Shown here in pieces: positions 1 to 64,000 of a stretch of DNA of 64,000 bases. The position numbers and the translations under genes were made by a program. A model generated the notes under the pieces. It saw nothing but the letters and a program-made list of their open reading frames with translations. It was not told where the DNA came from and made no database searches. Positions within the stretch are counted from its first letter, which is position 1. Each line of letters opens with the position of its first letter. The stretch comes from Thioalkalivibrio paradoxus ARh 1 (GTDB lineage: Bacteria > Pseudomonadota > Gammaproteobacteria > Ectothiorhodospirales > Ectothiorhodospiraceae): the NCBI RefSeq assembly GCF_000227685.2, contig NZ_CP007029.1:3322501-3386500 (forward strand). Reading direction: 5' to 3'.

Positions 1-145
1 CCTTGTTGGTGAAGTGATGGTAAAACGAGCCCTTCGGGACATGCGTCGCCTCGAGCAAGGCCTGGATGCCCAGATCGTGGTAGCCGTGCTTCAGCAGCAT
101 GGCCAGGCCGGTGTCGAGCAGGCGTTGTTTGGTGGTCGATGCCAT
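1..145 (-). CDS. TetR-family regulator, AcuR/NemR-like (N-terminal part, cut by window edge)
   Basis: Leftward reading frame starting at ATG 145 and running off the window. The 48 visible residues form a TetR-type DNA-binding domain: a first helix (KQRLLDTGLAMLLKHGYHDL) followed by the turn-recognition segment VPKGSFYHHFTNK, which is characteristic of the AcuR/NemR group of TetR repressors. Members of this group sense reactive or short unsaturated compounds (acrylate, electrophiles) and repress nearby reductase genes; that role is family knowledge, and the ligand-binding domain is not visible here. A TAGAC-N6-GTCTA palindrome lies 12 bases upstream of the start codon and fits autoregulation. 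No divergent gene follows the operator closely, so the regulated genes are probably downstream of this gene, outside the window. Confidence 0.85.
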   Translation of the reverse strand, partial: MASTTKQRLLDTGLAMLLKHGYHDLGIQALLEATHVPKGSFYHHFTNK

Positions 146-156
146 GGGTACTCAAT

Positions 157-172
157 TAGACAGAACGGTCTA
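157..172. promoter_or_regulatory. Probable TetR (AcuR/NemR-type) operator
   Basis: Perfect inverted repeat TAGAC-agaacg-GTCTA, 12 bases upstream of the TetR start codon. NemR-type regulators are known to bind palindromes with TAGAC/GTCTA arms, so this is the likely autoregulatory operator. The binding itself is inferred. Confidence 0.65.
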
Positions 173-469
173 CTCAAGAGCCTAGACCCCGAGACAGCGG
201 TGTCAAGACGGGCAACCCATGAACAGCCCGTCAACGCCGGCGACCGCGCGGCCGGGCCGGTGAACGGGCCTTGGTCCCGGGGGGTGGCGCCCTGGGGGCG
301 CCCAACGCATCCGGCACGCCGCCCAGGCCGGACTCTGGCGGGTGGACGGCGGTTAACCACCCTTGATCGCTCCTGCCGGCCGGCAGGAGTGCTTGCCTAG
401 CATCTGCGGTTCTTGATGGCAGGCTTGGCTCCGAATGCCCGTCGCCCGGCATACGAGCGGGGATTGGGG
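173..469. other. Intergenic stretch with one perfect 20-bp palindrome
   Basis: I see no convincing gene between the TetR operator and the next promoter. The only clear structure is a perfect palindrome at 370-389, with arms CTCCTGCCGG and CCGGCAGGAG and no loop. It is not followed by a T-run on either strand, so it is not an obvious terminator. Confidence 0.5.
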
Positions 470-498
470 TTTCCACTCTGTGCCGATGCCGCTATATT
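470..498 (+). promoter_or_regulatory. Candidate sigma-70 promoter of the small exported protein
   Basis: TTTCCA (470-475) and TATATT (493-498) are separated by 17 bases, upstream of a Shine-Dalgarno AGGGA (522-526) and the ATG at 534. The -10 is good and the -35 is a 4/6 match. Confidence 0.45.
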
Positions 499-533
499 CC
501 GGGATTCTTCACCACCGGGCCAGGGATCTGACG

Positions 534-842
534 ATGAATGGAAAGACCGCGCAAGGCATGACGGCGGTACTGGCGCTCCTGGGAGCCGGAATCGGGGTCT
601 CGACAGCGCAGGCGGCCGTGGCGCCAGGTCTGGAGACAACGGCGCAAGGACCGTCGCAAGTGGCCCAGACAGGGATTCCGTCCCCGGATTCGCGTCAGAT
701 CAAGATCGATGATGTGATCGGAACCGGCGCTCCCACATACCCCCACCAGAGAGTCGATCCCGTGCCAGCGCGGGAGTCGAACCAAATCAAATGGGAGTAT
801 TCGCCGACGCGCGAACCCCACCAGCTCAAGCTGGATCGTTGA
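534..842 (+). CDS. Small exported protein with repeated Q-[IL]-K motif, unknown function
   Basis: A 102-residue protein that I do not recognise. It begins with a Sec-type signal sequence (MNGKTAQGMTAVLALLGAGI, then a small-residue stretch ending AQAA at about residue 27), so the mature peptide of about 75 residues is probably periplasmic or secreted. The mature part has no cysteine and carries three spaced copies of a short motif: SRQIKIDD, SNQIKWEY and PHQLKLDR. The last copy ends the protein. The start at 534 is supported by AGGGA seven bases upstream and by the signal peptide beginning right there; a longer in-frame extension from 435 lacks both. A usable promoter precedes it. The repeat pattern suggests a binding or self-assembly peptide, which is inference. 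Confidence 0.6.
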   Translation: MNGKTAQGMTAVLALLGAGIGVSTAQAAVAPGLETTAQGPSQVAQTGIPSPDSRQIKIDDVIGTGAPTYPHQRVDPVPARESNQIKWEYSPTREPHQLKLDR

Positions 843-951
843 CGCTCAAGGGTCGCCCGGTCAGCGCAGACTCGCGATCGGGCGGGCCGGTTTGCATCCG
901 ATACGCGCGTTCTCGGCGCCTCGCTGAGCCCGCACCCCTACGGTACAGCAC

Positions 952-1638
952 ATGACCGACCCGCTGTCCCGGGCTTCGAGCTTCTCCTACCGGTGCAAGG
1001 CTTGCAGCCGCTGCTGCCGCGACAAGAAGATCCAGCTGAACCCATACGAGTTGGCGCGGCTCGCGCTCGCAGCCGAACTGCCGGTCGTGGAACTGATCGA
1101 GCGGTTCACCGTCGACGGTGTCCATCTGCGGCAGCAGCCGGACGGGACCTGCGTGCTGCTCGGGCCGGAGGGTTGTACCGTCCATCGGCATCGCCCGCTC
1201 GTCTGCCGGCTGTACCCGCTCGGACGGATCGTGAATCCCACGGGGGAACGCTTCGTGCGGGTAACCCCGCACCCCCGGTCCGAAGGGCTGTTCGGGGAGG
1301 ACGGTCGCGTGTCCGACTACCTGGCCCAACAAGGTGCCCCGCCTTTCATGGCCGCAGCCGACGCCTACTATGCGCTGTACCTCCGCCTCGCTGTTCTGCC
1401 GCCGGATGGGCTGTCGGCCCTCGGCCGCATGGACCTGCTGGACCTGGAAACCACGGTCGATGCCGACTGCCGGCGTCGCGGGGAAACCCCGCCGGAAACG
1501 CTGGAGGAACGTGCCGAACACCACGTCGCCATCCTTGCCGCGCGTTGCGGCCTGCTGCTGGCAAACGTAAGCGTCCGGGGAACCCCGGGTTCTCCGCTTA
1601 CAGTTCCGGCGCCGGGATTTTCAGATCCTCGGGCGTGA
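952..1638 (+). CDS. YkgJ-family cysteine-cluster protein, C-terminus replaced by IS66 sequence
   Basis: A YkgJ-type (formerly UPF0153) protein, probably metal-binding, of uncertain role. It shows the signature cysteine cluster CKACSRCC near residues 15-22 and two more cysteines in CTVHRHRPLVCRLYP near residues 75-87, the usual Fe/Zn-ligand pattern of the family. The frame runs into the IS66 element at base 1567. Without the insertion, codon 205 would be followed by CGC TAA (found at 4107-4112), giving a 206-residue protein. The insertion therefore removes only the last Arg and stop and adds 23 foreign residues, for a total of 228. The family core is intact, so the protein may still work. The Shine-Dalgarno upstream of 952 is weak. 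Confidence 0.85.
   Translation: MTDPLSRASSFSYRCKACSRCCRDKKIQLNPYELARLALAAELPVVELIERFTVDGVHLRQQPDGTCVLLGPEGCTVHRHRPLVCRLYPLGRIVNPTGERFVRVTPHPRSEGLFGEDGRVSDYLAQQGAPPFMAAADAYYALYLRLAVLPPDGLSALGRMDLLDLETTVDADCRRRGETPPETLEERAEHHVAILAARCGLLLANVSVRGTPGSPLTVPAPGFSDPRA
1559..1566. repeat. Left 8-bp target-site duplication of the IS66 element
   Basis: TGGCAAAC directly abuts the left IS end and is identical to 4099-4106. Eight bases is the usual duplication length for IS66-family insertion. Confidence 0.95.
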
Positions 1639-3274
1639 GCCGATGCGGCAGCAGGGCCGCGATGCCGCCCGGGGTGGTCACCGCCGGCAGGGTCTCGAAC
1701 AGGTAATGCAGGTAGGCGCGCGGCTCCAGGCCGTTGGCCTTCGCCGTCTCCACCAGGGTGTAGAGCATCGCACTGGCCTCGGCACCGCGCGGGCTGCCGC
1801 TGAACAGCCACGCCTTGCGCCCCAGGGCGAATGGCCGGATCGCGTTCTCGGCCAGATTGTTGTCGATCTCGAGGTGACCGTCCTGCAGGAACGTGATCAG
1901 GATCGGCCACTGCCTGCGGGCATACTGGATCGCCTCGCCCAGCAGGCCCTTGGGCAGCACCTTCTGCGCCTTGTCGTCGAGCCAGGCCTGGATCTCATCC
2001 AGGATCGGCTGCGACTGTTCCCGCCGCACCGCGTGGCGGTGTTCCGGGGCCGTGCCGCGGATCCGGCGCTCGACCTCGTAGAGCTTGCCGATCAAGGCCA
2101 CGAAGGCATGCGCGGCCCCGGTCTTGGTTCGACTGTTGGCCGCCTCGACGGCCTTGCGCCGGACGTGGGCCCAGCACCCCATGTGGCCCCGGATGCCCTC
2201 TTTCTCTGCCAGCGCGTGATAGCCCGCATAGCCATCCGTCTGCAGATAGAACCGGAGTTCCGGAGGCCGGCCGTCTCCTTCCGGGAACAGGAAGTCGATC
2301 GGCACCTCGCCGCTGCGGCTCGGGGCGTACTGGAACCAGATCACTGGTCTTCCAGACGGCCCACCGCGGTAGACCCACATATAGGACTTGGTGGTGTTGG
2401 CCCGGCCCGGTTCATCGAGCACCTGCACCGGGGTCTCGTCGATCTGCAGCACCGGGCCTTGGGTCAGGTGCTGCTTCAAAGCGGCCAGCACCGGGGCGAG
2501 CGGGGTGGCCAGTTGTACGATCCAGCCGGACAGGGTCTGGCGGGAGAGCTCGATGCCCTCGCGGGCGAAGACCTTCTCCTGGCGGTACAGCGGCAGGCCA
2601 TCGACGAACTTGCCCGTAACCACCTCCGCGAGCAGCGAACTGTGCGCGATGGCTTTCGGCAGGATCTGCGCCGGGCGGGGTGCGATCCGCAGCCCCGCCT
2701 CGGCGCCGGGTACGTCGGCGTGGATCGGCGCGTACTTGGCGCGCTTGATCTTGATCACGTAGTACTGCTTGGGCAGCACCCCCAGCTGCTCGGACTCGTC
2801 GAAGCCGATCCGCACGTGGGTCTCGGCGAGCGCCGCCTGTTCCGCCTCGGACAGGTCCAGGATGCGCTCCACCCGCGGCAGGTGCGCCGGCAGCGGCTTG
2901 CGCTTCGGGGTCTGCTTCTTGGGTTCGGTACGTTCCGAGCGTGGCGGCGCCTTGGCTTCGGCGATCTGGGCGTCCAGTTCCTCGATCAGGACGTTCAGCT
3001 CGGCTTCGTCAAAGAGCGCGAGCTGCTCCCGCGCGACGCGATCCGCCTTCGGTCCGAAGCGCTGGTGGCGCAGCAGATCCAGGCGCTCCAGGAGGAGCTC
3101 GATCTTGCGGTCGAGCTTATCGATGGTCTCGTTCCGCACCCGAAGTTCTGCATCGCGTGCCTGCAACTCGGCCTCGAAGCGCTGTTCCCGCGCGACCTTC
3201 TCGGCCGCCATCCGGGCGATGATCGCGTGCAGCTCCGCGGGGTCCTTGGGGAGCTTCTGAGCGGCTTCGGGCAT
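1598..3274 (-). CDS. tnpC: IS66 transposase TnpC (DDE catalytic subunit)
   Basis: 558 residues, the usual length for IS66 transposases. The N-terminus is a coiled-coil-rich region (roughly residues 20-115) with the IS66 leader motif LLRHQRFGPKADR, followed by a basic linker and then the catalytic domain. Acidic residues of the expected triad are seen in QIDETPVQV, in LQTDGYAGY and in NLAENAIRPFALGRK, with a cysteine/histidine pair in MGCWAHVRRK. It catalyses strand cleavage and transfer at the IS ends together with TnpA and TnpB. The stop (TAA, complement of 1598-1600) lies 31 bp inside the left end. Confidence 0.97.
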   Translation of the reverse strand: MPEAAQKLPKDPAELHAIIARMAAEKVAREQRFEAELQARDAELRVRNETIDKLDRKIELLLERLDLLRHQRFGPKADRVAREQLALFDEAELNVLIEELDAQIAEAKAPPRSERTEPKKQTPKRKPLPAHLPRVERILDLSEAEQAALAETHVRIGFDESEQLGVLPKQYYVIKIKRAKYAPIHADVPGAEAGLRIAPRPAQILPKAIAHSSLLAEVVTGKFVDGLPLYRQEKVFAREGIELSRQTLSGWIVQLATPLAPVLAALKQHLTQGPVLQIDETPVQVLDEPGRANTTKSYMWVYRGGPSGRPVIWFQYAPSRSGEVPIDFLFPEGDGRPPELRFYLQTDGYAGYHALAEKEGIRGHMGCWAHVRRKAVEAANSRTKTGAAHAFVALIGKLYEVERRIRGTAPEHRHAVRREQSQPILDEIQAWLDDKAQKVLPKGLLGEAIQYARRQWPILITFLQDGHLEIDNNLAENAIRPFALGRKAWLFSGSPRGAEASAMLYTLVETAKANGLEPRAYLHYLFETLPAVTTPGGIAALLPHRLTPEDLKIPAPEL

Positions 3275-3322
3275 ACCCGGAAGTTTACCAAAACCCAGCC
3301 AATAACGCTGCAGAATCAGCGA

Positions 3323-3676
3323 CTAAAGCAGAGAAAAAGACGCCTTGAGATGGCCCTGCACGGCGGTCGGATCCAGGCCCTCCAGCAACCACTGCAGTTC
3401 GCGCACCGACAGTTCAACCGAACTCTGCTCGGTGCCCGCCGGCCACCAGAAGCGCTGCTTCTCCAGGCGCCGGTACCACAGCCAGAAGCCGTTCCGGTAC
3501 CACACCAGCACCTTGATCTTGTCCCGCGCCCGGTTGCAGAACACGAACAGGTGCGAGGAAAACGGATCCGCCTGCAGCACGTCCTCGACCCGCGCCGCGA
3601 GACCGTCGATCTGGCAGCGCATGTCGGTGTGGCCGCGCGCCAGATACACCTTGGTGTGCGCGTCCAAGGCGATCAT
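3323..3676 (-). CDS. tnpB: IS66 accessory protein TnpB
   Basis: 117 residues starting at ATG 3676, which overlaps the tnpA stop (ATGA). The sequence shows the TnpB/Orf2 hallmarks: YLARGHTDMRCQIDGLA at the start, then LFVFCNRARDKIKVLVW and the aromatic block RNGFWLWYRRLE. Orf2 of IS66 is required for transposition of typical members, although its biochemical role is not settled. A longer in-frame extension upstream is unlikely because it would run through tnpA. Confidence 0.95.
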   Translation of the reverse strand: MIALDAHTKVYLARGHTDMRCQIDGLAARVEDVLQADPFSSHLFVFCNRARDKIKVLVWYRNGFWLWYRRLEKQRFWWPAGTEQSSVELSVRELQWLLEGLDPTAVQGHLKASFSLL

Positions 3677-4011
3677 GCGCGCTCCCGCAGCACACCCAGC
3701 ACCCGCTGCAGCGTCTCGGCCGAACACCCCGGCCCGATCTCCAGACGCAGACCACCGGCCAGCACCAGCGTCAGATCGGCAGCCCGCGTCCCGGGCGCGT
3801 CATCGACCAGGGTGACCGGCACGAACTCCGGCACCGGGGCCGCCACCGGCGACTCGGTCCGGGGCTCCGGCGCCAGCAGTCGCCGCCAGCGCTGCAGGCT
3901 GGCCACCGAAATCCCGCGCCGCTCACAGTACGCCTGCTGCGACAGACCGCTGCGCTCCCAGCCCCGCACCAGCCGCTCCCACTCCTGCCGACTGCGCCGC
4001 ACGCCCCACAT
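3673..4011 (-). CDS. tnpA: IS66 accessory protein TnpA
   Basis: 112 residues. The N-terminal half is a helix-turn-helix of the IS66 Orf1 type (WERLVRGWERSGLSQQAYCE, then RGISVASLQRWRR), followed by a short variable region and a C-terminal segment (LRLEIGPGCSAETLQRVLGVL) typical of the family. It lies about 90 bp inside the right end and is the first gene of the IS operon. TnpB is coupled to its stop codon. Confidence 0.93.
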   Translation of the reverse strand: MWGVRRSRQEWERLVRGWERSGLSQQAYCERRGISVASLQRWRRLLAPEPRTESPVAAPVPEFVPVTLVDDAPGTRAADLTLVLAGGLRLEIGPGCSAETLQRVLGVLRERA

Positions 4012-4098
4012 GATCCCGCCCTCCGGTTATCCTGGACTGGCGGCTATCATCCGGAGGCCGCCGGGGCGGCGGAAGAACGTATTTCGCAGGACGCTTAC

Positions 4099-4106
4099 TG
4101 GCAAAC
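4099..4106. repeat. Right 8-bp target-site duplication of the IS66 element
   Basis: TGGCAAAC, identical to 1559-1566, immediately outside the right terminus. The six bases after it (CGC TAA) are the original last codon and stop of the interrupted ykgJ-type gene. Confidence 0.95.
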
Positions 4107-4107
4107 C

Positions 4108-4356
4108 GCTAACCGGCAAGGCCCACTCGCAGACAGAATCGCCAACCTCCGGGGCATCGCGTCCACCCCTCCGGCCGACTGGTCACGGGAGGGCAAGCGT
4201 GAATACTTCGAATGGGCCAAACGCGTCGTCGATCAGACGTGGCACGCCAGCATGGTTCTCGGCAGGCTGTTCGACCACGTGCGCCGCCTGAGTGTCGCCT
4301 CCAGTCAATCGGGTAGAGGGATGAATTCCTTCTCGTCACCCGGCACCAAGGGATAG
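4108..4356 (+). pseudogene. Start-less open frame, possible gene remnant after the IS66 insertion
   Basis: An open frame of about 80 codons runs from the IS edge to TAG at 4354-4356. It reads like protein: segments PLADRIANLRG, ADWSREGKREYFEWAKRVV and HASMVLGRLFDHVRRLSVAS form plausible amphipathic helices. It is in a different frame from the ykgJ-type gene, has no start codon near its beginning, and its last 50 bases overlap the 3' end of the pirin gene on the other strand. It may be a decayed downstream gene, or the true C-terminal part of the ykgJ-type protein lost by an older frameshift. I do not recognise it, and chance coding in GC-rich DNA is also possible. Confidence 0.25.
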
Positions 4357-5225
4357 CGTTTTGCACGCCAATCGGCTCTTGCCTGGTCGATACGTTCCTT
4401 GCGGCTCGAGACAAAGTTCCAGTCGATGAACCGCTTACCCAGTGGCTCGCCGCCGATCAGGGCGACGCGGGAATCGCTATCGGCTTCCATGGCAACGCTC
4501 GCCGTTGGGGATAGGATCGCCATCGAGTGCTCGGGCAGGGGTCTGCCACCAAGGCGCAATGCGCCGCTGACCACATACAGCGCGCGCTCCGGAGCCTCGG
4601 GAAGGGCCAGACACTGGCCTGCCTTCAGGTGTGCTTCGACGTAGAGGGTGTCAGCGAAGGTTCTCACCGGCGAGGTCAAACCGAAGGCGGAGCCCATCAT
4701 CACCCGAAGCGGCACGCCATCAACCGTGCACATGGGAATGTCGGAACCCGGGTAGTGGTGGAAGGCTGGCTCGGTCTCCTCGTCTGCCTCGGGCAACGCC
4801 AGCCAAAGTTGCAGGCCGTGCAGCCGGTGCGCGGTACCGGTGACCTCCGGCCGTTCGCGCTCGGAATGCACGATCCCACGCCCGGCGACCATGAGGTTGA
4901 TGTCGCCGGGCACGATCGGCTGCAGGCTGCCGAGCGAATCGGGGTGCAGAATCTCGCCTTCGAACAGGTAGGTCACCGTGGCGAGGTTGATGTGCGGGTG
5001 CGGCCGCACCGTGATGCCCTCCCCTGGCGGGAAGTCGGCCGGCCCGATGTGATCGAAGAAGATCCAGGGGCCGACCATCGTGCGTTTCGCGCTCGGCAGC
5101 AACCTGCGCACCGAAAACCCGCCGAGATCCCTTTCCTGCGGTTGCAGCAGCATCTCCACTGCCCCCTCACCATCGGTCGAGCCGCGGCCGTGCTCGCCCC
5201 TTCGATCCGTATCGCGCATCGTCAT
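4305..5225 (-). CDS. Pirin family protein
   Basis: A 306-residue bicupin of the pirin family. The N-terminal cupin contains the metal-ligand region RPHPHINLATVTYLFEGEI and a further His in IVHSERE, the positions used for Fe binding and quercetinase-like activity in characterised pirins. The C-terminal half has the second cupin (LYVEAHLKAGQCLALPE, ALYVVSGALRLGG) and the family's closing GGEPLGKRFIDWNFVSS motif. The start at 5225 is chosen because GGAGG lies five bases upstream; an ATG at 5237 is possible. The biological role in this organism is not evident (family members act as dioxygenases or redox-dependent co-regulators). It stands alone, with its 3' end next to the IS66 footprint. Confidence 0.92.
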   Translation of the reverse strand: MTMRDTDRRGEHGRGSTDGEGAVEMLLQPQERDLGGFSVRRLLPSAKRTMVGPWIFFDHIGPADFPPGEGITVRPHPHINLATVTYLFEGEILHPDSLGSLQPIVPGDINLMVAGRGIVHSERERPEVTGTAHRLHGLQLWLALPEADEETEPAFHHYPGSDIPMCTVDGVPLRVMMGSAFGLTSPVRTFADTLYVEAHLKAGQCLALPEAPERALYVVSGALRLGGRPLPEHSMAILSPTASVAMEADSDSRVALIGGEPLGKRFIDWNFVSSRKERIDQARADWRAKRYPLVPGDEKEFIPLPD

Positions 5226-5651
5226 GTCTGCCTCCATGATGGCCGGGAGCTCGCCGCCCCCCTTCGTTTGGGCACACTTCGCTGGACCGTGATCATAGCC
5301 GAGCTACCCGGGGCGAATCCCTCCGGAGCCTCTCGCAACGCCCTGCCGTCTGCGGGTGTGCACCGGACCGCGCATCGTCATCGCGCCCATGCCGACAGCT
5401 CTTACCGGGCCCGATTCGCGATTGGAAGAAGCGCGCGCAGTCTGGCCAGCGTGGCGCAGAAGTGGACCTGATGCGGATGCCGGGCAAACTGCAACGCGCT
5501 TCCGCGTGACCCTTCCTCTTGGGTACAGCAATTTCACAGGCGCGTCTCCTAACCCCTGGGTCGGCACCTATCAGTGTCGGAGATCGGTCTCGCAACCAGG
5601 ACAACGGCGGTTCATGGCGTCCCGTCCGGAAACGCAGGAGCACAAGATGGG
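5226..5651. other. Intergenic region, nothing recognised
   Basis: About 425 bases between the pirin start and the end of the next leftward gene. Short open frames exist on both strands, but none has a ribosome-binding site, family resemblance or sensible composition. No terminator with a T-run was found. Confidence 0.4.
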
Positions 5652-6695
5652 TTATTCGTCACCACCCACCTTCTTATGTATTGCGGTGTCTGTCCCGGAC
5701 TTTCCCGCTCGAAGTAACAAAACCCCCAGGAGCGCACAGGCCGCTCCCAACCCGGCGCCAATGGCCACGAGTTCGGTGATCTCCGCGAAAGAACGCCCCA
5801 ACAGCCACGGCATCGCCGCAGCCATCGCCATCAACAAGGCACCGTTCAGGATCATGAGCTGATTCAACCAGCGCGGATAGAAACGCCCGATATGACTGAC
5901 CACCTCATGCCTGCTGGGTCGTCTCTCACAGACTGGCAAGCCTCGAACCAAACGCCCCTGCCTCCATTGCATCAGGGCAACGACCGCCGTCAGCACGAAC
6001 AGATCGACCCACGAAGGCCCCCGCAGCCCCATCCACAATCCATAGATCAAAGCAACAGGCAGCCCAAATTTGATGAAATCCTTTTGTTGTTTGATGATCC
6101 GGGCCTTGTGCTCAGGGCCGGAAACCACCCGGCCTCTAAAGAAGATTCCATAAGGATGGTAGAGCTCCTCGCCGTGCGGACCCCTCATGAAAGATTTTTC
6201 CACCAAAGCATCCAGAAATGTTCCTGCAGTGCCTCTCGATAGCGCGGGTTCTTTGCCCTCCAGACTCGCCGCGGGCTTATCGGCCGGACTCTCAGTGCCC
6301 AGAAACACCGTCTGTTCCCGGGCGGCAATTGACCTCCTTAGATGGATCCGGTGACCCAACGCAAGCAGAGCAACCGCTGGCACGAGAAACAGCAATGCCG
6401 CAGCCAGCTTCACGCCGGCACTCGCCTGCGTTTGCGAAGCATCCATGAAGAACGGGACGAGAGAAACATAAACCCCACAGCCCAACAAGAACGCACCGCC
6501 TGCTGTAGCCAGTCCGCCTCGATAATTCACCCTGCAAGACCAGGCGAGCGCACCACCCCATGCGACCAGTATGCCACCCAAGACTTTCTCCGAAGCCGAT
6601 AAAGCAGGATCATGCACATCGTTGGGGGACGGCAAGAAACCAATCACGCCCAAGAGCATCAATAGCCCGGAAAACACATAGATCAACAGCCTCAT
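5652..6695 (-). CDS. Multi-pass membrane protein of unknown function
   Basis: 347 residues, not assigned to a family. Hydrophobic segments suggest four N-terminal transmembrane helices (starting LLIYVFSGLLMLLGVIGFL, then near residues 40-53, 64-83 and 92-114), a cytoplasmic-looking loop of roughly 100 residues with charged and proline-rich sequence, and then about four more helices (for example GLPVALIYGLWMGL, LFVLTAVVALMQW and the last LGAACALLGVLLL). The start at 6695 is fixed by an excellent AAGGAGGT Shine-Dalgarno; a TTG just before it is rejected. The base composition is visibly less GC-rich than in neighbouring housekeeping genes, which suggests acquisition. It sits 83 bases downstream of the UspB-like gene and may be cotranscribed with it. 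Confidence 0.75.
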   Translation of the reverse strand: MRLLIYVFSGLLMLLGVIGFLPSPNDVHDPALSASEKVLGGILVAWGGALAWSCRVNYRGGLATAGGAFLLGCGVYVSLVPFFMDASQTQASAGVKLAAALLFLVPAVALLALGHRIHLRRSIAAREQTVFLGTESPADKPAASLEGKEPALSRGTAGTFLDALVEKSFMRGPHGEELYHPYGIFFRGRVVSGPEHKARIIKQQKDFIKFGLPVALIYGLWMGLRGPSWVDLFVLTAVVALMQWRQGRLVRGLPVCERRPSRHEVVSHIGRFYPRWLNQLMILNGALLMAMAAAMPWLLGRSFAEITELVAIGAGLGAACALLGVLLLRAGKSGTDTAIHKKVGGDE

Positions 6696-6778
6696 CAAGC
6701 AACCTCCTTGTCAACGGGCATGACCCACGAAAAAGGTCGGATCGCGCAAGCGACGTGAGCCATGCCGTACCACTTTCG

Positions 6779-7129
6779 TCATGTTGCGTATCGAAAAACC
6801 ATTGATGCCACACTAAGCATGAACAAGAGAACAAGCACCACCACACAGAAGGGCCAGAACCAATACAGGAAATCGCCCAGCCTCCGCACCCTCACGTCAT
6901 CGAGCGCTTGATGCCTTTTTGCGTAGACGAACCGCAGCAACAAAGTATCATAGGGATCCGGATTTTCTTTTCTTCCTCGCTTCCGGAAGACCGTAGGTGA
7001 CCCAAGCTCCGCATACACTGCGGGATGCTGGAGGCGGAGCGCCCGATAAAGGCGCCCCACCACAAACAAAGACAGAAAGGTCGCCACGGAGATGAATCCC
7101 GAAGCGATGTACAGCATTACTCGATCCAT
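6779..7129 (-). CDS. UspB-like two-helix membrane protein
   Basis: 116 residues with one transmembrane helix at the N-terminus (LYIASGFISVATFLSLFVVG) and one at the C-terminus (FWPFCVVVLVLLFMLSVASM), flanking a basic soluble segment. Length, topology and the central pattern (LGSPTVFRKRG, then LLLRFVYAKRHQALDDVRVRRL) resemble E. coli UspB, the universal stress protein B associated with ethanol tolerance in stationary phase. The match is by pattern only, so it is called UspB-like. Start 7129 is preferred because CAGGA lies about six bases upstream; an in-frame extension to 7207 is less likely. Like the next gene, it is relatively AT-rich for this window. Confidence 0.6.
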   Translation of the reverse strand: MDRVMLYIASGFISVATFLSLFVVGRLYRALRLQHPAVYAELGSPTVFRKRGRKENPDPYDTLLLRFVYAKRHQALDDVRVRRLGDFLYWFWPFCVVVLVLLFMLSVASMVFRYAT

Positions 7130-7492
7130 ACGGATCCTGCGTCTAGAGAATGCCCGAAATGACTGGAGCAGGCCTCTTGCTCGGCCGGACAATGGTGAGT
7201 AGGCCACACAGATCTAACCCATGCGCTCAATCGCGAAGAAACCGCATCGCGATGCTCGCAAGAGCCTCTAAACTGTGGCCACCCTGACTGCAAAGTCCAG
7301 ACTAAGGACGTGCGGCTGGAGGCGCACCACCAGGTCGGAGATCCGGTCGTCGCGTTCATCGAAGCCCAGCCCATGATCGAGGTTCCCGGGCTTCCGAAGT
7401 ATGGGGGTAACGAGGCGTTCGCGAGCGGGGCGTCATCGGCGGCTCCGGGTCGCAAGCTAGTAACCAAAGTCCGATCCTGCCCTTGCTGCAAG
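7130..7492. other. Intergenic region, nothing recognised
   Basis: About 360 bases between the ATPase stop and the UspB-like start. Open frames read through it on both strands but show no family resemblance and no ribosome-binding site. No insertion-sequence ends or terminator hairpins with a T-run were found. Confidence 0.4.
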
Positions 7493-10246
7493 TCAGGCCG
7501 CTGTCAACCACGGCAACCGGCGTATCACCGCCTTCTCCAGCTCCACGATTACGAACACCGCCATGCCGAAGAGCAGGATCCGCGCCCAGTCGCTCCAGCC
7601 GATCGCGGTGGTGCCGAACAGGGTATTCATCACCGGTGCATAGGTGAAGGTCAGCTGCAGCACGACCAGAATCCCGATCGCCAGCCACATGGCACGGGAG
7701 TGAAAAATTGCCCAGCCACTCAATACGGGCTGGTAGATCAACCGGAGGTTCAGCAGGTAGAACGCCTGCCCGGCGACCAGGGTATTGATCGCCACGGTAC
7801 GCGCCAGTTCGTCCGAGCTGCCCACCACCTCTTCCATCCACAGGAAGTGCCCGAAGGTGCCGAGCCACAGCAGCACCGCAACGAACGGGATGCGCCAGAG
7901 CAGGAACCCGGACAGCAGCGGTGCATCGGGGTTGCGCGGGGGACGCTTCATCACCCCCGGCTCACTGGGCTCGAAGGCCAGCGCCATCGCAAGGGTCACC
8001 GAGGTGACCATGTTCACCCACAGCACCTGCACCGGCGTAAGCGGCAGCGCCAGGCCCATCAGAATGGCCATCATGATGGTCATCGACTGGCCCGCGTTGG
8101 TGGGCAGCATGTGCAGGATGGCCTTGCGGATGTTGTCGTACACCGTGCGGCCTTCCTCCACCGCGTGGGCGATCGAGGCGAAATTGTCATCGGCCAGCAC
8201 CATTTCAGCGGCCTCCTTCGCCGCCTCGGTGCCCTTGCGGCCCATCGCGACGCCCACGTCGGCGCGTTTCAGGGCCGGAGCGTCGTTCACGCCGTCGCCG
8301 GTCATCGCGACGATTCCGCCCGCCTGCTGCAGGGCCTGTACGAGCCGCAGCTTGTGCTCGGGGGTCGTGCGGGCGAAGACGTCGGTCCCGCGTGCGGTCT
8401 CCCGTAGCCGGTCCTCGCTCATGCCGTCGAGTTCGTGACCGGCCATTGCCACCGCGTGGCCGCCGCTGCCGATTCCCAACATCCCTCCCACAGCCCGGGC
8501 GGTCGTCAGGTGGTCTCCGGTGATCATCTTCACGCGGATCCCGGCCTCACGGCACTCGCGCACCGCATGGATGGCCTCCTCCCGCGGAGGGTCGATGATG
8601 CCGAGGATCGCCAGCAGCGAGAAGCGCCCCGCCTCCACCTGATCGTACTTCAGCTCGTCCTGGTGCGGCTGGGCGTCCCGTGCGGCCACCGCCAGCAGGC
8701 GTTCGCCGCGTCCGGCCACCTCCTCCAGCGCCGCCTCCCACCAGTCCCGCTCAAGCGAGCGGGGTCCGTCGGCCGTCTGTTGATGGGCGCAGAGTTCGAG
8801 CACCCGCTCGGGAGCGCCCTTCAGGTAAATCACCCCGTGCCCCTTGTGATCGCGGTGCAGGGTGGCCATGTACTTGTGATCGGACTCGAAGGGAATGACG
8901 TCGACACGGGGCAGGTGGCCCTGCTCGATCTGGGGATCCATCCCGGCCTTGCGCGCCAGCACCACCAGCGCTCCCTCGGTGGGATCGCCCTCCATGACCC
9001 AGTCGCCGTCGCGCTCGAAGACCTGGGCATCGTTGCACAGCAGCCCCGCGCGCAACGCCTGGGCCAGCACCGGATCCTCGTCCGGGCTGACGTCCAGCCC
9101 ACTCTCGGTGAAGCCGCCGTGAGGAGCGTAGCCGACGCCGTCGACCTGCAGGTGGCGTTCGCGGCTGCGCAGGGAGGCGACGGTCATCTCGTTACGCGTG
9201 AGCGTGCCCGTCTTGTCGGAGCAGATGGTCGACACGGAGCCCAATGTCTCGACAGCTGGCAGTCGGCGGATGATGGCGTTGCGCCGGGCCATCTTCTGCA
9301 CCCCGATCGCCAGCGCAATGGTCATGATCGCCGGGAGGCCTTCGGGGATCGTGGACACGGCCAGGCTCGCGGCGGCGAGGAACATTTCGTCCAGCGGGTA
9401 GCTCCGCACCCAGTAGCCGAAAGCGAAGGTGGCCGCGGAGATCAACAGGATGACGCCGGCCAGCCAGCGCCCGAACTGCTCCATCTGCCGCACCAGCGGG
9501 GTTTGCAGGCTGTGAACCTCGCCGAGCATCGCGGAGATGCGGCCCACCTCGGTGGTCTCGCCGGTCGCGACCACCACGCCTCGGCCGCGCCCGAAGGTCA
9601 CCAGCGTGCCGGAATACGCCATGCAGAACCGGTCGCCGAGCGATGCGTCCTCCGCGACCGGCTGAACGTCTTTCTCGACGGGGACCGATTCCCCCGTCAG
9701 TACCGCCTCGTCCACGCGCAGATTCTTCACGTCCATCAGGCGCAGGTCGGCGGGCACCTTGTCCCCAGCCTGCAGGTAGATGACGTCGCCGGGTACCACC
9801 GAGCTGGCGTCCACCTCGCGCCGATGGCCGTCGCGCAGGACCACGGCACGGGGCGAGAGCATCTGCCGAATCGCGTCCAGCGCCTTTTCGGCCTTGCCTT
9901 CCTGGATGAAGCCGATCAGGGTGTTGATCAGGACCACGGCGAGGATCACGCCGGTGTCGACCCAGTGACCCAGCAGGGCGGTGCCGATCGCGGCCAGAAT
10001 CAGGATGTAGATCAGAACGTTGTGAAAATGGCGGAAGAACCGCACCAGCGGCCCGGCCTTCTCCGGGGGGCGCAGCTGATTGCGGCCGTACCGAGCCAGG
10101 CGCTCCCCGGCCTCCCCTGCGCTCAACCCGCTGGGCTGAGACCGCCAGCGCTGGATGACCTCAGCCGCATCCTGTGCGTGCCATACTGGCGAAGGATTCG
10201 GGTCCGTGCCAGCCTGGGGGGATTTCGATTCCATATCGTTCACCAT
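7493..10246 (-). CDS. P2-type cation-transporting ATPase (Ca2+/cation, HAD-IC)
   Basis: 917 residues. All hallmarks of a P-type ATPase are present: N-terminal cation-ATPase domain, actuator TGES motif (about residue 184), PEGLPA in M4, the phosphorylated Asp in CSDKTGTLT (about residue 344), KGAPE in the nucleotide-binding domain, GDGVNDAP in the hinge, and a C-terminal block of membrane helices. The PEGLP motif and the C-terminal six-helix domain place it in the P2A/P2B-like bacterial group that includes SERCA-like calcium pumps. The exported ion cannot be read with certainty. ATG 10246 was chosen; GTG 10255 and ATG 10234 are alternatives. It is divergent from a PII-like gene about 100 bases away, which suggests that its activity is regulated by that protein. 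Confidence 0.95.
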   Translation of the reverse strand: MVNDMESKSPQAGTDPNPSPVWHAQDAAEVIQRWRSQPSGLSAGEAGERLARYGRNQLRPPEKAGPLVRFFRHFHNVLIYILILAAIGTALLGHWVDTGVILAVVLINTLIGFIQEGKAEKALDAIRQMLSPRAVVLRDGHRREVDASSVVPGDVIYLQAGDKVPADLRLMDVKNLRVDEAVLTGESVPVEKDVQPVAEDASLGDRFCMAYSGTLVTFGRGRGVVVATGETTEVGRISAMLGEVHSLQTPLVRQMEQFGRWLAGVILLISAATFAFGYWVRSYPLDEMFLAAASLAVSTIPEGLPAIMTIALAIGVQKMARRNAIIRRLPAVETLGSVSTICSDKTGTLTRNEMTVASLRSRERHLQVDGVGYAPHGGFTESGLDVSPDEDPVLAQALRAGLLCNDAQVFERDGDWVMEGDPTEGALVVLARKAGMDPQIEQGHLPRVDVIPFESDHKYMATLHRDHKGHGVIYLKGAPERVLELCAHQQTADGPRSLERDWWEAALEEVAGRGERLLAVAARDAQPHQDELKYDQVEAGRFSLLAILGIIDPPREEAIHAVRECREAGIRVKMITGDHLTTARAVGGMLGIGSGGHAVAMAGHELDGMSEDRLRETARGTDVFARTTPEHKLRLVQALQQAGGIVAMTGDGVNDAPALKRADVGVAMGRKGTEAAKEAAEMVLADDNFASIAHAVEEGRTVYDNIRKAILHMLPTNAGQSMTIMMAILMGLALPLTPVQVLWVNMVTSVTLAMALAFEPSEPGVMKRPPRNPDAPLLSGFLLWRIPFVAVLLWLGTFGHFLWMEEVVGSSDELARTVAINTLVAGQAFYLLNLRLIYQPVLSGWAIFHSRAMWLAIGILVVLQLTFTYAPVMNTLFGTTAIGWSDWARILLFGMAVFVIVELEKAVIRRLPWLTAA

Positions 10247-10350
10247 CGCCTGCACGAGGCAGGGCCGTTTTCCGGGCCGTTGGGTCTGACTGCGAGATCG
10301 GCAGTATTACCAGGGTTTTCCAGGCCGACAACCATGCGGGAGGGCGGGAG
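10247..10350. promoter_or_regulatory. Divergent promoter region, cation ATPase / PII-like protein
   Basis: A 104-base gap between oppositely oriented start codons, so the promoters of both genes must lie here or overlap the 5' ends. I could not assign convincing -35/-10 pairs; the AT-richest stretch is around 10303-10320 (gcagtattac). GGGAGGGCGGGAG directly precedes the PII-like ATG. Confidence 0.45.
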
Positions 10351-10695
10351 ATGAAGTTCAGTCTGATCATGGTGTTCGTCGACGACGCACATCTGGACTC
10401 CGTTTTGGACGAGGCGCGCGCGGCGGGGGCCACGGGCGCGACCATCATCAACAACGCCCAGGGCCAGGGGCTCCAACAGCGTTTCGGGATCTTCGGGCTG
10501 GAACTCATGGAGCCTCGATCCGTGGCCCTGATCCTGGTGGAGAAGCGTCGCGCCGACACCGTGCTGGATACGGTCAGTCGTGCCGGGCACCTCGACGAGA
10601 CTCTGTCTACTGGAATCGCGTTGGAGCTGGACGTCGCGCGAGCGGTGGGCCTGACCGAACACGTGAAGACGCTCGCAGAGAAATACCCGCCATGA
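10351..10695 (+). CDS. PII-like signalling protein next to a cation ATPase
   Basis: 114 residues with the alternating beta-alpha-beta pattern of the PII/GlnB fold (KFSLIMVFVDDAHLDSVLDEA, then LMEPRSVALILVEKRRADTVLDTV). It is clearly not GlnK: the T-loop region (NAQGQGLQQRFGIFG) is short, lacks the uridylylated Tyr, and the canonical C-terminal GlnB signature is absent. PII-like proteins of this sort are known next to transporters, where they bind nucleotides and gate or sense the transported ion. The divergent P-type ATPase is its obvious partner, which is inference. The start is supported by a purine-rich Shine-Dalgarno. The gene converges with fetB. Confidence 0.75.
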   Translation: MKFSLIMVFVDDAHLDSVLDEARAAGATGATIINNAQGQGLQQRFGIFGLELMEPRSVALILVEKRRADTVLDTVSRAGHLDETLSTGIALELDVARAVGLTEHVKTLAEKYPP

Positions 10696-10755
10696 CGGCA
10701 TCCCGCCCGCACCTCGTGCTCCTCCGGTCCGCCAGGCAGGGGCCGCGCGGCCCGT

Positions 10756-11559
10756 TCAGCGCCGTCCGGGGCCCAGGCGATCGAGCCGTAGCCGGGCGCG
10801 TTGGTCGAACAGCCGCTTGGACGCAAGCCAGACCGCGCCCAAGGCCCCGAAGCCCGTTCCGGCCGAAATCAGGAACATGATCAGGATCTGGTACTTCACC
10901 GCCTCCACCGGTGGCACGCCGGCGAGGATCTGACCGGTCATCATGCCCGGCAGGCTGACCACGCCGGCCGCGGCCATCGCATTGATCGTCGGCATCAGTC
11001 CGCTGCGCGCGGCCTCGCGCCGCATGGTCGCAGTGGCACAGACCCAGGAGTCGCCCAGCGCGAGCCGGCCCTCGATCACCCGTCGCTCGCGCCAAACGGT
11101 CTGCGTGAGCCGGTCCAGCCCGAGCGCGATCCCGGTCATCGTGTTGCCCAGCAGCATCCCGAGCAGCGGGATCGCGTACTGCGGCTCCCACCAGGGCGTC
11201 GGCCCCACCATGGTGGTCAACGCCAGCACGGTGACCGCGAACGCGGATACGAACATGGTCGCGGTGCCGATCCCATAGCCCCAGACGCCAGTGAAGCGCC
11301 GTTCCTGCCGCGCCATCACCTCGTAGCCCGCGATCAGCAACATTGCCAGCGCCATCAGTACGACCCAGACCAGCCGGGCATGGTCGAACAGCGCCTGCAG
11401 GATCAACCCGACCAGCAGCAGTTGCAGCACGGTACGCACTGCGGCGATCAGCAGGCTGCGCCCCACGCCGAGCCGTGCCCAGATCGTCACCCCGGCCAGC
11501 GCCACCACCAGCACCGCCGCAAGCGAAAGATCCAGCGCGCTGAGACTGATCACGGTCAT
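10756..11559 (-). CDS. fetB: FetB-type ABC transporter permease (putative iron exporter)
   Basis: 267 residues with about seven hydrophobic segments, beginning LSLAAVLVVALAGVTIWARLG. It belongs to the UPF0014/FetB (YbbM) family: the motifs GYEVMARQ, the block around LLGMLLGNTMTGIALGLDRL and MPTINAMAAAGVVSLPGMMTGQIL are diagnostic. E. coli FetAB exports iron and raises peroxide resistance, so that role is assumed. The ATG at 11559 overlaps the fetA stop in an ATGA, so the two are translationally coupled. The gene converges with the PII-like gene 60 bases away. Confidence 0.92.
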   Translation of the reverse strand: MTVISLSALDLSLAAVLVVALAGVTIWARLGVGRSLLIAAVRTVLQLLLVGLILQALFDHARLVWVVLMALAMLLIAGYEVMARQERRFTGVWGYGIGTATMFVSAFAVTVLALTTMVGPTPWWEPQYAIPLLGMLLGNTMTGIALGLDRLTQTVWRERRVIEGRLALGDSWVCATATMRREAARSGLMPTINAMAAAGVVSLPGMMTGQILAGVPPVEAVKYQILIMFLISAGTGFGALGAVWLASKRLFDQRARLRLDRLGPGRR

Positions 11560-12164
11560 GACACGAGCCTCCCGGAGCGGATTTCGAGGATGCGCCCGCC
11601 CAGGCGGTTGCGCTGCAGCGTGTCGTGGCTGACCCAAAGCGCCCCGGCACCCGCCTCGGCCAGGTAGCCGCGCACTGCGCGTTCGATGCGCCGGGTGTTC
11701 TCGAGGTCGAGGTTTGCGGTGGGTTCGTCCAGCAACAGCACCCGGGGATGGTTCAGAAAGGCACGCAGCAGGCCCAGCCGCTGGCGTTCGCCGCTGGACA
11801 GGCGCTCGACCTCCCAGTCGAGCGCATCTTCGGGCAGCGAGAAACGCTGCAACCAGTCCAGCGCCTGCTGGCGGTTCCAGCCCAAGGGGAAATGCTCGTG
11901 CACGCGTTCGGCCCACCAGGCGGTTTCGGCGGGAACATAGGCCACCTGTCGGCGCCAGTCGGTCGGCGCAATGCCATCGCGGTCGCTGCCCTGAAGCCGC
12001 AGCTGTCCCTGGTTCGGGTCGAGGTCGGCCAGCGCACGCAGCAGCAAGGACTTGCCGGAACCGGAGGCGCCCGTGATCTGCACCAGTTCCCCGACCTGCA
12101 GGCGCAGGTCGAGCGGCCCAAGTCTTGCAGTCCGAAGGCCTTTCACGTCCAGCAGGCAATCCAT
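11556..12164 (-). CDS. fetA: FetA-type ABC transporter ATP-binding protein
   Basis: A 202-residue ATPase of the short FetA (YbbL) type. Walker A is GASGSGKS (about residues 33-40), the Q-loop region is RQVAYVPAET, the signature is LSSGERQRLGLLRAF, Walker B is VLLLDEPTANLD, and the switch His is in ALWVSHD. It powers the FetB permease encoded immediately downstream with a four-base overlap. GAGG stands seven bases before the start at 12164. It is the first gene of a two-gene operon. Confidence 0.93.
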   Translation of the reverse strand: MDCLLDVKGLRTARLGPLDLRLQVGELVQITGASGSGKSLLLRALADLDPNQGQLRLQGSDRDGIAPTDWRRQVAYVPAETAWWAERVHEHFPLGWNRQQALDWLQRFSLPEDALDWEVERLSSGERQRLGLLRAFLNHPRVLLLDEPTANLDLENTRRIERAVRGYLAEAGAGALWVSHDTLQRNRLGGRILEIRSGRLVS

Positions 12165-12288
12165 CCCGATCCTCGTACCGCTGGCGGAGCCACGGCTTCC
12201 GAAGCGCGCATTCTAACCGACGGGAGGGGGGCTGATCAGGCGGTGGTTCGAACCCGCGGCAGATCACGGCGGGCCGATGTGCATTCCC

Positions 12289-12316
12289 AAAAAAGAGCGG
12301 GCGCTTTCGCGCCCGC
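12289..12316 (-). terminator. Rho-independent terminator of glnK-amt
   Basis: Read leftward: an 8-bp GC stem (GCGGGCGC / GCGCCCGC) with a 4-base loop, then a T-run (complement of AAAAAA at 12289-12294). It lies about 100 bases beyond the amt stop. Confidence 0.9.
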
Positions 12317-12378
12317 AATCACCGATGTCAGGTCCTGGGAGACGCTGCGGTCGGTGTCGGAGGAGACTCGTTATCCAG

Positions 12379-12403
12379 AACCCCGGGGTCAGCCCCCGGG
12401 GTT
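12379..12403. repeat. Perfect 10-bp inverted repeat after amt
   Basis: AACCCCGGGG and CCCCGGGGTT are separated by five bases, 16 bases past the amt stop. There is no T-run on either strand, so it may slow 3' decay rather than terminate. The true terminator follows at 12289-12316. Confidence 0.6.
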
Positions 12404-12418
12404 CCCGGTTCCCGGACC

Positions 12419-13696
<1,278 letters not shown>

Positions 13697-13737
13697 AGTC
13701 GGATTTCTCCAGTAAAGGTGAGTTCAGCCCCGGCGCG

Positions 13738-14079
<342 letters not shown>

Positions 14080-14146
14080 TCACTCCTTGTTAACAGAGCC
14101 GGTTCATCCACGAGGGATTGTTTTGTCGTTGAGACGACACGGCTCT

Positions 14147-14162
14147 TGCACAAGGCGTGCCA
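14147..14162 (-). promoter_or_regulatory. Sigma-54 (-24/-12) promoter of glnK-amt
   Basis: Read leftward: TGGCACGCCTTGTGCA. The -24 box TGGCACG is perfect and the -12 element (GTGCA) differs from TTGCA at one base. GG and GC are exactly ten bases apart, as sigma-54 requires. The expected start of transcription, near 14136, gives a leader of about 60 bases before glnK. Confidence 0.85.
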
Positions 14163-14254
14163 ATACAGAGAGACGATGTTGCGCGGGCTTTTCCCGGCTC
14201 AGCGCGCGGTGGCGGCGGAATCTGCACCACCACCGTACCGATCAGCGGGATCTA

Positions 14255-14271
14255 TGCACCGAATCAGTGCA
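14255..14271. promoter_or_regulatory. Probable NtrC enhancer site
   Basis: TGCAC-CGAATCA-GTGCA, a perfect dyad with the 5-7-5 spacing of NtrC binding sites, centred about 127 bases upstream of the predicted sigma-54 start. That is a typical enhancer distance. A weaker half-site (TGCACC) lies at 14223. Confidence 0.75.
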
Positions 14272-14327
14272 TCGCCTTGTCGTCCGCTCGCAGCGGTGGC
14301 TGCGACCGGAACCTCGCGAGTCCGTTC

Positions 14328-14359
14328 TATACTCGGGGTAACGGGGCCCGAAGGGCCCC
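14328..14359 (+). other. Possible -10 and strong leader hairpin of the HPF-type gene
   Basis: TATACT at 14328-14333 could be a -10 element, although no good -35 is seen. Just after it, GGGGCCC-GAA-GGGCCCC (14343-14359) forms a perfect 7-bp hairpin in the presumed leader. A second small hairpin (CACTCC / GGAGTG) ends just before the Shine-Dalgarno. Function unknown. Confidence 0.3.
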
Positions 14360-14411
14360 GGGGCAGCCTGATTCCACATGCCACTCCCGAGCGGAGTGCA
14401 GGAGCAATGCA

Positions 14412-14990
14412 ATGAGCAACCCCGGAACGTCCCTGGTCGAAATCGCCTTTCGCAACATGGACCATTCACCGGCGGTGGAGGACAGGGTTCGGGCACAGAT
14501 CGACAAGCTGGGCCAGTTTCACGATCACATCATTGCCTGTCGCGTGGCAGTCGAAGCGCGCCACCGCCATCAGCACAAGGGGCACCTCTATCACGTGCGC
14601 ATCGATCTCACGGTGCCGAACGCCGAACTGGTCGTAAGCCGGGAGCCCGACGCGCACCAGGCCCACCAGGACGTCTACGTCGCAGTGCGCGACGCGTTCG
14701 CGGCCATGCGGCGACAGCTCCAGGAGTTCGCACGCAAGCAGCGCGGCAACGTCAAGTTCCACGAGTCACCGCCACACGGGCATATCCGCGAGATCGCGCC
14801 GGCGGCGGATTACGGCCTGATCGAAACCTCCGACGGTCGCGAGATCCGCTTCAGTTCCGCGAGCGTGGTGGACGCCGACTTCGCCAAGCTGGAAGTCGGT
14901 GACCGGGTGTGGTTTGCCGAAACCGCCAGCGACGACGGCCCGGCGGCGAGCACCGTGCATGTGGAGGGCAAACGCCATGTGGTCGGCTGA
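14412..14990 (+). CDS. HPF/RaiA-type ribosome-associated protein fused to a cold-shock-like domain
   Basis: 192 residues in two parts. Residues 1-115 resemble the hibernation-promoting/RaiA fold (LVEIAFRNMDHSPAVEDRV, LYHVRIDLTVPNAELVVSRE, VYVAVRDAFAAMRRQLQEFA). Residues about 122-192 look like a cold-shock/S1-type OB domain (GHIREIAPAADYGLIETSDG, REIRFSSASVV, LEVGDRVWFAE). Fusions of this kind occur in several proteobacteria and are thought to act on ribosomes or RNA during stress. The start at 14412 has AGGAG seven bases upstream; longer upstream reading lacks support. It is divergent from the nitrogen operon but probably independent of it. Confidence 0.85.
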   Translation: MSNPGTSLVEIAFRNMDHSPAVEDRVRAQIDKLGQFHDHIIACRVAVEARHRHQHKGHLYHVRIDLTVPNAELVVSREPDAHQAHQDVYVAVRDAFAAMRRQLQEFARKQRGNVKFHESPPHGHIREIAPAADYGLIETSDGREIRFSSASVVDADFAKLEVGDRVWFAETASDDGPAASTVHVEGKRHVVG

Positions 14991-15083
14991 GGCCGGCTCC
15001 CGCGATCGCAGCGCACGCCAACACGGGCGCGAGCAGCGCCGGAGACCCTGAACACCGGGGCCGGCGCAGCCCCCGCGGGCGGC

Positions 15084-15587
15084 TCAGAGCGGGTCCGGCC
15101 GAAGCACCGTCAGCGCATCGGCACCAGGAAAGTTCTTCCAGAGTTCGCCGACGGTCGTTTCGTGGCCAGGGAGAATCCGTTCCGGCGCCAGCATCGCCAG
15201 CGGCCCCAGCACGTACGCGCGGGTGAGGATCTCGGGATGCGGCAATGGCGGACTGGACGAGCGCAGATCCCCGAGCAGCAGCAGATCGGCGTCGATCGAT
15301 TTCGGCGCAAGCCGCAATTCGCCTGCAGCCCTCCCCAGTCGCCGCTCCATCGCCTTCAGCCTGGCCACCAGCGCCGCGGCGGTGAGCGAGGTATCGAAGC
15401 CGACACAGAGATTCCAGTAGTCGGGCCCGTCGTATCCGACCGCCGCGCTGGAACAGACGGGCGAGCGTTCGATCGGCCCGAATCGAACGGTCAACTCGTC
15501 CAGTGCGCGCCGCAGATGCGAAGCCGGAGCGACGTTGCTGCCGAGCCCGACGTAGGCGCGGCGGAGATCGGCGGGCGGCGCGGTCAA
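15084..15587 (-). CDS. folK: 2-amino-4-hydroxy-6-hydroxymethyldihydropteridine pyrophosphokinase
   Basis: 167 residues. It transfers pyrophosphate from ATP to hydroxymethyl-dihydropterin in folate synthesis. Family motifs are present in order: AYVGLGSNVAPASHLRRAL at the N-terminus, the APKSIDADLLLLGD signature (the usual RPLDIDLL-type motif), and PHPEILTRAYVLGPLAML. I take TTG 15587 as the start: it overlaps the folB stop in a TTGA and leaves the usual short N-terminus before the glycine-rich loop. The upstream open extension belongs to folB in another frame. It forms a two-gene folate unit with folB and converges with the HPF-type gene. Confidence 0.93.
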   Translation of the reverse strand: MTAPPADLRRAYVGLGSNVAPASHLRRALDELTVRFGPIERSPVCSSAAVGYDGPDYWNLCVGFDTSLTAAALVARLKAMERRLGRAAGELRLAPKSIDADLLLLGDLRSSSPPLPHPEILTRAYVLGPLAMLAPERILPGHETTVGELWKNFPGADALTVLRPDPL

Positions 15588-15937
15588 GGATGCCCGCGCT
15601 CGATCACGATGCCGACCTCGCGGGCACCCGCCACCGCCCCCGGCTTGCCCACGGTCAGGCGCACCGAATGCCCGCCGAAACGACGCAGCAGCGTTTCGGC
15701 GATCTCCTCGGCCAGGCCTTCGAGCAGCACATGAGGCTCGCGGCTGGCGATCGCGCGAATGCAATTGGCGACCGCCTCGTAGTCGACGGTATCGGCGATA
15801 TCGCCGGAGCGTGCAGCCACGCGGGTGTCGGCCCCCAGTTCGATATCGAAGCGGAGCCGCCGCCGCACCCGCTGCTCCCAGGGGTAGACGCCGATCACGG
15901 CCTCGACCTCGAGATCACGGAGATAGATATGGTCCAT
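15584..15937 (-). CDS. folB: Dihydroneopterin aldolase
   Basis: 117 residues, the normal FolB length. It converts dihydroneopterin to hydroxymethyl-dihydropterin and glycolaldehyde, the step before FolK. The catalytic region is recognisable: LEVEAVIGVYPWEQRVRR near the N-terminus (with the substrate-binding Glu), Tyr in ADTVDYEAVAN, and the active-site Lys in VRLTVGKPGAVAGAREVG. The next gene, folK, starts within its stop codon. The start codon ATG 15937 fits the family exactly (MDHIYLRDLEVEA). Confidence 0.95.
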   Translation of the reverse strand: MDHIYLRDLEVEAVIGVYPWEQRVRRRLRFDIELGADTRVAARSGDIADTVDYEAVANCIRAIASREPHVLLEGLAEEIAETLLRRFGGHSVRLTVGKPGAVAGAREVGIVIERGHP

Positions 15938-16253
15938 CGCGGCTCGCCTCCAGGCCTCGCCTTTTGAAGATGCGTCAATGCGCCGATTCGCCCCGGGCGG
16001 AGCGCGTCCGGCACCGGGGATTCCGATTACCCTTGCCGTCCCGATACAGGCGCGGCGGCAAACCGGTGCGCTATGATCCGGGCGCAGCCCGATCGGGGCA
16101 ACCCCGGTGCTCGGGGAGATGCACACCGGAGCCCCCGAGACTCTGGCTCTGGCGCACGATTCGCCTCGTGGCGAACCGACCATTTTCCGTCCGGTCCAAC
16201 GGGACTCGCCGGAGAGCCCGAAATGCCCGGGCGCCCACAGGGGAGCACATGCA
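15938..16253. other. Divergent folB / amidoligase upstream region with nested inverted repeats
   Basis: No gene is seen. A possible -10 (TATGAT, 16072-16077) points towards the amidoligase, giving a leader of about 170 bases. The leader contains CCGGTG (16103-16108), CTCGGGG (16109-16115), CACCGG (16123-16128) and CCCCGAG (16132-16138). These are two interleaved stems that cannot easily form together. Whether this is a regulatory RNA or GC-rich chance is open. Confidence 0.35.
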
Positions 16254-17249
16254 ATGATGACCGCCCGGTTCCGTGAACTGCCCTGGTCCGATGCGCCCGA
16301 CGGCCGTCCCCGGCGCATCGGCGTCGAACTCGAGATGGCGGGAATTCCGCTGGAAACCATGGCCGGGGTGGTTCGCGACGAGTTCGGTGGCCGTATCGAG
16401 ACCAGCGGTGCATTCCTGACCCGCGTTCGCGATACCGAGTACGGCACGTTCGAGATCGAGCTGGATTCCCTGATATTGAAGGATCGGGGCTACCGCGAGC
16501 ATTTGAAACGGCTCGGCATCGAGCTCGACGACCGGGACAGCGCGGCGCTGGAACGTTGGCTCGCCGGCGCGGCGGGCCGCATCGTGCCGCACGAGATCGT
16601 CGCACCGCCGGTGCCCTTGGCTGCCCTCGGGCGCATCGACCGGATGCGTTCCACCCTGCAGCGGCGGGGCGCGCGGGGAACCCAGGCGGCGCTGCTGTAC
16701 GCATTCGGCCTGCAGCTGAACATCGAGGTGCACAGCCTCGAAGCCAGCTGGATCACGTCGATCATCCGGGCGTTCGTGCTGCTGTACGAGGCCCTGGTGC
16801 AGGCCGGGGACATCGATCTCGCCCGCCGCCTGTCGCCGTACATCCGACCCTTCCCGGGTGGGTACGTGCGCCAGGTGCTGCAGCCCGGATACGCCCCCGA
16901 CATCGCCGGCTTGATCGACGACTATCTGCAACACAACCCAACGCGCAACCGGCCGCTGGACCTGCTCCCGCTGTTCGCCGAGATCGATCCGGATCGGGTG
17001 ATGGCGGCGCCGGTGGAGCGGTCGCTGGTCAAACCGCGCCCGGCGCTGCACTACCGGCTGCCCAACTGCGAGATCGACGACCCGCAGTGGAACCTTGCGC
17101 GGCCGTTCAACGGCTGGGCCGAGGTGGAACACCTGGCGGCCGACCCCGACCGTCTCGAGGCGGCGGCGGCCGAATACCTGCGCCGGCCTGCCCAGGCGCT
17201 CGGCCAACTCACCGACGAATGGGTCCAGCGTATCCGTGACTGGTTCTGA
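16254..17249 (+). CDS. Putative amidoligase (COOH-NH2 ligase-like family)
   Basis: A 331-residue protein of the putative amidoligase family, related to the glutamate-cysteine ligase/glutamine synthetase fold. Visible features are acidic metal-ligand-like clusters RRIGVELEMAG (about residues 21-30) and EYGTFEIELDS (about 62-72), the helical region LQLNIEVHSLEASWITSIIR, and a C-terminal segment rich in Arg and Asp. The family is predicted to form amide bonds using ATP; the substrate is unknown. The start is supported by AGGGGAG eight bases upstream of the ATG at 16254 (the next codon is also ATG). Its end overlaps the following hydrolase gene by 14 bases, so the two are coupled and probably make and break, or make and edit, the same amide. 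Confidence 0.8.
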   Translation: MMTARFRELPWSDAPDGRPRRIGVELEMAGIPLETMAGVVRDEFGGRIETSGAFLTRVRDTEYGTFEIELDSLILKDRGYREHLKRLGIELDDRDSAALERWLAGAAGRIVPHEIVAPPVPLAALGRIDRMRSTLQRRGARGTQAALLYAFGLQLNIEVHSLEASWITSIIRAFVLLYEALVQAGDIDLARRLSPYIRPFPGGYVRQVLQPGYAPDIAGLIDDYLQHNPTRNRPLDLLPLFAEIDPDRVMAAPVERSLVKPRPALHYRLPNCEIDDPQWNLARPFNGWAEVEHLAADPDRLEAAAAEYLRRPAQALGQLTDEWVQRIRDWF

Positions 17250-18099
17250 ACCGGATCCCCGCGCACCGCGATCGCAGCGATCCGCACGCGCACCGCGCCC
17301 CGTGGTGGCCGTGACGGGGCCGGACCGGGGCGGCTGGCCTGCATGGTTCTTCACCGCCTGGGCGGTGCGCCGTGCCGGCGGACGCCCGCTGAGAATCCGG
17401 CCGGCAAGGCCGCACCACGACCGCCATTTCGATGCGCTGATCGTTGGTGGCGGTGCCGACGTGGATCCGGCGTTGTACGCGCAAGCCGACGGACCCGGCC
17501 CCAGCGAGATCCAGGCGGCCGAACGGCGTTGGGCCCAGCGCCTGATCGGGTACGTGTTCTACCCGCTGCTGTGGCTGCTGCGGCGCGGGTTCCAGTCGCA
17601 TGGCGGCCGCCTGGATACGGAACGGGACCAGGTGGAGAAGGCGCTGATCCAGCGGGCGCTGGACGAGCGCCGACCGATCCTCGGCATCTGCCGGGGCATG
17701 CAGCTGGTCAATGTCGTCCGCGGCGGCTCGCTGCACCGGGATCTCGGCGGGTTCTACACGGAAACCCCGCAGGCGCGCAGCCTGCTGCCGGTGAAACGGG
17801 TGGATCTGGAGCCCGGCTCGCTTCTGGCTGCGGTGCTGGGCAGCGAAACCGTTCAGGTAAATGCCCTCCACAACCACGCGGTCGCGGAACTGGGGCAGCA
17901 TCTGCGCGTGTGCGGCCGGGAACCCACCGGGGTCATCCAGGCGATCGAGGCCAGCGATCGCTGGTGCATTGGGGTCCAGTGGCATCCCGAATACCTTCCG
18001 CAAAAGGCGGTCCAGCAGCGCCTGTTCAGCGCGCTGGTCCGGTCGGCGGCCGCTGAACCCGGGGCACGCGATCCGGCGGATCAGGCGCCAGCGGGATAA
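17236..18099 (+). CDS. Class-I glutamine amidotransferase-like hydrolase (peptidase C26 / PuuD-like)
   Basis: 287 residues from GTG 17236. Catalytic Cys in [13 protein letters not shown] (about residue 152), and the His-Glu pair in [10 protein letters not shown] near the end. This is the triad of gamma-glutamyl hydrolases and PuuD, which hydrolyse gamma-glutamyl amides. Unusually for this family, a strongly hydrophobic insertion ([17 protein letters not shown], about residues 103-119) lies between the nucleophile and the N-terminal strands and could bind a membrane or a lipid substrate. The gene overlaps the amidoligase by 14 bases and ends 19 bases inside the convergent msrA. Partnership with the amidoligase is the best clue to function. 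Confidence 0.85.
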
Positions 18100-18725
18100 C
18101 CGATGCCGAGCCCGCCCAGCCCGCAGTAGCCGCCGGGGTTCTTCTCCAGGTACTGCTGGTGATAGTCCTCGGCGAAATAGAAGTCGTTCAGCGCCACGAT
18201 CTCGGTGGTGATCGGCCCCTGTCCGACGCGCCGCAACGCCGCCTCGAAGCGCTGGCGGCTCGCCTCGGCCAACGGCCGATGGGCCGAGTCGTTCAGGTAG
18301 ATGCCCGAACGGTACTGGGTGCCGACATCGTTGCCCTGGCGCATGCCCTGCGTCGGATCGTGCCCCTCCCAGAACACCTTCAGCAGGGCCTCCAGGTCAA
18401 TCTGCTCCGGGTCGTACACCACGCGCACGAGTTCGTTGTGGCCGGTCAACCCCGAACAGACTTCCCGATAGGTCGGATTCGGCGTGTAGCCGCCCCCGTA
18501 TCCCACCGCGGTGGTGAACACCCCGGGCTGGCTCCAGAACAGGCGCTCGGCACCCCAGAAGCAGCCCATGCCGAAATGGACGATCGCCAACCGGTCGGGA
18601 TAGGGCGGCGCCAGCGGCGCCCCGAGTACTGCGTGGCGGCCGGAGACCGGCATTGGGTCGGCACGCCCAGGCAACGCCTCGGAGGCATCGGGCATGCGGA
18701 TCCTGCGTGTCGCGCCAAAGAACAT
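18081..18725 (-). CDS. msrA: Peptide-methionine (S)-S-oxide reductase MsrA
   Basis: 214 residues. It reduces methionine-S-sulfoxide in proteins. The catalytic cysteine is in [10 protein letters not shown] (about residue 55), followed by the family blocks [32 protein letters not shown] and [12 protein letters not shown] further cysteine in PGGYCGLGG near the C-terminus can serve as resolving residue. About 40 residues precede the core, perhaps an over-long start; ATG 18725 has only a modest GGGG ribosome-binding site. It converges with the amidohydrolase gene, overlapping it by 19 bases. Confidence 0.93.
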
Positions 18726-18942
18726 GATCAACCCCCGAGCTGCTGTCCTGGAGACGCCGGACCGATCGGACGGGGCCTGGCGCAATCTCGCGCCACTGCC
18801 CTGCCTCTTACCAATCCCCAGGCCCGGGAGCGTCTCCATCGAACGCGTCGATGGTATCCCGTATCCGAGCGGATGAGGCGAATCGGCCGTTACCTTCGGC
18901 CCTTTGTGTGGCCAGGCGAGGCTGCGGTTCCCCGGGAATGCC

Positions 18943-19980
18943 TCAGTGGGCTTCGCCGCGCGCCGTCTGCGGCTCTGCGTCGTCCTCCGGCATACCGGCG
19001 CGGGCGCAGTCGCGGGCGAGACTGCGCACCCCAGCGACGAGATCCTCGGCTGCACCATCGCGCAGGCGCGCCCGGAGATGCTCGATCAGATCGCCCTGAC
19101 GCGTCTGGAGCTCGCGGGCCAGCGACATCAGGCCTGCGCGTTCGTCCTGCTGGCGCGCCTTCGCGAGTCCCGGGGAATCGAACGGGAGCGTCAGCGACAT
19201 CTCGATCAGCTTGCGCATGCGTGCGGCGCCGGCCTCTTCCGACGCCTCGGCCAGCTCCCTTCCGAACACCTGCAGGTCGCGGATCTCGCCAAGCAGATCC
19301 TGCAGCACCTTGAGCGAGGTCACCGACTCCTCTGCCTGGGGGAAGACGCCGGTGAGCGGCTCCAGCAGATAGCGCAGGCGCTTGCCGCTGATCCGTGCCG
19401 CGTGCAGCGGACCCTCGTCGAAATCGCGCTCGAGATGGGCGCAGCGCAGCGAAAACTCCCCAGCCATCTCCAGCAGCATCCCGGCGGTCACTTCGGCAAA
19501 GCTGTGCCCGGGATCCGCGTAGCGCGCCTTCAGGCGCGCGTGCAGCGGCTTGTGAACGAGACGGAACCGGTCCGCGAGCGTGGCCCGCAGCGCCTCGTAC
19601 TCGGCGGCGAGCCGATGCTGCAGCCTTTGCTCCAGCCAGTCGAAACCCGGGCGCTGGTGCGGCCGGGGATCCGCGCAGCGCTGGTGCAGGCGCTCCAGCT
19701 GCACTTCGGTATCGCGCGCCGCACCGGTCGCGTCGACCACGTCCTTCAACCGCCGGCGCAGCTTCGGCGTGACGGCATCGATCAGATAGGGCCGGTAGGC
19801 CTTCTCGATACTGCGCGCCCGGCGTACCGCGACCCGGAACTCGTGTACCGCCTCGGGATCGTCGAGCTTGTCGAGCAGCGAATCGGCGATGGCCAGGCGC
19901 TTGCGCATCAGCAGCCGCGCGACCCGGGCCGCGGGCCTGCGCAGGTGCTGGGACTTGATGGTCAGGATCTTGGCTACCAT
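18943..19980 (-). CDS. CHAD domain protein
   Basis: 345 residues, almost entirely a CHAD domain: conserved histidines and basic residues in [21 protein letters not shown] (about residues 43-63) and [17 protein letters not shown] (about 205-221), with the long alpha-helical arrangement expected. CHAD domains bind inorganic polyphosphate and are often found with CYTH phosphatases or at polyphosphate granules. No ppk, ppx or CYTH gene lies in this window, so the link is family knowledge only. It is the second-last gene of a long leftward set (34 bases after the acyltransferase). Confidence 0.9.
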
Positions 19981-20013
19981 GGGCCAAGACTACCCTGCAG
20001 ACGAAAACCGGCG

Positions 20014-21024
20014 CTACCTTGCCGGCGGGTGCGGTCCCGCGGCCGCATCCGCGCGCCGGTCGGTCGATCCGGAACGGTACGGGTTCGGAGCCCCATCGGG
20101 GCGGGTCTGGAACAGGCGCATGGTCCACAGGTACTGCTCGGGCCGCTCCCGAACCGCCCGCTCGATCGCCGCGTTCATCGCGCGGGCATCGGCGCGATCG
20201 TCACCGCTGGGAAAATTCTCGAGCGCCGGCCAGAGCGTCACCACGTAGCGATCCTCGGCACGATCGTACCAGGCGAAGCTCGGCACGACGGCAGCCCCGG
20301 TCAGGCGTGCCAAGCGCGCCAGCGAAGTCAGCGTGGCCTTGGGCACGCCAAAGAAATCGACGAACACCGCGCCCTCGGCCCCGAGATCCTCGTCGGGAAG
20401 GTAGTAGAAATTGCGTCCCTGGCGCATCTGCCGAATCGCCGGACGCAGACCCTGTTCGCGTGAGTAGATCTGCGCTGAATAACGGGTACGGGTGCGGTGG
20501 TTGATCCATTCCACAACGGGATTGCGCAACCGCTTCGCAAACGACACGCCATTGTGGAGCTGGCTCATCCGCAGTCCACCGTGATCGAGTGCGATCGAAT
20601 GCGGGGACAGCACGATCACCGGCACCTGGCGCGCCTGCAGCCTGAGGTAGTGTTCGTGGCCGACAACCCGGATGCGCGCCGCATGGGTGGCAGCAGATCC
20701 GAACCACAGCATCCCGTAGTCCAGCATGCCCTGCGCGGCAAAACGGTAGTGTTCCCGCAGCAGGTGTTCCCGCTGCTCCGGCGTCAGCGCAGGGAAACAC
20801 CAGGACAGGTTCAGAGTAGCGAAATGCCTGCGCTTGGCCGACCCGCGCCGCAGCAGCCAGGCCAGCCCGGGCACCAGACCGCGCAGAAACGGCCTGGGCA
20901 ACTGGTGCAGCAGCCACAGCAAGCCGAGTCCAAGCCAGCTACCCCAGTGCCGTGGCAGGAAATGCCGGGGCGTGAGCGGAGCCCGATAACCGCCACCCGT
21001 TGCCCGGCTGCGGTCCTCCGTCAT
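20014..21024 (-). CDS. Lysophospholipid / lipid A acyltransferase (LpxL/HtrB family)
   Basis: 336 residues. After a basic N-terminus, a membrane-associated segment (SWLGLGLLWLLHQLP, about residues 29-43) leads into the acyltransferase domain with the HX4D catalytic motif (SPHSIALDHGG, His about 142 and Asp about 147) and the downstream YYLPDEDLG and FVDFFGVPKAT blocks typical of LpxL/LpxM. It transfers a secondary acyl chain to lipid A or a related lipid at the inner membrane. ATG 21024 overlaps the stop of the TPR gene (ATGA), so the two are coupled. Confidence 0.9.
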   Translation of the reverse strand: MTEDRSRATGGGYRAPLTPRHFLPRHWGSWLGLGLLWLLHQLPRPFLRGLVPGLAWLLRRGSAKRRHFATLNLSWCFPALTPEQREHLLREHYRFAAQGMLDYGMLWFGSAATHAARIRVVGHEHYLRLQARQVPVIVLSPHSIALDHGGLRMSQLHNGVSFAKRLRNPVVEWINHRTRTRYSAQIYSREQGLRPAIRQMRQGRNFYYLPDEDLGAEGAVFVDFFGVPKATLTSLARLARLTGAAVVPSFAWYDRAEDRYVVTLWPALENFPSGDDRADARAMNAAIERAVRERPEQYLWTMRLFQTRPDGAPNPYRSGSTDRRADAAAGPHPPAR

Positions 21025-21365
21025 GAGTCCCGCTTCGGGGCATCCAGCTGCTTGCGCGCACGCCGGGCGAAGACTTCCATCTCCTTCACTGCCTGCAGGT
21101 CGCCTCGGCCCCGCGCCACTTCGATACCGCGTTCGCAAATCTCCGCCGCGCGCGCGGGCGCGCCGGTTTCCAGCAGCACCCAACCCAATCTTTTCCACGC
21201 CGCCGAGTACTCCGGATCCTGTTCCAGCGCCTGCTCGAGGTGTTCGATCGCCTCCGCGTGGCGGCCGGCTGCGATCAGGGCATTCGCGAGCGCCAGTCGC
21301 AGCATCGGCGAGTCCTGCCCCGACTCCAGCAGCGCCTGGAAACGTGCAATCATTTCGGCCATCAT
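21021..21365 (-). CDS. Small TPR-repeat protein
   Basis: 114 residues with about two and a half tetratricopeptide repeats (LRLALANALIAAGRHAEAIE, then YSAAWKRLGWVLLETGAPAR, then a partial third), ending in a basic tail. TPR proteins are scaffolds for protein-protein contact. Translational coupling to the LpxL-like acyltransferase suggests a chaperone or partner of that enzyme, which is inference. It lies 67 bases after trkA. Confidence 0.8.
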   Translation of the reverse strand: MMAEMIARFQALLESGQDSPMLRLALANALIAAGRHAEAIEHLEQALEQDPEYSAAWKRLGWVLLETGAPARAAEICERGIEVARGRGDLQAVKEMEVFARRARKQLDAPKRDS

Positions 21366-21432
21366 CGCCTCCGCTCAAGCCATTGCGCAGCGCACTCGCT
21401 GCGACCGGCAGGGTACCCCAGGGCGGCCCGGC

Positions 21433-22812
21433 TCAAAAGAAACGGCGGGCCGGCTGGAACAGTCGCTCGACTGCCCGCAGCAGACCGCGATCGGTCAGGA
21501 ACAGGATCACGTGGTCGCCGGAACGGATCACGGTATCGTGATGCGGGATCAGCACTTCGCGATCGCGCACGACCGCGCCGATGGTCGCACCCTCGGGCAA
21601 TTGCAGTTCGTCGATCCTGCGGTCGACGACCCGCGAACTTCGCGCGTCGCCGCTGACGATGGACTCGATCGCTTCGGCGGCGCCGCGGCGCAGGCTGTGC
21701 ACGGTGGCGGTGCCACCCTCGCGCACCCGCGCCAGCAGTACCCCGATCGTGGCCTGCTGCGGCGACAGCGCGATGTCGATGGTCCCCTCCTGCATCAGGT
21801 CGACGTAGCCGGGCCGATTGATCAGCGCCATCACCTTGCGCACGCCACGGCGCTTCGCGAGCATGCTGGCAAAGATATTGGCCTGGTCGTCGTTGGTGAC
21901 CGCGCAGAATACGTCGGTTCGGCCGATGCCGGAACGATCCAACTGCTGGTCGTCGGCGCTGTCGCCTACCCGAATCTCGGTACCCTCCGGCAGCAGCTCG
22001 CGCAGCTGTTCGGCACGCGCGGGATCACGCTCGATCACGCTGACCTCGTACCGACCCGCCAGGGCCTCGGCCAATCGGAGCCCGATGTTGCCTCCGCCCG
22101 CGACCATGATCCGCCGGTACGGTTGATCGAGCTTGCGCAGCTCGGAAGTGACCAGGCCAATATCCTGCTTCGCTGCGACGAAGAACACTTCGTCGTCGGC
22201 TTCGATCACCGTGTGCCCGTCGGGACGCAACGACCGGTCGCGCCGGAAGATCGCGGCGACCCGGGTCTGGACGCCCGGCATGTCCCGGTGCAGATTGCGC
22301 AGTTCGTGGCCCACCAGCGGGCCACCGTAATAGGCCCGGACCCCGACCAGCGAGACCAGCCCGTCGGCGAAATCGAGCACCTGCAGCGCGCCGGGATGCT
22401 CGACCAGCCGCTGGATCTGGGCGGTGACGATCGCTTCGGGCGAGATCAGCATATCCACCGGCACGGCCTCGGGAGAAAACAGCCGCGGGTAGTCATGGTA
22501 GCTGCGCTCGCGCACCCGCGCGATCTTGGTGCCGGTGCCGAACAGCGTCGAACCGATCTGGCAGGCGAGCATGTTGACTTCGTCGGAATCGGTGACCGCG
22601 ATCAGCATCTCGGCCTCGCGGGCCCCGGCAGCCTCGAGCACGCCGGGATGACTGCCGAAACCGTTCACGGTCCGGACGTCGAGATGGCTCTCGATCGCCT
22701 CGAGGCAATCCGAACGCGTGTCGACCACGGTCACATTATGCCCGTCGGCGCTCAGCGCCTCGGCCAGCGATTGCCCCACCTGACCGGCGCCGACGATCAC
22801 GATCCGCTTCAT
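21433..22812 (-). CDS. trkA: Trk system potassium uptake protein TrkA
   Basis: 459 residues with two tandem RCK units. The NAD-binding loops are GAGQVGQSLAEAL at the N-terminus and GGGNIGLRLAEAL near residue 240; each is followed by a TrkA-C domain. TrkA is the peripheral cytoplasmic subunit that binds NAD(H) and gates TrkH/TrkG potassium channels; no trkH is in the window. Its place after ntrYX and rsmB is standard in gammaproteobacteria (rsmB-trkA neighbourhood). Confidence 0.96.
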   Translation of the reverse strand: MKRIVIVGAGQVGQSLAEALSADGHNVTVVDTRSDCLEAIESHLDVRTVNGFGSHPGVLEAAGAREAEMLIAVTDSDEVNMLACQIGSTLFGTGTKIARVRERSYHDYPRLFSPEAVPVDMLISPEAIVTAQIQRLVEHPGALQVLDFADGLVSLVGVRAYYGGPLVGHELRNLHRDMPGVQTRVAAIFRRDRSLRPDGHTVIEADDEVFFVAAKQDIGLVTSELRKLDQPYRRIMVAGGGNIGLRLAEALAGRYEVSVIERDPARAEQLRELLPEGTEIRVGDSADDQQLDRSGIGRTDVFCAVTNDDQANIFASMLAKRRGVRKVMALINRPGYVDLMQEGTIDIALSPQQATIGVLLARVREGGTATVHSLRRGAAEAIESIVSGDARSSRVVDRRIDELQLPEGATIGAVVRDREVLIPHHDTVIRSGDHVILFLTDRGLLRAVERLFQPARRFF

Positions 22813-22827
22813 CGCCGGGTTCCAGAC

Positions 22828-24204
22828 TCAGCCGTCGGTCTTCAGCTTCTTCGGGTCGATGCCAAGGGTCTTGAACTTGCGGTAGAGATGGGTGCGCTCC
22901 AGGCCGACCCGTTCCGCCAGCCGGGTCATGTTGCCCTCGCTGCGTTCGAGCTGATGGATCAGGTACTGGCGCTCGAACTGTTCCCGCGCCTCGCGCAGCG
23001 GCAGGTCCGGGAACAGGTTCGATGCGCCGAGATCCGTCTCGCCGAGCGTCTGCCCGGACAGCGTGCGCTCCACCTCCTCGCGCGTCACTTCCTCGCCGGA
23101 ACCCAGGATCATCAGCCGCTGCACGAAATTGCGCAGTTCGCGCACGTTGCCCGGCCAGTGGTAACGCCGCAGCCGCTCGAGCGCACCCGCCTGGAAGCGC
23201 CGCTCCGGAAGCCCCTCCTGCTGGTGCAGGTGTTCCATGTGGTGCTTCAGCAGCGCCGGGATGTCTTCGGGATGATCGCGCAGCGGCGGAACCTTCAGCG
23301 GCAGTACGTTCAGCCGGTAGTAGAGATCTTCGCGAAAACGCCCCTGATGCACGGCCTCGGCGAGGTCGATCTTGGTCGCGGCAACGACCCGCACGTTGAC
23401 CGTGATCGGCTGGTTGCCGCCGATGCGTGTGATCCGCTGCGTGTCCAGCGCATGCAGCAGGCGTCCCTGCGTCTGCAAGTCCATCTCCGCGACCTCGTCG
23501 AGGAACAGCACGCCGCCGGCTGCCTGTTCCAGCAGTCCGAAACGCACGCGATCGCCCTGCTCGGAGCCGAACAGCTCGTTGATCGCCTCCTGCCCGGACA
23601 GGGATCCGACCGCAACCACGATGAAGGGGTTGTCCCTGCGCGCGCTGCGCGTATGCAGGAAACGGGCGAAGGTCTGCTTGCCCACGCCCGCTTCCCCGGA
23701 GATCAGCACCCAGGTGTCGTGCTGGGCCATGCGCTGCACCTGATCGCGCAGGCTGTGCATCACCGCACTGTCACCGACGGGTTCGGAGATTGCGGTTCCC
23801 AGCCGCCGCAGCCCCTGGTTCTCCCGCTGCAGCCGGTCGGATTCGAGTGCATTGGTCAGGGTGATGGTCAGCTTGTCGATCGACAGCGGTTTCTCGATGA
23901 AATCGTAGGCCCCGAGCCGGGTCGCATCCACTGCGGTCTCGACGTTGCCGTGACCGGAGATCATCACCACCGGACAGGGCAGGCTGCCATCCTCGTTCCA
24001 CTCCTTCAGCAGGCTGATCCCGTCGCCGTCCGGCATCCAGACATCGAGCAGGATCAGGTCGGGCCGGCGGCTGCGGCGCGCCGCCTTGGCCTCGGCGACG
24101 GATCCGGCCAAGGCCACTTCATAGCCTTCGTCCTCGAGCACGTCCCGCAGCAGCATGCGGATGTCCGGCTCGTCGTCCACCACCAGTATGTACGGTCCGC
24201 TCAT
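22828..24204 (-). CDS. ntrX: NtrX-type response regulator without GAFTGA motif
   Basis: 458 residues: receiver domain with phospho-acceptor Asp54 (LILLDVWMPD), AAA+ domain with Walker A GEAGVGKQT (about 170-178) and Walker B GVLFLDEV, and a C-terminal Fis-type helix-turn-helix (NMTRLAERVGLERTHLYRK). At the place of the sigma-54-contacting GAFTGA loop the sequence is ELFGSEQGDRVRFGLLEQ (about 210-227), so the loop is missing. It should therefore act as a DNA-binding regulator, not as a sigma-54 activator, as reported for some NtrX proteins. The ntrY kinase gene overlaps it in an ATGA. Confidence 0.95.
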   Translation of the reverse strand: MSGPYILVVDDEPDIRMLLRDVLEDEGYEVALAGSVAEAKAARRSRRPDLILLDVWMPDGDGISLLKEWNEDGSLPCPVVMISGHGNVETAVDATRLGAYDFIEKPLSIDKLTITLTNALESDRLQRENQGLRRLGTAISEPVGDSAVMHSLRDQVQRMAQHDTWVLISGEAGVGKQTFARFLHTRSARRDNPFIVVAVGSLSGQEAINELFGSEQGDRVRFGLLEQAAGGVLFLDEVAEMDLQTQGRLLHALDTQRITRIGGNQPITVNVRVVAATKIDLAEAVHQGRFREDLYYRLNVLPLKVPPLRDHPEDIPALLKHHMEHLHQQEGLPERRFQAGALERLRRYHWPGNVRELRNFVQRLMILGSGEEVTREEVERTLSGQTLGETDLGASNLFPDLPLREAREQFERQYLIHQLERSEGNMTRLAERVGLERTHLYRKFKTLGIDPKKLKTDG

Positions 24205-26414
24205 TCCTGTGCCTCTCCGACACCCTCGGGATTGCCGCCGCGGTGGACCGGAATACGGATCACGAACACCGCCCCCCCCGTTGGCGCATTATGGCATTCA
24301 ATGATACCCCCATGTTCTTCGACGATCTTTTTCGCCACGGCCAGTCCCAGGCCGGTACCACGGGGCTTGTCGGTGGTGTAGGGCTCGAAGATGCGTTCCA
24401 GGTAGTCGGGGCGGATACCCGGCCCGTTGTCCGCAACCTGCAGTTCCACCCGGTGCCCGTTGCCGTCGTGCAGATCCCGGGTCGACACTTCGACCACACC
24501 GTCCGCACGGTCGTGCACCGCTTCGATCCCGTTCTTGATCAGGTTGTGCAGCAGCTGGCGCAGGCGTCCCGCATCGGCCCGGATCGCGGGCAGCCCCTGC
24601 TCCAGGTCGACCACGACCCGGGCGCGCTGCGTCTCGCCGGCGTACAGTTCGCCGACATCGCGCACCAGCTGGTTCAGATCGAGGGGCACGAGTTCCAGCC
24701 GCGGCGCCTGGGCATAGTCGCGAAACGCGTTCACCAGCGTCTTCATCGCCTCGACCTGCTGCACGATGGTCCCGGTGGCCCGGTCCAGTACCTCGCGGTC
24801 CGCCCCCTGCACGGTCTTGCCCAAGCGCCGGGAAAGCCGTTCGGCGGAAAGCTGGATCGGCGTCAGCGGGTTCTTGATCTCGTGGGCCAGCCGCCGCGCA
24901 ACCTCGCCCCAGGCCGCGTCGCGCTGCGCGCGCAGGAACTCGGTCATGTCGTCGAACACGATCGCATGCAGGCCGCGCCGGTTGCCGGGATCGGGCAGCC
25001 ACACCCCTCGGGTCATCAGCACCTTGCGCCCGGTGCGGGTGAACACCACCACCTCGCGCGACCACTCCTGTTCCCCCGCCGCCAGCGCGTCGCCGATCGC
25101 CTCGAAGAATTGCGCCACCAGCGGACAGGCGTCCTCGAAGTCGGACAGTGGCCGCGGCGGTCCGGTGCGCAGGTCGCATTCCAGGATTTGGCACGCCGCT
25201 CCGTTCGCGGTGCGCAAGCGCAGTCCGCCGTCCAGCGCCAGCACGCCGGACCGCAGGTGCTGCAGCACGCTTTCCAGGTAGGCGCGCTCGGCATCGAGCA
25301 GGCGGCGGTTGCGTTCGGCTTCCTCGCGGGCCTCGTTCAGCGTACGCGTCATCGCGTTGAACGAACGGACCAGGAATCCCAGTTCGTCGTCGCGGCTGAC
25401 CGGCAGCCGGGTGCTGTAGTCCCCGGACGCGACCAGCCGGGTACCCTGGGCCAGGTCGGTCACCGGCCGCACCAGCCTCCGCGCGACCAGCAGCCCCGCC
25501 CAGAGGGCGGCCATCAGCGACATCGCCAGCGCCAGCGACATCGTGAAAATGAAGCCCTGCTTGATCGGCCCGCGCAGGTAGGCAAACTCGCGGTAGTCGA
25601 CGAACGCGTCCTGCACCCGCACCGCGAGCGCACTCATGCGCGGATCGACCGGATACAGGCCCTGCAGAATGCGGCTGTCGGCACCCGGGGACCGGTCCCC
25701 CGCCACCGCGACCACCCGAATCAGCAGATGACCGTTGGCGTCCGGCTCCAGGCGGGTAAAGGGCTGCCCCGGAGTCATGCGCAGCAGGATGTCGGCACTG
25801 GGCGGCGACGGCAGCCGCCGGATCGGGCTGTCGGTGCTGGAGGCGATGATCCGGTTGTTGGCGCCGACGAGCGTGAGTTCCTGCGCCCCCATCTGGGCAC
25901 GGAGATCGTTCAGCGCCAGCGGCACCAGCGTCTCGGACACGTCCTGCAGCTGGCGCATGATTTCCTGGGTCTCGCGGGCGAGTTCCCGGACGCGCAGATC
26001 CAGCGACGAGCGGGACAGTTCCAGCGCATCCTCGAGCGCCCCGTCCACGCGCACGTCGAACCAGGAATCGACCCCCTCGTTCAGAAACTTGAACGAAAAG
26101 TAATAGACCACCGTGACCGGGACCACCGCGACCAGCATGAAACCCGCGATCAGACGCAGGGTCAGCCGGCTTCCGGGCCGCCCGTCCCGGTACTGCACGA
26201 TCAGGCGGCCAACCTGGTAGATGATCAGCGCGCCGAGCACGACGAGCACCACGCCATGGAACGCGAGCAGCCAGAGGAACAATTGCTCGAATCGCGCCGA
26301 ATTCTGCGCGGCATCGCCCATCACCACCAGCGAAGCCAGCAGGATGAAGAACAGCAGCCCCAGGCCGAACAAATCCCAGGGGAAACGCCTCAATCCAAGG
26401 ACCATCGATACCAT
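24201..26414 (-). CDS. ntrY: NtrY-type sensor histidine kinase
   Basis: 737 residues. Three N-terminal transmembrane helices (about 13-33, 48-66 and 88-110), a periplasmic sensor region, a fourth helix (about 288-310), HAMP (about 311-365), a PAS-like segment (about 376-490), then the kinase core: phospho-accepting His511 in ARRLAHEIKNPLTPI, N-box LLHNLIKNGIEAV, G1 VADNGPGI and G2 GTGLGLAVAKK. It signals nitrogen or redox status to NtrX, encoded next with a four-base overlap. Starts at 26414 and 26405 (both ATG) are possible. Confidence 0.94.
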   Translation of the reverse strand: MVSMVLGLRRFPWDLFGLGLLFFILLASLVVMGDAAQNSARFEQLFLWLLAFHGVVLVVLGALIIYQVGRLIVQYRDGRPGSRLTLRLIAGFMLVAVVPVTVVYYFSFKFLNEGVDSWFDVRVDGALEDALELSRSSLDLRVRELARETQEIMRQLQDVSETLVPLALNDLRAQMGAQELTLVGANNRIIASSTDSPIRRLPSPPSADILLRMTPGQPFTRLEPDANGHLLIRVVAVAGDRSPGADSRILQGLYPVDPRMSALAVRVQDAFVDYREFAYLRGPIKQGFIFTMSLALAMSLMAALWAGLLVARRLVRPVTDLAQGTRLVASGDYSTRLPVSRDDELGFLVRSFNAMTRTLNEAREEAERNRRLLDAERAYLESVLQHLRSGVLALDGGLRLRTANGAACQILECDLRTGPPRPLSDFEDACPLVAQFFEAIGDALAAGEQEWSREVVVFTRTGRKVLMTRGVWLPDPGNRRGLHAIVFDDMTEFLRAQRDAAWGEVARRLAHEIKNPLTPIQLSAERLSRRLGKTVQGADREVLDRATGTIVQQVEAMKTLVNAFRDYAQAPRLELVPLDLNQLVRDVGELYAGETQRARVVVDLEQGLPAIRADAGRLRQLLHNLIKNGIEAVHDRADGVVEVSTRDLHDGNGHRVELQVADNGPGIRPDYLERIFEPYTTDKPRGTGLGLAVAKKIVEEHGGIIECHNAPTGGAVFVIRIPVHRGGNPEGVGEAQE

Positions 26415-26941
26415 CCCGGCTGTGTGACATAGGCCCCGCGCAGGCGCGTTTCCCACTGCAGGGGCAGCGGCAGCGCGCCGTGGTCCAGTTGCACCCGGGC
26501 GGCAAACTGGTGCTGGGCCCCGGGCCGGAGTTCCTCGGGGTCGACCTCGAGCGCGATGCGGCCGAGACGACGCGCGAGAATCTCGAGCGCATCCCCCAAC
26601 GTGGGCGCCAGATCGACCCGGCGCGAGGCCCCATCGGTGATCACATAATGGCGGCTCAGCGCATAGTATTCCAGGCGCGCACGACGGCTCGCCTGCGCCA
26701 CGGGGCGTTCCCCGAAGAGGCCGCGCCGGTACTCGAGCCTTACCTCGGACAGGAAATGGATGCCGATGCCGTTCTCCAGCGCCTCCAGCAATACCTCCGG
26801 CAGCTCCATGTCCAGGTAAAGACGCACCAGCAGCCGGTCTTCGCCCTGCCAGACCGAATCCGCCTGCCGGATCTCGGTTGCCGCCGCGGCGGCCGGAAGC
26901 AGGCACACCCACAGCACCACCACGCCGAGCACCAGCCGCAT
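26390..26941 (-). CDS. DUF4390 exported protein
   Basis: 183 residues with a signal peptide (MRLVLGVVVLWVCLLPAAAA) and a soluble, beta-rich domain of the DUF4390 family (RLLVRLYLDMELPEVLLEAL, FLSEVRLEYRRG). The function is unknown, but the gene is nearly always found between rsmB and ntrY in gammaproteobacteria, as here, so it may belong to the sensing side of NtrYX. It overlaps ntrY by 16-25 bases and lies four bases after rsmB. The start at 26941 gives the signal peptide at the extreme N-terminus. Confidence 0.88.
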   Translation of the reverse strand: MRLVLGVVVLWVCLLPAAAAATEIRQADSVWQGEDRLLVRLYLDMELPEVLLEALENGIGIHFLSEVRLEYRRGLFGERPVAQASRRARLEYYALSRHYVITDGASRRVDLAPTLGDALEILARRLGRIALEVDPEELRPGAQHQFAARVQLDHGALPLPLQWETRLRGAYVTQPGWYRWSLD

Positions 26942-26945
26942 GCCG

Positions 26946-28265
26946 TCAGCCCGCGCGCCCGAGCAGCGCATAATAGAAACCGTCCATGTCCTCGGTGCCC
27001 AGCACCACCGCGCGCCCCACCGCCCGCTCCACACCCCCGGGGAACGCCAGCGGCAGCGGCTGCGCGTCCGGTGTCGCAGCCAGCCAGGGGCCCACGACCC
27101 GCTCGTTCTCCTCGGCCAGCAGCGAGCAGGTCACGTACAACAGGCGCCCGCCCGGACGCAACAACTCCCAGGCCTGCGCCAGCAGTTCGCGCTGGCGCGT
27201 CGCCAACGCCGGGATATCGGCGGCCCGGCGCAGCAGCTTGATGTCCGGATGGCGCCGGATGACGCCGCTTGCGGAACACGGCACGTCCAGCAGAATCGCG
27301 TCGAACGGCCGGCCATCCCACCAGGCCTGCGGATCGGCCAGGTCGCCGATCACCATTCGCGCGCGATACTCCAGACGCTGCAGGTTGTCGCGCACCCGCC
27401 CCATTCGTTCGCCGTCGACGTCGAGCGCGGTCAGGTCGATCTGGCCGCTGGATGCCTCGAGCAGGTGTCCGGTCTTCCCCCCCGGGGCCGCGCAGGCATC
27501 GAGGATACGTTCGCCGGGCTGTGGCGACAGCAGCAGTCCGGCCCACTGCGCAGCGGCGTCCTGCACCGAGAGCAGGCCATCGGCAAACCCGGGAATCGCG
27601 TCGACGTCCATGGGGTCCGCCAGCGTCAGTGCGGTCGGAACCAGCGGATGCGGGTGCACAGCCAGTCCTTCCCGATGCAGCTGCTCCTGCATGGCAGCAC
27701 GCGATACGCGCGCGGTATTCACGCGCAGCGTCATCGGCGCGGCCCGGGTCGAAGCCTCGAGCATCGCCTCCCAGTGCTCCGGGTGGCTGGCACGGATGCC
27801 GGCAACCAGCCAGGCAGGGCAGGCATAGCGCAGCGCAGGCGTGCGCTGCATTGCCTGCAGCAGCGGCTCGCGCTCGCGCAGCGCGCGGCGCAGCAACGCG
27901 TTCACCAGGCCCACCGCACCCGGCCGCTGGATCGTTCGCGCCAGTTCGGCGGTCTCGCGCACCGCCGCGTGATCCGGGGTTCCGAAGTGGAAGACCTCCG
28001 CCAGCCCCTGGCACAGCAATACGCGGATCACCGCATCGCGGGGTTTCAGTGGCCGATCCAGCATGCCCTCGACCATGGCGTCGAGCTGCACGTGCCAGCG
28101 CACCGTGGCAAACGCCAGGGCCCGCGCCCAGGCGGCTTCGCGCGGCGGCAGGTGCGCGGTCTCGTCGGCCAACGCCTGGGTCAGCGATTCCCCTTGCAGC
28201 AGCACGCGGCCAAGCGCCGCGAGACATTGCCGCCTGGGCACCCAGGTCGCCCTTCGGGAATTCAA
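26946..28265 (-). CDS. rsmB: 16S rRNA (cytosine-967-C5)-methyltransferase
   Basis: 439 residues. N-terminal NusB-like RNA-binding domain (about residues 1-150), then a Rossmann methyltransferase. The SAM-binding motif is ILDACAAPGGKTGHLLE; the two catalytic cysteines are in DVPCSASGVIRRHPDIK and VTCSLLAEENERVV, the RsmB/RsmF signature. TTG 28265 is taken as start because it overlaps the fmt stop (TTGA) and gives a normal N-terminus; a GTG seven codons further in is possible. It methylates C967 of 16S rRNA. Confidence 0.95.
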   Translation of the reverse strand: MNSRRATWVPRRQCLAALGRVLLQGESLTQALADETAHLPPREAAWARALAFATVRWHVQLDAMVEGMLDRPLKPRDAVIRVLLCQGLAEVFHFGTPDHAAVRETAELARTIQRPGAVGLVNALLRRALREREPLLQAMQRTPALRYACPAWLVAGIRASHPEHWEAMLEASTRAAPMTLRVNTARVSRAAMQEQLHREGLAVHPHPLVPTALTLADPMDVDAIPGFADGLLSVQDAAAQWAGLLLSPQPGERILDACAAPGGKTGHLLEASSGQIDLTALDVDGERMGRVRDNLQRLEYRARMVIGDLADPQAWWDGRPFDAILLDVPCSASGVIRRHPDIKLLRRAADIPALATRQRELLAQAWELLRPGGRLLYVTCSLLAEENERVVGPWLAATPDAQPLPLAFPGGVERAVGRAVVLGTEDMDGFYYALLGRAG

Positions 28266-29218
28266 TCCGCCCCTCCGAGCCGGTGACCAACCACGGCGGT
28301 CGAGCGCGCCCAATCGGCTGCGGAAACCGGCCGGCGCCCCGGCAATTGCACGACCTGCAGACGCACGATGCCGGAACCGGCCATCACGTCCACCCCATCC
28401 GCATGAATGCCGATCACGGTCCCGGGAACTGCTGGCTCGGATCCGACAGCGGCAGGCATCGGACGCGCCCGATGGATGCGCAGGATCTGCTCGCCCCAGC
28501 GGGTCTGGGCTACCGGCCAGGGAATGAAGGCCCGCACCTGGCGGTCGATCACCTTGGCAGCCTGGGTCCAGTCGATCCACGCCTCGGCTTTCTCGATCTT
28601 GCGCGCATACACCACGCCCTCCGCCGGCTGCGGGCGAGGTTTCAGCGTTCCATCCAGGATCTCGCCGAGCCGCTCGACCAGCAGGCGCGCACCCAGCGAC
28701 GCCAACCGGTCGTGCACGCTCGCCGCAGTCGCATCGCTGCCGAGCGGCAGGGACTCGCAGGCATAAACCGGGCCGGTATCGAGGCCGGCCTCCATCTGCA
28801 TCAGGCAGACTCCGGTCTCCGAGTCACCGGCCTGGATCGCCCGCTGGATCGGCGCCGCGCCGCGCCAGCGGGGCAACAGCGACGCGTGGAGGTTGATCCC
28901 CCCCGACCGCGGAATCGCCAGCACGCTGGCCGGAAGGATCAGTCCATAAGCAGCCACGATCAACACGTCGGGCGCCAGTCGCCCGAGCTCCGCCTGTGCC
29001 TCGGCGGACTTCAGCGACAGCGGCTGCAAAACCGGGATCCCTGCCGCCAGCGCGACCTTCTTCACCGGGCTCGGGGTCAGCTTGCGACCTCTTCCCGCAG
29101 GCCGGTCGGGCTGCGTGTAGACCGCCACGGGGGCCTGGCCCGCGGCGATCAATGCCTCGAGGGCGGGAACCGCGAACTCCGGGGTGCCGGCGTAAACAAT
29201 GCGCCGGTCGTGCCGCAT
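28262..29218 (-). CDS. fmt: Methionyl-tRNA formyltransferase
   Basis: 318 residues, standard length. It formylates initiator Met-tRNA with 10-formyl-tetrahydrofolate. The catalytic domain has the folate motif HASLLPRWRGAAPIQRAI and the preceding APDVLIVAAYGLILP; the C-terminal OB-type domain follows (IEKAEAWIDW). ATG 29218 overlaps the def stop by one base (TGATG), and rsmB starts in its stop codon, giving a tight def-fmt-rsmB unit. Confidence 0.97.
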   Translation of the reverse strand: MRHDRRIVYAGTPEFAVPALEALIAAGQAPVAVYTQPDRPAGRGRKLTPSPVKKVALAAGIPVLQPLSLKSAEAQAELGRLAPDVLIVAAYGLILPASVLAIPRSGGINLHASLLPRWRGAAPIQRAIQAGDSETGVCLMQMEAGLDTGPVYACESLPLGSDATAASVHDRLASLGARLLVERLGEILDGTLKPRPQPAEGVVYARKIEKAEAWIDWTQAAKVIDRQVRAFIPWPVAQTRWGEQILRIHRARPMPAAVGSEPAVPGTVIGIHADGVDVMAGSGIVRLQVVQLPGRRPVSAADWARSTAVVGHRLGGAD

Positions 29219-29760
29219 CAACGCGCCGCGACCGGCTCGACCGGCCGCGCGCCCCGACCCGGATCCCGGGCCGTCTGTTTCTCCAGCTTCTTGCGGATGC
29301 GGGTGCGCTTCAGGTTGGAGAGGTAATCGACGAACAGTTTCCCATCGAGATGGTCGATTTCGTGCTGGATACAAACCGCCAGCAGCCCCCCGGTCTCGAG
29401 TTCGAAGGGCTCGCCATCCCGGTTCAGGGCGCGGACCCGGATCCGTTCCGCGCGCCGCACCCGCTCATAGAAGCCGGGCACCGACAGACAGCCCTCGTCC
29501 ATCTCCTCCTCGCCGTCACGGCTCAGGATCTCCGGGTTGATCAGGCAATAGGGCTCGTTCTGGTCCTCGGATACGTCCGCTACCAGGATGCGCTTCTGGA
29601 CGTTGATCTGGGTCGCGGCCAGTCCGATGCCGGGCGCCGCGTACATGGTTTCGAACATGTCGTCGACGAGTTCACGAATCGAATCACTGACCTCGGCGAC
29701 GGGCACCGCGCGCAGCCGCAGGCGCGGATCGGGGAAACAAAGGATTTCTCTAAGTGCCAT
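29218..29760 (-). CDS. def: Peptide deformylase
   Basis: 180 residues. It removes the N-formyl group from nascent proteins. The three class motifs are present: [16 protein letters not shown] (metal-binding Cys) and HEIDHLDG (two metal His and catalytic Glu). The start at 29760 is supported by GAGG eight bases upstream; a TTG two codons earlier is rejected. The C-terminal tail is long and basic ([12 protein letters not shown]). It is the first gene of the leftward def-fmt-rsmB-ntrYX-trkA series and is divergent from the LysM gene. Confidence 0.97.
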
Positions 29761-30147
29761 TGCCAAACCTCATGCTCTTGTACTGTGCGGGCGCGGTTTT
29801 TCTGCTAACGTTAACGCCTGACAGCGCACAGCGCGCGCCGTGTAACGACCTCCCGATTGGCGGGAGTGCGGGCGGTCACTGCGATACGCGACCGGTGGTC
29901 ATTCCCAGCGCGGCACGTAGCGCGTTGATCGTGGGCCGAGCGCGATACCGGTACCCGCGTTTGGCGCAGTATAGGGGGTCGGGGCTCGGTTTTACGAGAC
30001 AACCTCAGGCGGGCACGGACAAGCCGGAAACCGCCGTCTGCTGTACAGACCGCTTCCGGCCGGAGGAATTCGGGGCAATGTCCTCGCAGTTGCCGCCGAT
30101 CCTGCAGCCTGGGGCGCCGCACTGGAACGAGACCAGGGGGAAGATCG
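29761..30147. other. Divergent def / LysM-dprA upstream region
   Basis: About 390 bases holding the promoters of both divergent operons. Visible elements: CTCCCG-ATTGG-CGGGAG (29850-29866), a small perfect hairpin; TATAGG near 29970 that could be a -10 for the LysM gene; and GGGGGAAG as Shine-Dalgarno before 30148. No gene or RNA family recognised. Confidence 0.4.
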
Positions 30148-31320
30148 ATGTTCCTTGCAACGGGCCTTGCCGTGATCCGCCGGGCAGGATGGATCGCACT
30201 GCTTGCGCTGACGCTGGCCGCCTGCGCCTCCGGGCCGGAATTGACCGAGGGCGACGCGGAACACACGGCTGCGCCAACCGCGACACCGGCGGAGCCTGCG
30301 CCGGAACCGATGCCCGCGGAAACGATGCCCGCGGAACCAGCGGCGCCGGAACCCGAGTTCCACCCGGCGGCCCCGGAGCGCTACGTGGTGCGCGAGGGCG
30401 ACACGCTCTGGAGCATCGCGAACACCTTCCTTCGTGACCCCTGGCACTGGCCCGAGATCTGGCTGGCGAACCCGCAGATCCCCAACCCGCACCTGATCTA
30501 CCCGGGCGACGTATTGAGCATCCACCATGTGGACGGCGAACTCCGGGTCATGGTCGACGGTGGACCGAGGGTGCTCCCGGTCGAACGGCTTTCGCCGCGG
30601 ATTCGGGTGGAAGCGCTGGACGACGTCGAGACCCTGCCGATCTCGACGTTGCAGCCGTTCATGTTCCGTCCGCGCGTGGTGGACGAGGCGACGCTGGAAC
30701 AGGCGCCTTATATCGTGGCCGCCCACGATGAACGGGTGATCTATGGCCCCGGAGACCGCGTCTATCTGCGCCATGCCCCGGATGCAGAGCGTTACGATCT
30801 CTATCATGTCGTGCGCCGCGACCGCGCGCTGACCGACCCGGACACTGGAGAGGAACTGGGCATTGCCACGCTGCCGATCGCAGAGGCCGAGATCGTGCGC
30901 GGAGGCGAGATCGCAACCGCCCTGCTACGGACGGGCGACCGTGAGGCGATCCGGGGCGACCGACTGCTGCCGTTCGACGACGAACCCGACCTGCTGTTCG
31001 ACATCGGCCGCCCACCCGCAGACCTGGAGGGCACGGTGATCCTGCTGTTCGACGCGATCTCCCAGATCGGCTCGCTGCAGGCGGCGGTGATCAACCGCGG
31101 CAAGCGTGACGGCGTGCGCAACGGGCAGGTCTTCGCGACCTGGGAGGCCGGCCGCACGGCACGCGACCCGATCAGCCGGAACCGCAACGAGCTGATCGAA
31201 CTGCCGGAAGAGGAAATCGGCACCATGATGGTGTTCCGGACGTTCGACAAAGTCGCCTACGCGCTCGTCCTGCACTCCACGCACCCGATCCGTGAAGGCT
31301 ACAAGGTCCGCCACCCCTGA
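30148..31320 (+). CDS. LysM-domain lipoprotein
   Basis: 390 residues. Lipoprotein signal with lipobox LAAC (Cys26), then a Pro/Ala/Glu-rich linker (27-76), a LysM peptidoglycan-binding domain (about 78-126: RYVVREGDTLWSIANTFLRD, ending YPGDVLSIH), and a 260-residue C-terminal region of the type found in the conserved LysM protein encoded beside dprA in gammaproteobacteria (TsaP-like in some species, where it anchors type IV pilus secretins). It overlaps dprA by 29 bases. GGGGGAAG precedes the ATG. An envelope location is expected; a pilus role is inference but is compatible with the minor pilins further along the window. Confidence 0.9.
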   Translation: MFLATGLAVIRRAGWIALLALTLAACASGPELTEGDAEHTAAPTATPAEPAPEPMPAETMPAEPAAPEPEFHPAAPERYVVREGDTLWSIANTFLRDPWHWPEIWLANPQIPNPHLIYPGDVLSIHHVDGELRVMVDGGPRVLPVERLSPRIRVEALDDVETLPISTLQPFMFRPRVVDEATLEQAPYIVAAHDERVIYGPGDRVYLRHAPDAERYDLYHVVRRDRALTDPDTGEELGIATLPIAEAEIVRGGEIATALLRTGDREAIRGDRLLPFDDEPDLLFDIGRPPADLEGTVILLFDAISQIGSLQAAVINRGKRDGVRNGQVFATWEAGRTARDPISRNRNELIELPEEEIGTMMVFRTFDKVAYALVLHSTHPIREGYKVRHP

Positions 31321-32461
31321 GCCGGCCACCGCAACGTCCACCGATCTGCGCGACTGGCTGGCGCTGCTGCACACGCCGGGCCTCGGCCCCAGACGCATTG
31401 CCCGGCTTCTAGAACGTTTCGGGGATCCCGCCACCGCACTTCAGGCGGACGCCCGCGACTGGGCACTGGCCGACGTTCCCGGCGGACCTTGTCGCGGCAG
31501 CGACCGGGATCGGCTCGAGCGCGGCATCGAGACCGACCTCGCCTGGCTGAACGCGGACCCGCGGCACGCGATCATGACCCGGCAGGATCCGCGTTATCCG
31601 CCCCTGCTGGCCGAGCTGCCGGACCCTCCCCCGGCGCTGTATCTGGTCGGCGCTCCCGAGTTGCTGCGCAAGCCGCAGATCGCGGTGGTCGGCGCCCGCG
31701 GGGCGACTCCGCAGGGGTTGCGCAACGCGGAACGGTTCGCGACCGCGCTCGCGGCCGCCGGACTGGCGGTGACCAGCGGCCTGGCACTGGGCATCGACGG
31801 GGCCGCGCACCGCGGTGCGCTGGCGGTGGAGAACGGCCGCACGGTGGCCGTGATCGCCACCGGTCCAGACCGTGTCTACCCACCTCAGCATCGGCGGCTG
31901 GCGCACCGCATCGCCGACCACGGGCTGCTGGTGTCGCTCTGGCCGGTCGGGACCGCCCCAAGCCCGAAGCACTTCCCGCAGCGCAACCGGGTCATCAGCG
32001 GGCTGGCACTGGGTACCCTGGTCGTCGAGGCCGCGCTGCGCAGCGGCTCGCTGATCACCGCGCGCCTGGCCGCGGAACAGGGGCGCGCGGTCTATGCGAT
32101 CCCCGGCTCGATCCTGAGCCCGGTCAGCCGGGGCTGTCACCGCTTGATCCGTGATGGGGCACAACTGGTCGATTCGCCCGACGACATCCTCGAGGACCTG
32201 GCCGACTGGCTGGGCGTACCCGCGGATCCGCCAGCCGATACCCCGCCGATGCCCGACGGAGCCGCGCTGGACCCCGAACAGGAACGCGTTCTCGGGTTGA
32301 TGGGCTTCGACCCGGTCAGCCTGGATGACCTGCTGCAACGCACCGGATTGACCGTGAACACGCTTTCCTCCATGCTGGTTTTACTGGAACTCAATGGCCG
32401 CGTGGCCGCACTCAGCCACGGGCGCTACCAGCGCCTCGACGCAGGATCCCCCGAAACATGA
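31292..32461 (+). CDS. dprA: DNA processing protein DprA
   Basis: 389 residues. It loads RecA on incoming single-stranded DNA in natural transformation. N-terminal helix-hairpin-helix/SAM-like region (RDWLALLHTPGLGPRRIARLL), then the Rossmann core with VVGARGATPQGLRNA, SGLALGIDGAAHRGAL and NRVISGLALGTLVVEA, and a C-terminal winged helix (about 325-385). The GTG start at 31292 lies inside the end of the LysM gene; smg follows with an ATGA overlap. Together with comF in this window it suggests at least a basic competence toolkit. Confidence 0.95.
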   Translation: MKATRSATPEPATATSTDLRDWLALLHTPGLGPRRIARLLERFGDPATALQADARDWALADVPGGPCRGSDRDRLERGIETDLAWLNADPRHAIMTRQDPRYPPLLAELPDPPPALYLVGAPELLRKPQIAVVGARGATPQGLRNAERFATALAAAGLAVTSGLALGIDGAAHRGALAVENGRTVAVIATGPDRVYPPQHRRLAHRIADHGLLVSLWPVGTAPSPKHFPQRNRVISGLALGTLVVEAALRSGSLITARLAAEQGRAVYAIPGSILSPVSRGCHRLIRDGAQLVDSPDDILEDLADWLGVPADPPADTPPMPDGAALDPEQERVLGLMGFDPVSLDDLLQRTGLTVNTLSSMLVLLELNGRVAALSHGRYQRLDAGSPET

Positions 32462-32943
32462 AAGAAAACGTGCTGGACGTATTGATGTACCTGTTCGAGC
32501 ACTACATGGACGAAGACACCGAGACCGAGCCCGACCGCCAGGATCTTCAGGCGCGCCTGCAGGAGGCCGGGTTTCCCGCGCACGAAATCGACCGCGCGCT
32601 GGGCTGGCTGGACCGGCTCGTCAGCGAGGAGCCAGTCGCCGCAGGCATCGGATCCGAGGCGGCCCAGCGCGTGTACACGGCCGAAGAACAGAGCCGGCTG
32701 GATCTGGAAGCGCGCGGCTTTCTGGTGTTCCTCGAGCAGAACGGGCTGCTCACCACCGGCACCCGGGAACTGGTGATCGACCGGGTGATGGAGCTGGACG
32801 GCGACGAGATCGATCTCGACCAACTCAAGTGGGTCGTGCTGATGGTTCTTTTCAACCAGCCGGATGACAGCATCGCCTATTCGCGCCTCGAAGAGGTGGT
32901 GATGTCCGATACCTCACCCGCGCTGGCAGATTACCTGCACTAA
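32458..32943 (+). CDS. smg: Smg family protein (DUF494)
   Basis: 161 residues of the Smg/DUF494 family (MKENVLDVLMYLFEHYMDED at the N-terminus, then acidic and helical throughout). The function is unresolved; the gene is conserved between dprA and topA in gammaproteobacteria, exactly as here. It starts within the dprA stop codon. Confidence 0.93.
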   Translation: MKENVLDVLMYLFEHYMDEDTETEPDRQDLQARLQEAGFPAHEIDRALGWLDRLVSEEPVAAGIGSEAAQRVYTAEEQSRLDLEARGFLVFLEQNGLLTTGTRELVIDRVMELDGDEIDLDQLKWVVLMVLFNQPDDSIAYSRLEEVVMSDTSPALADYLH

Positions 32944-33083
32944 ACCGCCAATATCCCCCGCCCGCATTTACTGCTATTGTCCGGATCGCCTCCGCCGGCT
33001 GCGCGGTTGCCCGAGCGGCGCCGACCGATCCGCCGGGGCGTGATTCGTTGAACCCGGGCGCAGACGGAGTGGTCCCGAGCGAC

Positions 33084-35645
33084 ATGAGCAAGAATCTCGT
33101 CATTGTAGAATCGCCGGCCAAGGCCAAGACGATTGGCAAATACCTCGGCCCGGACTTCACCGTACTGGCTTCCTATGGGCATGTCCGGGATCTGGTGCCG
33201 AAGGAAGGGGCGGTGGACCCCGACGCGGGGTTCCGGATGAACTACGAGGTCATCGAGCGCAACGAAAAACAGCTCCAGGCAATCGCGCGGGCGCTGAAGG
33301 GCTCGGACGCACTGATCCTCGCGACGGACCCCGACCGCGAAGGCGAAGCGATCTCCTGGCACCTGCTCGAGATCCTGCGCGAGCGCGGGCTGCTCGGCGA
33401 GCGCACGGTCAAGCGCGTGGTCTTCCACGAGATCACGAAAAAGGCGATCCAGGAGGCGGTCGCACACCCGCGCGGGCTGTCGACGGACCTGATCAACGCC
33501 CAGCAGGCGCGCCGGGCGCTCGATTACCTGGTCGGCTTCAACCTGTCGCCGCTCCTGTGGCGCAAGATCAAGCGCGGGCTTTCCGCCGGCCGGGTCCAGA
33601 GCCCCGCGCTGCGGATGATCTGCGAGCGCGAGGACGCAATCGAGCGCTTCGAGACGCGCGAATACTGGACGCTCGATGCCCAGGCCCGGCGCGGAGAACA
33701 GCCGTTCACCGCCCGCCTGACCCACCTCGACGGCCAGAAACTCGACCAGTTCGACCTGAACACCGAAGCGCTGGCCAGCGATGCCCGCCAGCGCCTGCTC
33801 GACGCGGCGCAGGGCAGCCTGCGCGTGATCTCGGTCGAAAAGAAGCAGCGCAAGCGCAACCCCGCCGCCCCTTTCACCACCTCCACGCTGCAGCAGGAAG
33901 CGTCGCGCAAGCTGGGCTTCACCGCCAGCCGCACGATGCGCGTCGCCCAGCAGCTGTACGAGGGCATCGACCTCGGCAGCGGCGCGATCGGCCTGATCAC
34001 CTACATGCGCACCGACTCGGTGACGCTGGCCGGCGAGGCAATCGCCGAGATTCGCGGCCTGATCGAGGAACGCTACGGCGCCGACAACCTGCCCTCGAGC
34101 CCGCGCCAGTACAAGACCAAGTCCAAGAACGCGCAGGAGGCACACGAGGCGATCCGACCGACGTCGGTGCGCCGGCTGCCGGAAGAGGTGCGTCAGCGCC
34201 TGACTTCCGACCAGGCACGCCTCTACGAACTGATCTGGAAGCGGACCATGGCCTGCCAGATGGTCCACGCGACCTTCGATACTGTCGCCGCGGACCTGGC
34301 CCCGGGCGAGACGGCGCACCGTTTCCGCGCGACCGGCTCGACCCTGCGCCACGCGGGCTTCATCGCGGTATACCAGGAAGGCCGCGACGAGGCGGGAGCC
34401 GACGAGGACGAGGATCGCCGGCTGCCGGAACTGACCGAGGGGATGGTCGTCGACCTGCTCGACGTCAGCGCCGACCAGCATTTCACAGAGCCACCACCGC
34501 GCTACACCGAAGCGAGCCTGGTGAAAACGCTGGAGGAATACGGGATCGGCCGGCCGTCGACGTATGCCAGCATCATTTCCACGCTGCAGTCGCGCGAATA
34601 CGTGGAAATGGACGGCAAGCGCTTCTTGCCCACCGACATCGGCCGGATCGTGAACGCCTTTCTGACCCAGCACTTCACCCGCTACGTCGACTACGACTTC
34701 ACCGCGAACCTGGAAGATGAGCTGGATGACATCGCGCGCGGTGAGAAGGACTGGATTCCGGTTCTGGACGGCTTCTGGAAGGATTTCCGCGACCAGGTCG
34801 AAGACAAGGCCGTGAGCGTCAGCCGGGCCGAGGCCGTGCAGTCGCGCGAGCTCGGCACCGACCCGAAGAGCGGGCGCCCGGTCAGCGTGCGCATGGGCCG
34901 CTACGGCCCGATCGTGCAGATCGGCACCCGGGACGACGAGGAAAAGCCGCGGTTCGCCGGCCTGTTGCCCGGCCAGAAGATGGATCAGGTCACGCTGGAG
35001 GAAGCGCTGGCGCTGTTCAAGCTGCCGCGTGACCTCGGGGAGACCCCGGAAGGTGAACCGGTGCAGGTGAACGTTGGGCGTTTCGGCCCGTATGTGAAGT
35101 ACGGCCGGAAGTTCGCCTCGCTCGGCCCGGACGACGACGTCTGGACCATCGAGCTTCCGCGGGCGCTCGAGATCGTCGCCGAGAAGAAGGCGCTGGACGC
35201 ACAGAAGCACATCCAATCGTTCCCGGAGCACGGGATCGAGGTGCTGAACGGCCGCTACGGCCCCTACATCACCGACGGAACCAAGAACGCGAAGATCCCG
35301 AAGGATCGGGAACCCGCGTCGCTGACGCTCGAGGAATGCCGCGAACTGCTCGCGGCGGCCCCGGAACGGCGTGGGCGTCGCGGTGCCAAGACCGGCAGCA
35401 AGGCTGGAGACAACACCAAGAAGACCGCCGCCAAGAAGACGGCCGCCACGCAGGGCAACGGCAAGACCGCAGCGAAGAAGTCCACGACGAAGGCCACCAC
35501 CAAGTCCACGACCCGCAAGAACACGACCGGAAAGGCCTCAAGCCGCAAGACCGCCGCGGACAAGACCGACCCCAAGAAACCGGCCAAGGCCGCGGCGCGG
35601 CGCACCGGCACTGGCAGTCGGCCCGACGCGGTCAGCGGCAACTGA
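33084..35645 (+). CDS. topA: DNA topoisomerase I
   Basis: 853 residues. It relaxes negative supercoils through a 5'-phosphotyrosine. Toprim domain at the N-terminus (LVIVESPAKAKTIGKYLGP, ATDPDREGEAISWHL), the active-site Tyr in GLITYMRTDSVTL, then the topoisomerase core. The C-terminus has repeats of the TOPRIM_C type (VGRFGPYVKYG, GRYGPYITDG) instead of cysteine zinc ribbons and ends in a 90-residue Lys/Ala/Thr tail (KKTAAKK, KKSTTKATTKST) from about residue 762. ATG 33084 is chosen because it begins the family N-terminus exactly. Confidence 0.96.
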   Translation: MSKNLVIVESPAKAKTIGKYLGPDFTVLASYGHVRDLVPKEGAVDPDAGFRMNYEVIERNEKQLQAIARALKGSDALILATDPDREGEAISWHLLEILRERGLLGERTVKRVVFHEITKKAIQEAVAHPRGLSTDLINAQQARRALDYLVGFNLSPLLWRKIKRGLSAGRVQSPALRMICEREDAIERFETREYWTLDAQARRGEQPFTARLTHLDGQKLDQFDLNTEALASDARQRLLDAAQGSLRVISVEKKQRKRNPAAPFTTSTLQQEASRKLGFTASRTMRVAQQLYEGIDLGSGAIGLITYMRTDSVTLAGEAIAEIRGLIEERYGADNLPSSPRQYKTKSKNAQEAHEAIRPTSVRRLPEEVRQRLTSDQARLYELIWKRTMACQMVHATFDTVAADLAPGETAHRFRATGSTLRHAGFIAVYQEGRDEAGADEDEDRRLPELTEGMVVDLLDVSADQHFTEPPPRYTEASLVKTLEEYGIGRPSTYASIISTLQSREYVEMDGKRFLPTDIGRIVNAFLTQHFTRYVDYDFTANLEDELDDIARGEKDWIPVLDGFWKDFRDQVEDKAVSVSRAEAVQSRELGTDPKSGRPVSVRMGRYGPIVQIGTRDDEEKPRFAGLLPGQKMDQVTLEEALALFKLPRDLGETPEGEPVQVNVGRFGPYVKYGRKFASLGPDDDVWTIELPRALEIVAEKKALDAQKHIQSFPEHGIEVLNGRYGPYITDGTKNAKIPKDREPASLTLEECRELLAAAPERRGRRGAKTGSKAGDNTKKTAAKKTAATQGNGKTAAKKSTTKATTKSTTRKNTTGKASSRKTAADKTDPKKPAKAAARRTGTGSRPDAVSGN

Positions 35646-35666
35646 CCCCGAGGGGCAGCGTCTGCT

Positions 35667-36263
35667 GTGACGGCTCCCGACGGCGAATCCGGAACGCTGG
35701 TTTCGACCGACGTCGGTGCGATCGCCCGCATCGTGCGGGCAGGCGGCGTGATCGCCTACCCTACCGAAGCGGTATTCGGCCTCGGCTGCCGCCCTGCCGA
35801 CACGGCGGCCTGCGAACGTGTACTGGCGATCAAGGGTCGCGACGCCGGGAAGGGGCTGATCGTGATCACCGACGACCTCGCGCGAATCGCGCACTGGCTG
35901 GAGCCGCTGCCGCAGGCGCAACAGGCGCGGGCCGAGGCGACCTGGCCCGGACCGCATACCTGGCTGTGGCCGGCGCACGCGAGTTGCCCGCCATGGCTGC
36001 GCGGCGCACATACGCGCCTCGCGGTGCGGGTTACCGCCCACGCCGGTGTCCGGGCCCTCTGCGCGGCCTCGGACTCGGCCCTGGTCTCGACCAGCGCGAA
36101 CCGCTCGGGCGAACCGCCGTGCCGCGATAGCGCTGACGTCCGGGCCCGGTTCGACGGGCAGATCGACGGCATTCTGGACCTGCCCTGCGGGGGCGCCAGC
36201 GAGCCCAGCAGCATCCGCGACATCGTCACCGGCGCCTGGCTGCGGGGCGGCCCGACCGCTTGA
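35667..36263 (+). CDS. tsaC: Threonylcarbamoyl-AMP synthase (TsaC/YrdC)
   Basis: 198 residues. It makes threonylcarbamoyl-adenylate for the t6A modification of ANN-decoding tRNAs. Family motifs: GGVIAYPTEAVFGLGC, IKGRDAGKGLIVI, SCPPWLRGAHTRLAVRV and STSANRSGEPPC. The length is that of a single YrdC domain without the Sua5 extension. The GTG start at 35667 is 21 bases after topA. A Lys-rich tail end of topA and this gene are likely cotranscribed. Confidence 0.95.
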   Translation: MTAPDGESGTLVSTDVGAIARIVRAGGVIAYPTEAVFGLGCRPADTAACERVLAIKGRDAGKGLIVITDDLARIAHWLEPLPQAQQARAEATWPGPHTWLWPAHASCPPWLRGAHTRLAVRVTAHAGVRALCAASDSALVSTSANRSGEPPCRDSADVRARFDGQIDGILDLPCGGASEPSSIRDIVTGAWLRGGPTA

Positions 36264-36461
36264 CGGCCACCGTAGAGGCAGACCGGGAACCGACGGCACT
36301 CGCTCGCTGCCAGCCTTGTTTCGCTTCACCCCTGAGTTAGGTCCGGGCATACTGCGCACCGCGCGCGAGCGCCGGGATTCGCGGCGATAGCATCGGCACG
36401 GGTTCCTCTGCCGCCAGGGGCAACAGCGCGGGGACCCTCGTCCAGGGCAGTGCCGGGGTGA

Positions 36462-39300
<2,839 letters not shown>

Positions 39301-39370
39301 ACGGAATTCAGGTTTCGTTCAATCTCGTTGTCTACTCTTTAACCCATTGCATCCCGTCGAGGGCCTTCCC

Positions 39371-40033
39371 ATGCGCAAACTGCTTATGCTCACGTCCGTA
39401 GGCCTTCTGGCTTTCGCGACCGGCTGCACCACCATCGATCCGTATACCGGCGAGGAACGGGTATCCCGCACGACCATCGGCGCCGGCATCGGCGCGGCCG
39501 CGGGCGCGGTGCTCGGCAGCGTGACCAGCAGCCGCAACCGCACCGAACGTGCAATGATCGGCGCCGGCATCGGCGCACTCGCCGGCGGCGCGATCGGCAA
39601 CTACATGGACCGCCAGGAAGAGGAACTGCGGCAGCAGCTGCAAGGGACCGGCGTCAGCGTGACCCGCGTCGGCGACAACCTGGTTCTGAACATGCCGGGC
39701 CACATCACCTTCGACGTGGACCGCACCGAGATCAAGCCCGAGTTCCAGTCGGTGCTGGACTCGGTAGTCCTGGTACTCAATCGCTACGAGCAGACCGGTA
39801 TCGAAGTCGCCGGACATACCGACAGTACCGGACGGGTCGAGTACAACATGGACCTGTCCGAACGGCGCGCCCGCAGCGTGGCGCATGCGCTGATCACTCG
39901 TGGAGTCAACCAGGTACGGGTCGCGACGATCGGGTTCGGACCGCACCAGCCGATCGCGAGCAACGAAACCGCCGAGGGCCGCACCCAGAACCGCCGGGTC
40001 GAGCTGACGCTGTTCCCGCTGACCGCAGGGTGA
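39371..40033 (+). CDS. OmpA-family outer-membrane lipoprotein (YiaD-like)
   Basis: 220 residues. Lipoprotein signal ending FATGC (Cys19), a glycine-zipper segment (about 36-77: TTIGAGIGAAAGAVLGS, then MIGAGIGALAGGAIGN) that may insert in the membrane, and a C-terminal OmpA peptidoglycan-binding domain (VAGHTDSTGRVEYNMDLSERR, NRRVELTLFP). It tethers the outer membrane to the wall. It stands alone between aroE and ubiA. Confidence 0.92.
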   Translation: MRKLLMLTSVGLLAFATGCTTIDPYTGEERVSRTTIGAGIGAAAGAVLGSVTSSRNRTERAMIGAGIGALAGGAIGNYMDRQEEELRQQLQGTGVSVTRVGDNLVLNMPGHITFDVDRTEIKPEFQSVLDSVVLVLNRYEQTGIEVAGHTDSTGRVEYNMDLSERRARSVAHALITRGVNQVRVATIGFGPHQPIASNETAEGRTQNRRVELTLFPLTAG

Positions 40034-40126
40034 GCCCACTGAGCGCTGGCGGGCCACGGCGCGCAGCAGGGTTCTTGCAACGCTGCCGTTGACACCCAGC
40101 GGTCACCCTGCAAGAGGAACGGGCAA

Positions 40127-40204
40127 GCCACGGAAAGGCACGGACAGACACCGAACAGGGGGTCACCCGTCTTTTCTTCGGTGATGTCCGCGCGTTTCCG
40201 TGGC
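40127..40204. repeat. Long imperfect inverted repeat built from CACGGA-type units
   Basis: The left arm GCCACGGAAAGGCACGGACA (40127-40146) continues with gacaccgaa. The right arm (about 40175-40204) is its imperfect complement (ttcggtgatgtccgcgcgtttccgtggc). The spacer is about 20 bases. Dispersed intergenic repeats rich in CACGGA are common in such genomes. It could fold into a long hairpin ahead of ubiA. Confidence 0.7.
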
Positions 40205-40319
40205 TGCCTGTTCTCGCTGCCAATCGGCGCAATGCAGGCAAGCGGGAGAACGGGATGCAATGCGCGCTGCGCGCACGTTTCACGGTATCCTTGGGGCCCG
40301 GTTCGATAGGCCCTTTCCG

Positions 40320-41192
40320 ATGACCCTGCGCGAGCGACTGGTCGAATATGCCCGCCTGGTCCGGCTGGACCGGCCCGTAGGCATTTACCTGCTGCTGTGG
40401 CCCACCCTCTGGGCGCTGTGGATCGCGGCAGACGGCTGGCCGCCGCTGGACATCCTGCTGATTTTCGTTGCCGGGGTCACGCTGATGCGCTCCGCCGGGT
40501 GCGCGATCAACGATTTTGCCGACCGGCACATCGACGCTCATGTCGAGCGCACCCGATCGCGGCCGCTGGCTCGCGGCAGCATCCAGCCCTACGAGGCGGT
40601 CGCGGTATTCCTGGTCCTGTCGGCGATCGCGTTCGTGCTGGTGTTGCTGACCAACCCATTGACGGTCGCGTTCGCGCTGGTGGCCGTAGTACTGGCCGCT
40701 ACCTACCCGTTCATGAAGCGCTTTCACAGCCTGCCCCAGGTGCATCTCGGTGCCGCATTCGCCTGGGCGGTACCGATGGCCTTCACCGCGGTCACCAACG
40801 AACTGCCGCCACCGATCGCCTGGCTGCTGTTCGTGACCACGCTGACCTGGACCGTCGTCTACGACACGTTCTACGGTATGGTCGACCGCAAATACGACCT
40901 GGCCATCGGCGTTCGCTCGACCGCGATTCTGTTCGGCGAGCAGGATCGGCTGATCACTGGCATCCTGCAGGGCCTGGTCTGGCTCGGCCTGTACCTGGTG
41001 GGGCAGCAGGCCGGCTTCGGCGGGGTCTACCTCGGCGCGCTCGGCCTGGTCGCGCTCCTGATGTTCTACCAGCAGTTCCTGATCTTCGACCGGGAACCCG
41101 AGGCCTGCTTCCGGGCCTTTCGCAACAATCACTATCTGGGCCTGGTCGTGCTGGCCGGAATGGTCGCGGATACGCTGCTCGGCGGTGGATGA
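40320..41192 (+). CDS. ubiA: 4-hydroxybenzoate octaprenyltransferase
   Basis: 290 residues with about eight membrane helices. It prenylates 4-hydroxybenzoate in ubiquinone synthesis. The two aspartate-rich motifs are [23 protein letters not shown]-like (cut here: [15 protein letters not shown]) and [19 protein letters not shown], both intact. ATG 40320 begins the family N-terminus ([20 protein letters not shown]); the in-frame extension upstream lies in repeat-like DNA. Ubiquinone indicates an aerobic respiratory chain. Confidence 0.96.
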
Positions 41193-41257
41193 CGGCTTCT
41201 TGCCGCTTCTACCCGCAACCAGGCCCGCTCCTGCACCGGGTCCCCGCTGCAGCGGGC

Positions 41258-41995
41258 TCAGGCGCGCGCCAGCGCGGCCGCGCCGACCCAGATGGCCCCG
41301 GCGCGGCGGACCTCACGAGCCAGCATCTCCAGCGTAGTGCCGGTCGTCATCACGTCGTCCACCAGCAGCACCCGCAATCCCGACAGATCCGCGTCGACCC
41401 GGAAAGCCTTGCGCAGGTTCGCGCGGCGCGCGCTGCGGCCCAGCCCCTGCTGGCTCGGGGTCGCCAGGACTCGCCGCGCGCTGCGCGTGTCGAGTTCCAG
41501 GCCGCGCGCCCGGCACAGACCACGGGCCAGGCGTTCCGCCTGGTTGAAACCGCGCCGGGCGAGACGGCCGTCGTGCAGGGGAACAGGGATGACCCGGTCG
41601 ACCGCACGGGTGGCCGCGGGATCCAGATACCGCATGAATAGACCCGCCAGCGGCCGGGCCAACTGCGGCCGGCCACCGGCCTTGTAACTCAACAGCAGGC
41701 GGTCCAGCGGCCAGGCGTAGGCGAGCGGAGCCCAGGCCGCATCGAACGCCGGCGCCGCGCGCTGGCAGGAAGGGCAAAGCCCCGCGGCCGGCAGCGGCTG
41801 GGCACAGGTCGGGCACGGCGATGCCGGTACCACCAGATCCTCGGCACAGTCGGCGCAGATGCCCATCGCCGCCGGGGCCAGACAGAGGACGCAGCGGTCC
41901 GGGACGCACCCATCCGCCAACGCGGCCGCCCAGCGGCGCAGCAAAGGGCCCAGTGCCGTCCGCAGGACGCGGGTTTCTGCGTTCGAATCGGTCAC
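41258..41995 (-). CDS. comF: ComF family phosphoribosyltransferase-like protein
   Basis: 245 residues. N-terminal zinc-ribbon-like cysteine sets (CVLCLAPAAMGICADC, then CPTCAQPLPAAGLCPSC) and a C-terminal phosphoribosyltransferase domain with the PRPP loop VLLVDDVMTTGTTLEML. ComF is needed for DNA uptake or processing in natural transformation of some species; the enzymatic substrate is unknown. It is divergent from the bio genes, the usual comF/bioB neighbourhood. Confidence 0.94.
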   Translation of the reverse strand: MTDSNAETRVLRTALGPLLRRWAAALADGCVPDRCVLCLAPAAMGICADCAEDLVVPASPCPTCAQPLPAAGLCPSCQRAAPAFDAAWAPLAYAWPLDRLLLSYKAGGRPQLARPLAGLFMRYLDPAATRAVDRVIPVPLHDGRLARRGFNQAERLARGLCRARGLELDTRSARRVLATPSQQGLGRSARRANLRKAFRVDADLSGLRVLLVDDVMTTGTTLEMLAREVRRAGAIWVGAAALARA

Positions 41996-42030
41996 GCTGC
42001 TATCATGAAATTTTTATCACCCGATAGGCA

Positions 42031-42480
42031 ATGAAGACCAAGACTGTTTCCGGGCGCTCCTGCCGGCGCGCCGCATCGGCCTTCGACTGGGGCAACCTGG
42101 TCAGCGTGTCGCTGGCCGGCGTGCCGCTGTTCCTCGTCAGCGGCGACGTGGGCATTGTGACCATCATCGCCGCGATCATGGGCATTGTGCCGCTGATCCT
42201 CTGGTTCGGCGCGTCGATGATGGTGTACGCGATGTGCCGACACCACCCGGAGGAGCGGGTTGGGCGTTTCACGCAGTGGGCTGCGTACCGCTATTATGCG
42301 CTGATGGGTTCGCTGATCGTGGTCGCCACGTTCTTCCCGCCGGACCTCAATTACTACCGTGCCTACTGGGTCGTGGCTGCGGCCATCCTGATTCCCTGGA
42401 CCCTGTATGCGCTGCACCGTATCTACCGGGAAACCTGGAACGATCTGGAGATCGAGGTGCCCGCGGAGGAGCATCACTGA
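42031..42480 (+). CDS. Small membrane protein of unknown function upstream of bioB
   Basis: 149 residues with four probable transmembrane helices (about 24-42, 44-70, 86-104 and 110-130) and a charged C-terminal tail ([16 protein letters not shown]). I do not recognise a family. Its stop codon shares one base with the bioB start (TGATG), so it is cotranscribed and translationally coupled with biotin synthase; a link to biotin or to its uptake is only inferred from that. The N-terminal 20 residues are basic. Confidence 0.7.
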
Positions 42481-43484
42481 TGACCGGCATTCGCCACGAC
42501 TGGAGCACCGCCGAGATCGAGCAACTGCTGGATCTCCCGTTCAGCGATCTCGTGTTCCGCGCGCAGGGCGTGCACCGGGAGCATTTCGACCCTGGCCGGG
42601 TGCAGGTCAGCACGCTGCTCTCGATCAAGACCGGGGCCTGCCCCGAGGACTGCGGGTATTGCCCGCAGAGTGCGCATCACCACGTCGAGCTCGAACGCGA
42701 GCGCCTGCTGCCGGTGGACGAAGTCGCCAGCGCGGCCCGGGGCGCGCGTGAGCGTGGCGCGACCCGGTTCTGCATGGGCGCCGCCTGGCGCAACCCGACC
42801 GACCGCAACCTCGACCAGGTGATCGAGATGGTGCGGGCGGTCCGCGAGCAGGGGCTGGAGACCTGCGTGACGCTTGGCATGCTGACGCAGGCGCAGGCGC
42901 AGCGCCTCGCGGATGCGGGTCTCGACTACTACAACCACAATCTGGACACCTCGCCGGAGTTCTACGGCGAGATCATCAGCACCCGCACCTACGAAGACCG
43001 TCTGGACACATTGGAACGCGTGCGCGCGGCCGGCATCAGCGTATGCACCGGCGGCATCCTGGGCATGGGCGAATCGCGCCATGACCGCGCCCGGCTGCTG
43101 CAACAGCTGGCGAACCTGCCCAGGCATCCGGAATCGGTCCCGATCAACCAGCTGGTGCAGGTGCAGGGCACCCCGCTGTACGGCACCGACGCACTCGACC
43201 CGTTCGAGTTCGTGCGCACGGTGGCGGCCGCCCGCATCCTGATGCCGAAGTCGCATGTGCGCCTTTCCGCGGGGCGGACCGAGATGAGCGACGAGATGCA
43301 GGCGCTGTGCTTTCTTGCAGGTGCCAACTCGGTGTTCTACGGAGAACAGTTGCTGACGACCCCGAACCCGGGCATGGACCGCGATCGGACGCTGTTTCAG
43401 CGCCTGGGCATCGAGCCCGAGGCGGGGCCGGGCGAGCCCCCCGCCGCCCATCCCGAGGCGAAGCCCGAGGCACAACGAGCCTGA
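42480..43484 (+). CDS. bioB: Biotin synthase
   Basis: 334 residues, a radical-SAM enzyme inserting sulfur into dethiobiotin. The [4Fe-4S] motif is [15 protein letters not shown]; the conserved [13 protein letters not shown] and [13 protein letters not shown] blocks and the [2Fe-2S] ligand segment ([17 protein letters not shown]) follow. The C-terminal 25 residues are Pro/Glu/Ala-rich and not conserved. It is coupled to the small membrane-protein gene before it and followed by bioF 35 bases on. Confidence 0.97.
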
Positions 43485-43519
43485 ACCGCGGCGGCGGCTC
43501 AGGCACGCTGCCGGGCAAG

Positions 43520-44728
43520 ATGAGCGGCCGGATCGAATCCCGCTTGCTTGAGCGGCTCGACCGTGCCCGCGCGCGCGGGCTCTGGCGCCGCCCCCGCATC
43601 CTGGACGGGCCGCAGACTCCCGAACAGATCGTCGACGGCCGCCCGGTGCTCGCCTTTTGCTCGAACGATTATCTCGGGCTCGCCGCCGACCCCCGTGTTG
43701 CCGCGGCCGCGCGCGAAGGCCTCGAGCGTTACGGGGTCGGCGCCGGTGCGGCACATTTGGTCAACGGCCACAGCCGCGCCCATGCCGAACTCGAAGAAGC
43801 CCTGGCGGCCTTCACCGGCCGGCCGCGCGCGCTGCTGTTCTCCACTGGCTACATGGCCAACCTCGGGGTACTGCAAACCCTGATGAGCCGGCACGACACC
43901 GTCTTCGAGGACCGGCTCAACCACGCCTCCTTGATCGACGCCGCCCGGCTCGCCGGCTGCCGGACCCGCCGCTACCGCCATGCGGATGCTGCGGACCTGA
44001 CACGCCGGCTGCGGGAACCGGGAGCGGAAACCGGGCGCCTGGTGGTCACCGACGGCGTATTCTCGATGGACGGCGACCTTGCGCCACTGGCGGAACTCGC
44101 GTCTGCCGCCCGCCGCTACAACGCCTGGCTGATGGTGGACGACGCCCACGGTCTGGGCGTACTCGGCCGCGACGGCGGCGGGAGCTGCGCCTGTTTCGGC
44201 CTGGGCATGGACGACGTGCCGGTGCTGATGGGCACCTTGGGCAAGGCCTTCGGCACCGCCGGGGCCTTTGTCGCCGGCAGCGACACACTGATCGAAGCGC
44301 TGATCCAGTTCGCACGCAGCTACGTCTACACCACCGCGATGCCCCCGGCACTGGCCAGCGCAACTCTGGCCGCGGTCAGGATCGCCGCGCGCGAAACGTG
44401 GCGGCGCGAACACCTCGCGGCACTGATCGCCCGACTGGGTGCCGGCCTGGAACACATCGGCCTGCCCCGCCCGTCCAGCATGTCACCAATCCAGCCGGTC
44501 GTACTCGGCGACACCGGGCGCGCGTCCGCTGCGGCCGCCGGATTGCTCGAACACGGCCTTCTGGTACCGGCGATCCGGCCGCCGACCGTCCCGGAAGCGA
44601 CGGCCCGCCTGCGCATCACGCTCTCGGCACGCCATACCGAGGCGCAGGTCGACCGGTTGGTCGAGACCCTGGACCGAGTGCTGGCACGGGAATCGCCGGG
44701 AGCGACCGGACTTGAATCCGCAAGGTGA
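43520..44728 (+). CDS. bioF: 8-amino-7-oxononanoate synthase
   Basis: 402 residues, PLP-dependent. It joins pimeloyl thioester and alanine in biotin synthesis. Motifs: [15 protein letters not shown] near the N-terminus, [15 protein letters not shown], and the PLP lysine in [18 protein letters not shown] 43520 is the first start that fits the family. The usual next genes bioH/bioC/bioD are not here; a DsrE2-type gene follows instead. Confidence 0.96.
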
Positions 44729-44772
44729 GAGGAGTACAGAATAGGGTTCTGCTGCAACGGAGCCCGACCTGC

Positions 44773-45234
44773 ATGCCAGGAAAGAGTATCGCGATCATCG
44801 CCACGAAGGGATCGCTGGACTGGGCCTATCCACCGTTCATCCTGGCCTCGACCGGCGCGGCGCTGGGCTACGACTGCAAGATGTTCTTCACCTTCTACGG
44901 CTTGCACCTGCTGAAGCGTAACCTGAGCCTCCGGGTCAGCCCGCTGGGCAACCCCGGCATGCCGCTGCCGCTGCCGGTGCTGCTGCAGGCCATGCCCGGC
45001 ACCCAGTACCTGGCGACCGCGATGATGAAGCGCCGGATCCGCGCCAAGGGCGTGGCCGAGATCGGCGAACTGCGCAACCTCTGCGTGGAAGCGGGAGTTC
45101 GGCTGGTCGCCTGCCAGATGACCGTCGACCTGTTCGACTGGCGGCACAGCGATTTCATCGATGGCGTGGAATACGGGGGCGCAACCACCTTCTTCGACTT
45201 CGCCGGCGAATCCGACATCTGTCTGTTCATCTGA
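44773..45234 (+). CDS. DsrE2-like sulfur-relay protein (DsrE/DsrF/DrsH family)
   Basis: 153 residues of the DsrE2 branch (IAIIATKGSLDWAYPPFILA, then FTFYGLHLLKRN, MKRRIRAKGVAEIGELRNLC and ACQMTVDLFDW with the conserved cysteine, closing GVEYGGATTFFDFA). DsrE2 proteins are membrane-associated partners of TusA and rhodanese in cytoplasmic sulfur transfer of sulfur oxidisers. Here it follows bioF directly, so it could feed sulfur for BioB or simply be carried along. ATG 44773 has GGAG ten bases upstream; a GTG inside the bioF stop (44725) is an alternative that would add 16 residues. Confidence 0.88.
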   Translation: MPGKSIAIIATKGSLDWAYPPFILASTGAALGYDCKMFFTFYGLHLLKRNLSLRVSPLGNPGMPLPLPVLLQAMPGTQYLATAMMKRRIRAKGVAEIGELRNLCVEAGVRLVACQMTVDLFDWRHSDFIDGVEYGGATTFFDFAGESDICLFI

Positions 45235-45250
45235 TGGCCCACGGGCCATC
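45233..45250. repeat. Palindrome between convergent DsrE2 and alcohol dehydrogenase genes
   Basis: GATGGCCC-ac-GGGCCATC, a perfect 8-bp stem spanning the DsrE2 stop codon region. It has no T-run, so a terminator role is uncertain. Confidence 0.5.
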
Positions 45251-45260
45251 GACGCCGGGT

Positions 45261-46463
45261 TCAGGTGGGCTCCGGACGCTGCTGGCGCATCTCCAGGATC
45301 GCGGTGATCTCGTCATCCGAGAGCCGGATCGGGTTGGTCTTCATGCTGGAACCCCGGCTGTTCGCGACGATCCGCGGATGGTCCTCCGGGCGGATCCCGT
45401 ACTGATCCAGCGTCAGCAGGTGCAGGCGCTCGGTCCAGTCCTCGAGCAGGCGCAGTAGCGCGGCACGGGCCTGACCGTCGTCCGGCATTGCCTCGCCGGT
45501 CAACAGGCGACCGACATGCGCATAGCGCGCCAGCGCCGGATGCGCAGGCTCCCTTACGCCCAGCGCCTCGATGTTCACTGCGGTTGCCGCCACCACCAGG
45601 GTTCCACAGGCGGCCCCGTGGGGAATCGGGAAAAACGCCCCCAGCGGTGCAGCCAGACCATGCACCGAACCCAGCCCCACCTGAGCCAGCGTGACCCCTG
45701 ACAGCAGCGACGCGTAGGCCATACCGGCCTGTGCCGCCGCATTCCCGGGATCCTCGTAGAGCGCAAGCAGGCTGTCGCGCGCGTGGGCCATCCCGTCGAG
45801 GGCCAGCGCATCGCAGAACGGGTTCGCACGCAGCGAAAGATACGATTCCAGCAACTGGGTCAGCGCGTCCATGCCGTTGCCGGCGATCACGCGGGGCGGG
45901 CAGGTGCTCAGGAAATCCGGATCGATCACCGCGTACTCGGCCACCAGGCGCTCGTGCCGGAACGACTTCTTGAAGCCATCGTCTCCCCCCTGGCTCAGCA
46001 CGGCATTCTTGGTGGCCTCGGAACCGGTTCCCGCAGTGGTCGGGACCGCGATGAACGGCACCGATGGCCCGTGATAGGGCCGCTCGGGTCCGACCCCTTC
46101 CAGGTGATCGAGCACCGTGTTGCCCGGGATCAGCAACCCCGCGATCGCCTTGCCGGCATCGAGCGCGCTGCCGCCTCCGATCGCGACCACCACCGAGATA
46201 TCCCGGCCACGATAGCGCTGGACCGCGGCGTCGATTTCATCCGGTGAGGGTTCGCCCGGAACCCGGTGCACCATCACGTTCAGGCCTGCACTGGAGAATC
46301 CGGTTTCGATCTCGGGCCAGAACGGACCCTCCAGCAGCGACCGCCCGCCGGTCACCAACAGCACCCGGCGCCCGAACCCGGCCGCCAGCGCCGGCAGCCG
46401 GCGCCGCACCCCGGAACCGAACTCGATGCGCGGCAACCGCGCGATGCTGAACCCGTTGATCAT
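45261..46463 (-). CDS. Iron-containing alcohol dehydrogenase
   Basis: 400 residues of the group-III (iron-dependent) alcohol dehydrogenase family. NAD-binding loop IGGGSALDAGKAIAG, the family block VPTTAGTGSEATKNAV, and metal ligands in GNGMDALTQLLESY (Asp/His region), SVHGLAAPLGAFFPIPHG (two His) and the C-terminal part. It oxidises or reduces an aliphatic alcohol or aldehyde; the substrate cannot be told. The start at 46463 follows a strong GGGAGGGG. It is transcribed alone and converges with the DsrE2 gene. Confidence 0.93.
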   Translation of the reverse strand: MINGFSIARLPRIEFGSGVRRRLPALAAGFGRRVLLVTGGRSLLEGPFWPEIETGFSSAGLNVMVHRVPGEPSPDEIDAAVQRYRGRDISVVVAIGGGSALDAGKAIAGLLIPGNTVLDHLEGVGPERPYHGPSVPFIAVPTTAGTGSEATKNAVLSQGGDDGFKKSFRHERLVAEYAVIDPDFLSTCPPRVIAGNGMDALTQLLESYLSLRANPFCDALALDGMAHARDSLLALYEDPGNAAAQAGMAYASLLSGVTLAQVGLGSVHGLAAPLGAFFPIPHGAACGTLVVAATAVNIEALGVREPAHPALARYAHVGRLLTGEAMPDDGQARAALLRLLEDWTERLHLLTLDQYGIRPEDHPRIVANSRGSSMKTNPIRLSDDEITAILEMRQQRPEPT

Positions 46464-46576
46464 ATTCCCGCCCCTCCCGAACCCTGACCGCCGCACGGCG
46501 GTCCACCACGCCTGCCCCGAATGCTAGCAGTTTCGGGAGCGGGCGCCGCGCTCCGGCAGCCGGTTCCGACAGGATG

Positions 46577-47248
46577 CTACAGCAGTCCACGCTCGGCGAA
46601 GGACACGATCCCATCGGCGACGATCACGTGGTCGAGCACACGCACATCGACCAGCCCCAGCGCCTCACTCAGGCGCCGCGTGATCGCCTCGTCGGCCCGC
46701 GAGGGCTCGGCCACCCCGGAGGGATGGTTGTGCGCCAGGATCACCGCCGCGGCATTGTGGTGCAGCACCCGGCGCACGACCTCGCGCGGATGCACGCTGG
46801 CGCCGTCGATGGTGCCGCGGAAAAGCTCCTCGAACGCGACCACCCGGTGCCGGTTGTCCAGGAACAGGCAGGCGAAGACCTCGAACGGATAGTCGCGCAA
46901 CCGGGCGGACAGGAAGGCGCGCGTCGCCGCCGGCGAGGTAATCGCATCGCCTCGCTGCAACGATTCGGCCAGGTGCCTGCGCCCCATCTCCAGCACCGCC
47001 TGAAGCTGCGCGTACTTCGCATCCCCCAACCCCCGCGCATGGCAGAAGGCGTTCTGGTCGGCCTGCAGCAGCGGCCGCAGCCCGCCGAAATGGGCCAACA
47101 GTTCGCGCGCGAGATCCACCGCGCTCTTGCCAGCAACGCCGGTGCGCAGGAAGATCGCCAGCAGTTCCGCATCGGACAGCGCTGCCGGGCCGCGCCGCAG
47201 CAGCTTTTCCCGGGGACGGTCGTCCGCCGGCCAGTCCGCAATCGACAT
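46577..47248 (-). CDS. radC: RadC family JAB-domain protein
   Basis: 223 residues, normal length. N-terminal helix-hairpin-helix region ([20 protein letters not shown]) and a C-terminal JAB/MPN metalloprotease-like domain with the metal motif [17 protein letters not shown]. Despite the old name, a DNA-repair role is not established. ATG 47248 is preceded by GGAGGTGGGA. It is divergent from coaBC, the usual neighbourhood. Confidence 0.95.
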
Positions 47249-47387
47249 TCCCACCTCCGTGTGGCCGGTTGCACAGCGCGTTTCATACCATGCCCGCCGC
47301 CGCAGGCCAAGCGCGGGCGCGCGATACCGCGGCGAACTCGACCGCACCGGATGCGGCTCGCAGAGGGGTTTGCGGTAAGCTTTGCCG

Positions 47388-48602
47388 ATGGCAAACGGGC
47401 AGACGCTGAAGATCCTGCTGGGCGTGAGCGGCGGCATCGCGGCCTACAAGGCCTGCGAGCTGGTGCGGCGGCTGCGCGATGCCGACTGCGAGGTCCGCGT
47501 GGTGATGACCCGCGCGGCCTGCGCTTTCGTGTCGCCACTGACTTTCCAGGCGTTGTCCGGCCTGCCGGTGCGCAGCGATCTGCTGGACGCCGAGGCGGAG
47601 AGCGGCATGGACCACATCGCGCTGGCGCGCTGGACCGACCGGGTCGTGATCGCACCGGCCACCGCGGACCTGATCGCGCGCATGGCCGCCGGCCTCGCCG
47701 ACGACTTGCTGACCACACTGTGCCTGGCGACCGAGGCACCGATCCTGCTGGCCCCGGCGATGAACCGGGTGATGTGGGCACACCCGGCGACGCAGGCCAA
47801 TCACCGTCTGCTGGCCGCCCGCGGTGTCCGGATGGTAGGCCCCGAACACGGCGACCAGGCCTGCGGAGAACACGGCGCCGGGCGCATGGCCGAACCCGCG
47901 GCGATCCTGCAGGCACTGCTCGATCCGCCCCCTGGACTGCTGTCAGGAAAGCGGGTGTTGATCACCGCCGGACCGACGCACGAGGCGATCGACCCGGTGC
48001 GTTTCATCGGCAACCGGAGTTCCGGGCGGATGGGCGTGGCGCTCGCCACGGCAGCGCGTGCCGCCGGCGCCCGGGTCTGCCTGGTGCACGGCCCCCTTGC
48101 GGTGCCGGTGCCCCCCGGAGTGCAGGCGGTGGCGGTGGACTCCGCCACCGCCATGCGTCGCGCGGTGTTCGACCATCTCGAGGGGGCCGATCTGTTCATT
48201 GCCGCGGCAGCCGTGGCCGACTATCGCCCGCGCGAGCCCGCGGGCCGGAAGCTGAAGAAGGATGCGCAGACGCTGACCCTGGAACTGGTGCGCAATCCGG
48301 ACATCCTCGCCGAGGTCGCCGCGCGCCAGCCGCGCCCGTTCGTGGTCGGGTTCGCGGCCGAGACCCACGACCTGCGCCGGCACGCGCGCGCAAAACTCGA
48401 GCGCAAGGGCCTCGACATGATCGCCGCCAACGATGTCTCGGCCGGCCGCGCGATCGGCACACCCGACAACGCACTGACCGTGCTCTGGCCGGGTGGCGAA
48501 CGCGAATTCGCCGGGCAGCCGAAGGAGACCCTGGCCCCGGCCCTGATCCGGCTGATCGCCGAACGCATGGCCGCAACGCCTGCGGCCACCCCATCCAGCT
48601 GA
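47388..48602 (+). CDS. coaBC: Bifunctional phosphopantothenoylcysteine decarboxylase / phosphopantothenate-cysteine ligase
   Basis: 404 residues in two domains. Residues 1-180 are the CoaC flavoprotein decarboxylase ([40 protein letters not shown]); residues about 185-400 are the CoaB ligase ([20 protein letters not shown] followed by [18 protein letters not shown], the substrate-binding KLKK). Together they make 4'-phosphopantetheine for coenzyme A. ATG 47388 is taken as start; a TTG two codons upstream is possible. dut follows 15 bases on. Confidence 0.96.
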
Positions 48603-48617
48603 CCGGGAGACCTGCCG

Positions 48618-50080
<1,463 letters not shown>

Positions 50081-50130
50081 TGGGCCATGCGGGCAGCGCC
50101 CACAGCGTGCTTCAGACCGGCATATCCCGT

Positions 50131-50162
50131 CTAGCAGCCTGTCGGACTTCTTGGGCTGCTAG
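50131..50162. repeat. Inverted repeat CTAGCAGCC...GGCTGCTAG after argB
   Basis: Nine-base perfect arms with a 14-base loop, overlapping the stop codon of the leftward DUF4124 gene. It has no T-run. The sequence resembles dispersed intergenic repeat or IS-end remnants, but that is only an impression. Confidence 0.55.
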
Positions 50163-50824
50163 GGCCCGACCGGAACCGGCAGCACCAGCCGCTCGTAGTC
50201 CTGGATGTCTGCGGCGGCTTGCGCGCGGATGTCGTCCATCGCCGCGCGCTGGCGCTGCTGAAACGCTTGCTCCTGCGCGATGCGTCGGTCCAGATCAGCG
50301 AGTTCGCGGCGGTAGCGTTCGCGATTCTCGGGGCTCGCACGCGGATCGTCGAGCTGGGCGGCGATGCGGTCCCGTTCACGCTGCAGGGTCGCTTCCTGAT
50401 TCGCGCTGAGCGCAAGCGTGTTGGCGACCAGCGCGAGCCTCCGGTCACGCTGTTCGATGATTTCGTCGACACTCGCAAAGGCATGGTGCAACTGGCGGAC
50501 CCGGGCATTAAGCGCCCTGCCCTCCTCGATTCGGCGCGCCTGTTCTTGCTCCCGCCGTTGCATCTCGATTCGCTCCCGCTCGCGCTCGACTTCCTGGCGT
50601 TCCCGCTCCTCGGGTGTCATCGGAGCCGGCAACACGTCCCGCTCGATCCCGTGACGGTCGAGCACTCTGCGCTCGCGGTGGGCCGTTTCCGGTGGCGGCG
50701 TGGTCGTGAAATGCACGACCCCTGCGTCGTCCACCCAGCGGTAGATCTGCGCATCGACCAGCGAGGGCACCAGCAGCCATGGAACTAGAAGCCAGGCTTT
50801 GCGTATCGTCTGTGCGATGTCCAT
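50159..50824 (-). CDS. DUF4124 exported coiled-coil protein
   Basis: 221 residues. Signal peptide (WLLVPWLLVPSLVDA, ending about residue 25), a DUF4124 domain (IYRWVDDAGVVHFTTTPPPE, about 27-46), then a long Arg/Glu/Gln-rich helix with heptad character (about 70-210) broken around residue 125. The function is unknown; DUF4124 proteins are periplasmic and common in gammaproteobacteria. The predicted ATG (50824) lies eight bases past the start of the divergent TauE/SafE gene, so the two 5' ends overlap. Confidence 0.82.
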   Translation of the reverse strand: MDIAQTIRKAWLLVPWLLVPSLVDAQIYRWVDDAGVVHFTTTPPPETAHRERRVLDRHGIERDVLPAPMTPEERERQEVERERERIEMQRREQEQARRIEEGRALNARVRQLHHAFASVDEIIEQRDRRLALVANTLALSANQEATLQRERDRIAAQLDDPRASPENRERYRRELADLDRRIAQEQAFQQRQRAAMDDIRAQAAADIQDYERLVLPVPVGP

Positions 50825-51578
50825 CCTCGATCACCTTGGTCTGATCCTGATCGCGCTGGTCGCCAACGGCCTTTCGGCTCTGGCCGGTGGCGGTGCCGGG
50901 CTGTTGCAACTGCCGGCGCTGATCTTCCTGGGGTTGCCGTTCCCGGTGGCGCTGGCGACCCACAAGATCGCGTCGGTCGCGCTGGGTGCCGGCGCCAGCG
51001 TCCGCCACCTCAAGGAAAACACATTCGACGCAGGGCGACTAGTACTGATCCTCGCCGCCGGATTACCCGGGGTGATCATCGGCGCATTGCTGGTGCTCGA
51101 GATTCCGCCTCGGGCCGGCGAGATCGCGCTCGGACTCCTGACCATCGGCCTGGGCTGGTACTCCTGGCGGCGCCCGCAGCTCGGCCAGGCGACTGTCACA
51201 GTCACCAGCGACTGGACCCATGCCACGACCGGCGCGCTGGGCCTGTTCCTGATCGGCGTCCTGAACGGCTCGCTGACCTCGGGCACCGGGCTGATGGTCA
51301 CGCTCTGGCTGGTGCGCTGGTACGGCCTGTCGTACACGCAGGCAGTGGCCTACACCCTGGTGCTGGTCGGACTGTTCTGGAACGGGACCGGGGCGCTGGT
51401 GCTCGGTACGCTCGGAGAGGTGCGCTGGGACTGGCTTCCGGCGCTGCTGATCGGCAGCTTCGCAGGCGGATACCTGGGCGCCAGTCTCGCGCATCGCTAC
51501 GGCAATCGGCTGGTCAAGCGGGTGTTCGAGATCGTGACGGTACTGACCGGCATCGCGCTGCTGCTTCCGGGTCCCTAG
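50817..51578 (+). CDS. TauE/SafE-family membrane exporter (UPF0721)
   Basis: 253 residues with about eight hydrophobic helices (LGLILIALVANGLSALAGGGAGLL, VLILAAGLPGVIIGALLVL, and the later VVAYTLVLVGLFWNGTG-type segments). The family exports sulfite or organosulfur anions in several bacteria, which would suit a sulfur oxidiser; the substrate is not shown by the sequence. ATG 50817 is preferred. The start overlaps the DUF4124 start region on the opposite strand. Confidence 0.88.
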   Translation: MSILDHLGLILIALVANGLSALAGGGAGLLQLPALIFLGLPFPVALATHKIASVALGAGASVRHLKENTFDAGRLVLILAAGLPGVIIGALLVLEIPPRAGEIALGLLTIGLGWYSWRRPQLGQATVTVTSDWTHATTGALGLFLIGVLNGSLTSGTGLMVTLWLVRWYGLSYTQAVAYTLVLVGLFWNGTGALVLGTLGEVRWDWLPALLIGSFAGGYLGASLAHRYGNRLVKRVFEIVTVLTGIALLLPGP

Positions 51579-51632
51579 GAGCCTGTGAAGCGATGCGGGA
51601 CACTCGGTGCCCACCGAGCACCGCCAGGGACA

Positions 51633-52796
51633 TCAGATCCCCGGCGATTCGGCCCAGCCGAAAAGCCGCCCCGATCCCGCCGGCCCGGTGGCACCTGCGA
51701 GTTCGTCCCACAACGCCCGCGTCTGTGCGGGCAGTTGATCCCATACCCGGTTCAGGGCTTCCTGCCCCGGTCCGAGTTCCAGCCTTGCGCCGACCCGAAA
51801 ATCGCTACCGTTCGGGTCGGTCGACCACTCCCGGGCCGCGGGATCCTCGATGCCGTGCAGAACGATCGCGCCGTCGATGCGCCCGGCTCCGCGGTCGACC
51901 TCGAACACCCCGCCGAGCACGATGATCAGGCCGGAAAAGTCCGGCGCCTGCTCCAGCGACAGCTTGCCCGTGACCACCAGGATCCCCGCACCCCGGACGC
52001 GCCCGGTCAGATGCAAGTCGATCGCCTGTCCGTCGGTCCCGCGGATGACCTGGATGCCCGGGCTTTCGAGGGATCCGAAATCGCCTGGCAGCGGGCCATC
52101 GTACGCCCCCGGTGTCCCGGCAATGCTATCGACCAATGCCCGCAGGCCTTCGGGATCGGACAGGCCGCTGTCCGCGGCGTCGATGCCGCCCGGAAGCCGC
52201 GCCAGCTGGTCGTCTTCCAGTTCCGAGCGCAGCCGTTCCGCGTCGTCGGCGCTCGCGGTCGTGATCGACGGTCCCGCAGCCGCTTCCGGCGATCCATGCA
52301 GAACCCGCAGATCCGGAGCCGTGTACTCTCCCAGCGGGCCGGCGACGGTGACCGGCGCGAGGCGATCCATCGACGCCGCCATCGGCCGGCGGTACCCGAC
52401 GCGGATCTCGCGGGCCGTGAATCCGCCAACCGGCGCACCACGGCTGGCCATCCATACCACGTCACCGTCGAACCGAAGTTCGTCGACGGTCCATTGCAGC
52501 CCCGGGCGCGGCACGCGATCGAGCGTCCCGATGGCCGCGAGCGCGCCCGGCGCGTCGTTCCAGAAATGCCGATGGTTGGGCTCGCCGTCGGTAAACTCCT
52601 CCCACCAGCGCGCCGCCTGTACCCATCCGGCGTCGGCCGCCATGAAGACCTCGGCAACCTGCCGCTGGTTGGCGGCCAGCTGTTCGTTGACTCGTGCAAG
52701 TTCCATGCCGGTCAGCGCCACCAGACTCGCGATCGTGATCAACGACAGCACCACGATCAGCACCAGCCCCCGTTGCCCATCGGCACCCCGTTCCAT
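51633..52796 (-). CDS. PilX-like minor pilin / pilus assembly protein
   Basis: 387 residues. PilX-type N-terminus: a short basic leader ending in RG, then a hydrophobic helix (LVLIVVLSLITIASLVALTG) without the Glu5 of major pilins. A long soluble domain with low cysteine content follows. It is the last gene of a leftward minor pilin set (fimT-, pilE-, pilV-, pilW-like, then this). Minor pilins initiate type IV pilus assembly at the inner membrane and prime the tip. The usual pilY1 tip-adhesin gene is not found next to it. Confidence 0.82.
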   Translation of the reverse strand: MERGADGQRGLVLIVVLSLITIASLVALTGMELARVNEQLAANQRQVAEVFMAADAGWVQAARWWEEFTDGEPNHRHFWNDAPGALAAIGTLDRVPRPGLQWTVDELRFDGDVVWMASRGAPVGGFTAREIRVGYRRPMAASMDRLAPVTVAGPLGEYTAPDLRVLHGSPEAAAGPSITTASADDAERLRSELEDDQLARLPGGIDAADSGLSDPEGLRALVDSIAGTPGAYDGPLPGDFGSLESPGIQVIRGTDGQAIDLHLTGRVRGAGILVVTGKLSLEQAPDFSGLIIVLGGVFEVDRGAGRIDGAIVLHGIEDPAAREWSTDPNGSDFRVGARLELGPGQEALNRVWDQLPAQTRALWDELAGATGPAGSGRLFGWAESPGI

Positions 52797-52808
52797 CGCA
52801 ATGCCTCC

Positions 52809-53435
52809 TCAGTCGGATGAATACTGCTCCAGCACCGCGTTGCGCAGGCCGGCCACGAACTCCAGACGATACGACGCTTCCGGCGCGCCCTGAGGGCTGC
52901 GCAGCACCAGTTCGACCCGCAGCGCCGCCGGGCGGCTCCAGTCCGCAGCACCGTCGGCATCCAGCGCCACTGCGGTCATCGCCTGCACGTGATCGACCAG
53001 TGGCTGGACCTGCGGGGGAACGGCATCGTTGCCGCAGCGCAGCTGCCCGTTGGCGACGCTGTAGACACTGGCGACCCATGGACCGACTTCGCCCAGGCAG
53101 TTCATTCCAGCCTTGCGCACGGTGAAGACCTGCTGGACGGCCTGATTCGGGTCGCCGGGTTCCAGCCCCGAAGAAAGGTCGAGTCCGCCAGTGGCGAGCA
53201 GACCAGCGGGCCGGATATCGCGAATCATGAAGTCGGCCGCGAACCGGAGGTTCTCCTTCAGCGAAGCGACACGATCCTGTTCCCAGGACACCTGGCGCAC
53301 GCTCAGCGTCATCCCGGCGGCCGCTCCGGCCAGCAACAGGCCCAGCGCCATCGCCACCAGCAGCTCGACCAGCGAAAACGCGCGCTGTGGGTTCGCGGGG
53401 CACCCCCTGCGGCCACGGCGGCGGTACCCGTTCAC
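52809..53435 (-). CDS. PilW-like minor pilin
   Basis: 208 residues from GTG 53435, which overlaps the pilV-like stop (GTGA). Prepilin N-terminus with a basic leader and the hydrophobic helix FSLVELLVAMALGLLLAGAA, including Glu5. The residue before the cleavage site is Ala (PQRA), where most prepilins have Gly, so processing by PilD may be weaker. Two cysteines (NCLGEVG and LRCGND) could form a disulfide. Part of the pilV-W-X set. Confidence 0.82.
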   Translation of the reverse strand: MNGYRRRGRRGCPANPQRAFSLVELLVAMALGLLLAGAAAGMTLSVRQVSWEQDRVASLKENLRFAADFMIRDIRPAGLLATGGLDLSSGLEPGDPNQAVQQVFTVRKAGMNCLGEVGPWVASVYSVANGQLRCGNDAVPPQVQPLVDHVQAMTAVALDADGAADWSRPAALRVELVLRSPQGAPEASYRLEFVAGLRNAVLEQYSSD

Positions 53436-53962
53436 GGCAGCGTCTCGGGCGGCAGGGTGAGGACATAGTCGAACGCACTGCGCCCGCCGGTCGCATCGTC
53501 GAAGCGCGTCTCCGCCCATGACACGGTGATCCGATGCCGATCGCCGTCACGGTCCACGGCGACCTGCAAATCGGGCAGGCAGACATGGCCATCGTCGGTC
53601 CCGCAGGAACGCTGCTCCTGCCAGTCCGCCAGCCAGTCGGTCTGGACCTGGCCATTGGCGACGCCCAGCCACAACCGCTCCGCGATGTCGATCGCGAAGA
53701 CGCTGGCGACGGTGCGCTGGTAGGACGAATGGGTCGCCTGCAGCGTGCCCAACTGCAGCACGGCCAACCCCAGAAGCCCGAACGCGAACACCAGCAGTGC
53801 GATCAGCACTTCGATCAGCGTGAAGCCGCGGCGCGATCGGGAAACCGGCAGGATGGGGCATCGTGGCGCCGCCGAGGCAGGCCGCGGGGGCTTCGCGCCG
53901 CGCGCACACCGTAATCCGCCACGTACTGGCGCCGCAGGGATCGCCCGGCCCGACCGACGCAT
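53432..53962 (-). CDS. PilV-like minor pilin with unusually long leader
   Basis: 176 residues. Prepilin motif RRG-FTLIEVLIALLVFAFGLLGLA with Glu5. The first in-frame start codon is ATG 53962, which gives a 46-residue basic leader where 6-20 is usual; no closer ATG, GTG or TTG exists in frame. Either the leader is really long or the true start is non-canonical. Cysteines in RSCGTDDGHVCLPD may pair. Coupled to the pilW-like gene downstream. Confidence 0.8.
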   Translation of the reverse strand: MRRSGRAIPAAPVRGGLRCARGAKPPRPASAAPRCPILPVSRSRRGFTLIEVLIALLVFAFGLLGLAVLQLGTLQATHSSYQRTVASVFAIDIAERLWLGVANGQVQTDWLADWQEQRSCGTDDGHVCLPDLQVAVDRDGDRHRITVSWAETRFDDATGGRSAFDYVLTLPPETLP

Positions 53963-53973
53963 GCCGCAGCCCG

Positions 53974-54408
53974 TCACCAGCAGGAGGCCCCGGGATGGCC
54001 CGATGCCGTCCGTTGTCCGCGCTGATCCAGTTCCAGCCAGGCACAGTTGCCAGCGTCGGCCGCCTGCGGTCCGATCGGAACGGCGCGAAGACGGTAGGCG
54101 AGCGCAGCACGCGGCTCCGGCTCGATCAGCCGGTAATGCCCGTCCGGCGAGGTGTCGGGGATCGCGCAGTCGGGATGCAGATAGCTGCCGTTCAGGGTAT
54201 GACAGCGTTCCAGCCGGTGGGCCGCCTGCAACAGTGCGGCCCGGGCATCCGCGCGCTGCGCCTTCAGCACCGTGTCGCGGTAGGACGGCCAGGCGATGGC
54301 CGCCAGCAGCGCGAGCACGGCGATCACCACCAGCAGTTCCACCAGGCTGAACCCTCGTGCCGCGCCGCGGTGGCGCCGCCGGATCTCCGGAGCCCGGCGC
54401 GCGGTCAT
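53974..54408 (-). CDS. PilE-like type IV pilin
   Basis: 144 residues. Prepilin leader ending ARG, then FSLVELLVVIAVLALLAAIA with Glu5, an amphipathic helix, and a short globular domain with two cysteine pairs (RCHTLNGSYLHPDC and NCAW with the terminal CW). This is the PilE minor pilin pattern. The ATG overlaps the stop of the upstream fimT-like gene (ATGA). Confidence 0.88.
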   Translation of the reverse strand: MTARRAPEIRRRHRGAARGFSLVELLVVIAVLALLAAIAWPSYRDTVLKAQRADARAALLQAAHRLERCHTLNGSYLHPDCAIPDTSPDGHYRLIEPEPRAALAYRLRAVPIGPQAADAGNCAWLELDQRGQRTASGHPGASCW

Positions 54409-54926
54409 GCGCAGCCTTCATGCTGCAGGCGCGGGCGGCCGGTGCGGCTGATCACGATCTGGCGGCCCGCGCGCGCGCCGCAGACGCTCAGCGTCCCCAT
54501 CTGCAGCGCGCCGTTCGCGCGCCGCGTGGCGCCCAGACCGACATAGGAGACGTAGCGCCGCACCGGGCCGTTGCCGCTGATCGCGATACTGCCGGCCACC
54601 GCCTGCCCGACGGCCAACAGGGGGTCGCCTTCGTCCCGCGCCCCGGTTCCAGCAGTGTCGACGAACACGATCCAGCCCTGCTCCCAGCCGCCATTGGCTG
54701 CGCAGGTCGTGCCGTCCGCGCTGTTGCACAGCGTGACCCGGGCGTTGCGCCGGATCGCCTCCGAACGCGTGAAATGGAGTGCGGAGACGAGCCGATTGGT
54801 CGCGCTGACCAGACGCGCGTCGTCGGCCCAGTTCCCGAACCTGGGCACGCCCAGGGTCAGCAGCACACCGAGCACCGCAATCGTGACGAGGAGTTCTACC
54901 AGGGTAAGGCCCGCTTCCCTGCGCAT
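54405..54926 (-). CDS. FimT/GspH-like pseudopilin
   Basis: 173 residues, first gene of the pilin set. Very short leader (MRREAG), then LTLVELLVTIAVLGVLLTLG with Glu5, followed by the GspH/FimT domain (LHFTRSEAIRRNARVTLC, GGWEQGWIVFVD) and cysteines near residue 67 and the C-terminus. FimT-type pilins are tied to DNA binding during transformation in some species, which would fit dprA and comF here. No pilus motor or secretin genes are in the window. Confidence 0.88.
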   Translation of the reverse strand: MRREAGLTLVELLVTIAVLGVLLTLGVPRFGNWADDARLVSATNRLVSALHFTRSEAIRRNARVTLCNSADGTTCAANGGWEQGWIVFVDTAGTGARDEGDPLLAVGQAVAGSIAISGNGPVRRYVSYVGLGATRRANGALQMGTLSVCGARAGRQIVISRTGRPRLQHEGCA

Positions 54927-55153
54927 CGTTGGCCTCCATCCATGAGGCTTGAAACCGCTACCGATTCAGAATAGCGCGCGCCCGACACGAAGTGAAGGCC
55001 GCGTGCGGTTCCGGTGTCACCGCGTCGATGGCGCAGGAAGCAGGCGCTGGTGCTTGCGCCCCGTCCCCGGACCGGCGCACTCGTCCCGGCAGATCATCCT
55101 GCGCCCGGGGGGGAACCCCGGGTCACGACGCATCGACGGCGGGCGCGGGCTTC

Positions 55154-56971
55154 TCAGGCGCTGGCCCGAGCCGCGCGCTTGCGCTCGTGCTCGAGCAGGA
55201 ATTTCTTGCGGATGCGGATGTTCTCGGGTGTGACTTCGACGAGCTCGTCTTCATCGATGAATTCGATCGCCTGCTCCAGCGTCATCCGGATCGGCGGCGT
55301 CAGCAGGATGTTCTCGTCGGAGCCGGATGCGCGGATGTTGGTGAGCTGCTTGGCCTTCAGCGGGTTCACCACGAGGTCGTTGTCGCGCGAGTGGATGCCG
55401 ATCACCATGCCCTCGTAGACATCCTCGCCCGGGCCGATGAACAGACGCCCGCGGTCCTGCAGGTTGAACAGCGCGTATCCGAGTGCCTTGCCGGCACCGT
55501 TGGCGATCAGCACCCCGTTGTTGCGCGCGCCGATCGCGCCCGCGCGGTACGGTCCGTAGTGCTCGAACACGTGATGGAGAATGCCGGTGCCCGAGGTCGT
55601 GGTCAGGAACTCGGTCTGGAAACCGATCAGTCCGCGCGAGGGCATCACGTAGTCCAGCCGCACGCGGCCCTTGCCGTCGGGCACCATATCCTGCAGTTCG
55701 CCACGGCGGGTGCCCAGCGCCTCCATCACCGCACCCTGGTGCGCCTCCTCGATGTCGATCGCGACCCGTTCGTAGGGTTCGCAGATCTCGCCCTCGATCT
55801 CGCGCAGCACCACCTCGGGGCGGGACACACCGAGCTCGTAGCCCTCGCGCCGCATGTTCTCGATCAGAATGCCGAGGTGCAGCTCGCCGCGTCCGGAGAC
55901 CTTGAACTTGTCGGCGTCGTCGGTTTCCTCCACGCGCAGCGCGACGTTGTGCTTGAGCTCCTCGAGCAGACGGTCGCGCAGCACGCGCGAGGTCACGTAC
56001 TTGCCCTCGCGGCCCGCGAACGGCGAGGTGTTCACCTGGAAAGTCATGCTGACGGTGGGCTCGTCGACGGTCAGCGGCGGCAGCCCTTCGGCGCATGCCG
56101 GGTCGCAGAGCGTGTCCGAAATGTAGAGCTCGTCCATCCCGGTGAAGGTGATGATGTCGCCGGCCGCCGCCTCCGCCACCTCGATTCGCTGCAGCCCGTG
56201 GAAGCCCATGATCTGCAGCACGCGCCCGTTGCGGACATGGCCGGCGCGGTCGACCACTTTGACCGGGGTGTTGCTGCGAATGCGGCCACGGCGGATCCGG
56301 CCGATGCCGATCAGACCCTGGTAGCTGTTGTAGTCCAGCGACGAGACCTGCATCTGGAACGGGCCGGCCTCATCGACGTCCGGCGGCGGCACGCGCTCGA
56401 CGATGGTCTCGAACAGACAGTTCATGTCGCCTGCGCGAACGTCCGGTTCGAGGCCTGCATAACCCTGCAGCGCAGATGCGTAGACGATGGGGAAGTCCAG
56501 CTGCTCGTCGGTCGCGCCAAGGCGGTCGAACAGGTCGAAGACCTGGTCGATGACCCAGTCCGGACGGGCGCCGGGCCGATCGATCTTGTTCACCACCACG
56601 ATGGGTTTGAACCCCATCGCGAAGGCCTTCGATGTCACGAAGCGGGTCTGCGGCATCGGGCCGTCGACCGCGTCGACCAGCAGCAGCACCGAATCGACCA
56701 TCGACAGCACTCGCTCGACCTCGCCACCGAAGTCCGCGTGCCCCGGCGTGTCGACGATGTTGATCCGGTAGTCCTGCCAGCGGATCGCGGTGTTCTTCGC
56801 GAGGATGGTGATGCCGCGTTCCTTCTCGATGGCATTGGAATCCATCACGCGCTCGCCCTGCTCGGTACGGGCGTCGAGGGTGCCGGACTGGCGCAGCAAC
56901 TGGTCGACGAGAGTGGTCTTGCCATGATCGACGTGGGCGATGATGGCGATATTGCGAAGGTTCGCGGTCAT
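55154..56971 (-). CDS. typA: Translational GTPase TypA/BipA
   Basis: 605 residues. G domain with the P-loop [10 protein letters not shown], the switch [12 protein letters not shown] and [11 protein letters not shown]; then domain II, EF-G-like domains III/V and the TypA-specific C-terminus ([19 protein letters not shown]). It binds ribosomes and supports 50S maturation at low temperature or stress. It is the third gene of speA-ycgL-typA, separated by about 110 bases from ycgL. Confidence 0.97.
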
Positions 56972-57080
56972 GCGGGGCGGACTCGAAAGAGAAAAGGGCG
57001 CGGATTATACCCGTTTCCCGCTGTCGCTGCCGCGCAAATCCCCGCTCGCGCTCCGCCGAAACCGCGGCAGGAGCGGTCGA

Positions 57081-57320
57081 TCATTCCTCCGGCGGCGGCA
57101 GCTGCAGGTGAAAGCCCTTGGACTCGAGGTTGGCGAGCACGGTCGCGGTGTCCTCCTGCGCGAGACGCCGCTCGGGGGGCAGATCGAACGCGAGCGCGAA
57201 CTCGAGCCGGCCGAGCGCGTCGAGCAGCGCCTGCGGGACACCGGCGAAGTCATCGCGTCGCGGCAGATACACGTAGGTGCCGGGTCTGCGGCTGCTGTGA
57301 TAGACGTAACAGTGCACCAC
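57081..57320 (-). CDS. ycgL: YcgL-domain protein
   Basis: 79 residues. Family blocks YVYHSSRRPGTYVYLPRRDDF and the closing GFHLQLPPPEE match YcgL of E. coli. The function is unknown. It lies six bases after the speA stop codon, so it is cotranscribed with arginine decarboxylase. Confidence 0.9.
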   Translation of the reverse strand: MVHCYVYHSSRRPGTYVYLPRRDDFAGVPQALLDALGRLEFALAFDLPPERRLAQEDTATVLANLESKGFHLQLPPPEE

Positions 57321-57325
57321 GCGGT

Positions 57326-59209
57326 TCAGTCCTCGAGATAGGTGTAGCCGGTCAGGCCGTGTTCGAGTTCCGAGAGCAGCGCCCCGGCCTCGGCGCCGCG
57401 CAGGCCGATCGCGTAGATCTTGTCGCGGTAGGCCCGGCGCAGCGCGTCGGGTTCGAAATGCACATAGCGCAACAGTTCGTCGACGGTATCGCCGCGTTCC
57501 GGGTCGAGCAGCCGGTAGCCACCGTCCTCGGTGAGCTCGACGTTGATCGAATCGGTGTCGCCGAACAGGTTGTGCAGGTCGCCGAGGATCTCCTGGTAGG
57601 CCCCGACTAGGAAAATCCCGAGGAAATACTCCTCGCCGTCGCGCCAGGGATGCAGCGCCAGCGTGCTGGTGGTCGTTTCGCCCTCGACGTAGCGGTCGAC
57701 ATGCCCGTCCGAGTCGCAGGTCAGATCCTGCAGCACCGCCCGGCGCGCGGGCGGCTCGTCGAGACGGTGCAGCGGCAGCACGGGAAACACCTGGTCGATC
57801 GCCCAGGCATCCGGGATCGACTGAAACACCGAAAAATTGCAGAAGTACTTGTCTGCGAGCTTGTCGACCAGTTCGGTTCGGATCTCGCCGGGCAGCGTGG
57901 CACCCTCCCGTTGCAGCAGCCGCTGGCAGATCACGAAATACAGCTCTTCGGCGCGGGCACGGTCCTCCAACGACAGCAGGCCACGAGCGAAGCGCGCCTG
58001 CGACTCGGAGAGCCCGTACGCGGCATCGTGATAGATCTCCGAGGCCGGGCGGCGATCATCTTCGAGCAGAGCGCGCATATCGGCCAGCACCGAAGGTTCG
58101 CCAGGCTCCGCGGCAGCCGGCGCCGTCGCTCCGGGCGCGCGTTCGCAGTCGATCACGTTGGTGATCAGCACCGCGTGATGCGCGGTCATCGCGCGGCCGG
58201 ACTCGGTAAAGATCTCGGGCATCGGCCGATGCTGATCGCGGCAGATCTGCGCCAGCGGGCGCAGGATGTTCAGCGCATACTCCTCGACCGAGTAATTCAT
58301 CGAACAGTCGTTGCGCGAGCGCGTGCCCTCGTAGTCGACCCCGAGGCCGCCGCCGACATCGACCACCTGCAGCTGCGCACCGGCGTCGTTCAGCGCCGCG
58401 AAGTAGTGTGCGGCCTCGCCCATGCCGGCCTGGATATCCCGGATGTTCGCGATCTGCGACCCCATGTGGAAATGCAGCAGCTGCAGCTGCGCCAGCCAAT
58501 CCATCTCCCGGAGCCGTTCCAGCAGGTGCAACACATCGGCCGCGGACAGGCCGAACTTGGCCTTCTCGCCTCCCGTGTTCTGCCATTTCCCCTTGCCGAT
58601 CGACGCCAGACGCACGCGCAGGCCGAGCAGCGGCGCAATCCCCATGTCCGCCGACTGACGGATGACTTCCTCGAGCTCCGAAGGCTTCTCGACGACGATG
58701 TAGACCCGGTGCCCAAGCCGCCGCCCGATCAGCGCGAGGCGCACGTACTCGCGGTCCTTGTAGCCATTGCAGACGATCACCGCGCCCGCCGGGGCGAGCG
58801 CCAGCACCGCCATCAATTCGGGCTTGGAACCTGCCTCCAGGCCCACCCGGGCGCCGGGCTCGGACAGGATGCGCCGCATCACGGAATGCTGCTGGTTGAC
58901 CTTGATCGGGTAGATCGCGGTATAGCCGCCGTCGTAGTCGAGTTCTTCCGCCGCCCGGGCGAAGGCCTGGGTCAGGCGCTGCACCCGCGAACCGAGGATG
59001 TCCTGGAAACGCACCAGCACCGGCGGGCCGATGTGCTCCTGACGCAGGCGCTGCGCCAATTCGAACAGGTCGACACCGGGGTGTTCGGGCCAGTCCGGGC
59101 GGCGCATCACCACATGGCCGCGATCGTTGATATCGAAGAAACCGCCGTTCCAGTGCTCGATGCTGTAGGCGCGTCGCGCCTGCTCCAGCGTCCAGTCGGA
59201 TTCGTTCAT
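57326..59209 (-). CDS. speA: Biosynthetic arginine decarboxylase
   Basis: 627 residues, normal length for SpeA. It makes agmatine from arginine, the first step of the ADC route to putrescine and spermidine. The PLP lysine is in AIYPIKVNQQHSVM, the phosphate loop is VGGGLGVDYEGTRS, and the catalytic cysteine is in the C-terminal LHPWRDGEEYFLGIFLVGAYQ region of the alanine-racemase-fold enzymes. ATG 59209 follows GGGGAG. It is divergent from speE. Confidence 0.97.
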   Translation of the reverse strand: MNESDWTLEQARRAYSIEHWNGGFFDINDRGHVVMRRPDWPEHPGVDLFELAQRLRQEHIGPPVLVRFQDILGSRVQRLTQAFARAAEELDYDGGYTAIYPIKVNQQHSVMRRILSEPGARVGLEAGSKPELMAVLALAPAGAVIVCNGYKDREYVRLALIGRRLGHRVYIVVEKPSELEEVIRQSADMGIAPLLGLRVRLASIGKGKWQNTGGEKAKFGLSAADVLHLLERLREMDWLAQLQLLHFHMGSQIANIRDIQAGMGEAAHYFAALNDAGAQLQVVDVGGGLGVDYEGTRSRNDCSMNYSVEEYALNILRPLAQICRDQHRPMPEIFTESGRAMTAHHAVLITNVIDCERAPGATAPAAAEPGEPSVLADMRALLEDDRRPASEIYHDAAYGLSESQARFARGLLSLEDRARAEELYFVICQRLLQREGATLPGEIRTELVDKLADKYFCNFSVFQSIPDAWAIDQVFPVLPLHRLDEPPARRAVLQDLTCDSDGHVDRYVEGETTTSTLALHPWRDGEEYFLGIFLVGAYQEILGDLHNLFGDTDSINVELTEDGGYRLLDPERGDTVDELLRYVHFEPDALRRAYRDKIYAIGLRGAEAGALLSELEHGLTGYTYLED

Positions 59210-59371
59210 GCATGCTCCCCGGGGTATCCCGCGTTCCCTCTTCCCGACCTTCGCCCGCCGGCAACGGGCACCTGCCGTTCCCGGCCCCGGCCCGATCCGC
59301 CAGACCAGGGGGTGAGGGGCCGGCGTCGAAACCGTATCATACGCGCCACCCACCGCCGGAGCCCGCAGACG

Positions 59372-60226
59372 ATGACCCTAGACGAGAACTGGTTCAGCGA
59401 ACCCCATCAGGACATCATTGGTTTTTCCCTGCGCATCAGGGAGAAGCTGCACGAGGAACAGACCCCGTTCCAGAAGATCGAGATCTACGACACCGTGGGC
59501 TTCGGCAAGCTGATGGTGATCGACGGCTGCGTGATGCTGACCGACCGCGACAACTTCATCTACCACGAGATGATGGCCCACCCGGTGCTGTTCGCGCACC
59601 CGGCCCCGAAGAACGTGCTGATCATCGGCGGCGGCGACTGCGGCACATTGCGCGAGGTGCTGAAACACGACTGCGTACGCCTGGCCACGCAGGTCGACAT
59701 CGACGAGCGGGTGACCCGGCTGGCCGAGCAGTACTTCCCTCAGCTGTGCGACTCCAACGACGACCCGCGCGCACGACTGCGGTTCGACGACGGGATCGCT
59801 CACGTGAAGAACGCCGAACCCGGTTCGGTCGACGTGATCATCGTGGATTCGACCGACCCGGTCGGACCGGCCGAGGGGCTGTTCTCCACCGCCTTCTACC
59901 GGGACTGCCTGCGCGCCCTGGGACGCGACGGGCTGCTGGTGCAGCAGAGCGAATCGCCGCTCCTGCATGCCGACCCCATCATCCGGCCGATGCACGACAG
60001 CCTGCGGGCCGCGGGTTTCGCGGACATCAGGACGATCCACTTCCCGCAGGCCAGCTACCCCTCAGGCTGGTGGACCGCGACGATTGCGGCGAAGGACGGC
60101 CGCGTCGGGTTCCACCGGGAACAGGCGGCAGAGGCCCTTGCGTTTCAGACCGAATACTACAACGCCGCGATCCACCGGGCCGCCGGAGCCACCCCCGAGT
60201 TCCTGCGCCGGAAGCTGCAGGGCTGA
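59372..60226 (+). CDS. speE: Spermidine synthase
   Basis: 284 residues. It transfers aminopropyl from decarboxylated SAM to putrescine. N-terminal beta domain (YDTVGFGKLMVIDGCVMLTD) with the catalytic DRDNFIYHEMMAH, the SAM-type loop IIGGGDCGTLREVLKH, and DSTDPVGPAEGLF. No speD (SAM decarboxylase) or speB lies in the window, so the rest of the pathway is elsewhere. It converges with dksA. Confidence 0.97.
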   Translation: MTLDENWFSEPHQDIIGFSLRIREKLHEEQTPFQKIEIYDTVGFGKLMVIDGCVMLTDRDNFIYHEMMAHPVLFAHPAPKNVLIIGGGDCGTLREVLKHDCVRLATQVDIDERVTRLAEQYFPQLCDSNDDPRARLRFDDGIAHVKNAEPGSVDVIIVDSTDPVGPAEGLFSTAFYRDCLRALGRDGLLVQQSESPLLHADPIIRPMHDSLRAAGFADIRTIHFPQASYPSGWWTATIAAKDGRVGFHREQAAEALAFQTEYYNAAIHRAAGATPEFLRRKLQG

Positions 60227-60299
60227 GCCGCGCGCCACACGGTGGCGAATCGCGGGGCGTGCCGCCAAGCCGTCTTCGGAAATCCGTCCGGTGCCGGTG

Positions 60300-60710
60300 T
60301 CACTCCCAGCGGCGGCGCTCGTCGTGCTCGTGCGCTTCCTGGGCCTCGACGCTCAGCGTCGCGATCGGGCGCGCCTCCAGGCGCGCGAGTCCGATCGGTT
60401 CGCCGGTCTCCTCGCAGTAGCCGTATTCGCCGAGGTCGATCCGGCGCAGCGCCGAGTCGATCTTGCCGATCAGCTTGCGGTAGCGATCCCGCGTGCGCAG
60501 TTCGAGGCTCGCTTCGGATTCGTGGGTTGCGCGGTCGTTCGGGTCGGCCTCCTGCCAGTTCTCGGTACGCAGATGCTCGAGGGTCTCCTCCGATTCCGCG
60601 ATCAATTCCTCGCGCCACGCCTGGAGTTTGCGCCGAAAGTACTCGAGCTGGCGCGGATTCATGTACGGCTCGTCAGCCGAGGGCCGGTATTCAGAGGGTG
60701 CTGTATCCAT
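60300..60710 (-). CDS. dksA: DksA-type RNA polymerase regulator lacking zinc cysteines
   Basis: 136 residues. Long coiled coil (YMNPRQLEYFRRKLQAWREE to about residue 95), with the ADPNDRATHESE tip that reaches into the polymerase secondary channel (the DxxDxA pair), then a C-terminal globular domain. The normal four zinc cysteines are reduced to one: the segment reads YGYCEETGEPIGLARLEARP and then ATLSVEAQ, so Thr, Ser and Ala replace the others. This is the alphaproteobacterial/DksA2-like variant that works without zinc. AAGGA precedes the ATG at 60710. Confidence 0.93.
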   Translation of the reverse strand: MDTAPSEYRPSADEPYMNPRQLEYFRRKLQAWREELIAESEETLEHLRTENWQEADPNDRATHESEASLELRTRDRYRKLIGKIDSALRRIDLGEYGYCEETGEPIGLARLEARPIATLSVEAQEAHEHDERRRWE

Positions 60711-60864
60711 GCCGACTTCCTTCACCTGGGATGCCGCGACCGAATCACGGACGCGGGAAACGGTACTCGTTTTTGATGCAATCCGACCAGTATAGTCGAA
60801 CCCATGGCGCAAGGGCGCCAACGTGGCAACGCCCGGCCCACGGGCGAACATGAGGGACAGCAAC

Positions 60865-61653
60865 GTGGCGACGACACCACCGACCGCAACCCTGGTCCAG
60901 ATCACCGATACCCACCTCGGCCGCAGCCCGAGACCGCTGCGTCCCGGGTACCCGGACAGCGATGCCCAGCTCGAGGCGGTACTCGCCGACATCGAGGCGC
61001 GCCTGCCGCCCGCTGCACTGCTGCTCGTGACCGGGGATCTCGCCGAGGACCCCGAGGCGCAGGCCTACCGGCGGCTGGAGGCACGTCTCGCCGCGCTCGG
61101 CGCACCCATCCTTGCGCTCGCGGGGAATCATGACGACCCGGGGCTGGCCCGGCAGACCTTCGTCGCCGCGGGTCACGGATTCGACGGCGACATCCGGCTC
61201 GGCAACTGGCTGATCGTCGGTCTGGACTCGTGCTGGCCGGGACACACCGCCGGGCGGCTGCGACCGGAGGAACTCGACCGGCTCGAGGAATGCCTCGCCC
61301 GCCATCCGGAGTGCTGGGTGCTGGTGGCGGTCCACCACCCGGTGGTACCGGTCGGCAGCCTGTGGCTGGATGCGATCGGATTGCGCAACGGCAGCGACCT
61401 GCTCGCGGTGCTGGAACGCCATCCGCGTGTGCGGGCCTGCGTGTTCGGGCATATCCACCAGCCGTTCGACGCGATGCACGGGCACATACGGCTGCTCGGC
61501 AGCCCGTCCACCTGCGTGCAGTTCCTGCCCGGATCGGAGGATTTCGCACTCGATCCGGACGATGCCGGCTATCGCGTGCTGACCCTGCACCCGGATGGGC
61601 GTCTCGAAACCGATGTCCGGCGCGTGGCCGGCACCGGCCCCCTGCCGGCATGA
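60865..61653 (+). CDS. cpdA: CpdA-like metallophosphoesterase
   Basis: 262 residues of the calcineurin-like phosphoesterase family, most like the 3',5'-cAMP phosphodiesterase CpdA. Dimetal motifs in order: ITDTHLG, TGDLAED, AGNHDD, VHHPVVPV and FGHIHQPF. GTG 60865 has GAGGGAC eight bases upstream; an ATG at 60850 is the alternative. amgK starts in its stop codon (ATGA), so it is the first gene of cpdA-amgK-murU. Confidence 0.9.
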   Translation: MATTPPTATLVQITDTHLGRSPRPLRPGYPDSDAQLEAVLADIEARLPPAALLLVTGDLAEDPEAQAYRRLEARLAALGAPILALAGNHDDPGLARQTFVAAGHGFDGDIRLGNWLIVGLDSCWPGHTAGRLRPEELDRLEECLARHPECWVLVAVHHPVVPVGSLWLDAIGLRNGSDLLAVLERHPRVRACVFGHIHQPFDAMHGHIRLLGSPSTCVQFLPGSEDFALDPDDAGYRVLTLHPDGRLETDVRRVAGTGPLPA

Positions 61654-62681
61654 ATGCCGCAGCGATCGAGCCGCGCCCCGACCCGCGGGCGGACGCGCTG
61701 AACCACTGGCTACGGGAAATCGACCCGGGCTTCGCGCCGGCATGGCCGCTGGGCAGCGATGCCAGCTTCCGGCGATATTTCCGGAGCCGGCGCGGCGACC
61801 AGAGCGTCGTGATCATGGACGCGCCCCCCGAACGCGAAGACATCGGGCCCTTCCTGCAGGTGGCGGGCATCCTGCACGCGCTGGGCCTGAGGGCGCCGCG
61901 GATCCTGGCCAGCGACCCGGCGCGGGGATTCCTCCTGCTCGAGGATCTGGGCGACCGCACTTTCACTCGAGCTCTCGCCGCCGGGGCATCCGAGTCCGCG
62001 CTGTACCGACTCGCGGCCGATACCCTGCACGCCCTGCAACTGCGCTGGGCGCAACAAGGGCCAGGGCTGGAACCGAGCGGGCTGCCGGCCTACGGCCCCG
62101 AACTGCTGCTGCGCGAGGTCCGGCTGTTCGTCGACTGGTACTGGCCGGAAGCCTGGGGCCACGCTGCCGAGCCGGCGCTGCGAAGCGAATACGAACAAGC
62201 CTGGCACGAAACCCTGGCTGCGCTGCCGGAACTGCCGCCCACCCTGGTGCTGCGCGATTTCCATGTCGACAACCTGATGCTGCTGGCGGATGGACAGGGC
62301 GTCGAATCCTGCGGGCTGCTCGACTTCCAGGACGCCGTGCTCGGCAGCCCCGCCTACGACCTCGTGTCGCTGCTCGAGGATGCCCGTCGCGACGTATCCC
62401 CGCAGGTGCAGGAGGCGCTGCTCGACGCCGCCCTTGCGACTGGGCCCTGGCCGCGCGCGGCGTTCCTGCATCACTACCGCGTGCTGGGGGTGCAGCGCAC
62501 GGTCAAGATCATCGGGATTTTCACCCGCCTCGCACGCCGCGACGGCAAGCCCGGCTACCAGGTGCACCAACCGCGCTTGTGGCGGCTGCTCGACCGCGGC
62601 CTGCGGGCACAGGAGGTCGCGCCGGTGGCGCGCTGGTTCCGCTCGCACTTCGACCGCGCGGGGCAACCGTGCGCGCGATGA
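61650..62681 (+). CDS. amgK: N-acetylmuramate/N-acetylglucosamine kinase (AmgK)
   Basis: 343 residues of the aminoglycoside-phosphotransferase-like family. Kinase motifs: LLLEDLGDRTFTRAL in the hinge, catalytic LRDFHVDNLML (HxDN type) and metal-binding GLLDFQDAVLGSPAYDLVSL. Immediately upstream of a MurU-like gene with a 13-base overlap, this is the AmgK-MurU pair of the peptidoglycan-recycling shunt that makes UDP-MurNAc without GlcNAc-6P steps; family knowledge from Pseudomonas. Confidence 0.92.
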   Translation: MNAAAIEPRPDPRADALNHWLREIDPGFAPAWPLGSDASFRRYFRSRRGDQSVVIMDAPPEREDIGPFLQVAGILHALGLRAPRILASDPARGFLLLEDLGDRTFTRALAAGASESALYRLAADTLHALQLRWAQQGPGLEPSGLPAYGPELLLREVRLFVDWYWPEAWGHAAEPALRSEYEQAWHETLAALPELPPTLVLRDFHVDNLMLLADGQGVESCGLLDFQDAVLGSPAYDLVSLLEDARRDVSPQVQEALLDAALATGPWPRAAFLHHYRVLGVQRTVKIIGIFTRLARRDGKPGYQVHQPRLWRLLDRGLRAQEVAPVARWFRSHFDRAGQPCAR

Positions 62682-63388
62682 TCCTGGCAGCGGGACGCGG
62701 CGAACGCATGCGACCGCTGACCGACCACACGCCCAAGCCCCTGCTCGAAGCCGGAGGCGCCGCGCTGATCGAGCACGGTATTCGGCGCCTGCACGCCGCC
62801 GGTTACCAGGAAATCGTGATCAACGTGGCACACCTCGGGGAACGCATCGTGGAACGGATCGGCGACGGCAGCCGGTTCGGGGTCGGGATCCGATACTCGC
62901 GCGAACCCGCGGGGGCGCTGGAAACGGCTGGCGGAATCCGCGAGGTTCTGGACTGGCTCGGCCCCGGGCCGTTCCTGGCGATCAATGCCGACATCTGGTG
63001 CGACCACCCGCTGACCCCGCCGGCGCTCGGGGACGAAACCCTCGCCCACCTGGTGCTGGTGGACAATCCCGCGCACCACCCGGCCGGGGATTTCGCGCTG
63101 AACGGCAGCAGAGTCGCGCTCGCCGGCACGCGCCGTTACACCTTCAGCGGCATCGGCTGGTACCGGCCGGAACTGTTCGCGGCGCTGCCCCGGGGCCGTA
63201 GCCCGCTCGCACCCGTGCTGCGATCGGCGATCGCTGCGGGCGCGGTCGGCGGAGAGCATTATCGCGGCACCTGGGTCGATGTCGGCACACCCGAGCGCCT
63301 GCGCGCGCTCGACGTGGCGCTTCGGACCGAAGCGGGTCCGACCGACGGACAAAAAAAACCCGGCCTGCGCCGGGTCAACGCTCCGTAG
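62669..63388 (+). CDS. murU: N-acetylmuramate-1-phosphate uridylyltransferase (MurU)
   Basis: 239 residues. Nucleotidyltransferase signature MILAAGRGERMRPLTDHTPK at the N-terminus, then FLAINADIWCDHPLTPP and TFSGIGWYRPELFAAL. The GTG start at 62669 gives MRAMILAAG like characterised MurU and overlaps amgK by 13 bases. The last coding bases contain a terminator hairpin that serves the opposite strand (63351-63375). Confidence 0.93.
   Translation: MRAMILAAGRGERMRPLTDHTPKPLLEAGGAALIEHGIRRLHAAGYQEIVINVAHLGERIVERIGDGSRFGVGIRYSREPAGALETAGGIREVLDWLGPGPFLAINADIWCDHPLTPPALGDETLAHLVLVDNPAHHPAGDFALNGSRVALAGTRRYTFSGIGWYRPELFAALPRGRSPLAPVLRSAIAAGAVGGEHYRGTWVDVGTPERLRALDVALRTEAGPTDGQKKPGLRRVNAP
63351..63375 (-). 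terminator. Rho-independent terminator of the DsrE-like gene, inside the murU 3' end
   Basis: Read leftward: ACCCGG-cgcagg-CCGGGT stem followed by eight T (complement of 63351-63358). It lies within the last codons of murU on the other strand and shortly after the stop of the leftward DsrE-like gene. Confidence 0.88.
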
Positions 63389-63423
63389 AGCACCCTCGCT
63401 AGAGGGTCGGGGGAGAGAGGAAC

Positions 63424-63972
63424 TCAGGGTTTGACATAGATGTAGCCCTGACGTTGCAGATCCGAAAGCCGCGCGACGCCGCTGTGCACGACATCGGCGT
63501 CGCGGGCATCGTAGAGCGCGTCCACCGGTATCTGCCGCCGGGCCAACGTGTGCCCGCAGACCTCGAAGCGCACGCCCTGCAGCTTCAGCGCATCAATGCC
63601 GTCCCGGATCGGCGCGTCGTGATTCGCGGCCAGCAACAGATCGACGCCGCCACCGTGCAACACGACGCGGATCTCCAGGTTCTCGGCACCAACGGAATCA
63701 ATGTGATCCTGCACCCTTTGCAATGCATTCCGCTGCGTTTCGGTATCGCTGCGGTTCACGTGATAGACCACGCGCGAACGACCCGGTCCGGCCCACGCGA
63801 CGCTACCGGCAGCCGCAGCCGCCAACAGCACGAACAGCAACCCGCGATGGAAACGGCGCCGTTCGGCGCACGCCGGTTCCGGCGGCCGTTCGAGTGCGCC
63901 GCTCCGCGCTGCGTGAGCGCCACCGCACGCGGCTGCCGTTCCCGAAAAGCGCCTGTGGACCGCGTCAGACAC
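63424..63972 (-). CDS. DsrE-family protein with membrane anchor
   Basis: 182 residues from GTG 63972. The first 40 residues are basic and poorly ordered; a hydrophobic segment (GLLFVLLAAAAAGSVAWA, about 44-61) may be a signal anchor, and then a DsrE/F-like domain (SRVVYHVNRSDTETQRNALQ, LEIRVVLHGGGVDLLLA, VRFEVCGHTLARRQIPVD, LQRQGYIYVKP). The cysteine in FEVCGHT is at the usual sulfur-accepting position, so a periplasmic sulfur or redox relay is plausible. A shorter start near the hydrophobic segment cannot be excluded. The gene overlaps the end of a second DsrE-like gene upstream. Confidence 0.82.
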   Translation of the reverse strand: MSDAVHRRFSGTAAACGGAHAARSGALERPPEPACAERRRFHRGLLFVLLAAAAAGSVAWAGPGRSRVVYHVNRSDTETQRNALQRVQDHIDSVGAENLEIRVVLHGGGVDLLLAANHDAPIRDGIDALKLQGVRFEVCGHTLARRQIPVDALYDARDADVVHSGVARLSDLQRQGYIYVKP

Positions 63973-64000
63973 GGATGTACGTCCACCCCTGCTGCTGTCG
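63965..64000 (-). CDS. C-terminal end of a second DsrE-like gene (cut by window edge)
   Basis: Eleven residues and a stop are visible (RQQQGWTYIRV then TGA at 63967-63965). They match the end of the neighbouring DsrE-family protein (LQRQGYIYVKP), so this looks like a tandem paralogue coupled by an eight-base overlap. Only this fragment can be seen. Confidence 0.5.
   Translation of the reverse strand, partial: RQQQGWTYIRV

Follow-up and report, generated by a model that had tools for sequence, protein, structure and literature searches.

A conserved pair of overlapping genes, encoding a predicted amide-forming ligase and a hydrolase of the gamma-glutamyl hydrolase type, was analyzed in a 64,000-nucleotide stretch of DNA (the window; C1:3322501-3386500 of its genome, for which the closest named relatives are Thioalkalivibrio). 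Our preferred reading, to which we assign a probability of about 0.42, is that the pair forms a module for writing and erasing gamma-glutamyl (or similar) amides, like AtdA1/AtdA2. With ATP, the ligase would couple an amine to a carboxylate, for which the gamma-carboxyl group of glutamate is the likeliest candidate, and the hydrolase, a gamma-glutamyl hydrolase with a Cys-His-Glu triad, would take the ligated group off again or reset it. In the long form of the hydrolase, which is the form encoded in the window, a short basic-flanked hydrophobic helix would hold the enzyme at the membrane surface and, given this proposed location, the amine or amide would probably be associated with the membrane. 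The coupling of the two genes is supported as a conserved feature; ATP use, gamma-glutamyl chemistry and membrane binding are properties that we infer for the pair. Together, the gene pairing, the division of the hydrolases into two types and the signature of membrane binding provide a testable handle on what may be a membrane amine or a wall precursor that carries a gamma-glutamyl group.

The ligase gene (P0001, 16254..17249, + strand) begins with ATG and encodes a 331-residue Amidoligase_2 (PF12224) protein, a predicted carboxylate-amine ligase of the glutamine synthetase fold. It is followed by the hydrolase gene (P0002, 17236..18099, + strand), which begins with GTG and encodes a 287-residue gamma-glutamyl-hydrolase-like protein of the Peptidase_C26 family (PF07722). 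As the initial annotation had reported, the two genes have 14 bases in common (17236..17249, + strand), which makes translational coupling of ligase and hydrolase possible, and relatives such as L061, L066, L067 and L069 may share this offset. The Pfam-typed flanks consist of FolB (dihydroneopterin aldolase; 15584..15937, - strand; PF02152, E = 1.1e-28) and the adjacent HPPK/FolK gene upstream, both divergent from the pair, and a methionine sulfoxide reductase (MsrA) gene downstream, also on the opposite strand. FolB recurs in the vicinity of the ligase across Thioalkalivibrio loci and is at most a candidate member of the ligase-hydrolase module. A search of positions 15000-19000 with Rfam at gathering thresholds returned no RNA element. 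A role as a defense system was considered and rejected, as neither protein has a PADLOC match.

Identification of the first gene product as an amidoligase is borne out by a full-length match to PF12224 far above the cut-off (E = 3e-59, 201.3 bits, cut-off 22, positions 2-243 of 245) and by intact motifs, and we saw no difference that would exclude it from the family. Two motifs that we took from the alignment, R..G.E.E and H.RLP, occur in every one of the 92 ligases, and residues R20, G23, E25, E27, D71, E114, N156 and H266 are invariant in an alignment of 88 sequences. The AlphaFold2 model of the ligase has a mean pLDDT of 91.9. Plain Foldseek returned nothing under E = 0.001 for this model; its matches were weak, starting at E = 0.016 and led by glutamate-cysteine ligase and glutamine synthetases. 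When the Foldseek candidates were re-examined with VIA-align, the top Z was 12.5 (rmsd 3.6 over 214 residues) with the glutamine synthetase 5dm3_C, and all 50 listed rows were of glutamine synthetase type (Z 11.3-12.5), including GmaS and 1-naphthylamine glutamine synthetase. Since plain Foldseek is weak, the glutamine synthetase fold is assigned from VIA-align and family membership. The ligase is predicted to be an ATP-dependent former of amide bonds. A sequence search of solved structures with the ligase gave no match, nor did any NCBIfam model match it; PHROG assigned it to no family and tblastn (E = 1e-5) against 50,697 phage records found no match. The window ligase belongs to a subfamily distinct from a prophage-like one, represented by L014 and L044, whose members have high PF12224 scores and no match to the ligase profile. 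Elsewhere in the family, an Amidoligase_2 domain forms the C-terminus of a 1054-residue protein with SAP and ResIII/helicase domains (L170:3125-6289, + strand).

The hydrolase is assigned to Peptidase_C26 (PF07722, E = 3.4e-42, 145.1 bits, cut-off 20.5) and also matches GATase (PF00117) at E = 2.1e-13. Among the 24 NCBIfam models that it matches, mostly of the class-I GATase fold, the best is PuuD; because its score against the PuuD equivalog NF008471 is 78.3 bits and does not reach the cut-off of 266, we describe the protein as working like PuuD and not as being PuuD. The catalytic triad read earlier from the Cys (ILGICRG) and His-Glu (QWHPE) motifs is intact, comprising Cys152 (in GICRG; codon 17689..17691, + strand) and His250 and Glu252 (His250-Pro-Glu252; codons 17983..17991, + strand), and the alignment, examined for loss of active-site residues, shows all three invariant in 48 sequences. 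Both motifs occur in 70 of 71 hydrolases, the exception (L074) being cut by a contig end, and in the set of 92 pairs used below each is found in 92 of 92, the minor departures being GVCRG in L154, QFHPE in L046 and AICRG in L132. The hydrolase model (mean pLDDT 82.7) is closest to lin1909 (Z 26.5), PuuD (26.1) and SpuA (25.3), within a range of 24.6-26.5 for the closest folds, followed by the glutaminase domains of CTP, GMP and ADC synthases at Z 20.7 and below and gamma-glutamyl hydrolase 1l9x at 18.7. A profile search agrees, with E values of 3e-45 to 5e-30 for lin1909, PuuD and SpuA and of 3e-11 and above for GMP synthases. By structure model and sequence profile alike, therefore, the closest relatives of the hydrolase are not glutaminase subunits; lin1909 is itself uncharacterized.

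The initial annotation had proposed a neighborhood survey in Chromatiales and had named a failure of the two genes to co-occur in related genomes as a result that would count against a pair. In a wider survey of public genomes, 72 of 79 named loci have the hydrolase directly 3' of the ligase. The named loci come from the 80 top entries of a longer list ordered by similarity to the query (of the 72, 71 were identified by protein search, with the addition of L117, which is cut by a contig end). An order that recurs this often is not due to chance. The paired loci carry labels of eight phyla, namely Pseudomonadota (53), Thermodesulfobacteriota (6), Balneolota (6), Bdellovibrionota (2), Myxococcota (2) and one each of Acidobacteriota, Thermomicrobiota and Cyanobacteriota, and these labels may err because many loci are metagenome bins. 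Among the named loci, the hydrolase was not detected in L108, L109 and L121 (all Halieaceae), L118, L134 and L136, and the contig of L102, which stops 46 bases past the ligase, is not assessable. With the genome of the window included each time, the ligase itself occurs in 13 of 20 sampled relatives, 43/47 genomes of the order, 17/274 from the class and 24/398 from the phylum, and is thus common in the order and sporadic beyond it; it was found in none of 14 control genomes. Adjacency among loci that match the ligase profile is 27/29 for the order, 15/16 for the class and 20/22 for the phylum, again counting the window each time, with no neighboring hydrolase in L021, L029, L059, L157 and L158. 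Eleven plasmid records also carry the ligase. For the seven whose contexts were examined, the hydrolase adjoins it on plasmids of Dinoroseobacter shibae (PF07722, E = 1.3e-46), Qingshengfaniella and Rhodobacteraceae SC52, where it is annotated as a type 1 glutamine amidotransferase, and four (Azospirillum, Microvirga, Indioceanicola and Rhodovastum) have no adjacent hydrolase by annotation. One 12,500-base Bdellovibrionales contig (L094) is its own perfect reverse complement and contains the pair twice, which is probably an assembly artefact.

The unusual hydrophobic insertion first noted near residues 103-119 of the hydrolase is real and conserved. In the window protein it spans residues ~100-120 (17533..17595, + strand), with basic residues on either side of a hydrophobic core, and sits after the GGG.D loop and before the elbow of the catalytic Cys; these residues are modeled as a helix with a block pLDDT of 74-76, the preceding stretch falling below 55. 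Alignment of 92 hydrolases, including that of the window, separates 42 long proteins that have the insertion from 50 short proteins that lack it. This set of 92 pairs, used for type counts and trees, omits 11 of the 71 named pairs: ten were removed by hand because rows that were kept are nearly identical or related to them (L061, L062, L064, L068, L069, L072, L073, L101, L120 and L129), and L074 was removed as truncated; L117 is also unused. All 42 long hydrolases have a hydrophobic core of ~13 residues with 2-7 flanking Lys/Arg, 38 have no acidic residue in the segment and 36 have a core proline. The named long types comprise Gammaproteobacteria (22), Balneolota (6), Thermodesulfobacteriota (5), Bdellovibrionota (2), Myxococcota (2), Acidobacteriota (1) and Thermomicrobiota (1), seven labeled phyla in all. 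The ligase tree (SH-aLRT 94, not starred) and the hydrolase tree (98) each need no more than one change between long and short, and the same holds for a hydrolase tree built after the insertion columns were taken out (95), the trees being unrooted, bootstrap-free products of a quick method, with long branches meeting in the ligase tree. Shuffled long/short labels require ~30 changes, a contrast that near-copies inflate. Two Desulfobulbaceae loci (L066 and L070) fall within an eight-row ligase group (support 100) that also contains the window and named Thioalkalivibrio, a nesting that suggests transfer between phyla. The pattern of a hydrophobic segment with basic flanks, which a monotopic membrane protein would be expected to have, is present at the sequence level in 42 of 42 long hydrolases, and these may act at the membrane through this helix. 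Since 50 of the 92 hydrolases have no such helix, membrane attachment would not be essential to the chemistry.

Some short hydrolases may be linked to the membrane in another way. The gene immediately 3' of the hydrolase encodes a small VTT-domain (DedA-like) membrane protein of ~142 residues in 13 of the 50 short loci and in none of the 42 long ones (Fisher p = 0.00017, relatedness ignored). The count includes L052 and L127, which have identical ligases and are seemingly one organism; the L055 copy has just 75 residues, and the VTT gene of L133 is 2.2 kb distant. Eight changes are required to explain VTT presence on the ligase tree, so this gene comes and goes. Two of the proteins were matched to the Pfam VTT_dom (E = 2e-15 and 1e-14), and for two tested against NCBIfam the only matches are UptA undecaprenyl-phosphate transporter models, far below the cut-offs. 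Taken together, the insertion and the VTT gene, which occur in different halves of the family, would both point to the membrane. Apart from VTT, no widely conserved neighbor of the pair was seen among the clustered neighbors, 19 of which were typed by Pfam and the others compared by clustering alone. A general conserved third gene was accordingly rejected, the typed neighbors being mostly unrelated and including GlnE, MetH, Cpn60, GH65, polyphosphate kinase and ribonucleotide reductase.

Combinations of a ligase with a protein of the GATase fold are known from several systems. PuuA/PuuD joins a glutamine-synthetase-type ligase to a GATase-like hydrolase; the window hydrolase shares the fold, the triad and a VN-LH motif with PuuD and SpuA, and differs from them in its extra basic-flanked hydrophobic helix at residues 100-120. 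Its partner is an Amidoligase_2 protein, presumably unlike the glutamine-synthetase-family PuuA that serves PuuD. The peptidoglycan amidotransferase MurT-GatD is similar, in the descriptions available, in combining a ligase with a co-transcribed GATase-fold protein, but MurT resembles the Mur ligases and GatD is not known to be a C26 protein. A characterized parallel to our preferred reading is AtdA1/AtdA2, where, in the available portion of the source, a glutamine-synthetase-like ligase of gamma-glutamylanilide formation is adjacent to a GATase-like hydrolase that reverses gamma-glutamylation, with NpaA2 of the 1-naphthylamine system NpaA1/NpaA2 assumed by the authors to act alike (PMC11335346). 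Those ligases belong to the glutamine synthetase family and their clusters contain dioxygenase genes, whereas none were seen at the window pair.

Phage relatives provide a further comparison. In the available text on phiEco32, LUZ24 and PSA-HP1, an amidoligase is found beside a GATase and a gamma-glutamyl-acting enzyme (PMC5498523, PMC3890496), the second of these sources tabulating the cassette. As far as these texts go, the cassettes differ from the window pair in that GGACT and a GATase, of class II where typed, take the place of C26, in the presence of an extra amidoligase and an ATP-grasp protein, and in a ligase of another subfamily. The portions available call such genes peptidoglycan-modification genes (PMC5498523), propose a cell-wall or cell-surface change against superinfection (PMC10580990, PMC11318856) or propose instead a role in nitrogen metabolism (PMC10945688); papers cite Iyer et al. 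2009, in the passages available, as the source for these amidoligases. A block of Amidoligase_2, DUF5049, class-II GATase (PF13522) and GGACT (PF06094) is present at L164:3175-6045 and L165:3365-6190, with domains typed in L164. The two ligases are 97% identical, one genome belonging to the same family as that of the window and the other to the same class. Because genes beside the L165 block match phage families, one of them a virion structural protein, we call the block prophage-like. Class-II GATase, GGACT and ATP-grasp are absent among the Pfam-typed flanks, which cover FolB, HPPK and MsrA in the window and 19 neighbors at loci of relatives.

The description of the pair as uncharacterized fits its biochemistry as far as the open-licence PMC text covered goes, in which no demonstrated reaction of any Amidoligase_2 protein was seen; it does not hold for the protein families, the annotation names, the phage cassette and the general idea of pairing, which are already known. 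The long/short split, the basic-flanked helix and the VTT association were not seen in the open-licence PMC text covered, in which the insertion was not itself a search target.

That one enzyme conjugates and the other trims, as first suggested, fits the nearest solved folds of the hydrolase (lin1909, PuuD and SpuA), and we favor writing and erasing because the hydrolase is nearer to PuuD/SpuA than to glutaminase subunits; the GGACT gamma-glutamyl cyclotransferase beside the prophage-like ligase relative also argues for it. A serious alternative, less likely in our judgment, is that the pair is a two-subunit glutamine amidotransferase. The C26 protein would then hydrolyze glutamine and channel ammonia to the amidoligase, which would convert a carboxylate of the substrate (perhaps lipid- or wall-linked) to an amide, by analogy with MurT-GatD. 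The tight one-to-one coupling of genes that often overlap and the class-I GATase fold with its intact triad are consistent with such an enzyme, and the long/short character changes once on both trees, as a complex would predict. In phage and prophage-like relatives, moreover, this ligase family is accompanied by an unrelated GATase of class II, a type that typically donates ammonia, as if ammonia were the shared need, which counts against writing and erasing and, with the close coupling, keeps the amidotransferase in contention. Set against it are the PuuD/SpuA-like model and profile of the hydrolase, the persistence of ligases without a neighboring GATase and the presence of gamma-glutamyl cyclotransferase in the phage cassettes as well. 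Ligases without a neighboring hydrolase also weigh against a write/erase module, as does the lack of any step between writer and eraser in a two-gene unit, which would risk a futile cycle unless regulated.

More specific proposals concern what such a module would act on. We consider it unlikely, in its full form, that gamma-glutamyl groups are written and erased at the membrane surface on an amine of a membrane lipid or lipid-linked wall precursor, by an anchored form that arose once and spread across phyla and by unanchored versions with a DedA-like partner. Were this so, the long hydrolase would be the first of the class-I GATase fold at the membrane, as we know of none there so far. More generally, a pair working at the membrane would extend the gamma-glutamyl hydrolase family to the editing of lipids or of the wall and help to account for phages that carry relatives of the ligase. 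Quite unlikely, in our estimate, is the specific editing of a lipid-linked cell-wall precursor at the membrane surface, in which gamma-glutamyl-type bonds would be made and cut on peptidoglycan units and the DedA-like protein would serve the short type. The hydrophobic insertion of the long hydrolases, the restriction of adjoining VTT genes to short loci and the UptA matches of two VTT proteins, far below cut-off as they are, are in keeping with this proposal, as is the interpretation of phage amidoligase cassettes as peptidoglycan modification in the available part of PMC5498523. However, no conserved wall gene was found beside the pair in the sample of neighbors, VTT presence takes eight changes on the ligase tree, and in the portion of PMC10127716 available only one DedA subfamily comprises undecaprenyl-phosphate flippases, the others probably not doing so and being thought to move other lipids. 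A link to folate or one-carbon metabolism, with the pair adding and trimming gamma-glutamyl groups on a pterin or folate, appears highly improbable. It draws on the divergent folB and folK genes that lie upstream of the pair in the window and elsewhere in Thioalkalivibrio, a diverged folB upstream of the pair in D. shibae and MetH downstream in five loci. Folate gamma-glutamyl hydrolase, a member of the C26 family (structure 1l9x, Z 18.7), adds to this side. Yet the MetH loci come from one ligase clade of eight rows and the Thioalkalivibrio loci from one genus, so that few independent events are represented; chance repeats are expected among the hundreds of neighbors examined, and a search of the loci found no FolB, FolK or MetH in most.

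A role in compatible-solute metabolism was also considered, as many named loci bear the names of soda-lake or saline organisms, in a named sample biased to relatives of the query, and a BCCT-transporter cluster is present in the L099, L103, L120, L130 and L131 loci (Pfam-typed in L120 and L130). It was not supported, ectoine synthase being present in 4 of the 17 genomes with an amidoligase and in 40 of all 274. Cobalamin-dependent methionine synthase (MetH) lies downstream of the pair in L049, L089, L095, L100 and L116 (Pfam-typed in L100), which are five of the eight rows of their ligase clade. On the D. shibae plasmid pDSHI02 (L172:2207-4351) the diverged folB (PF02152, E = 4.7e-9) is located 62 bases upstream of the pair and in line with it. 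In Wenzhouxiangella and a relative (L076, L078, L080, L081, L083 and L084), a GlnE-type glutamine-synthetase adenylyltransferase is encoded 3' of the hydrolase, as typed by Pfam in L084 and L078.
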